Source: Geoglobus sp.
GTDB lineage: Archaea > Halobacteriota > Archaeoglobi > Archaeoglobales > Archaeoglobaceae
Length of the DNA: 41,526 bases
NCBI GenBank assembly: GCA_015522195.1
Contig: WAMS01000098.1
Coordinates: forward strand, 1 to 41,526
Reading direction: 5' to 3'
This document shows, piece after piece, positions 1 through 41,526 of the stretch; position 1 is the first letter of the stretch, and every line of letters starts with the position of its first letter. Position numbers and translations under genes: made by a program. The notes beneath the pieces were generated by a model that saw nothing but the letters and a program-made list of their open reading frames with translations, made no database searches and was not told where the DNA came from.

Positions 1-208
1 AATTTAACTCACTATTTAATGGCAGTGATGGCTAGTCGGTGTATATAATCTGATTGAAATGAAAATACAAGTTATTCTACATGGAAATTTCTCAAGATGC
101 TCTAAAAAAGTCCGGGTTTCTGATGAAATTTCAGACAACCCAAACGACACAACCACACTTTGGGTTTCAAATACGGTTGTCCAGATTAACATCTCTCACA
201 ACTATCCA

Positions 209-322
209 CTAACTATTCCTAACTGAATTGTTTTTCAGAACGTATCTGATTCTCTCCTCAAGGCAGAACGCGAGGAGATAGGTCACGGGCTGTAAGACGA
301 GCCTCTTTGCCTCATCTGGCAT
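209..322 (-). CDS. possible 37-aa small ORF (MPDEAKRLVLQPVTYLLAFCLEERIRYVLKNNSVRNS), hypothetical
   Basis: Read on minus strand; ATG preceded by GGAGGTGA (SD-like) about 7 nt upstream; too short for the ORF track; no homology recognised. Confidence 0.3.
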   Translation of the reverse strand: MPDEAKRLVLQPVTYLLAFCLEERIRYVLKNNSVRNS

Positions 323-477
323 TTCTGCCCTCACCTCCCTTCACTGTTTCCACAATGAAGACTATAGCGAGAATTTCTGCCGGTTCTTTTTTCCCTCGGA
401 GTTTCCGGAAAAGAATTCATCCAGTTTCCGAGTTTTTCTTGGAAGTCATGGATGGAGATAAAACCAAAGCAAGAAAC

Positions 478-551
478 GCCCGGGCCGGGATTTGAACCCG
501 AGGCGCGGGCTCGACAGGCCCGCATGTTAGGCCTGGCTACACCACCCGGGC
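478..551 (-). tRNA. tRNA-Asp (anticodon GTC)
   Basis: Reverse complement GCCCGGGTGGTGTAGCCAGGCCTAACATGCGGGCCTGTCGAGCCCGCGCCTCGGGTTCAAATCCCGGCCCGGGC folds as a cloverleaf: 7-bp acceptor GCCCGGG/CCCGGGC, anticodon loop CTGTCGA, T loop GGTTCAAATCC. Confidence 0.95.
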
Positions 552-642
552 ATCAGAGCAGAAACTCCGAGACTTTCAGGGTTTTTAAGCATTTTGGTAA
601 GTTTTTGGAAAGCATTATAAATTGCGTTGCAGAGCTAAGAAT

Positions 643-1248
643 GTGATAGAGCTCCAGATAAAGACAAAGCTTCCTGAAAACTGTGCTATAGGCCTTTTGC
701 TGGAAATGCAGGACATAATGGCAAGAGTAGAGGGGATCACAGATGTCGGTGAAACCATAAAGGGTCTTTTTCAGGTTAAGGGAAAGGATGTGGACTCACT
801 CGTGGACAAACTGCCTGAAAAATGTGATGCTGTTCTTGTTTCAAGAGATGAGGCAAAGGTGCTTGTCAGAGAGCACACGTGTCTGGTTGCTCTGCCCATA
901 GTTCAGTCCGGCTGCATTCTGAAAAGAATAGACTTTGATGAGGGTGAGATAGTCTGGGACATTATATGCGATGATGAGTCCTTCAAAACACTCATGGGTA
1001 AGCTTGAGGAATACGGAGTTGAATTTGATCTGCTTTACAAGGGAAAGCCATCAAAAACCGGAATGACATACAGGGAGGAGGAGATACTTAAATATGCCCT
1101 TGAAAAGGGATATTTTGACTACCCGAAAAGAATCAAGCTTGAAGAAATGGCAGATCATTTTGGAATTGCCTCATCAACCCTTTCCGAAATTCTCAGAAGA
1201 GGCCAGAAAAAGATACTGGAAAAATACTTCAGAGAAGTTCAAGAATGA
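643..1248 (+). CDS. bacterio-opsin activator-like HTH_10 domain transcriptional regulator
   Basis: C-terminal TYREEEILKYALEKGYFDYPKRIKLEEMADHFGIASSTLSEILRRGQKKIL is typical HTH_10; GTG start at 643 preferred, TATA-like ATTATAAA at 614-621. Confidence 0.8.
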   Translation: MIELQIKTKLPENCAIGLLLEMQDIMARVEGITDVGETIKGLFQVKGKDVDSLVDKLPEKCDAVLVSRDEAKVLVREHTCLVALPIVQSGCILKRIDFDEGEIVWDIICDDESFKTLMGKLEEYGVEFDLLYKGKPSKTGMTYREEEILKYALEKGYFDYPKRIKLEEMADHFGIASSTLSEILRRGQKKILEKYFREVQE

Positions 1249-2122
1249 ACCGCGAAAGCCTTTCGGCATCTTTTCTGCTTTTGATTATTATATCTGTCTC
1301 AACAATTTCGCATCTGTCGCTTTCAAAAGAATCCCCGCTATGGACGATCAGCACGTCTATTATCTTTCCGTAGTACTCCAAGAGACCTCTGGGTGATGGA
1401 GATAATCCAAGAGCAAACATGAACTTTCCTGCCGGACCGCTAAAGGGTTTGTTTCCAATGAAAGGAGAGACAACAACAACCTTCTTTTTTTCCAGTTCAT
1501 TTCGTATCCCTTCAAGACCTATTATCGGACCGATGCTTGTTACAGGGTTGCTTGGACCGATGATGACAGATCTGCTTTTCCTGATTGCATTAACAGCCTT
1601 TTTTGATGGTCTTGCTCTTTCAATGTTTTCTATTCTGATTCCTGTTACCTCTGGCTCTCCTTTTTTTTCAACCCAGAATTCCTGGAAATGCATTTCACCA
1701 CAGGGAGTCAGGATTTTTGTTGCAACTTCATCATCTGTCATCGGAATGACGCTTTGAGAAATACCCAAGGACTGGCAGATTCTTTCTGTCACATCTGTCA
1801 GACTCAAACCCTTTCTCAGCATTTCACTTCTGAAGATGTGAGTTGCTCTGTCAAGATCGCCAACCATCATTTTTTCATCCATTCCAAGAGATTTAAGCCT
1901 GAAATGTGTTTTGAACGTATCCCCCCTGATACCCCACCATCTTTTCTCATCAATCAGTCCTGCAAGGGTGTAAATGACAGAATCAATATCAGGACATATT
2001 CTGTTCCCTGACACCCAGACATCCTCTGCAGTATTCACGATAACCGAGAAGTTCTCATAAACCTCCTTGAACCCTGCAATAAGCTTTGGTGTTCCGGTAC
2101 CACCTGACAGGAAGGTCACCAT
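1229..2122 (-). CDS. cofD: 2-phospho-L-lactate transferase (coenzyme F420 biosynthesis)
   Basis: N-terminus MVTFLSGGTGTPKLIAGF, plus NTAEDVWVSGNRICPDIDSVIYTLAG; CofD family. Confidence 0.93.
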   Translation of the reverse strand: MVTFLSGGTGTPKLIAGFKEVYENFSVIVNTAEDVWVSGNRICPDIDSVIYTLAGLIDEKRWWGIRGDTFKTHFRLKSLGMDEKMMVGDLDRATHIFRSEMLRKGLSLTDVTERICQSLGISQSVIPMTDDEVATKILTPCGEMHFQEFWVEKKGEPEVTGIRIENIERARPSKKAVNAIRKSRSVIIGPSNPVTSIGPIIGLEGIRNELEKKKVVVVSPFIGNKPFSGPAGKFMFALGLSPSPRGLLEYYGKIIDVLIVHSGDSFESDRCEIVETDIIIKSRKDAERLSRFILELL

Positions 2123-2217
2123 TGTGAGCTGAAATCTGAAATGGAATAAAAAGTTTGAGCCATGATTCGGATTGCTCAAGAGAAACCAATATATTTTGAG
2201 AGATTTTCACTTAGCCC

Positions 2218-2946
2218 ATGATCGGATATGGTAGATTTGTTGTGAGAGGCGAGATTTTTGAGGATTATTTTGAAATCAGGGACAGTCACCTCATTATCGA
2301 TGGTGATCGCATGAACATTTCAGATGTGAGATTTTTACCTCCCACCATTCCGGAAAAGATAATTGGAGTTGGGCTGAATTACAGGGATCATGCAATGGAA
2401 CTCAACATGGATGTCCCTGAGAAACCTGTTCTTTTCATGAAATCTCCATCTTCAGTGATAGGAGATGGAGACTGTATAGTTCTGCCGGAAATCAGCAAAA
2501 GGGTTGATTACGAGGGAGAGCTTGCGGTCGTGATTGGTGAGAGATGCAGAGATGTAGAAGAAACGGAAGCAAAAGAACACATTCTCGGTTTCACCTGCTT
2601 CAATGATGTTACTGCCAGAGATCTCCAGCAATCTGGATGGGACTGGAGCATTTCAAAATCATTTGACACGTTCTCCCCCATCGGACCCTACATTTCAATC
2701 TCTGCAGATCCAGCAAATCTTGAGATCAGAACATATCTGAATGGCAGGGTTGTCCAGAGATCAAATACCTCAAATCTCATATTCAACGTCTACAGACTCG
2801 TTTCATACATTTCGTCAATCATGACCTTGAAGGAGGGTGATGTTATCACAACAGGCACACCTTCGGGTGTTGGAAGGCTGAAAAGTGGTGACACCGTCAC
2901 TGTGGAGATTGAGAGCATTGGAAGACTTACAAACCACGTGAGGTGA
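2218..2946 (+). CDS. fumarylacetoacetate hydrolase family protein
   Basis: Motifs [52 protein letters not shown]. Confidence 0.92.
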
Positions 2947-2951
2947 TCATT

Positions 2952-5555
2952 ATGGAGATAAATAAGGAATACAATGCTCACAAAGTTGAGGAGAAGTGGG
3001 CTGAGAGGTGGAGTGATCATCTTTACCACTTTGACTGGAATTCTGAAAAGCCACATTTTATAATAGATACCCCACCCCCGTATCCAACAGGAACATTTCA
3101 CATCGGAAATGCTCTTAACTGGTGTTACATTGATTTCATAGCGAGATACAAGAGAATGAAGGGTTATGAAGTTATGTTTCCTCAGGGATGGGACTGTCAC
3201 GGGCTTCCAACAGAGGTGAAGGTTGAGGAGCTTTACGGCATAAAGAAAAGTGATGTTTCAAGGGAAAAGTTCAGAGAACTTTGTATCAGATTTACAGAGG
3301 AAAACATAGAAAAAATGAAAAAAACTATGAGGAGACTCGGATTCAGCATTGACTGGAGCAAAGAGTACATAACCATGTATCCTGAATATTTCAGAAAAAC
3401 CCAGGTGAGCTTTGTAAGAATGTACAGCAAGGGTTTGATCTACAGAGGGGAACACCCTGTAATTTTCTGTCCAAGATGCGAAACAACAATTGCCTTGGCA
3501 GAAATTGAGTACAAATCCAGCAAAACAACCCTGAATTATGTTGAATTTGACAGGAATGTTGTGATAGCAACCACAAGACCTGAGCTCATTCCTGCATGCG
3601 TTGCCATTGCGGTGCATCCTGAGGATGAGAGATACAGAGATATGGTTGGGAAAGAGGTGAAAGTTCCCGGCACAGGTCACGTGGTCAGGATAATTGAGGA
3701 TGATGAGGTAGATCCCGAGTACGGCACAGGAATGGTGATGATCTGCACTTTTGGTGACCGGCAGGATGTCAGATGGTGGAAGAAACACAACCTTCAGCTG
3801 AGAGACATTCTTTCAAGAAACGGAAGGCTTAGTGAGAAGGCAGGAAGGTACGCAGGTCTCACTGTAAGTGAGGCAAGGGAAAGAATACTTGATGATCTGA
3901 AAAAGATGGGGAAGCTGCTCAAACAGGAAGAGGTAGATCACAATGTCGGAGTCTGCTGGAGATGCAAGACTCCTGTTGAAATCGTTGCTGAAAAGCAGTG
4001 GTTTGTGAAAATCGAGAAGGAGAAGATTCTGGAAAATGCCAGAAAAATAAGATGGATTCCGGATCACATGTTTCACAGACTTGAAAGCTGGATAGACAGC
4101 ATGGACTGGGACTGGGTTATAAGCAGACAGAGAGTTTTTGCAACACCCATTCCGGTATGGTACTGCAGGAATTGCGGTTATGTTTTTGTTGCAAGAGAGG
4201 AGTGGCTTCCTGTTGATCCATCAAAGGACAGTCCAGCAGAGCCATGCCCCAGATGTGGAGGAAAAGATTTTGAGGGAGAGGATGATGTGCTTGACACCTG
4301 GATGGACTCCAGCATAACGCCGCTGGCCATAACAGGCTGGCCAGATGATCTGAAGGAGTATCCAACTCATCTCAGACCTCAGGGACACGACATAATTCGA
4401 ACATGGGCATTTTATACTATTCTTAGAAGTTTGGCTCTTGTCAGTCAGATCCCATGGTATGAAATTGTTGTAAACGGAATGGTTCTCGGAGAGGATGGTA
4501 GAAAAATGAGCAAGAGCCTTGGAAACATCATAACTCCTGAAGAGGTCATAGAAAAATACGGGGCAGATGCGATGAGGCAGTGGGCTGCAATTGGTGGTGT
4601 TATGGGTACAGATGTGATTTTCAGCTGGAAAGAGGTGGTATCGGCATCAAGATTTCAGCAGAAGTTCTGGAGCATTCTCAGGTTTGCAATGACTCATTTG
4701 AACGATTACCAGCCTGATGAAAAACACGAGAAAAAATTGAGAGACACTGACAGATGGATTCTTTCAAGGCTCAACAGACTCGTGAGAGAGGTTGATGAGG
4801 CGATGTCAGAATACGACTTTGCAAGAGCCATCAAGGCAGTCAGAGGCTTCACATGGTACGAGCTTGCAGATGACTATATCGAGCTTGTGAAGAACAGACT
4901 TTATTCAGGAAACGATGAGGAAAAAATTCCAGCAAAGTACACGCTTTACAGGGTACTTTCTGCACTGATAAGGATGATAGCACCAATAACTCCGTTTCTT
5001 GCTGAGGAGTGCTGGCAGATCTTCTCAGGAAATGGAAGCGTCCATAAACAGCCCTATCCTGAAGTCGAGGAGAGATTCATTGATGAAGAGGCTGAGAGAA
5101 AGGGTGACCTGATAAGAAAAGTTGTGGAAGAGGTCAGGAGATATAAACATGACAGAAGAATGGCTTTGAACGCTCCAATGGGAAGAATATCTATTGTAAC
5201 AACAGAAACAATTGATGTGAGAGATGTTGCGGGAGCGTTGAATGCAGAGGTAGAGCTTGTGGACAGCAGCCCTGAAATAACAGTAAGAATTGCTGAACTC
5301 AGGCCAAAATACAGCGTAATAGGCCCGATGTTCAGGGAAAAAACTTCAACCATTCTGGCTTTGGTCAAAAAGATGACGGAAGATGAAATGTTAAAGCTTA
5401 TAAATGATGGGAAAGTTAGTATAGATGTAAATGGTAGCAAAATTGAGCTCAAAAGGGAATGGTTTGAAGTTAGAATGGAAAAGGTTGTGGGAGGAAAGGA
5501 TGTGGACGTGCTTGAAGCTGGAAACATACTGATAATAATCGACAAAGGTGGTTAG
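2952..5555 (+). CDS. valS: valyl-tRNA synthetase
   Basis: Class I aaRS signatures [15 protein letters not shown] (HIGH-like) and [10 protein letters not shown] (KMSKS); archaeal ValRS length. Confidence 0.95.
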
Positions 5556-5557
5556 AT

Positions 5558-5947
5558 ATGGACGAACAGAAATTGAGGGAGCTGTTCTCTGAAGAAGCAA
5601 CCTTTCATCACATTCTGAGATGTGTTTTAAATCTCACTCCATCTGAAATTGAGGTTTACCTTGCCCTCCATCAGCATCCAAATGTTGGCGTTGATGAACT
5701 TGCCGAGGTGATTGGAAAGGATAGAAGCGGGATTTACAGGAGTCTTCAGTCTCTCATGGAGAAGGGTCTCGTTGAGAGGGAATACAGAATTCTGAAGCAT
5801 GGAGGCTACAAGTATCTCTATGTCCCGATTCCAATAGAAAATCTGAAGGAAAAGCTCAGAATCGAACTTGAAAGCTGGTTCCAGAAATTGAATGAGGTGG
5901 TTGAAGAATTTGAATTTGGATCACAGCAGAAAACATCAGAGTTCTGA
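5558..5947 (+). CDS. TrmB-like winged-HTH transcriptional regulator
   Basis: LTPSEIEVYLALHQHPNVGVDELAEVIGKDRSGIYRSLQSLMEKGLVERE. Confidence 0.75.
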   Translation: MDEQKLRELFSEEATFHHILRCVLNLTPSEIEVYLALHQHPNVGVDELAEVIGKDRSGIYRSLQSLMEKGLVEREYRILKHGGYKYLYVPIPIENLKEKLRIELESWFQKLNEVVEEFEFGSQQKTSEF

Positions 5948-6748
5948 GAAAAGGGTTTTGAGCATAAGGGCATCCTCTTCAAGATTCGGACTTTCACAAA
6001 TAACCGTTCCATCTGCAGAGAATTCTTTAAGAGCTTTAAGGAAACCCATATAATTGAAATCAGATTCTCTGAGGTTCAGATGGCTTTTCTCTCCTTTAAG
6101 TCCGTAATCAATTCCGCTTATATGGATGTGCATGTTTCTGATTGCTTCGTCCCCAAGATGTGTCTCCATCTTCTCCATGGCAGCGAGAAACTCTTCCACC
6201 GTGTTGAATTTTCCTGTTCTTGCATGGATGTGGCTCACATCAAGACATGGCAGAACAGAGTCAATTCCACTGCACAGCTGGAGTATCTCATCAAGTTCTC
6301 CAAACTGTTCTCTCCTTCCTGAGGTTTCAGGTCTTAAAACAACTCCAAAATCTCTCAGATTCTCTGAAAGCTCCTCAACGGCTTCCCTTATCCTTCTGAA
6401 GGCAACATCTCTCGTTCTTTTCATGTAGTATCCGGGATGAAAGACTATGCTCTCGGCACCCATAATGCTGCCTATCCTTGCACTTTCAGTGATTCTCTGC
6501 ATGCTTTGCCTGACCTTTATTTCACTGTCGGCATTCAGATTTATATAGTAAGGAGCGTGGACACTCAGCTTCACACCCAGGTCCTCTGAAATCTTCCTTA
6601 TGTTCCTTGCAGTCAGATTTCCCATTTTGACCCCTCTGACGAACTGCACCTCCATGCAGTCAAGTGAGAGCTCCCTTATCCTCTTTATTCCATCTGCTGT
6701 TCCGGTTCCGTTTGTGGAATTTGGAACTCCGGCTGTTCCAAAGAACAT
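5936..6748 (-). CDS. TIM-barrel AP endonuclease (deoxyribonuclease IV-like)
   Basis: MFFGTAGVPNST..., SVHAPYYINL, SIVFHPGYY, PCLDVSHIHART, NMHIHISGIDYG; AP endonuclease family 2. Confidence 0.8.
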   Translation of the reverse strand: MFFGTAGVPNSTNGTGTADGIKRIRELSLDCMEVQFVRGVKMGNLTARNIRKISEDLGVKLSVHAPYYINLNADSEIKVRQSMQRITESARIGSIMGAESIVFHPGYYMKRTRDVAFRRIREAVEELSENLRDFGVVLRPETSGRREQFGELDEILQLCSGIDSVLPCLDVSHIHARTGKFNTVEEFLAAMEKMETHLGDEAIRNMHIHISGIDYGLKGEKSHLNLRESDFNYMGFLKALKEFSADGTVICESPNLEEDALMLKTLFSEL

Positions 6749-6762
6749 TGAAGCCAGCTCCC

Positions 6763-7152
6763 TCAGATTACTGGCTCAAATTTTGTTCCGTAATATATTA
6801 TCCCCTCCTCTCCATCCTCTCCGTATTTTCTGAAGATGGCCCTGACTCTGGTTCCGATTTCTATGTCATCCGGATTGCAGACTATCTGTGAAATCACAGA
6901 AGGTCCGGAATCGAGCTTTATCAAAGCCACAACATAGGGCTTCTGAAGCTTGTAAGACTCGGATGAGTCATGGATAACAGTAAATGATACCACAGTACCT
7001 GTTTCTCCCAGCTCAACCTCAGCGATTCTGCTCTTCCTTCTGCACTCAGGACAGAGGTTTCTTGGAGGATAGAATTTTTTTCCGCAGTTTGTGCATTCAG
7101 TGCCGATCAGATTGTACCTGTATCTGATCTTCCTCCAGAATCTTGGAAGCAT
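6763..7152 (-). CDS. DUF35 Zn-ribbon/OB-fold protein, associated with thiolase and HMG-CoA synthase
   Basis: CTNCGKKFYPPRNLCPEC rubredoxin-like Zn ribbon followed by OB-fold; start at MLPRFWRK. Confidence 0.88.
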   Translation of the reverse strand: MLPRFWRKIRYRYNLIGTECTNCGKKFYPPRNLCPECRRKSRIAEVELGETGTVVSFTVIHDSSESYKLQKPYVVALIKLDSGPSVISQIVCNPDDIEIGTRVRAIFRKYGEDGEEGIIYYGTKFEPVI

Positions 7153-7156
7153 GTTA

Positions 7157-8311
7157 TCACCTCCTGAAAATTGAAACAACAGCAGTTGCACCTGTTCCTC
7201 CGATATTCACCGCCATTCCCCTTTCAGCCTGAACCTGTCTTCCAGAAGCATCACCTCTCAGCTGGAGAACTATTTCTCCAGCCTGTCTTATGCCTGTGGC
7301 TCCAACAGCATGACCACACGCCTTAAGACCTCCTGATGGATTTGCAGGGTACCTTCCATCAATTTCGGTTTCACCCTCTCTCACAAGCATGTGCCCTTCT
7401 CCATGTCTGCATAACCCGATATTCTCATAAAGCAAGAGTTCTGTTATCGTGAACGAGTCATGAAGCTCAAATACATCCACATCATTGAGCTCACATCTTG
7501 ACATTCTCAGAGCCTTTCTTACCGCTGTTTTGACTGCCTTCATCTCAAGTATGTTTTCTCTGCTCTGCAGTGCAATAAAATCGCTTGACTGGATTATTGC
7601 GTCTATGAAAACAGGAGTATCTGTGTACTTTCCTGCAACATCCTCACCTGCCAGAATGAGTACCGATGCCCCGTCACTTATGGGTGCGGTATCGAGCATT
7701 TTGAGAGGTTCTGCTGTGTACGGAGATGAAAGAACATCCTGAACTTTAATTTCCCTTCTGAACTGGGCTTTTGGATTTTTAACAGCATTTTTGTGATTTT
7801 TAACACTTATCCCTGCCAGATCCTCTTCAGTACTTCCGTATTCATGCATGTGCAGTCTTGCCATCATTGCATAAAGCCCGGCGAGACTCGCTCCCGGAAA
7901 TGCCTCCCACTCCTGATCTATTGTGGAATCCATTATTTCACTTGCAGAACCCACGTCTGTTACCTTTTCTGCTCCAGCAGCGATGACTATATCATGAATT
8001 CCGGATGCAACTGAGATATATGCTTCCTTCAAAGCAACACCGCCACTTGCATCTCCAGCCTCAACCCTTACTGATGGTACGTTTATCGATGCAAGTCCTG
8101 AGTAATCTGCAATGAGTGCAGAAATATGCTCCTGAGAGATGAACCTCCCACCACTCATGTTTCCAACATACATTGCCTCTATCTCCCTGCCTTCAAGATT
8201 TGCGTCCTCAATAGCCTCCGTTCCTGCCGAAATGACTATGTCCCTGAAGCTCATGTCCCAGAGCTCGCCGAATCTTGATATTCCAACTCCTATAACCGCA
8301 ACCCTTCGCAT
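7157..8311 (-). CDS. thiolase family protein (acetyl-CoA C-acetyltransferase, archaeal type)
   Basis: MRRVAVIGVGISRFGELWD, SGGVALKEAY, HDSFTITELLLYENIG, NPSGGLKACGHAVGATGIRQ. Confidence 0.9.
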   Translation of the reverse strand: MRRVAVIGVGISRFGELWDMSFRDIVISAGTEAIEDANLEGREIEAMYVGNMSGGRFISQEHISALIADYSGLASINVPSVRVEAGDASGGVALKEAYISVASGIHDIVIAAGAEKVTDVGSASEIMDSTIDQEWEAFPGASLAGLYAMMARLHMHEYGSTEEDLAGISVKNHKNAVKNPKAQFRREIKVQDVLSSPYTAEPLKMLDTAPISDGASVLILAGEDVAGKYTDTPVFIDAIIQSSDFIALQSRENILEMKAVKTAVRKALRMSRCELNDVDVFELHDSFTITELLLYENIGLCRHGEGHMLVREGETEIDGRYPANPSGGLKACGHAVGATGIRQAGEIVLQLRGDASGRQVQAERGMAVNIGGTGATAVVSIFRR

Positions 8312-8315
8312 TCTG

Positions 8316-9353
8316 TCACCCCATTCTTATCTTTCTTCTCAGCTTCGCGTAAAATCCGTAATCAATGTAAACTCCATTTTTTATCTTTTCCCAAACTGTG
8401 GGATTCCTTTCAATCGAATTTATTGCCTCCCTGACCTCAATTATGAATGCATCACTTCCCGCACCACTTCCAAACGATGTGAGAAGAATTCTGTCCTCTG
8501 GCTTTGCAATATCAAGCACCGCACAGAATCCAAGAAGAGACGAACCTGAGTATGTGTTTCCTATGTATCTCACAACAAGACCCTGCTCTATCTGTTTCTT
8601 ATCAAATCCAAGCATTCTTGCCACCCTGACAGGAAACTTTCCGTTGGGCATGTGAAAGACGGCATGGCTGAAATCCTCAGGTTTAAGATTATTTCTTTCC
8701 ATGATCTCCCTTGCAGCCGTGGATACATGTCTGAAATAAGCTGGCTCTCCTGTAAATCTGCCCCCGTGGCTGGGATATGGCTGACCCTCTCTCCTCCAGA
8801 AATCGGGGGTATCTGTTGTGTAGCTCAGCGTATCTCTGATCTCAGCTATAACACCGTTATTTCCAATTAAAAATGCAGCACCACCTGCAGATGCAGAATA
8901 TTCCAGGGGATCTCCCGGAGCGCCCTGGCTTGTGTCTGCACCTATTGCAAGCCCGTACTCTATCATGCCAGACTCTACCATTGCCATGCAGTTCTGAATT
9001 CCGGCTGTCCCGGCCTTGCATGCAAATTCAAGATCTGCAGAATGAAAGAAGCTATTGATTCCGAGAGCCTCACCAACAATGGTTGCAGTTGGTTTTACGG
9101 CATAAGGATGACTTTCAGAGCCTACAAAGATTGCGCCGATGGAATTTCTTGAAACTTCTGCCCTTTTCACAGCCTCCCTTGCACACATCACCGATATTGT
9201 AGCGGTATCTTCATCTATGTCTGGAACGCTCTTCTCATAAACGCCAAGACCATTTTTTATAGCCTCTGCATTTTCACCCCATATTCTCGCAATCTCATCA
9301 GCCCTGATCCTGTATTTTGGGATGTAGGTACCGTATGAGGTTATTCCAACCAC
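8316..9353 (-). CDS. hydroxymethylglutaryl-CoA synthase (archaeal)
   Basis: [30 protein letters not shown] catalytic Cys region, [29 protein letters not shown]. Confidence 0.93.
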
Positions 9354-9356
9354 TTC

Positions 9357-10055
9357 TCACACCTCCATGCTTCTGAGTCTTGAAATCAGCTCATTCTCAT
9401 CTACCTCGGTAACAACCAGATCGATCCCTTCTATCTCGGCGATCTTTATTGCAAGCCTGTCAAGATTTCCTCCATTAACCGGGTTCAGAACGATGACAGA
9501 TGGCTTCAGGTTGGCAACCCTGACCGCAACAAGAGGAGACCTTCCGGTTGTGACCTTTGTAAAGATCAGTGCCCTTTCACTTGTCAGACCAAACAGCCTG
9601 TAAAAATCATAGCTGCTCATCTCAAGAATTGCCCTCAGACTGTCGACAACTGTGTGTCCCATAGCATTTCTTCCAAAATCAGTTACAAGGGTTCCATCAA
9701 GACAGTCCGCGAGTCTGGTGGATGAAACCGGATTGGAATACTCGTTCAGATCTATTATTACATCAAACTCAACTCCAATGAGCTCCTTGTATCTTGACAG
9801 TGTTCTCCATCCTCTCTCCCTGTCAATTTCGACAAGAGTTTCAACAACCTTTTTGATGAATGCCATTCCCGGGGATTTTCTTCTGTTTGACTCGTAATCG
9901 CTTATTACTGATGGAGTGATGTTGAGTCTTTCTGCAAGCTCCTTCTGGGATACATCAAATATCCCCCTCCATTTTTTCATTGAACTGCCGTAGTTGTCCG
10001 AGAAAACTATGTTACCTGCGATGAGCTCTGCAAATCTTCTGGCAAGAAAATCCAT
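9357..10055 (-). CDS. HTH (XRE-type) transcriptional regulator, first gene of the HMG-CoA synthase operon
   Basis: MKKWRGIFDVSQKELAERLNITPSVISDYESNRRKSPG helix-turn-helix; archaeal C-terminal domain. Confidence 0.85.
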   Translation of the reverse strand: MDFLARRFAELIAGNIVFSDNYGSSMKKWRGIFDVSQKELAERLNITPSVISDYESNRRKSPGMAFIKKVVETLVEIDRERGWRTLSRYKELIGVEFDVIIDLNEYSNPVSSTRLADCLDGTLVTDFGRNAMGHTVVDSLRAILEMSSYDFYRLFGLTSERALIFTKVTTGRSPLVAVRVANLKPSVIVLNPVNGGNLDRLAIKIAEIEGIDLVVTEVDENELISRLRSMEV

Positions 10056-10100
10056 GGCAACAGATTGATTTGCTTGTATAAAAAACTTGCGATTATCGAA

Positions 10101-10325
10101 TCATTCTTCGACCAAAATCGATTTATATCTCTGGTAGATTATCTCACCTGCTTCGCTTAGAATCTCCCGTGCCTGATAAATGTTTCCATTTTCTATGGAT
10201 GCAATGGCATGTCCCATTATTCCGAGCAGAGCATTGAAAAATCCAATTTCTATCACAATTCTGTCACCTTTCTGAAAGGATCCGTTCACCGAGTTCTTCA
10301 ATTCCTCCATTTCCTGGAAGTTCAC
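10101..10325 (-). CDS. hypothetical small protein
   Basis: ORF in a gap between genes with normal archaeal composition. Confidence 0.6.
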   Translation of the reverse strand: MNFQEMEELKNSVNGSFQKGDRIVIEIGFFNALLGIMGHAIASIENGNIYQAREILSEAGEIIYQRYKSILVEE

Positions 10326-10387
10326 AAAATTTTTTAAATCGCATGTTTAAAAATTTTCAGAAATTTCAATTCTCGGGGGTGATCACA

Positions 10388-11566
10388 ATGAAAATATGGT
10401 ACGTTGGTGCTTACGGTATAGTCTCAACAACTGCAATGGTTGGAGGGGTCCTGATAGAAAGGAACGAACTCACAAGAACAGGACTTGTGAGCGAGCTTCC
10501 ACACTTTGAAGGTATCGGCAGATATGCCCCTCTGAAATTTGAATTTGGCGGTCATGAAATAAGAAAGGCTGAAAATGCCTATGATGCAACCTTCCAGCAC
10601 TGGGAGGCAAACAGACATTTTGAAGGGCATTTGCTTGAAAAAGTCAGAGATGAGCTTGAAAAGATAAGGGCACAGACAGGGACGGCAATAAATTGCGGTA
10701 GCGGTGTTCAAGCTCTTGGAGAACTTGAAACCCTTGAAAGTGAGAACCTGACACTTTCACAAATTGTTGAAAGGCTTGATCAGGATCTAAGAAAGTTCTC
10801 AGATGGGGATACAGTCATGATCAACTCTGCCTCCACCGAACCACTGCTAAATTACAGCCAGCAGTATCATGGTAGCCTGGATGGATTCGAGAAGATGATA
10901 GAGGATGATGTCAGAGAACATGCATCTGCAAGTATACTCTATGCCTACGTGGCATTGAAGAATGGAATTCCCTATGGCAACTTCACACCAAGTGCTGGAT
11001 CGTCAATACCGGCACTGAAAGAGCTTGCAATCGAAAAGAAGGTGCCCCATGCAGGAAATGACGGGAAAACTGGAGAGACTCTTGTAAAAACAACTCTGGC
11101 ACCCATGTTTGCATACAGAAATCTGAGGGTTCTGGGATGGATGAGCTACAACATCCTTGGCGATCTTGATGGACTTGTTCTCAGCCACAGTGAAAACAGG
11201 GAAAGCAAGGTGATAAGCAAGGACAGGGTTCTTGAGAAGGTATACGGCTACTCACCCTTCAGCATAACACAGATTGAATACTTCCCATCTCTTGTTGACA
11301 ACAAAACAGCTTTTGATTTCATACACTTTGAGGGATTTCTTGGCACAAAAATGAAGTTTTACTTTATCTGGGACGCAATAGATGCAATAGTTGCAGCACC
11401 TCTGACCATAGACATAGCACGATTTCTGCTTTTTGCAAAGAAAAAGGGAGAACATGGCGTCATAAAGGAGCTTGGATTTTTCTTTAAAAGCCCTATGGAT
11501 ACCGACAATGTGAACACACACTCCCAGTTTGAAGAGCTTGTGAGGTGGTTTGAAGAGACCATGTGA
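10388..11566 (+). CDS. inositol-1-phosphate synthase (myo-inositol-3-phosphate synthase)
   Basis: MKIWYVGAYGIVSTTAMVGG, NSASTEPLLNY, GIPYGNFTPSAGSSIPALKELA, GNDGKTGETLVKTTLAPMF, SYNILGDLDG. Confidence 0.93.
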   Translation: MKIWYVGAYGIVSTTAMVGGVLIERNELTRTGLVSELPHFEGIGRYAPLKFEFGGHEIRKAENAYDATFQHWEANRHFEGHLLEKVRDELEKIRAQTGTAINCGSGVQALGELETLESENLTLSQIVERLDQDLRKFSDGDTVMINSASTEPLLNYSQQYHGSLDGFEKMIEDDVREHASASILYAYVALKNGIPYGNFTPSAGSSIPALKELAIEKKVPHAGNDGKTGETLVKTTLAPMFAYRNLRVLGWMSYNILGDLDGLVLSHSENRESKVISKDRVLEKVYGYSPFSITQIEYFPSLVDNKTAFDFIHFEGFLGTKMKFYFIWDAIDAIVAAPLTIDIARFLLFAKKKGEHGVIKELGFFFKSPMDTDNVNTHSQFEELVRWFEETM

Positions 11567-11628
11567 CCCTCAAGCATCAAAAAGGTTCGAAAATCATTGC
11601 TTTTTTGTTTTTATACCTTTCAGATGCA

Positions 11629-11650
11629 AACATATATATACGGTTTATAA
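11629..11650 (+). promoter_or_regulatory. core promoter of tbp (TATA-like elements)
   Basis: AACATATATATACGGTTTATAAA ending 13 nt before the ATG at 11663; the upstream CATATATATA lies at the distance expected for a leaderless or short-leader archaeal transcript. Confidence 0.5.
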
Positions 11651-11662
11651 ACCTCTTTAAAT

Positions 11663-12217
11663 ATGGAGCCAGATTACAAAATCAAAATTGAAAATGTTGT
11701 TGCATCAACCCAGATAGGGGAGAACATAGATCTGAACAAAATCGCAAGAGAAGTGAAGGATGCTGAATATAAGCCAAAGCAATTTCCGGGTCTTGTTTTG
11801 AGAATTAAAGAACCAAAGGCTGCAGCACTTGTTTTCAGAAGTGGAAAGGTCGTATGCACTGGCAGCAAGAGTGTTGAGGACGCAAGAAAGGCTGTGGGAC
11901 AGGTTGTGAAGATCATCGGAAGTTTTGGGATTCCGGTTTTTGAAAACCCTGAGGTGAAGGTGCAGAATATTGTTGCCTCAGCAGATCTCGGTGTTGACCT
12001 GAACCTGAATGCAATTGCAATTGGACTTGGTCTGGAAAATATTGAATACGAGCCTGAGCAGTTTCCTGGGCTTGTATACAGATTGAGGGATCCAAGAGTT
12101 GTTGTTCTGATCTTTGGTTCAGGGAAAATGGTAGTAACAGGTGGAAAAAATCCTGCGGATGCAAGAAAAGCTGTTGAAAAAATAGCCGAGGAGTTAACCG
12201 CCCTTGGGCTTATGTAA
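11663..12217 (+). CDS. tbp: TATA-box-binding protein
   Basis: Two imperfect repeats (IENVVAST...[35 protein letters not shown] / [10 protein letters not shown]...[35 protein letters not shown]). Confidence 0.98.
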
Positions 12218-13564
12218 CCAGTAAAGATCGTGCCCCGGTCTGATGGTGTATTTTCCATCCAGAATGTATCCCTTTTCTTTTATGAACTCAACCTGGCTGG
12301 AGGATGTAACAACCACATCATATCTTTCAAGATACCTTGAGGAGAATCCGACTTTCTCATGTCTGAGATACCATGGCAGTGGCCAGTAGTCATTTCCAGG
12401 AACAAAAACAAGAACCCTTCCATCGTAGTTCCTGATTCTTTCTGCAAGTGTTTCAACATCTGGCTGAGCCTGAATGTAAATCAGATCATGCTCCGTGTTT
12501 GTGCTGTCAACGTATGCCAAGTAGAACGATACTCCTGCGGTAACAACCATCAGAGCCGTAAAAACCCCCAAGACCTCCTTTTTTCCGAGATATGTGGCGT
12601 ATATGCTTCCGAAAAACGCCATGGGTGCTACAAGATGTGTCACAAGCCATGGAGTTTTGTAATTCATTATATTGTACACTAAGAATGAAGTCAGAAGCCA
12701 GTAGAATGCAAAGAGCTCAAATTCCGAAATTTTTCTGTTTTTTAAACGCCGGTAGAACTCAGGCAGTCCGGCCAGAACCATTCCGAGTGAGAGGAACTCG
12801 TATTTCAGTATGATCCTCAGGTAATAATCCACAGGCTTCCAGTGATCTCTCTGTTCATTTCTGGAAAACCAGTGAACAAAGGAATCAATTGTTGCCCTCT
12901 TTATTCCATCCTTATCTGAAAACCCTGCTGAATAGAGGGTTGTGAAAATCAGAGCCCCGATTAACACTGCAGCGATTATGTGCTTTAATGAATCCTTTTC
13001 AATGGAGAAATCTCTCTCATAGAGCCTTCTGAAAAAAATAAACGAGAGAATTGTACCAATATATAGATAACCGTTCTCCTTTGAGGTCAGAATTATGGTA
13101 GAGAGTATTATGGCAGTATAAATGTAAACTGGCTTTTTTTCAAACCTGTATGAGAAGTATGAGTAGATCACCCCTATGAAGGAGGCAATCACTATCATGT
13201 CGTTTCTGAGATACCTTGAGTAGTAGAGTATTGAGGGTGAAAAAACCAGAACAAGCCCAAATAAGGGTGCATAGCTGTAGAATTTTTTCATTCTGAGTGC
13301 AAAGAAAATTCCAGTAAGAGAAAAAATCACAGGAATCAGGCGGGCTGTAAATTTTGAATCCCCCAGAAGTCCAAATATTGCCGCTGTTGAGAAGTATATG
13401 AAGGGGCCGTGATATGCAGGATCATATCGGTACTCACCCTCAGTAAGGAGTCTGTAGCTAAGATATCCATGAATGCTCTCATCGTGGTCCATGGGTCTTG
13501 CATCAAGAGCGTACAGTCTGGTTATCAGAACCAGAAACAGCAATGCAAGGACTATTTTTTTCAT
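12194..13564 (-). CDS. TIGR03663/Agl23-like membrane protein (GT39-like, DHDES motif)
   Basis: [39 protein letters not shown] followed by many transmembrane segments. Confidence 0.85.
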
Positions 13565-13616
13565 TGAATTTCAAGTTTCTGAGTTGCTGAAAAACTTTAC
13601 CATGTTTCTGGAAGCT

Positions 13617-15341
<1,725 letters not shown>

Positions 15342-15342
<1 letters not shown>

Positions 15343-15641
15343 CATTCTCCCTCCTTCCTCTCACCAAAATTTCTCTCGAGCACATAATCCTCCTCAACTG
15401 CCCTCATATCCTCTTCTGTATCGTACACAAGTGCGTACCCCTCTGCCTCCATTCTTCCGAACTCAGGTTTAATCCATCTCACAACAAGCCTCTCAAGTTC
15501 TGCATTTAGCAATCCTGAAAGCTTTTCCCTAACATCTTTTCTTGATGGAGTCACCTTTGTGTCCTCGTACCTGATTCTGAAATAAATCTCCTTTCGTTTC
15601 AGCAGAGGGTTGTCCTTCTGCCTTTCAACAAGTATTTCCAC
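15342..15641 (-). CDS. rps24e: 30S ribosomal protein S24e
   Basis: [25 protein letters not shown]...[19 protein letters not shown] at 15641 preferred because GGAGGTGAT lies just upstream (ORF extends to 15650). Confidence 0.95.
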
Positions 15642-16203
15642 GTCTATCACCTCCGGTCAGCATCTTTTTAACCCTATCATCCCCAATCTCCTCCATCTCT
15701 TCAACTATTCTGGATATTAGAACTTTATCCTCCTGATTGACGGAATATGCGATTATCCCTCTCCCCGGCATCCCAAACAGCATGAGGCTTTTTTCAGGCA
15801 GAATGAGAGCGAGGGGCAGGGCAGCCATATCTTCTTCCCCATCCACAATTATGCATGTTTTTTCACTTTCAACCGCATGAATCAGTGCCTCAACAAGTTC
15901 CTCGGTAAGATGTCCCTGTGGATTTTCTACTCTGATCTTTATGTAATTCCCTGTAAACTCCTCCAGGAGATCTTTTTCAGAATTTCCCAAACTGGATCTC
16001 TCTGTTTTAAAATCAATTATTGCAATATCAGGCTCAAGGCCTGCCTGAAATGTGTAAAGTGTTACCAGGTCCCCTACTGTGACAAAAATCGCTGCGTTCT
16101 CAATTTCCTGAATTTTTTTTATCACTTCCGGACCTTTTCCCTCATAAAGCTTCCCAACAGGTTTTGAAAGCCTGCCTCTCTGATCTACTCTGACTTTCAG
16201 CAT
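15625..16203 (-). CDS. GTP-dependent dephospho-CoA kinase (DUF359)
   Basis: VTVGDLVTLYTFQAGLEPDIAIIDFKTER, VENPQGHLTEELVEAL, VDGEEDMAALPLAL, YGMPGRG-like FGMPGRGI. Confidence 0.93.
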   Translation of the reverse strand: MLKVRVDQRGRLSKPVGKLYEGKGPEVIKKIQEIENAAIFVTVGDLVTLYTFQAGLEPDIAIIDFKTERSSLGNSEKDLLEEFTGNYIKIRVENPQGHLTEELVEALIHAVESEKTCIIVDGEEDMAALPLALILPEKSLMLFGMPGRGIIAYSVNQEDKVLISRIVEEMEEIGDDRVKKMLTGGDRRGNTC

Positions 16204-16204
16204 C

Positions 16205-16393
16205 TCAGCTCACTATCAGTGCATATTTTCCCGCATACCTTATACCAAGCTTCTTTGCAATTTCACTTCTTTCAGGATCAATGACCACAACATACCCATG
16301 CCATTCCTTTGTAAAATCCCTGCTGCCACACACCCTGCATACTGTTGGCTCCTCTGTTATGAATCTGCACTTTTTGCATGCGTACTCTACCAT
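16205..16393 (-). CDS. spt4: transcription elongation factor Spt4 / RNA polymerase subunit E''
   Basis: MVEYACKKCRFITEEPTVCRVCGSRDFTKEWHGYVVVIDPERSEIAKKLGIRYAGKYAL. Confidence 0.95.
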   Translation of the reverse strand: MVEYACKKCRFITEEPTVCRVCGSRDFTKEWHGYVVVIDPERSEIAKKLGIRYAGKYALIVS

Positions 16394-16956
16394 CAGCCAC
16401 CACTCTCCAGCTTCTCCTTCTCGTCCTGAATCCATTTAATTGCCCCGAGCCACGGCTGCCTCATGGTAAGGCCAATTTTGCTTTTTTCAGGCTCCTTTTC
16501 TTTGAGTGAGAGGGCCACAATTCTCGCTCTTACGATATCGCCTTCTTCAACTGTTTTCTTGCTCTCCTTGGCCACCAGTCTTTTGCTCTTCTCGTCGTAA
16601 TTCAGATAATCGTCTGTGATCTGGCTCATGTGAAGGAGTCCGTCAAGAGGGCCAAGTGATACAAACGCTCCGAACTCCACAATCTCATTAACAATTCCCT
16701 CCACAACCTCCTGCATAACCGGTTTGAATGTAATTGCGTTGAAGACAACATCAAAATAGATTCCGCCGTCCCCCTCTATTATTCTGCCTTCACCGATTTC
16801 CTCTATGCTTTCAATGCAGACTATCATTCCGTACTCCTTGTCAAGTTTTCCCTGAAAGTTTTCCCAGAGGAGTTCTTCGATTATCTCATCCAGATCCTCT
16901 CCAAGCCTGTCGGGAGGTACCCTGACAGTATCTCTGATCTTTATTCTACCGTACAT
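16393..16956 (-). CDS. rpoE1: DNA-directed RNA polymerase subunit E' (Rpo7)
   Basis: MYGRIKIRDTVRVPPDRLG..., S1 domain GAFVSLGPLDGLLHMSQITDDY, SKIGLTMRQPWLG. Confidence 0.96.
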   Translation of the reverse strand: MYGRIKIRDTVRVPPDRLGEDLDEIIEELLWENFQGKLDKEYGMIVCIESIEEIGEGRIIEGDGGIYFDVVFNAITFKPVMQEVVEGIVNEIVEFGAFVSLGPLDGLLHMSQITDDYLNYDEKSKRLVAKESKKTVEEGDIVRARIVALSLKEKEPEKSKIGLTMRQPWLGAIKWIQDEKEKLESGG

Positions 16957-17005
16957 GAGCATCACCGAGAATACGGATAACCAGAGTTGGTTATGGATTA
17001 TAAAT

Positions 17006-18388
17006 TTATTCCTCACTCCTGAGCGTTCTCAATTTTCTGCCAATAAATTGTCTGAACAGACCTGAAGCGAGATACACATCCCCTGCGAGAATTCTTTTTA
17101 AAATGTACCCCGGTCTGAGATAGAATCTTCTGTAAGCATATTTCAGCATTTCGTAAATCCTTTCAGGTGACAGGTGAAAATTTTTGAGAACAGGTTTTCC
17201 AGCAGTGTATTCATCAAAATCCTCTGTCAGAAGCCATTGGTTCTTTTTGGCTGTCTCGTAAAGTTCGGTTCCCGGATATGGGGTGAGTACTGAGAACTGG
17301 GCGTAATCAGGATTCAGTCTTACCGCTGTTTCAATTGTTTCCATCATCTCTGACTCCGTTTCCATTGGAGCTCCAAGAATAAACGAGCATGCTGCAAGCA
17401 TTCCTTTCTTTTTTACAGTACTTACGGCGTCCTTTGCTTTTTTAATGTCAATTTTTTTCCTGTAAAACTTGAGAACATTTTCACTTGCCGATTCAACCCC
17501 GAAGTAGATGAGAGTGCATCCGGCTCCAGCCATCGTGGATGAAAGCTCACCGCTTACGGTATCCACTCTTGATGAACAGCTCCATCTTATGTCCAGTCCT
17601 CTTTCCTTCATCTCCCTGCATATCTCCTCAACCCTTTTTCTGTCTAAGGTAAACGTGTCATCGCTGAATGCAATCTGTTTAGCCCCGAACTCATCCATGA
17701 GCCACTGCAGCTCTTCTCCCACCCTTACAGCACTTTTTGCCCTGAATTTCTTCCCCATAAATCTGGAAGTCACACAGTATATGCATCCAAAGGGACACCC
17801 TCTTGAGCTGATAACAGGAAAGTATTCAAGCCTCCTTCCAACAACACTGTATTTCTCCATGGGAAGCAGATCATATGCAGGCAGTGGAAGGGCATCAAGA
17901 TTTTCCTCAAATCTTCTTGGCGGATTGAATTTAATTCTCTCTCCCTCTCTGTAGCATATCCCCCTGAGATCAGTCATACCCCCTCCTCTTTCAACCCTTT
18001 CTGCAAGTTCCACAATTGTTCGCTCCCCTTCTCCTATACATACAGCATCTGCACCCTTTTTCAGTGCCTCATCAGGCATAAATGACACATGAACACCTCC
18101 GGCTATCACAAAAACATTCGGAAGTTCTGATTTTATCGCTTCAATGTATCTAACTGCCGTGCTGAATGTGGGTGTGGTTGATGTAACCCCAACAATATCA
18201 GAATCCCTTACCCTGCTGATGATCTCCTCAAGGCTCAGGTTTTCAACAGCATTGTCAATAAGCTGAACTCTGTGCCCGTCATCTCTCAGAGCTCCGGCTA
18301 AGTATGCTATGCTCAGTGGAGGTGTGAAGAATTCAATCTTTTCAGATGTTTCAACCCTTGAAGATGGGTTGATCAGCGATATGTTCAT
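17006..18388 (-). CDS. B12-binding domain radical SAM protein
   Basis: N-terminal cobalamin-binding-like domain; CPFGCIYC (CxxxCxxC) radical SAM motif. Confidence 0.92.
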   Translation of the reverse strand: MNISLINPSSRVETSEKIEFFTPPLSIAYLAGALRDDGHRVQLIDNAVENLSLEEIISRVRDSDIVGVTSTTPTFSTAVRYIEAIKSELPNVFVIAGGVHVSFMPDEALKKGADAVCIGEGERTIVELAERVERGGGMTDLRGICYREGERIKFNPPRRFEENLDALPLPAYDLLPMEKYSVVGRRLEYFPVISSRGCPFGCIYCVTSRFMGKKFRAKSAVRVGEELQWLMDEFGAKQIAFSDDTFTLDRKRVEEICREMKERGLDIRWSCSSRVDTVSGELSSTMAGAGCTLIYFGVESASENVLKFYRKKIDIKKAKDAVSTVKKKGMLAACSFILGAPMETESEMMETIETAVRLNPDYAQFSVLTPYPGTELYETAKKNQWLLTEDFDEYTAGKPVLKNFHLSPERIYEMLKYAYRRFYLRPGYILKRILAGDVYLASGLFRQFIGRKLRTLRSEE

Positions 18389-18400
18389 GCTATCCCGGTA

Positions 18401-18417
18401 AACTGTTTTACACAGTT
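18401..18417. promoter_or_regulatory. inverted repeat AACTGT-N5-ACAGTT upstream of the radical SAM gene
   Basis: AACTGTTTTACACAGTT, perfect 6-bp arms, 13 nt upstream of the start codon at 18388. Confidence 0.35.
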
Positions 18418-18495
18418 AATCGTTTTAAAACTACTTAAAACTGGCGATTTAGAAGTTTATTTTTAGAGCGATTATATATTTAAATTCTTTAAAAA

Positions 18496-18627
18496 TTATT
18501 TCTGAAGTCTGTTTAAGTCTGCAGGAATGCAGAACCCACCGTTAATTACATAGAATCTGCAAAGCTCCCGAGTGCACATGTATCCCGGAATGACAAATTT
18601 CCATTTCCAGCACCAGAACCTCTCCAC
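18496..18627 (-). CDS. putative Cys- and Trp-rich small protein (43 aa; 51 aa if TTG at 18651 is used)
   Basis: Manual translation MERFWCWKWKFVIPGYMCTRELCRFYVINGGFCIPADLNRLQK, 4 Cys, in an otherwise empty 340-bp gap; below ORF-track length cutoff. Confidence 0.45.
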   Translation of the reverse strand: MERFWCWKWKFVIPGYMCTRELCRFYVINGGFCIPADLNRLQK

Positions 18628-18728
18628 ATTCTCACTTAGCCCCAGGGGCAATATATCTTTTCCCCTCTGTTTTCCTGATTAAGGGAAATATAAAAAATTA
18701 TAAACTCATACAAATTTCTGTCACTTGG

Positions 18729-20117
18729 ATGAGAGTTGTGATGAAATTCGGGGGCGCAAGTGTAAAGGATGGCAGAAGCATACTTCACTGTACAAATCTC
18801 GTGAAAAAATTCTCAAGCAAAAATGAGATTGTTGTTGTTACTTCAGCCATGTATGGTGTGACCGATTCGCTTGTTCATGCCGCAAGAAAGTGCTGTAATG
18901 AACCATCGGCAGGATTTATCAAGCTTTTTATTGCAGAGATGATGAAGAAACACTACGATGCCGTTAATGAGGCAGTGAAAAATGACGAGATAAAATCAAA
19001 GGTCCTCTCAAAAATAGACAAGCTCCTGGATGAGCTTGAGAAAGTTCTTCTTGGAATCAACTATCTCGGAGAGCTTACACCCAGAAGTCTTGATTATATT
19101 CTTTCTTTTGGTGAAAGACTGTCAGCCCCAGTTTTGTCTGCCTCACTCCTTTCATCTGGTGTTGACAGCCTCGCTCTGGAAGGTGGAGATGCAGGAATAA
19201 TAACCGATGAAACATTTGGCAGGGCAAAACCACTCCCTGAAGTTTATGGAACCATCAAGAGCAGACTGGAGCCATTGATATCTCTCAAAAAAACAGTACC
19301 TGTGGTTTCAGGATTCACAGGCGTCACAAAGAATGGAACGATTACAACCCTCGGCAGAGGTGGGAGTGACCTTACAGCCACGCTCATAGCTTCCGCACTG
19401 AATGCTGATGAGGTCTGGCTCTGGAAAGAGGTAGATGGAGTGATGACAACAGATCCAAAAATAGTTCCCGAGGCAAAACTGATCAGTGAGATAAGTTATC
19501 AGGAGGCAATGGAGCTATCTCATTTTGGGGCAAAAATTCTACATCCAAAAGCACTTGAGCCTGTAATGAAAAAGAGAATCCCGGTCAGAATAAAAAACAC
19601 CTTCAATCCCGATGCTGACGGGACGGTAATACGGGAAAGCATCAGATCAACAAAAGACATAGTTAAGGCTATAAGTCTGATTGAGAAGGTTTCAATAATC
19701 AACATAAGTGGCGCTGGCTTTGATTTTGCAGAAGTTATGGCAGATGTGTTTAAGAAACTGGCCGAAAATAAAGTTCATGTTATAATGGTTTCCCAGAGCT
19801 CTTCAGAGCTGAATCTGTCCATAGTTGTTGATGAGTCAGACACCGGCAGGGCGGTGAAGGCCCTTGAAAAAACACTTAACGGTGCAGGAAGGGTGAGCAA
19901 GATAGAGGATATTGCTGTCATTAGTGCCGTCGGAGCCGGAATGGCTGGAACTCCTGGAGTCGCTGGGAGGATATTCTCAGCTCTTGGAAAAAACAGAATC
20001 AATGTGGTCATGATAAGTCAGAGCTGCAGCGAATACAACGTCAGTCTTGTTGTCAGAAGAGATGAGGGCAGAAAGGCTGTGAGGGTTTTGCATGATGAAT
20101 TCGGACTTTCTTCCTGA
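18729..20117 (+). CDS. aspartate kinase with C-terminal ACT domains
   Basis: MKFGGASVKDG, TTLGRGGSDLTATLIASAL, two ACT repeats ending VISQSCSEYNVSLVV. Confidence 0.95.
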   Translation: MRVVMKFGGASVKDGRSILHCTNLVKKFSSKNEIVVVTSAMYGVTDSLVHAARKCCNEPSAGFIKLFIAEMMKKHYDAVNEAVKNDEIKSKVLSKIDKLLDELEKVLLGINYLGELTPRSLDYILSFGERLSAPVLSASLLSSGVDSLALEGGDAGIITDETFGRAKPLPEVYGTIKSRLEPLISLKKTVPVVSGFTGVTKNGTITTLGRGGSDLTATLIASALNADEVWLWKEVDGVMTTDPKIVPEAKLISEISYQEAMELSHFGAKILHPKALEPVMKKRIPVRIKNTFNPDADGTVIRESIRSTKDIVKAISLIEKVSIINISGAGFDFAEVMADVFKKLAENKVHVIMVSQSSSELNLSIVVDESDTGRAVKALEKTLNGAGRVSKIEDIAVISAVGAGMAGTPGVAGRIFSALGKNRINVVMISQSCSEYNVSLVVRRDEGRKAVRVLHDEFGLSS

Positions 20118-20186
20118 GGTTTTGCTTGGATTTTTTACTTTCATCCCGCACAGAACTGTTTTTAGCTGGACACCAGTAGACCTGAT

Positions 20187-20690
20187 GTGAGATACAAGGC
20201 CTCATGGGTTTTCAGATGTCCCTGCTGGGTGTATCTGAAAATGAAATATCCGGAATATGACAGATTTTCTCCTGACTCTGCCAGAAAAGGCAGAATAGCT
20301 GAAGAAGAATTTAAAAAATACCTGAGAAAACGAAAGGAGACGTTCAGACACCAGGTTGCTCTTGAATATGCTGCCACAGATTACACAATTGCAGGAAGAG
20401 CTGACTTCATCACCCCATCAAGGATTTACGAGGTGAAGCACGTAAACAAATTCAGAAAGCCCCTAAAAAGCTGGGTTGGGCAGCTGAATCTCTACCTCGG
20501 AATGGCAGGAAAGGAAAATGGATCTGTTATTGAATTCAATGGAAAGAAGTTCAGGGAATACAGATTTGATTTCAGCAGCAGGCTGTTTAAGGAAAGCATA
20601 TCTTTTTTCGACAGGATACATTCTGGGAATTACAGGAAAGATCTGAGGCAGTGCAGATTCTGCAATTACTCCTTTATTTGTTTGAAGTGA
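20187..20690 (+). CDS. Cas4/DUF83-like PD-(D/E)XK Fe-S nuclease
   Basis: GRADFI...YEVKHV (D...ExK), QLNLYLGM (motif IV), N-terminal FRCPC and C-terminal CRFCNYSFIC cysteines. Confidence 0.8.
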   Translation: MRYKASWVFRCPCWVYLKMKYPEYDRFSPDSARKGRIAEEEFKKYLRKRKETFRHQVALEYAATDYTIAGRADFITPSRIYEVKHVNKFRKPLKSWVGQLNLYLGMAGKENGSVIEFNGKKFREYRFDFSSRLFKESISFFDRIHSGNYRKDLRQCRFCNYSFICLK

Positions 20691-21015
20691 ATAACATCTC
20701 CGCATGCCTGTCAGGTATTGCCACAGGCGTTTCTCTCTTCCCCTCATAAACATCCATGCTAACGTAAAGCCCGCAGAAACATCTTCCGTGTTCATCAATG
20801 TCATCCTGAGCGTAAACACAGGGGCAGATTATCTTTTTGTCTATATCGTAGTTTCCTGTTACAATTCTACAGGGACAGTACGTTCTGCCATATCTTTTTC
20901 TGTTTTCCAGCAGACCCTTTGAAAGTTCCAGAAGTATCTCTCTGTCTGGATTCGGTCTCCAGCCTTTTGATAACGCTATTTTTTCAATGACATTCAGATA
21001 TTCCTCAGGACTCAT
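20674..21015 (-). CDS. ferredoxin-thioredoxin reductase catalytic (beta) subunit-like
   Basis: YCPCRIVTG...IICPCVYAQDDIDEHGRCFCGLYV (CPC, CPC, CFC). Confidence 0.93.
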   Translation of the reverse strand: MSPEEYLNVIEKIALSKGWRPNPDREILLELSKGLLENRKRYGRTYCPCRIVTGNYDIDKKIICPCVYAQDDIDEHGRCFCGLYVSMDVYEGKRETPVAIPDRHAEMLFTSNK

Positions 21016-21262
21016 TTTTGATCTCCTCCACAAGCCTTTCCAGCTTTTCCCTGTCAAATCCAACTACCACGGTGTCATTATGGACAACAACAGGGACAGC
21101 ATACATTCCTGCGTAGCTGTAAGCTTCTCTCATTGCCATCTCCTTTTTTTCAGGTTCAAGCTGATCAATGAAGATCACGTCTGCCTTTATCCCATTTTCT
21201 TCCAGAAATCTGAGGGTTTTCTTACAGTAAGGGCAGGTTGTTAATGCATAAACTCTGACCAT
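21005..21262 (-). CDS. glutaredoxin family protein
   Basis: VYALTTCPYCKKTLRFLEENG, MYAVPVVVHNDTVVVGFDREKLERL. Confidence 0.93.
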   Translation of the reverse strand: MVRVYALTTCPYCKKTLRFLEENGIKADVIFIDQLEPEKKEMAMREAYSYAGMYAVPVVVHNDTVVVGFDREKLERLVEEIKNES

Positions 21263-21424
21263 GAATCTTGTGCCGGCTTTATCAGTTATATATTTTTATG
21301 CAGGCCTTGCTGGATTAACTGATGAATATCAAAAGTTTGCTGAAATCCTATCAACCCATTCTTTTTTGAAGAAAATAAAAACCCTTAAATAACGATAACA
21401 TGGCATTATTAATAGTGATAGATT

Positions 21425-23329
21425 ATGAGCGGGATATACCCACCGGAAGAGTTTGTCAGACAGGCAAACATCAGGGATCCGTCCATTTATTCCCGAGCTC
21501 ACGAAAACTGGGTAGAGTTCTGGGAGGGGTTTGCAGGAGAACTTGAGTGGTTCGAGCCATGGGAAAAATTCTTTGACGACTCTAAAGCACCTTTTTTCAG
21601 ATTTTTTGTTGGGGGGAAGCTCAATGCCAGTCACAACTGTACTGACAGACATGCCCACAGGAAGAACAAGATCGCCATTCTCTGGGAAGGTGAAAACGGT
21701 GAAAAAAGAACATACACATACTATCAGCTGTACAGAGAGGTAAACGCACTTGCAAATGGGTTGAAATCTATTGGAGTTGAAAGAGGTTCAAGGGTTGCCA
21801 TATACATGCCAAACATCCCTGAAGGAGTAGTATCCATGCTGGCATGTGCCAGAATCGGAGCAACACACATTTACATCTTTGAAGGATTCAGTGCCAGATC
21901 TGCAGGATTCAGAATCAAGGACAGCAGGGCAGATTTTCTCATAACCGCAGACGGGTACTACAGAAGAGGTAATCTGATTAACCTGAAAGAAAAGGCTGAC
22001 AAGGCCGTTGAACTCTCCGGAACTGTTAAAAAGGTTGTCGTTGTTAAAAGGGCTGGAAACAAGATAGATTTTTCAGACGAAAGGGATGTATGGTATCATG
22101 ATATTCTTCAGAAAAGCAGGTTCAGACCAGAAATACTCGACTCAAATCATCCACTGTTCATAATGTACACAAGCGGATCAACAGCTGAACCAAAGGGAGT
22201 TGTGCATTCTACAGGTGGGTATCTTGTTCATACCTACGCCACATCCAAAACGGTTCTGGATCTCAAGGAAGATGACATAATATGGACAACAGCAAGTCTT
22301 GGATGGATAACAGGACACAGCTATGCTGTTTACGGTCCCCTTTCCATTGGCTCAACAGTTCTGATTTACGAGGGTGCCCCGGATTATCCTGACAAATGCA
22401 GAACCTTTGAAATAATTGAGGAGTACGGTGTCACCATCTTCTACACCGTTCCAACTCTCGTCAGAATGATACAGACGTGCAACCCGTCAGATTATGATCT
22501 ATCCACCGTCAGGCTCATGGGGACTGTTGGTGAACCGATAGAGCCGGAAACCTGGATATGGCTTTACAGGGAAGTGGGAAAGGAGAAGATTCCTGTTGTT
22601 AACACATGGTGGCAAACAGAGACAGGAGGGCATGTCATATCCCAGATTCCAGCGCTAACACCAATGAAACCGGCCTCGGTTGGAAAACCTTTACCGGGAT
22701 TTGAGGTTGCAATCCTTGACGATGGTGGAAAACACGTCAAGCCCTTTGAAATTGGAAATCTTGCAATAATGAAGCCGTTTCCTGGAATTATGCTTGAGCT
22801 GAATGGAGATACAAGAAGCTACGTCAGATTTTACTGGAGCAGATACGGAAAAAGAATTTACTACACCGGAGATTACGCATATGCAGATGAAGATGGGCAT
22901 ATATGGATAGTCGGCAGGTCAGACGATGTTCTGAATATAAGCGGTCACAGAATATCCCTTACTGAAATAGAACAGGTTGTGATAGAAATTCCTGAGATCA
23001 GGGAGGTTTCTGCGATAGGTTTGCCAGACAGGGTTAAGGGAAATGTCATCGGAGTATTTGCCGTGGCTGAAAGTCCGGGAAAGAGAACAGGAGAAAAGAT
23101 AATTGAGAAGGTTGAAAACGATATTGGAAAAATAGCAAGACCGGGATTGATAGTATTTGTGCCAGACCTTCCAAAGACAAGTGGAAAAATTGCGAAAAGA
23201 GCAATCTATGATGCCGTTGTGGGAAAAAGGAGATCCGGTTACATTGTCAATCCGGAAACCATTGAACCGCTCATGAAGCTGAAACCCAGTGAGAGGGGAA
23301 TCGTTGTGGTAGAAACATCAGGAAAATAA
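21425..23329 (+). CDS. AMP-forming acetyl-CoA/acyl-CoA synthetase
   Basis: YTSGSTAEPKGVVHSTGGYLVHT, NTWWQTETGGH, YYTGDYAYADEDGHIWIVGRSDDVLNISGHRI, PKTSGKIAKRAI. Confidence 0.95.
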   Translation: MSGIYPPEEFVRQANIRDPSIYSRAHENWVEFWEGFAGELEWFEPWEKFFDDSKAPFFRFFVGGKLNASHNCTDRHAHRKNKIAILWEGENGEKRTYTYYQLYREVNALANGLKSIGVERGSRVAIYMPNIPEGVVSMLACARIGATHIYIFEGFSARSAGFRIKDSRADFLITADGYYRRGNLINLKEKADKAVELSGTVKKVVVVKRAGNKIDFSDERDVWYHDILQKSRFRPEILDSNHPLFIMYTSGSTAEPKGVVHSTGGYLVHTYATSKTVLDLKEDDIIWTTASLGWITGHSYAVYGPLSIGSTVLIYEGAPDYPDKCRTFEIIEEYGVTIFYTVPTLVRMIQTCNPSDYDLSTVRLMGTVGEPIEPETWIWLYREVGKEKIPVVNTWWQTETGGHVISQIPALTPMKPASVGKPLPGFEVAILDDGGKHVKPFEIGNLAIMKPFPGIMLELNGDTRSYVRFYWSRYGKRIYYTGDYAYADEDGHIWIVGRSDDVLNISGHRISLTEIEQVVIEIPEIREVSAIGLPDRVKGNVIGVFAVAESPGKRTGEKIIEKVENDIGKIARPGLIVFVPDLPKTSGKIAKRAIYDAVVGKRRSGYIVNPETIEPLMKLKPSERGIVVVETSGK

Positions 23330-23365
23330 AAAATTTTTAAATATTCACCCCTTTACCTGAATTCC

Positions 23366-24625
23366 ATGGGTAAAACCATAGCTGAAAAAATACTCTCAGA
23401 GAAAAGTGGACAGGATGCTTTTGCCGGAGATATTGTTATTGCTCAAATAGATCAGATTGCACTGCAGGATGGTACAGCACCTCTCACAATCAGACAAATT
23501 CAGACTCTGGGGTTTTCCCCAGATAAGATAAGAGGGGCCGGAATTACCCATTTTTTTGTGGATCACGCTGCTCCATCCCCGAGAAAAGAACTGAGCAATG
23601 ATCAAAAGCTTATAAGAGAATTTGCAGAAAAAATTGGAGCCGATTTCAACTCACCCGGTGAGGGGATAATTCACCAGCTCATGACTGAAAGGTATGTCAA
23701 TCCCGGAGATCTCGTTGTGGGTGCTGACAGTCATACATGCACCTATGGAGCCATGGGAGCATTTTCAACAGGTATGGGCTCAACTGACATTGCCATAGCC
23801 ATCGCTCTGAAGAAGAACTGGTTCAGGGTTCCCGAAACGTTCAGAATAGAGGTTGATGGTAAGTTCAGCAGGGGGGTTTTTCCAAAAGACCTGATGCTTG
23901 CGGTGATCGGAAAGCTTGGTGTGGATGGTGCTACATACAGGGCTCTTGAATTTCACGGTGAGGCGGTTGACTCAATGCATATTGACGGAAGGCTGACAGT
24001 GGCAAACATGGCAATAGAATGCGGTGCAAAGGCAGGACTTTTTAAAAGTGATGACGAAACCAGAAGATTCTTGGTAGAAAGAGGAAGAGAGGATAGATTC
24101 AGACTAATTGAGCCAGATGAAGATGCTGAATACGAGAAAGAACTGTTTTTTGATGCAGGAGATATCGAGCCTCTTGTTGCAAGGCCCCATAACGTTGACA
24201 ACGTTTCTCCCGTAAGCGATGTGGAGGGTATACCTGTCGACCAGGTGTTTGTTGGAACATGCACAAATGGCAGACTGAGTGACATTGAAATCGTTGCAAA
24301 AATGCTTGAAGGCAGAGAAATCGCCGAAAATGTCAGATTCATAGTTGGCCCTGCCAGCAGAGAAATTTATCTGAAAGCAGATGAGCTTGGATACATAAGA
24401 ACGATAATCTCTGCAGGTGGTGTTATCATACCACCCGGCTGCGGTCCGTGCGTTGGCATACATATGGGGGTGCTTGCCGATGGAGAGGTGTGTGTATCAA
24501 CCCAGAACAGGAACTTCAGAGGGAGAATGGGAAATCCTGAGGCTGAAATTTACCTTGCGTCCCCAGCAACTGCAGCGGCAACTGCAATTGAAGGGAAGAT
24601 ATCAGACCCGAGGAAGTATCTGTGA
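23366..24625 (+). CDS. 3-isopropylmalate dehydratase/homoaconitase large subunit
   Basis: GADSHTCTYGAMGAFSTGMGSTDIA, FVGTCTNGRLSDI, PPGCGPCVG (Fe-S Cys), NRNFRGRMG. Confidence 0.95.
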   Translation: MGKTIAEKILSEKSGQDAFAGDIVIAQIDQIALQDGTAPLTIRQIQTLGFSPDKIRGAGITHFFVDHAAPSPRKELSNDQKLIREFAEKIGADFNSPGEGIIHQLMTERYVNPGDLVVGADSHTCTYGAMGAFSTGMGSTDIAIAIALKKNWFRVPETFRIEVDGKFSRGVFPKDLMLAVIGKLGVDGATYRALEFHGEAVDSMHIDGRLTVANMAIECGAKAGLFKSDDETRRFLVERGREDRFRLIEPDEDAEYEKELFFDAGDIEPLVARPHNVDNVSPVSDVEGIPVDQVFVGTCTNGRLSDIEIVAKMLEGREIAENVRFIVGPASREIYLKADELGYIRTIISAGGVIIPPGCGPCVGIHMGVLADGEVCVSTQNRNFRGRMGNPEAEIYLASPATAAATAIEGKISDPRKYL

Positions 24626-24632
24626 GCGCAAA

Positions 24633-24656
24633 TTGCTTAAGTTTTTTATTAAGCAA
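24633..24656. repeat. perfect 8-bp inverted repeat TTGCTTAA-N8-TTAAGCAA between the leuC-like and DRG genes
   Basis: TTGCTTAAGTTTTTTATTAAGCAA; 8-nt loop GTTTTTTA; ends 17 nt before ATG at 24673. Confidence 0.6.
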
Positions 24657-24672
24657 GGAAGTCTGAAATCCA

Positions 24673-25737
24673 ATGGATGTACAGGCTGAAATAAAAAGGC
24701 TTGAGGAGGAAATAAGAAACACTCCCTACAACAAGGCAACAGAGCACCACATAGGCAGACTCAAGGCAAAACTTGCAAGACTTAAGGAAGAGGCTGAGAA
24801 GCAGAGAAAGAAGACAGGCGGTGATCAATTTGCAATAAAGAAAGAGGGAGATGCAACTGCAGTCCTTGTTGGATATCCATCTGTCGGGAAATCAACAATT
24901 CTCAACGCCCTGACAGGTGCAAAAAGTCAGGTGGGAGAGTATGATTTCACCACTCTCAAGCCCGTTCCGGGAATGCTTGAATACAACGGTGCAAAAATCC
25001 AGATTGTCGATGTTCCGGGCATAATTGAGGGAGCTTCAAGGGGAAGGGGGAGAGGGAGAGAAATTCTTGCAGCAATCAGAAATGCAGACCTGATAATCAT
25101 TGTTGTTGATGTTTTCTCCATTGAACAGATTGACATTATCAAAAAAGAGCTTTATGATGGGGGCATAAGGCTTGATGAAAAGCCTCCGGATGTGGTTATT
25201 AAAAAGAAGGCAACAGGTGGATTAAACGTTAAATCAACGGTTAAACTTTCAATTGACGAGGAAACAATAAAGGAGATTCTCAGAGAGTACAAAATTCACA
25301 ACGGAGAAATTCTCATAAGGGAAGACATTACGATTGACAGGCTTATAGATGCAATTCAGGGGAACAGGATTTACATTCCTTCAATAACCGTGGTTAACAA
25401 GATTGATCTTTTTCCTGATATCAGAATTCCTGAAAGCTCTATCCCGATTTCAGCAGAGAAGGGAACGAATCTTGAGAGATTTGTCAGTCAAATATACAGG
25501 AAACTTGACTTTGTAAGGATTTTTCTCAAACCACCAGGTGGGAGAGTTGAGGAGGAGCCGATGATCCTCAGAAAAGGAGCTACAGTGGAGGACGTCTGCA
25601 GGAAGATCCACAGAGAAATGGCTGAGAACTTCAGGTATGCAAGAATCTGGGGGAGGAGTGTTAAATTTGACGGCCAGAGAGTTGGACTGGATCACAGAAT
25701 TGAAGATGGAGACGTGATAACAGTTTACTCAAAATAA
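24673..25737 (+). CDS. DRG/Obg-family GTP-binding protein with TGS domain
   Basis: VGYPSVGKSTILNALTGAKS (G1), DVPGIIEGAS (G3), VVNKIDL (G4), C-terminal TGS. Confidence 0.96.
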   Translation: MDVQAEIKRLEEEIRNTPYNKATEHHIGRLKAKLARLKEEAEKQRKKTGGDQFAIKKEGDATAVLVGYPSVGKSTILNALTGAKSQVGEYDFTTLKPVPGMLEYNGAKIQIVDVPGIIEGASRGRGRGREILAAIRNADLIIIVVDVFSIEQIDIIKKELYDGGIRLDEKPPDVVIKKKATGGLNVKSTVKLSIDEETIKEILREYKIHNGEILIREDITIDRLIDAIQGNRIYIPSITVVNKIDLFPDIRIPESSIPISAEKGTNLERFVSQIYRKLDFVRIFLKPPGGRVEEEPMILRKGATVEDVCRKIHREMAENFRYARIWGRSVKFDGQRVGLDHRIEDGDVITVYSK

Positions 25738-25761
25738 ACTGAAAAATATAGTTTGAGAAAT

Positions 25762-26184
25762 TCAATCAATTTTGATGACTTTTTTGGCTTTCTGCTCCTT
25801 TGATATTTCTACTTCAAGAACTCCGTTGTTGTATCTCGCTTTTATCCTCTCCTCGTCAATGTCTGAAGGCAGGGGAATTCTTCGATAAACCTGTCCGTAA
25901 CTCCTCTCCTTCCTTATGTAGCTTCTCCCTTTTTCTTCCTTTTCCTCTTTTCTCTCGGCTTTAACAACCAGATCCCTGTCTTCGACGTACACCGAAATAT
26001 CATCCTTCTCAAAGCCTGGCAGATCCACAACAATTCTGAGCCTGTCCCCTTCATCGATAACATCAACCGGAGCTGTCAGCCCTCTTTCAGCACCTGAAGC
26101 TGTAAATCTATCAAACTCATCCATAAGTCTTGAGATTCTTTCCTGCATCCTTCTCAGCTCTTCAAACGGGTCGAACACTCTCAT
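25762..26184 (-). CDS. small heat shock protein Hsp20/alpha-crystallin
   Basis: DEGDRLRIVVDLPGFEKDDISVYVEDRDLVVKAER, YNNGVLEVEI; start at ATG 26184 after SD AAGGAGGTGAT. Confidence 0.95.
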   Translation of the reverse strand: MRVFDPFEELRRMQERISRLMDEFDRFTASGAERGLTAPVDVIDEGDRLRIVVDLPGFEKDDISVYVEDRDLVVKAERKEEKEEKGRSYIRKERSYGQVYRRIPLPSDIDEERIKARYNNGVLEVEISKEQKAKKVIKID

Positions 26185-26211
26185 TCCCATCACCTCCTTA
26201 ACTTCATTTCC

Positions 26212-26226
26212 CTAACCTTATGTTAA
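26212..26226. promoter_or_regulatory. candidate HSR1-type heat-shock regulator operator CTAAC-N5-GTTAA
   Basis: CTAACCTTATGTTAA, just downstream of the minus-strand TATA-like TTTATATAT in the hsp20 leader. Confidence 0.5.
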
Positions 26227-26324
26227 TGTATATGATATATAAATCTTTCTGTTTGAAGAACCTTCTCGCAATTGAGTTTGAGATAGCGAGAAAGGTTTAA
26301 ACCACCACTTTCTGACAGATTTCG

Positions 26325-26924
26325 ATGACTGGCTCTGGTTCAGTTATTGAAAAAGTTGCCTTTAAGAGGAGAAGTGTTAGAAAATTCAGGTCTACCAGAT
26401 TTGATGTTGGCATACTGATGGAATGCATCGACATAGCCAAGGAAGCCCCTTCCGGCAGCAATAAACAGCCATGGCATTTCGTGATTGTTACAGATGAGTC
26501 ACTGAAAAAAGCTCTCAGAGAGACATGTGAAAAAGGCGAGAAAAGATTTTACTCACATGTCAGAGGTGAACTGGCAGAATGGCTGAAAAGCAGGAATCTT
26601 GACTGGAAGAAGGATTTTCTGACCCGGGCTCCATACATAATAGCTGTTTTTGGAGAGAAAAAAGCCCCTTATTCGAGAGAGTCGGTATGGATTGCTGTCG
26701 GATATTTGCTTCTTGCACTTGAAGAGAGAGGAATAGCCAGCCTCACATACACCCCTCCAAACAGAGATGAAGTGGCAGGATTATTCAATGCTGTGGATGA
26801 CTTCAGGCTTGAAGTCCTGATTCCTGTTGGATATGAGGAAGGCTACAAGATAAAGGAGCCAAGAAAGAAACTGGATGAGATACTCAGCTTCAATCATTTC
26901 TTCACGAGAGAGGGGAAGAATTAA
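26325..26924 (+). CDS. nitroreductase family protein
   Basis: KRRSVRKFRSTRFDVGILMECIDIAKEAPSGSNKQPWHFVIV. Confidence 0.92.
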   Translation: MTGSGSVIEKVAFKRRSVRKFRSTRFDVGILMECIDIAKEAPSGSNKQPWHFVIVTDESLKKALRETCEKGEKRFYSHVRGELAEWLKSRNLDWKKDFLTRAPYIIAVFGEKKAPYSRESVWIAVGYLLLALEERGIASLTYTPPNRDEVAGLFNAVDDFRLEVLIPVGYEEGYKIKEPRKKLDEILSFNHFFTREGKN

Positions 26925-26948
26925 ATAACATCTATACTGCCGTATTTT

Positions 26949-27266
26949 ATGAGAATAGGTATTGTAGTATCGTCCAGCGATCCAGAAACTGTGTGGAACG
27001 TATTCAGGTTCGCCAATTTCTCCCTTGATAAGGGAGAGGATGTCAGTGTTTTTCTTCTTGGAAAAGGGGTTGAGGCTGAGAAAATCACCCACGAAAAATT
27101 CAACGTCAGGGAGCAGATGGAAAAATTTGCTGAAAATGGAGGCAGAATTCTTGCATGTGGGACTTGTCTGAGAATCAGAAATGTCGAAGCTGAGATATGT
27201 CCGATTTCAACAATGAATGATCTTTACGAAATTGTAAAAGATAGCGACAAACTGCTAACATTCTGA
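26949..27266 (+). CDS. DsrE/DsrF-like sulfur relay family protein
   Basis: GIVVSSSDPETVWNVFRFANFSLDKGEDVSVFLLGKGVEAE, GGRILACGTCLRIR. Confidence 0.82.
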   Translation: MRIGIVVSSSDPETVWNVFRFANFSLDKGEDVSVFLLGKGVEAEKITHEKFNVREQMEKFAENGGRILACGTCLRIRNVEAEICPISTMNDLYEIVKDSDKLLTF

Positions 27267-27358
27267 GACGGCAATGTTCAACATAGGGAGAAGTTTGAAG
27301 AAAAATTTTTAACCTTTTTTATTGTTTTAGATCTGTTTAATTTACCGAGGGTGGGTGT

Positions 27359-27724
27359 ATGAAGGCAAAGGTTCTGATAGTTGAGGATGACGAGGCTGTT
27401 CTCGAGACCCTTCAGCTAATGCTTGAAGGTGAATTCAATGTAATTGTTGCCAGAAATGGAGCTGAGGCTGTCAACATCTTTGAATTTGTAAAACCTGATG
27501 TGGTTTTGATGGATATTTTTCTTCCCGAAATGGATGGGGTTCAGGCTACAAAGGAGATTCTGAAAAAAGATCCCAATGCGATTGTAATCGGAATCACCGC
27601 CTATGCAAGAAGAAGAGGGAGGGATCTGATTGAGGCAGGAGCAAGAGAATTGCTTGAAAAGCCTTTCGGAAGAAAGCTTGTTATTGATACAATTCAGAAA
27701 TATCTGAAAGATCAGAACCGTTGA
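27359..27724 (+). CDS. stand-alone response regulator receiver domain
   Basis: VLIVEDDEAVLETLQLML, PDVVLMDIFLPEMDGV, GITAYA, LEKPFG. Confidence 0.94.
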   Translation: MKAKVLIVEDDEAVLETLQLMLEGEFNVIVARNGAEAVNIFEFVKPDVVLMDIFLPEMDGVQATKEILKKDPNAIVIGITAYARRRGRDLIEAGARELLEKPFGRKLVIDTIQKYLKDQNR

Positions 27725-27764
27725 AGTGCAATAATGTTATATCCAACATCATTCCAGCCGGGAT

Positions 27765-30700
27765 ATGATTCCTGTTTCATACGAAAACCTCTGCCCCTCA
27801 TGCGGTTCATCTCTGCTGGAAAATGAACTTCAGAGTGGGATCTGTGATAAAACCGGAAGGGGGCTGTGTTCTCATGAGATCGACGATGTATTTAGTGAAT
27901 TTTCTGAGTTCTTCAGAATGAGTGTTGGAGAGCTGAGAGCATTGCAGAAATTCTGGGGAAGAAGAATACTGGAAGGTGAAAGCTTTACAGCAGTTGCTCC
28001 TACAGGAATTGGAAAAACAACGTTTGGCATTGCAATGGCACTTTTTCTGGCAAAAAAGAAAAAGAGATCATACCTGATATTTCCAACAACCGTTTTGATC
28101 AAACAAACTGTTGAAAGGCTTTCCGAGTTTTCCAAAAGATCCGGAATAAGGGTCAGCTTTAACAGAAACGATGGAGACGTTGTCGTGGCTTACTACTTCA
28201 GTGGGATGAAAAAAAAAGGAAGTTGATGAATTTTACAGTATTCTGTCTTCTGAAAGGTATCACATTCTGGTTACAACCTCAGCATTTCTCTCAAAAAATT
28301 TTGACAGAATAGGCGGCAGGTTCAGCTTTGTATTTGTCGATGATGTGGATGCGGTGTTGAAAGCATCCAGAAATGTTGACAGAATTCTTCAGCTTATCGG
28401 TTTCAAAAAGATAAATGGAAAATGGACAGGAAAGGCAGATGGCGTTCTGATGGTTTCAACAGCAACAGGAAAACCGGGCATAAAGGCAAAGCTCTTCAGA
28501 AAGCTTCTTGGATTTGATGTTGGAGCCAGAACAGTTTTTGTGAGGAATATTTATGACATATATGTCAGGGACTCGGGAATTGGGTCTCTGAAACAGATTC
28601 TAAGTGAAATGGGACCGGGAGGCTTGGTATATGCCGGATCATCTGAAAGAGCTTCTGAAATTTTTCATGCTCTTGAAGGTGAGTTTAAAATCGGACATGT
28701 TTCGGGTAAATCAAAAAAAGATGTTGAGAGGTTTGAAAGTGGTGAAATCGACTATCTGGTAGGTACGTCACACTACTACAGCTCCATAGTGAGGGGGCTT
28801 GATCTTCCTGAAAGAATAAGGTACGTGGTTTTTCTTAAAGCACCGGTTTTCAGGGTGAAATTTGATGAAGTGAAAAAACTGAAATCCGGTTATCTTAAAA
28901 TGCTTGCCATAGTATTCAGAGATGATGAAAAAGTTAAAAAATACCTCCCCCATCTCGACAGCCTTTCCAGCAGAGAATTTGAGAAATTAAAAGCCATCTT
29001 AATAAATAAAATCGAGCATGGAGATTTTGAAGGTAGAAGAAGAGATGTGGTGGTGAGAAAAGGAGAGATTGTGTTTCCCGACATGAGAACATACATTCAG
29101 GGTTCTGGAAGAGCATCGAGGCTTTTTGCTGGCGGAATAACCAAAGGAGCATCTTTTCTGCTTGAAGATGATCCTGAAATACTTGATGCATTTATCGAAA
29201 GATCCAGAATATTTGACATAGAATTCAGAGATATCAACCAGGTGGATACTGTTTCTCTGATCAAAGAAATTGATAAGAGCAGAATTGAGCTGAAAAAGAA
29301 AGATTTTGTGGAAGATGTCGTAAAACCAACACTCTTTATTGTGGAAAGCCCCACAAAGGCAAGACAGATTGCCAGATTTTTTGGGAGAGCAAGCGTTAAG
29401 GTTCTGAAGGATGGCAGCAATGTTTTTCTCGCCTATGAGGTTCCAGCAGAAAACAGAGTGCTGATTATAACCGCAAGTTTCGGACATCTGACTGATCTGA
29501 TAACAGGAAAAGGCTTCCATGGAATCCAGACTGGTGATGCAATACGGCCCATCTATTCCTCCATAAAAAAATGCAGAAAATGCGGCTATCAGTTTACGGA
29601 AGAAAGGACGAGATGTATCAGGTGTGGAGGGGAGGATATAGATGATTCCAAGAGCAGAATAAAGATCATCAGAAAACTGGCGAGAGAAACGGGGAATGTG
29701 ATCATAGGAACGGATCCCGATGCCGAGGGTGAAAAGATTGCATGGGACATAGCAAACCTTCTGAAAGGATGTGGAGATATAAAGAGGGCGGAGTTTCACG
29801 AGATCACACAGAAGGCCGTGATAAATGCTCTTAACAGTCTGAGAGATATTGATGAGAATCTTGTGAAGGCCCAGATGATAAGAAGGATTGAAGACAGGTG
29901 GATAGGTTTCGTTCTCAGTCAGAAACTCTGGGAGATTTTTGGCAGCAAAAATCTGTCTGCAGGAAGAGCTCAAACACCTGTGCTGGGATGGGTGATAGAG
30001 AGTGCCGAAAAAAACAGAAAAAAGAGAAAAATAGCTTACATTCCGGAATTAGATCTCTACATTGAGGACGTGGAAAACGGGGAAATCGAAATTGAGGTTG
30101 AGCTCGTGAACAGCAGAAAGGATACCAGAGCTCCGTTGCCACCCCACACAACAGATACGATGCTCAGGGATGCCGGTACAATTCTGAAATTACCAGTCAG
30201 AGAAACAATGGATCTTGCTCAGGACCTCTTTGAGAGCGGTCTGATTACCTATCACAGAACCGATTCCACAACCGTCAGTGAAGCAGGGATGAAAATAGCA
30301 AGAGAATATCTCCAGGAGGATTTCTATGGGCGAAAATGGCAAGGTGAAGGAGCTCACGAATGCATCAGACCAACAAGATCTTTTGACAGGTATGATGTCC
30401 AGAGAATGATCCATGAAGGCCTGATTCATGCTGAAAACATAACCTGGAAACATCTTTCTCTGTATGACCTTATCTTCAGGAGGTTCATGGCGAGTCAGGC
30501 ACATAATCTCGTCGTTGACGTGAGAGAATACCGCATAAAGGTTAAAGACAAACTGATTAGGGAGGAAAGGGTGGTGAAGGCAACAGGCAGGGCCTATGAT
30601 CTTTATAAATCAGTCCATGTTAAATGTGAAATTCCAGAAGGAAGGCACAGATTTAAGGCAAAAATACTCAGAATCCCTGAGGCTCCGCTGCTTACCCAGT

Positions 30701-30990
30701 CGGATCTTGTGTCAATGATGAGGGAAAGAGGCATAGGAAGGCCTTCCACATACTCAACCATTGTTGAAAAGCTCTTTGAAAGGAAATATATCATCCAGAA
30801 GTCAGGAAAGCTGATTCCAACTGGAACAGGAAAGAGAATTTACAGCTATCTCGTTTCCAGCTACGGTGAATTTGTATCGGAGGAGAGAACCAGAATCATT
30901 GAGCAAATAATGAATCAGATTGAAAGGGGAGAAGCGGATTATTCGGAAACTCTGAAGGATCTTTACAGTGAGATAAGGAAAATTCTGTGA
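27765..30990 (+). pseudogene. rgy: reverse gyrase, in-frame product interrupted by one extra A at an A9 run (ORFs 27765..28226 and 28345..30990)
   Basis: N-terminal Zn finger CPSCGSS...GRGLC, Walker A APTGIGKTT; continuation DDVDAVLKASRNVD; topoisomerase I half FIVESPTKARQIARFFG, LSAGRAQTPVLG, SGLITYHRTDSTTVS. Removing one A at 28209-28217 gives one 1074-aa ORF. Confidence 0.95.
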
Positions 30991-31044
30991 ATGCTCCACC
31001 AACTTCCAATAACTATTTAAGTTTAAACGTTCAACGTGCTGACA

Positions 31045-31314
31045 ATGGAAGAATTTGAAGAAATACTTGAAGTCGAGCTTGACGAGGAAGAATTTGAAGG
31101 TGAGGATGACATCAGGCTGACCGAAATTTACAAGCTTGCTGTTAAACTCATAGAGCATCTTGACAGGCTCAGGAGTCAGGAACTAAAGGAGGCGACATCT
31201 CTGATGATTATAAGGGAAATTCTGGCAGATGACAGAATTCTGATTGGACTGGCAGGAAAAATGATTCAGGATCTCAGTCTTGGTTTTGATGACGATCCTA
31301 CATATTCCTCCTGA
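31045..31314 (+). CDS. hypothetical small acidic protein
   Basis: ORF MEEFEEILEVELDEEEFEGEDDIRLTEIYKLAVKLIEHLDRLRSQ...; no family recognised. Confidence 0.6.
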   Translation: MEEFEEILEVELDEEEFEGEDDIRLTEIYKLAVKLIEHLDRLRSQELKEATSLMIIREILADDRILIGLAGKMIQDLSLGFDDDPTYSS

Positions 31315-31340
31315 TTTTTTTGTGGTGCCGGGTAAAATAT

Positions 31341-31360
31341 ATTAATAGGTATGTATTAAT
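31341..31360. promoter_or_regulatory. inverted repeat ATTAATA-N6-TATTAAT in the promoter of the PhoU/AbrB-like gene
   Basis: ATTAATAGGTATGTATTAAT ends 6 nt before GTG start at 31367. Confidence 0.4.
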
Positions 31361-31366
31361 TATTAC

Positions 31367-32338
31367 GTGGAAACGAGAAAGCTCCAGCTCATTGGCGGCT
31401 CCAGCTTCATGGTAAGCCTCCCAAAAAACTGGATCAAGGAGAACGACCTGGATCAGGGAGATGAGCTCATCTTAGACATCGACAGGGACATTATTAAGCT
31501 GATGCCCAAAAAATACAGTGAACTTCACAAGGTTGTAAAGGCTGAGATAAGCAGAATCCCCAAGTACGATGAGAACTTTCTCAGAAGACTTATAATAGCC
31601 CTCTACATTCAGGGTCTGGATGAGATAGAGATAAAGGACGCCATGATATCCCCCAAGGTCGTTGGCAGAATAAGCAGAATAGCCCATGACATGATAGGAA
31701 TGGAAATCATAGATGCTGATGAGGATAAAATCGTTCTGAGAAGTCTTACAACAACTGAGTTCAACATAGAAGATGTTCTGAAAAGAATGTCCCAAATAGT
31801 ATCCGGCATAATCGAGAGCATAATTGACAGCATAAGAATAGACGACAGAGAAGGACTTAAGGAGATAGCCAAGCTTGAGGAGGATACAGACAGGCTCTAC
31901 CTTTTAGCTGTAAGACTTGAGAATCGAATTTTAAAGGAGCTAATGGCTCCATCAAAGTGGAGCGAGATGAGAAACATTCTTGGAATGCGAATCATAGCAA
32001 AGATCTTAGAGGAGATCTCGGACTCGCTGTATGATTTCTCGGAGAACCTCTACTCTGCTGAAGATTATGACAGGATTGCGGTTAGCTATCTGGAAATGCT
32101 GAGTACAGTTGAGGATTTATTTGTGAAGGTGATGGAATCCTACATGAATTCAGACATAGAGAAGGCAAATGACATACTTGCATTCTCAAACGACATTGAG
32201 GAGGAGCTTCTGTCAAAAATAAGAGAGGGTAAGGACAATCCACTCCTCATATATCCTCTGATTGACATATGCAGAAAAATAAAGAGTATTGGAGAAATAT
32301 CAATAAACAGAGGAGTCAGAGAAATGATTTCATGCTGA
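31367..32338 (+). CDS. AbrB-domain plus PhoU-domain phosphate uptake regulator-like protein
   Basis: N-terminal RKLQLIGGSSFMVSLPKNWIKENDLDQGDELIL (SpoVT/AbrB), then helical PhoU-like repeats. Confidence 0.85.
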   Translation: METRKLQLIGGSSFMVSLPKNWIKENDLDQGDELILDIDRDIIKLMPKKYSELHKVVKAEISRIPKYDENFLRRLIIALYIQGLDEIEIKDAMISPKVVGRISRIAHDMIGMEIIDADEDKIVLRSLTTTEFNIEDVLKRMSQIVSGIIESIIDSIRIDDREGLKEIAKLEEDTDRLYLLAVRLENRILKELMAPSKWSEMRNILGMRIIAKILEEISDSLYDFSENLYSAEDYDRIAVSYLEMLSTVEDLFVKVMESYMNSDIEKANDILAFSNDIEEELLSKIREGKDNPLLIYPLIDICRKIKSIGEISINRGVREMISC

Positions 32339-33562
32339 ATTGCTTTCAATATCCTTTATACTCTCATACAGTTCAGGCAGAAACAGACCGACATCTGTGA
32401 CAATGCCAATTGCCTGATGGCTGCCTCTGTCAACCAGCTTTGTGACGGTGGCAGGATTGGTGTCAACACATATTGTCTTTACAGTCGATGGCAGAAGATT
32501 TCCGACAGCGATGCTGTGAAGCATCGATGCAAGCATTATCACCATGTTTATACCCTTCAAGGCCTGTTTCATTACCCTCTTCGCCTCCATAACATCTGTT
32601 ATCACCTCAGGAAGAGGCCCGTCATCTCTTATCGATCCGGCAAGAACAAATGGCACATTTTTAACTATGCACTCGTACATTATTCCCTCACTGAGCAATC
32701 CGGATTCAACAGCCTTTTTTATGCCACCGGCAGCTATAACTTTGCTGATTGTGTGAATGTGATGCCTGTTGCCACCAGGTACCGGTCTTCCCGTTCGCAC
32801 ATCCATCCCGAGAGATGTGCCAAAAAGTGCAAGCTCGATGTCGTGAACAGCCAGTGCGTTTCCGGAAAGCAGAGCATCAACATAGCCATCTCTTATCATT
32901 CCGGCCAGAGCATCTCTTGCACCTGTATGATTGACCGCAGGTCCTGCAACAACTGCTATCTTCCCACCATTTTTCTTTAACTCCACGATCTCTTTTGCTA
33001 TTGCTCTCACAACGTTTGATGTCGGCCTCTCAGACGAGACATGGCCTCCCATGAACTCAAAAGTGGATGACTTTCTCGGTCTTTCAGGCAGAATGACCTT
33101 CACACCTCTCTCGCCAACGACTATCAGGTCACCCTTTCTGACTTCATTCAAAAACCTGCAGTATGCTCTTTTGTTTTCGGGGTCAACAACAATAACCCTG
33201 TCCATACTTATATCCTCAACCTCTATCCATTCCCCGCCAACCCTGACAAGCGTTGGGTTGTTTGTTGTCACGTAAAATCCATCGGGCAGAACCATGTCAT
33301 CAGGTGCACTTTCAATCTCAGCATCTTCTGCGTCAGGAATCCTCGCACCGAGTTTGTGCAGCTCCTTAAGGATTTCACTGAGATGGTTCTCATCCCTGCC
33401 AAAAACAATCATTTTAGCGTAACTTTTGTCATGCTTTCTCTTTCCAATTCTGAATTCAGTTATTTCAAACTCTCCATCAAGATCAAGAATGAGATCCAGC
33501 ACTTTTGGCAGAATGTTTGAGTCTATCAGATGACCCTCAAACTCAACTTCTCCAGCGATCAT
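32330..33562 (-). CDS. TIGR00300 / LOR-SDH bifunctional-enzyme conserved region protein (archaeal ornithine cyclodeaminase type)
   Basis: VEFEGHLIDSNILPKVLDLILDLDGEFEI, DGFYVTTNNPTLVRVGGEWIEVE, VVAGPAVNHTGARDALAGMIRDGYVDALLSGNALAVHDIE. Confidence 0.88.
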   Translation of the reverse strand: MIAGEVEFEGHLIDSNILPKVLDLILDLDGEFEITEFRIGKRKHDKSYAKMIVFGRDENHLSEILKELHKLGARIPDAEDAEIESAPDDMVLPDGFYVTTNNPTLVRVGGEWIEVEDISMDRVIVVDPENKRAYCRFLNEVRKGDLIVVGERGVKVILPERPRKSSTFEFMGGHVSSERPTSNVVRAIAKEIVELKKNGGKIAVVAGPAVNHTGARDALAGMIRDGYVDALLSGNALAVHDIELALFGTSLGMDVRTGRPVPGGNRHHIHTISKVIAAGGIKKAVESGLLSEGIMYECIVKNVPFVLAGSIRDDGPLPEVITDVMEAKRVMKQALKGINMVIMLASMLHSIAVGNLLPSTVKTICVDTNPATVTKLVDRGSHQAIGIVTDVGLFLPELYESIKDIESNSA

Positions 33563-33616
33563 TGAAAGAACAGATTCTGAAAAGTTGAAAAGGTTTTTGT
33601 TGGATATCCAGAAAAA

Positions 33617-34024
33617 CTAAAGATTTCTTTCAACCCATCTTTTCAGTTCAGCTTTTGGCAATGCGCCGACCACATTGGAGGCTGGCTTACCATTTTTGAA
33701 GAATATGAGAGTTGGTATACCTGTGATGCCATACCTGCCAGCAATGGCTGGATTCTCATCAGTGTTGAGTTTTGCAAAAACAACCTTTCCAGCAAATTCC
33801 CTTGCAAGTTCTTCGATTATGGGGGAGATCATTCTACACGGCATGCACCATTCAGCCCAGAAATCCACAACAACATTTCTGTGCTTCCTGAGTGTTTCAT
33901 CAAAATTGCTGGCATCAACTTTTACCGGATGGTCTATGACCTCTCTGGTCTGCTTTTCCGACCCTTCAAGCCTCTCCATGAGCTCTCTTAGCTTTTTCTG
34001 TCTTATCTTCTCAATTTCCTCCAT
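33617..34024 (-). CDS. thioredoxin with CMPC active site
   Basis: VVDFWAEWCMPCRMISPIIEELA, YGITGIPTLIFFKNG. Confidence 0.95.
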   Translation of the reverse strand: MEEIEKIRQKKLRELMERLEGSEKQTREVIDHPVKVDASNFDETLRKHRNVVVDFWAEWCMPCRMISPIIEELAREFAGKVVFAKLNTDENPAIAGRYGITGIPTLIFFKNGKPASNVVGALPKAELKRWVERNL

Positions 34025-34030
34025 AATGCT

Positions 34031-35053
34031 CTATAGAGAACCATCTATTTTAAGAGCTTTCGGAGAGATGAGGGTATCATCCAAAACCATCACGCCCATA
34101 TCAACTGCGCATCTGTAGAAGTCATCCTCGGTAATCCTGAGCCACTTTCTGACATTGTTGAAGAACGATCTTTCGATTACCCTGAACTTTCGTCCGGAAA
34201 TCTCAATCCTTTTTGAATTTCTTGCTATCTCCTTTCTCAATCTCCATCTGGCAATTTTTCTGTTCTGTACCTCGTACACTGCCTTTTCAACATCCACCCC
34301 ATCAATAACGCATTTCAGAATTATCTCAGCTATGTGATTAATTCTGTCGGGCACTCCAACAACATCACCTCTAAGGAGGATTTTCATTCTCTCAACCTGA
34401 AATCCGTTTCTGACAAGCTTTCGGTATATCAGTTCTGTTGTGCCTCTCTTGTTCCCTGATCTGTCAACGATCCCGCCTATGATGTAGCAGTCAGCCCTTT
34501 CGCCCTGAAAAAAATCCTCGCCACCCGGATCGAGAAGAATTATTCTCTTGAAGTTTTCTTCAGACAGAAAGTCTTCAGTTCTGGCATACCTTCTGCATGA
34601 AATTCCAGCATCAAATCCAGCTACAACAAGCCTGTCGTCCCACATGTACCTCCTCACCACAGACAGGGTTTTTTGAATCTGCTTTTTCAGGCTTGAAAGC
34701 TCCTTACTGCTGTGCATGTCCTTCAATGAGCAATCAATGACAATGAATGGGAATTTGTTGAGAATGTCTGAGATTTCATTGCATGATATTCCATCTGCAA
34801 ATCTACCTGCAATGTATGAGCAGGAATCAGCAAAATTTCCATCAAGATCAAAACAGTACCTGCCCCTGCCTTCAGTTATCCTGAATTCTCCGGAAGCAAA
34901 CTTTCTTGCCATAAACTGAATTGGATCCTCATCGAGAACCTTGAAGGAGCTTGTTGAAATGCAATTGATTCCCTTCTTCTTCAGGAAATCAACAAAAACA
35001 TCTCTTAATCTCACAGAACTGGTGTAACATATTTTGCTTAAAAAATGTTTCAA
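34031..35053 (-). CDS. Trm10-family SPOUT tRNA (position 9) methyltransferase
   Basis: IILLDPGGEDFFQGERADCYIIGGIVDRSGNKRGTTELIYRK, KILLRGDVVGVPDRINHIAEIIL. Confidence 0.78.
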   Translation of the reverse strand: MKHFLSKICYTSSVRLRDVFVDFLKKKGINCISTSSFKVLDEDPIQFMARKFASGEFRITEGRGRYCFDLDGNFADSCSYIAGRFADGISCNEISDILNKFPFIVIDCSLKDMHSSKELSSLKKQIQKTLSVVRRYMWDDRLVVAGFDAGISCRRYARTEDFLSEENFKRIILLDPGGEDFFQGERADCYIIGGIVDRSGNKRGTTELIYRKLVRNGFQVERMKILLRGDVVGVPDRINHIAEIILKCVIDGVDVEKAVYEVQNRKIARWRLRKEIARNSKRIEISGRKFRVIERSFFNNVRKWLRITEDDFYRCAVDMGVMVLDDTLISPKALKIDGSL

Positions 35054-35055
35054 AA

Positions 35056-35343
35056 TCAGGCAAATCTTTCAACAGTATCGTCATCACCAAGATTCAGAGC
35101 ATTTTTCAGTGATTCAAGCCTCTCGTCACAGTAATTCAAGAACCTAAGAAGCTCTTCCGACCCAATTCTACCGCTTTTCAGAAGAAGCTCCGCATAGTTT
35201 TCTGCAATCTCAATATCATCCTTGAACATGAAGTAGGCCGAAACATCCTTCAACTCCAGATATCTGCTGTACCATCTATCAATTGAAGCGTAAAGATAGT
35301 CAAGCTCAGAATTCAATGCTTCCACACCCCTTCGCCCCCTCAA
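35056..35343 (-). CDS. hypothetical protein
   Basis: ORF 3 nt upstream of Trm10 gene; helical, no family recognised. Confidence 0.6.
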   Translation of the reverse strand: MRGRRGVEALNSELDYLYASIDRWYSRYLELKDVSAYFMFKDDIEIAENYAELLLKSGRIGSEELLRFLNYCDERLESLKNALNLGDDDTVERFA

Positions 35344-35448
35344 TCAAGGCGAGATAAAAGGGACATTTTCTGCAATTTTCAAAGCTCTGCTCCTTTTCAG
35401 GACATTCAGTGCTTGTGTCATATATGCATTTCATAAAGACAGACTGTC

Positions 35449-35484
35449 AAAAATTTTAAAAAATGGAGGGAGTTTTACTCCCTC
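35449..35484 (-). terminator. hairpin plus T-tract terminator at the end of the CoA-transferase operon
   Basis: Minus strand GAGGGAG-TAAAA-CTCCCTC then CATTTTTTAAAATTTTT; 7-bp perfect stem overlapping the stop codon at 35475-35477. Confidence 0.65.
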
Positions 35485-35750
35485 TTCTCAAACCACCTGC
35501 AGTTCTTTATAACCGTGTACTTGCTTATGCACCAGTAGAAAGGCCAGTGGATTATCTTGCAGTATCCAACAAGATCTGCCGGTGGGAATTTTGTGTTTGG
35601 AATTATTGGTTTCAACCACCTGCACCCCTTGCAGATATGTGGGAACTGTTTGACAAATTCCTCCTGCTCCTCTGTCCAGACTGCCGGTTTAGGTCCTGCA
35701 TTTTCCGGAAAGCTGAATTCAAACTTTGCATGGGACGTCATGACCATCAC
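35475..35750 (-). CDS. small Cys-rich protein, benzylsuccinate-synthase small-subunit-like (tentative)
   Basis: HICKGCRWLKP...VGYCKIIHWPFYWCISKYTVIKNCRWFEKRE; CxxCxW start and C-terminal CRWF. Confidence 0.55.
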   Translation of the reverse strand: MMVMTSHAKFEFSFPENAGPKPAVWTEEQEEFVKQFPHICKGCRWLKPIIPNTKFPPADLVGYCKIIHWPFYWCISKYTVIKNCRWFEKRE

Positions 35751-36256
35751 TCCTCCAGATGCTCCTCCTCAACCTCTTCTCCAACCTTGAACCTGCCATA
35801 CACCGGTTTCCCCGGATAGCTGTCCTTCTCCCAGACATCCTTGCTCTTCGTTCTGTCGATCCAGGCAAATCTCCTGCTCTCGATAACCCCGGCCTTCTTT
35901 GGCTGATTTGGAGTAGCTCGTATAAACTTCCCTCTGAAGTTTTCCGTCCTTATTCTTGCCTTTCCTGTATACGTCGCCGGATCCCTCATGAGACCGTAGA
36001 ATGGCCTTGTTTTACCCTCCGTTCCGACCTTTATTGCTTCGTATCCTCTGTCAGGATTGTCTGCGTAGAGTGGAAGAACATCAGCCTCCTCATCAACCTC
36101 TGTCGGGCCTTCAAGGAGCATACCGTTTAGAAACCTGAATCTTGCCACTTTATCGCAGCCTGCACACTTCACCTTCCCCTCGAAGTTCCAGAAGTAATAC
36201 GGATCAAGGTAGTTCACCCATCCACACTCATGCTCCCAGTAATAAACCATCTGCAT
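35747..36256 (-). CDS. small Zn-ribbon-like protein of the CoA-transferase operon
   Basis: MQMVYYWEHECGWVNYLDPYYFWNFEGKVKCAGCDKVARFRFLNG; internal start chosen since the ORF start lies within the upstream CoA-transferase. Confidence 0.65.
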   Translation of the reverse strand: MQMVYYWEHECGWVNYLDPYYFWNFEGKVKCAGCDKVARFRFLNGMLLEGPTEVDEEADVLPLYADNPDRGYEAIKVGTEGKTRPFYGLMRDPATYTGKARIRTENFRGKFIRATPNQPKKAGVIESRRFAWIDRTKSKDVWEKDSYPGKPVYGRFKVGEEVEEEHLEE

Positions 36257-36263
36257 CACCCCC

Positions 36264-37697
36264 TCAGATGATTCCCTTCTCCCACAGTTCCTTGAGCTTT
36301 GGAAGCGGATATCCAAGCAGCTCGTGATAGATCCTGATGTTGTCGGCTCCAATCGGTCTCCATACCCACTTCACCCTCGGTGGTGTCTCGCTCATCTTCA
36401 CAGTAGCTCCATGTGTCAGCACATCTCCAAAGATCGGATCGTCAACCCATCTCAGAGTCCCTCTCTCCCAGAAGTGCTCGCATTCATAAACGTCTTTTGC
36501 CGAGAAAACGGGGACGGCTATGAGGCCGGCATTGTTGAGGGTCTCCACCACCTCATTCCTTGACTTGTCTGAGGCCCATTCCTCAAGAGCCCGGTATATC
36601 TCGATCTGAGCCTCAGGCTTCACCCTCTCCCTTGCACTTGAGTATTTCTCCCACAGATCAGGTCTGCCAATGACATAGCAGAGTTCTCTGAAATCCTCAT
36701 CCTGGAAGGCTGAGACCATCACATATCTGCTCTCGACACTTATCTGCGGGTTTGGATGCTCGGGTTCATCTGTCTTACCTGTCATTATAATGCCGTGCAC
36801 CGAAAGCAGCGTATCCCAGTTGCCCCACCTCTGCCTGACAACTCCGAATCTACCGTACAGGGGAAACGCATATCCTGTCGCTCTTGTGGAGCAGCTTATC
36901 TGGCTGAGGTCGATGAATGTTCCAAGGCCGGTCTTTCTCCTGTAGTGAGCTGCAGCAAGCACTCCAATAAGTCCTGTCAAACCGGAATACCAGTCAATGA
37001 GCCAGTTTGTCTGCTTTGTCGGATGTCCTCCAAAGTCCTCATGCCATCCTGTTATTGCCGCAAGCCCTCCGACAGCCTGTCCGAGAATATCGTAGCTACC
37101 ACCATATCTTCTCGGCCCGTAATTTCCGAATCCACCAAGATAGATGTATATGAGCCTTGGATTGACCTCCTTGAGCTGTGGGTAACCTATGCCCCACCTG
37201 TAGAATGTTCCGGGTCTGTAACATTCTGCCATGCTGTCTGAAATTCTTATGAGATCATAGTAAAGCTCCTTTGCTTCAGGGGCATGATAGTCCAGAGTTA
37301 TGAAGTACTTGTTGTCATTGGCATGGAGAAATCCCATTCCCGTTCCGACCATAGGTCGGTGGTCTGTCTCTGGCCAGAGGTAGGCTTCGTTGAATGGTGA
37401 GGTGTGTCTCATCGGGTCTCCAAGCTTCGGCATCTCTACCTTTATGACCTCCGCCCCGAACTCTCCGAGAGTGGCTCCAACATGGGGGCTGAGGATGTAC
37501 ATGGTTGACGAGATGTGTCTCCATCCCTTGAGCGCTTCAGGCTTCTCCCAGACTTTGTCAGGATCAAACATCCTTCTGCAGTACTCCTCAAAGGGAATTT
37601 TTTCCAAGTCATCTCCAGTAACCGGATCTGTATCCCTCGGAGGATCAAAACTCCAGCTTCCGGGTGGGTTAGGATCCCAAACCTTTTTCTCCATCAT
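36264..37697 (-). CDS. CaiB/BaiF (family III) CoA-transferase, subunit 1
   Basis: [79 protein letters not shown]. Confidence 0.93.
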
Positions 37698-37703
37698 ATC
37701 ACC

Positions 37704-39218
37704 TCACTCATGGTACCAGGTAGTAACACCCTCTCTTGCAAGCTTCTTTATCTCCTCAGGCCCAACGCCAAGATATCTCGCGAATATCTCTCCGTTATCG
37801 AGGCCAAGGGGTCTGCCAACCCACTTAATCCTTGCTGGAGTTCTGTGCTGATGTGCGAGGGGTGAGTTTGAGATCAGAACCCTCCCGTAGTGCTCGTCCA
37901 TGATTTCCATAACATGTCCTCTGTAGACGAAGTGCTCGTATTCTGCGATCTCATCTATCATGAGAACCGGAGCTGCTGCAACCTCTCTTGCGTTCATCTT
38001 GGCTTCAGCCTCAGCTCTGGTGTTGCTGACAAGCCAGTGAGCTGTGACTGTGTAGGTTTTTATGAGTCCCTCAAGTGCATTTCTTGCAGCCATTTCCTTC
38101 AGGAAAGGATCCTCAGCAATCAACCTGGCTCCTTCAGGATCCTCCTGAGCAATAACCTGCAGAATTCTGTACCACAGTCTGTCAGACTGTCCTCCTATCA
38201 TCATGTAACCATCCTTGCACGGATTCCATGCATACTGATTGAGGTTGGGATCCCACCCTCCAATTCTTGCCTTTATGCTTCCATCATACGCGTACCAGCT
38301 TATGTTGAAGTCCAGAATCTCCATGTAGCTTTCAGCTGATGTTGCCTCAATGAACTGTCCTCTTCCGCTCACATTCTCTCTGTAGTAGAGGGCTGCCAGA
38401 ATCGCAACAGTCCCCCACACTCCTGCTACAATATCGCCAACCCACTCTCCAGATCTCGTTGGGTTTCCTCCAAACTCCCTCGGCAGCAAGTCAGCAGGGA
38501 ATCCAGTTGAATGGACATACTCACTTGCAGACAGGCCAACAGGATCGAGCATCCACTGTCCGTACTTGGATACCCTGTCTTTCATAGAGCCCCACTGTCC
38601 GAGCTGACCGAACCATGCGTATATCAGCTTTGGATTGATTTTGCTGAGCTGTCTGTAGCCGATCCCCCATTCGTCAAATGTTCCCGGCGGGTAGTTTTCA
38701 AGGACTATGTCAGCATGAACTGCAAGCTTCTTGAACAGCTCCCTGCCCTTCTCGGTTTCAAGATTGAGTGTTATCGAGTACTCATTTCTGTGCTCGTGGA
38801 TGAACGTTGGGCTGACCTTCTCTCCGGTGTAGATGTCTTCAAATGCGTACTCCTCCCTGCCAAAGGGGTACCAGTATCTCTGCGGGTCACCCTCAATAGG
38901 CTCCACCTTTATCACGGTTGCCCCGAGCTCACCGAGATAGCTTGCCGCAATTGCCCCTGCCATTCCCATGACAGTACAGTCCAGAACGATGAGACCATCA
39001 AGGGCCCAAGGCTTTCCAACTGCCTTTCTGTAGTGGATGTTCTCCTCAACGAATTCACCGTAACTGCCATCCGGGTCTCTCGGGTCTTTGACCCACGGGG
39101 CATACAGCTCTTCCCTTTTTCTTGGCTCCGTTACAGGCCATGGTCTTGGCAGAAGTGTGTCCTTTACGTCGTTAATTTCCAGTTCCACATACTTTTCCTC
39201 ATACTTTTCGTCACTCAT
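37704..39218 (-). CDS. CaiB/BaiF (family III) CoA-transferase, subunit 2
   Basis: LGELGATVIKVEPIEGDPQRY, YSITLNLETEKGRELFKKLAVHADIVLENYPPGTFDEWGIGYRQL, GEWVGDIVAGVWGTVAILAALYYRE. Confidence 0.93.
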   Translation of the reverse strand: MSDEKYEEKYVELEINDVKDTLLPRPWPVTEPRKREELYAPWVKDPRDPDGSYGEFVEENIHYRKAVGKPWALDGLIVLDCTVMGMAGAIAASYLGELGATVIKVEPIEGDPQRYWYPFGREEYAFEDIYTGEKVSPTFIHEHRNEYSITLNLETEKGRELFKKLAVHADIVLENYPPGTFDEWGIGYRQLSKINPKLIYAWFGQLGQWGSMKDRVSKYGQWMLDPVGLSASEYVHSTGFPADLLPREFGGNPTRSGEWVGDIVAGVWGTVAILAALYYRENVSGRGQFIEATSAESYMEILDFNISWYAYDGSIKARIGGWDPNLNQYAWNPCKDGYMMIGGQSDRLWYRILQVIAQEDPEGARLIAEDPFLKEMAARNALEGLIKTYTVTAHWLVSNTRAEAEAKMNAREVAAAPVLMIDEIAEYEHFVYRGHVMEIMDEHYGRVLISNSPLAHQHRTPARIKWVGRPLGLDNGEIFARYLGVGPEEIKKLAREGVTTWYHE

Positions 39219-39234
39219 TCAGGCACCTCCAGAC

Positions 39235-39250
39235 TGAATTTCAAAATTCA
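39235..39250. promoter_or_regulatory. near-perfect palindrome TGAATTT-CA-AAATTCA upstream of the CoA-transferase operon
   Basis: 7-bp perfect arms, 2-nt centre, 17 nt upstream of start at 39218; minus-strand TATA-like CTTTAATATG about 15-25 nt further upstream. Confidence 0.45.
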
Positions 39251-39281
39251 CTATTTTTGATGACAAATAACATATTAAAGC

Positions 39282-40364
39282 TTAACGATTTTGTCCAACC
39301 CTCTCATAAATCCTCCTGAATTCTTCTATTTCAAAAGCCTCGGCCACACGTCCACATTCATAAAGAGCTGAACCATATAAAGCTCTGTACTTTGGATTGC
39401 CATACATTGAAACCAGTTTTTTAAAGAAACCAGCAGCCTTCTCGAACTTTCCGGCATTCATGGCTGCCATCCCTGCTATATACAGTGCCTCTTCGCAGGA
39501 GTTTTCGATGTAATTCTGCAGCATTTCTTCAACAGCTTCAATTTCCCCCCTGTCAGCCTTTATGGATGCGAGTCCAAAGATTGCTTCCCTGTCATTTCTG
39601 TCCTCAAGTTCAAGATGGGCGGCAAGAGAGTATTCAGCTTCCACAAAAAGTCCTGCTCCAAGTGCAGCTTTTGCACATTCCTTCAAAGATCTGTCAGGTG
39701 ATAGTTCTCTGATCGCATTGAAATATGATTTCTCAAGTATGATACCTGTAACGTCACCGGATGCATAGTATCCATGTCCGGGGAAGATGTGGTTGATGTT
39801 AAGTTTTTTAAGATGTCTCAGCGTTATAATGAAGTTTTTAAGTGATCCTCCCAGGTTTTCATCGTAAACTGGATGGGTTATTACCGCATCTCCTGAAAAT
39901 AAGATTTCACTTTCACTGCCATACAGACAGATGTGGTCGAATGTGTGGCCGGGGGTATCAAGAACTCTATACCTCTCATCCCCCAGTTCTATCTCCTCAC
40001 CTCCCTTCAAACCGATCACTTTCACGTTCTTTCCAAAAATTCTGATCCTTCTTTCCAGGACATCTTTCATAGAGGCATGCACAAACACACTTACTCCATC
40101 AAAATCTTCATGACTTCTCAGGAGATCAAAGAGTCCCAGTGTGTGGTCATTATGAGAATGGGTGAGAAAAACTGAGGATATTTCTGAGATTTTACCCACC
40201 CTGCTGAACTCAAAAAACGCTGTGTAGTCATTTCCGGTGTCAATCAGCATACCGTCCTCTTTAAAGTAGTAGAGATTGGATGAATTTTCAAATCCTTCAA
40301 GGAAGTAGATACCCTCAACTCCTTCAATCTGGATCCAGCTGTAATCCTGTTCCTGGAGGTTCAT
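39282..40364 (-). CDS. metallo-beta-lactamase fold hydrolase with C-terminal TPR-like repeats
   Basis: LTHSHNDHTLGL (HxHxDH), DTPGHTFDHICL, LFSGDAV, IFPGHGYY. Confidence 0.9.
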   Translation of the reverse strand: MNLQEQDYSWIQIEGVEGIYFLEGFENSSNLYYFKEDGMLIDTGNDYTAFFEFSRVGKISEISSVFLTHSHNDHTLGLFDLLRSHEDFDGVSVFVHASMKDVLERRIRIFGKNVKVIGLKGGEEIELGDERYRVLDTPGHTFDHICLYGSESEILFSGDAVITHPVYDENLGGSLKNFIITLRHLKKLNINHIFPGHGYYASGDVTGIILEKSYFNAIRELSPDRSLKECAKAALGAGLFVEAEYSLAAHLELEDRNDREAIFGLASIKADRGEIEAVEEMLQNYIENSCEEALYIAGMAAMNAGKFEKAAGFFKKLVSMYGNPKYRALYGSALYECGRVAEAFEIEEFRRIYERVGQNR

Positions 40365-40365
40365 G

Positions 40366-40800
40366 TTATTCAGCGTACGGCAGGGTATAGGAAAGCTTTA
40401 ATCTATCCTCTGCCCAGATTCTTCTCTCCTTTATCTCCCCTGAATAGACCTCAGTTTCCTTACCATCCTGCACAACACTCTCCACAACAAGTTCCAGAAA
40501 ATGCCATGCTGTGAGCTTGTACCTTGCTATGAAATCATGGTCAACAACAACAGCCATTCCGGTGAACCTTGATGTTTCCCATTCAAACTCCTCATTGGGC
40601 TCTGCAACAACATCCCCTGTTGATCCAGAATATACCTTTGTAACCTTGCCCTTTATCTTGTCACCGGGTTTAAGGTTGTACTCCTCATAAAGCTCCTTCG
40701 GAAGGTAGAACCACAAGGCCTCCTCGTTCTTTGCCCTCACATAACCTCTAACAAGCATTGGATCGTATCCACACAATATCACTCTCATCTTTTCAGGCAT
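40366..40800 (-). CDS. hypothetical protein with AbrB-like segment
   Basis: LWFYLPKELYEEYNLKPGDKIKGKVTKVY; likely cotranscribed with the MBL gene (2-nt gap). Confidence 0.65.
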   Translation of the reverse strand: MPEKMRVILCGYDPMLVRGYVRAKNEEALWFYLPKELYEEYNLKPGDKIKGKVTKVYSGSTGDVVAEPNEEFEWETSRFTGMAVVVDHDFIARYKLTAWHFLELVVESVVQDGKETEVYSGEIKERRIWAEDRLKLSYTLPYAE

Positions 40801-40895
40801 GCTATCACCTGACAAACTTCCTCATTATAAACTATTTAAGATTTTTTGTTTTAAATTATCCGAAACTGCTTTTAAATCGTAAAGAGTTTGCAGAC

Positions 40896-41246
40896 ATGCC
40901 CATGGAAGAGAGAGGATCCGAACTGAATTTTGAGTATGATGGAAAGATGATTAAATGTCAGTTTCTCGAAGTAGCGAAGGGCTACGAGACCGTTGTAATT
41001 TTTGTTGAAATTCCTGGAGGAGAACATGCTGGGTTTTCAGTAAAAAAAGGTGACAGAATTGTTGCGAAAGGGGAGATTGCAAAAGCCATACGGGAGGCAG
41101 GGATTCAGGGTATTGAAATGGCCGTCCCTCCTCCGGCAGATTCTAACGCCCTTATAATGGTGCGGGTAACCGTCCCTTTCGAGTCAGTTCGGAAAAGATT
41201 GATGGAGGTTCTCTTCAAAGAAATCAAATCAAGGGGTCTTGTGTAA
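40896..41246 (+). CDS. hypothetical protein
   Basis: Start at MPMEERGSELNFEYDG preferred over the long N-terminal ORF extension that overlaps the divergent gene. Confidence 0.65.
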   Translation: MPMEERGSELNFEYDGKMIKCQFLEVAKGYETVVIFVEIPGGEHAGFSVKKGDRIVAKGEIAKAIREAGIQGIEMAVPPPADSNALIMVRVTVPFESVRKRLMEVLFKEIKSRGLV

Positions 41247-41322
41247 GTGAGACGGATTATGCCATCATCACCATTAATAATTTCAAGTAAATGATAAATA
41301 TTCTCTCCTTTTTCTTGTCCCA

Positions 41323-41526
41323 ATGGGAGATCAGACTGGGACAGGTCAGAGGACTTTTCCAGAATTTCATGCTGTAGAATACACTGACAGAAAGGGAGAC
41401 AGAGTTGTAATCAGAGAGTATAATCATCTCAAGGATAGAGAGAGACTCATAAAAATGTACGAGAGCTTCACCCCCGAGAACAGATGTCTGGGGCTACCGC
41501 CATCCACAAGAATCGGCATCGAAAAA
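41323..41526 (+). CDS. partial ORF, GNAT acetyltransferase-like N-terminus (truncated by window end)
   Basis: MGDQTGTGQRTFPEFHAVEYTDRKGDRVVIREYNHLKDRERLIKMYESFTPENRCLGLPPSTRIGIEK; open to window end. Confidence 0.6.
   Translation, partial: MGDQTGTGQRTFPEFHAVEYTDRKGDRVVIREYNHLKDRERLIKMYESFTPENRCLGLPPSTRIGIEK

Follow-up and report, generated by a model that had tools for sequence, protein, structure and literature searches.

The window analyzed here (the whole stretch of DNA, 41,526 nt) is contig C98 of a draft Geoglobus genome (G000; 1.65 Mb, 149 contigs, 92% complete, 44% G+C). It carries the sole copy in that assembly of reverse gyrase, the best marker of extreme thermophily, and the gene is distributed over two reading frames (Table 1). 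The earlier note had placed the split at a run of nine A residues (A9), and the frames themselves confirm this. Because of the TGA at 28207–28209, the second frame opens only at 28210, and the two frames therefore share only 17 bases, within which, in or just after A9, the frame change must lie. The upstream ORF terminates with SGMKKKGS. The second half had been described as an ORF starting at 28345; that ORF is in the correct frame, but the frame already opens at the run, and 28345 is the position of its first start codon (GTG). The GC3 values on the two sides of the run are equal (0.405 before and 0.410 after). A9 is the single A9/T9 run in the window, and at least one A9 occurred in 75 of 100 shuffles of the window composition, indicating that a lone A9 is unremarkable by chance.

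Table 1. Features of the reverse gyrase locus in the window.
Feature	Position	Strand	Remarks
Response-regulator gene directly upstream of reverse gyrase	27359..27724	+	ORF
Reverse gyrase, N-terminal fragment	27765..28226	+	153 aa; Zn finger, Walker A; stop right after A9
A9 run, where the frame changes	28209..28217	+	eight As fit the protein alignment
Sole overlap of the two open frames	28210..28226	+	break confined to here
Reverse gyrase, remainder in the next frame	28210..30990	+	Walker B, other helicase motifs, Toprim, topoisomerase I domain, YHRTD active site

The effect of the run length on the product was simulated. A run of eight As gives a protein of 1074 aa and one of eleven As a protein of 1075 aa, whereas A7, A9, and A10 lead to products of 181, 153, and 182 aa, respectively. 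The length of 1074 aa proposed for a gene with one A fewer is thus exact, but that change is not the only one restoring the frame, since two additional As also serve. A peptide crossing the run in the full-length product would span KKKEVDEFYSILSSER.

The N-terminal piece matches residues 1–129 of chain B of 1GL9, the reverse gyrase of Archaeoglobus fulgidus, with an E value of 2e-39, in agreement with the Zn finger and Walker A motif previously assigned to it. By itself, the downstream frame reaches 1026 bits with TIGR01054 (cut-off, 471.7). The two frames combined contain the Zn fingers and the motifs GIGKT, VDDVDA, STAT, ESPTKA, DPDAEG, and YHRTD. Counting both frames, the architecture is that of TIGR01054, with an N-terminal SF2-type helicase followed by a type IA topoisomerase including Toprim and the catalytic tyrosine. 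The two ORFs together make up a single reverse gyrase gene. The domain order, Zn fingers, Walker A and B motifs, Toprim, and YHRTD motif are like those of the A. fulgidus enzyme (PDB 1GL9/1GKU). The window gene differs from that enzyme, and lacks the continuous reading frame of its intact relatives, in that it lies in two frames joined, at the length fitting the alignment, only by skipping one base of A9. TopA, the second type IA topoisomerase, is absent from the G000 assembly and present in the relatives searched; at 92% completeness its absence may be a gap.

The corresponding site was compared among related genomes. The congeners carry YYHNNLKKKEKENFF (L002), HYHGKMKKSEKESFF and YYHGKMKKSEKESFF (L003 and L004, respectively), YYHGNLPKQEKEEFF (L005), and YYHGGMKKAEKEKFH (L006) at this position. 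With eight As, the window gene reads YYFSGMKKKEVDEFY and aligns without a gap to the congeners at the site, its KKKE lying opposite the KKKE of L002, which is encoded by AAG AAA AAG GAA. The run at the site is AAGAAAAAG in L002 and A7 in L003 and L004, these being the nearest relatives, and the site is therefore lysine-rich and prone to runs. A9 was found at the site in none of the relatives examined. A single frame passes over the site in all 28 relatives whose sequences cover it, and the 29th locus (L030) ends with its contig. The GTDB set comprises 80 reverse gyrase loci, derived partly from the same genomes as the 29 relatives' loci; 69 of them are open in one frame over 1000 aa or more, and 11 reach a contig end. 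No frameshift was found at the site among the homologs examined. Shortened reverse gyrase frames, such as those of L030 and L214, were considered as possible frameshifts and rejected because they are due to contig ends. An exact search of viral contigs with 22 bases of the site gave no match to a second copy.

The reverse gyrase gene of the window is not decaying, as the earlier note had judged from the intact motifs of both halves. The window protein retains 312 of 329 near-invariant columns, its terminal branch (0.48) is comparable to that of the intact sister L002 (0.43), its identity to the G002 protein (64%) ranks at the 57th percentile among 423 genes, and GC3, as given above, does not differ between the two sides of the run. 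Eight of the 255 columns invariant in all other sequences are changed, the third highest number among 30; this mild excess is the sole sign pointing toward decay. A decayed pseudogene would show several lesions or relaxed constraint, and the window gene shows one lesion and typical divergence. Since a very young lesion leaves no trace of this kind, the constraint test excludes an old pseudogene and is equally compatible with an artefact and a young mutation.

A 1.05-Mb sample of G000 was surveyed for frameshifts by comparison with 0.8 Mb of the congener G002, the alignments covering about 149,000 aa. The longest runs in the sampled 1.05 Mb are of nine bases. The reading frame continues through 98 A/T7 and 16 A/T8 runs, and two further coding A9 runs (L033 and L034) appear correct, with the frame kept. 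Among non-transposon genes, the only clear single-lesion breaks are that of reverse gyrase at A9 and one at an A8 run. The latter, likewise one A too long, is located at L090:10323-10340 (G000:C57) on the minus strand, in a small conserved gene that has weak similarity to NMD3 and is uninterrupted in nearly all of the Archaeoglobaceae searched. The other breaks in the sample are an IS transposase (L074), a gene in L042 broken at several places, and a weak pair in L039. Of the A7 runs flagged by ORF length, those inspected turned out to be gene ends or shadow frames, and many frame pairs obtained by tblastn were shadow ORFs or transposases; both were discarded. In both clear breaks a long A run is one A too long, the signature of slippage acting on run length; such a process fits replication, library amplification, and base calling alike. 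Long runs are also scarce in coding sequence: in the sampled 1.05 Mb, five coding A9 runs were seen against 15.9 expected, no T9 against 6.8, and no A run of at least ten against 8.9 (for A and T together, none against about 12). The depletion of runs of at least nine A/T suggests that selection or mutation has acted against slippery runs in this archaeon.

We consider it very probable that the break is a non-programmed insertion of a single A, arising either as a consensus error or as a young mutation. For the frame of the relatives the run should hold eight As, and it carries one extra. Slippage on the run during library amplification, base calling, or assembly would leave the gene of the cell whole, while slippage during replication would yield a young mutation and hence a null or leaky allele. 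Should the DNA indeed contain A9, transcripts with A8 or A11 could still give a minor share of full-length protein, in an accidental and unregulated manner. We infer that the insertion originated by slippage and that it is without function. The three explanations put forward in the earlier note (sequencing error, fresh mutation, and slippage) are the right ones to weigh, and the first two of them appear roughly equal in likelihood.

The consensus error, under which the genomic run is A8 and the surplus A was introduced by library amplification, base calling, or assembly, falls somewhat short of an even chance. The assembly is a draft in 149 contigs at 92% completeness, another break by one additional A occurs at an A run of the same draft, and neither half of the gene shows relaxed constraint. 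The authors of GeneTack expected isolated frameshift singletons supported by BLASTp to be mostly sequencing errors (PMC3711429), and in Sulfolobus solfataricus such a frameshift disappeared on resequencing, the supposedly interrupted gene being full-length (PMC8211752). The survey, however, points to a low error rate at runs: the A/T7 and A/T8 runs crossed in frame and the two correct coding A9 runs mean that A9 runs can be in frame and that runs of up to eight are nearly all right. There is thus no gross homopolymer problem in the assembly, which weakens the case for an artefact.

A genuine young frameshift, giving a null or leaky allele and perhaps marking the beginning of the loss of the enzyme from the lineage, likewise falls somewhat short of an even chance. 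The A-rich site is a natural hotspot for indels, and a truly decayed reverse gyrase exists at the syntenic place in the congener G005 (96% complete, 9% contaminated). The remnant lies on the minus strand of L252 at about 1779–1351 (G005:C13, about 2812–2385). Its 5′ part consists of the N-terminal Zn finger with in-frame stops and a degenerate P-loop region, and its 3′ part of DFVFVDGIDAV...KILQ fused directly to the last 30 or so reverse gyrase codons, large internal deletions having occurred. A similar response-regulator gene precedes reverse gyrase in the window and the remnant in G005, and thus serves as a synteny marker. The remnant points to genuine loss of the enzyme in this genus. Furthermore, no reverse gyrase above the family cut-off was found in G019 and G037, both 99% complete, one belonging to the family and the other to the order. 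Mutants of Thermococcus kodakarensis and Pyrococcus furiosus that have lost the enzyme are viable, their growth being completely inhibited only at about 95 °C (PMC11946384). Natural loss in a thermophile lineage is also seen in Thermus thermophilus, in which the HB27 copy is a pseudogene and the HB8 copy is intact (PMC1274311); the HB27 copy is truncated, in contrast to the single base change in the window gene. The decay in G005, the absence from G019 and G037, and the viability of the loss mutants make a genuine loss allele in G000 credible.

The composition of the proteome weighs against the young mutation. The IVYWREL fraction is 0.443 in G000 and 0.441 in G002, so that the predicted growth temperature is unchanged. 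By the Zeldovich formula, the value of G000 corresponds to about 80 °C; the proteome still looks hot-adapted, with growth probably near this temperature. Loss of reverse gyrase should be costly at about 80 °C, which weakens the case for a mutation. Moreover, no other type IA topoisomerase is found in the assembly, although this may be a gap at 92% completeness.

Productive transcriptional slippage, in which A8 or A11 transcripts would be made from A9 at a useful and maintained rate to express the gene, was given more weight in the earlier note than the comparison allows, and we regard it as improbable. Both halves of the gene are intact, and the run has the length of about nine or more A/T associated with programmed slippage; nine As are long enough for a bacterial RNA polymerase to slip (PMC5009743, PMC1088944). 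Coding A9 runs are depleted and the bacterial polymerase slips on nine As, and slipping on the present run is therefore plausible. Long runs are depleted in coding sequence of G000, and Baranov et al. took such depletion as the mark of slippery runs; mutation, however, explains it equally well. A programmed event would show a conserved run together with the frame disruption, but neither A9 nor a frameshifted gene is present at the site in any relative, where the nearest runs are AAGAAAAAG or A7, and restoration of the frame requires the loss of one A or the gain of two. The second break by one additional A in the same draft likewise points to an ordinary process acting on run length.

Comparison with known systems leads in the same direction. 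The dnaX gene of T. thermophilus resembles the window gene in having a coding run of nine As with a stop soon after it in one frame. In dnaX, however, the unshifted frame gives the full-length product and the short product is functional, whereas the window gene, read without a shift, yields a dead fragment without Walker B and all downstream parts. In dnaX slippage, the best-documented case at A9, As are mostly gained, one more frequently than two, and the addition of one A, the commonest product in Thermus, would lead here to a dead end of 182 aa; the window gene needs a change of −1 or +2. Nor is the run in the window gene conserved, another difference from dnaX. Insect endosymbionts offer another likeness, as they rescue frameshifted but otherwise intact genes at long A runs by slippage, 12–50% of transcripts being corrected (PMC5009743). 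The endosymbiont genomes are very AT-rich, whereas G000 has 44% G+C and five A9 runs in 1.65 Mb. In the accessible part of the literature on slippage, no archaeal example of productive transcriptional slippage was found, the documented archaeal case, fucA1 of S. solfataricus, being a −1 ribosomal shift at an A-rich slippery site (PMC8211752). No paper joining Geoglobus with reverse gyrase was found in the literature searched, and, judged on titles and abstracts, none of those pairing reverse gyrase with frameshifting was relevant. The strong form of the idea, that A9 is fixed in the species and reverse gyrase is made solely through slippage of the polymerase, is quite improbable. A reverse gyrase expressed by slippage would be notable, and slippage would then set the dose of the enzyme across temperatures or on the way to its loss.

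A programmed +1 shift of the ribosome, in which the last tRNA-Lys would slip from AAA onto AAG, is highly improbable. Such re-pairing is possible in principle, and fucA1 shows that archaeal ribosomes can shift (PMC8211752), but the well-studied shifts at A runs, fucA1 included, are −1 rather than +1. At the window site, the downstream sequence forms no stable stimulatory fold (28218–28300, z 0.46), the A site holds no stop at the slip, and the site is not conserved; no strong internal Shine-Dalgarno sequence was noticed by eye at 28190–28208. Least probable of all is a natural two-subunit reverse gyrase with separately started halves as in Nanoarchaeum equitans and Methanopyrus kandleri (PMC8185306), since the split falls inside one RecA-like domain, away from the helicase/topoisomerase boundary, and the GTG at 28345 is placed inside Walker B (VDDVDA) or immediately behind it, leaving neither half able to form the helicase site; two separately translated, folded subunits are not what the locus encodes.

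The evidence, then, favors an ordinary insertion of one base in a draft assembly, and this archaeon should be annotated with neither an absent nor a split reverse gyrase. The decayed copy at the same place in the congener is the more useful lead, since loss of the enzyme could then be tested inside one genus. The frameshift survey also revealed an oxidoreductase gene, presumably a sulfide:quinone reductase, at L042:1823-2824 (G000:C8). It was rejected as a parallel to the reverse gyrase gene because it is broken at several places and is a true pseudogene. Compared with G002, its last third is 92% identical and the remainder 60–73%, a pattern that suggests a recombination patch or uneven decay.
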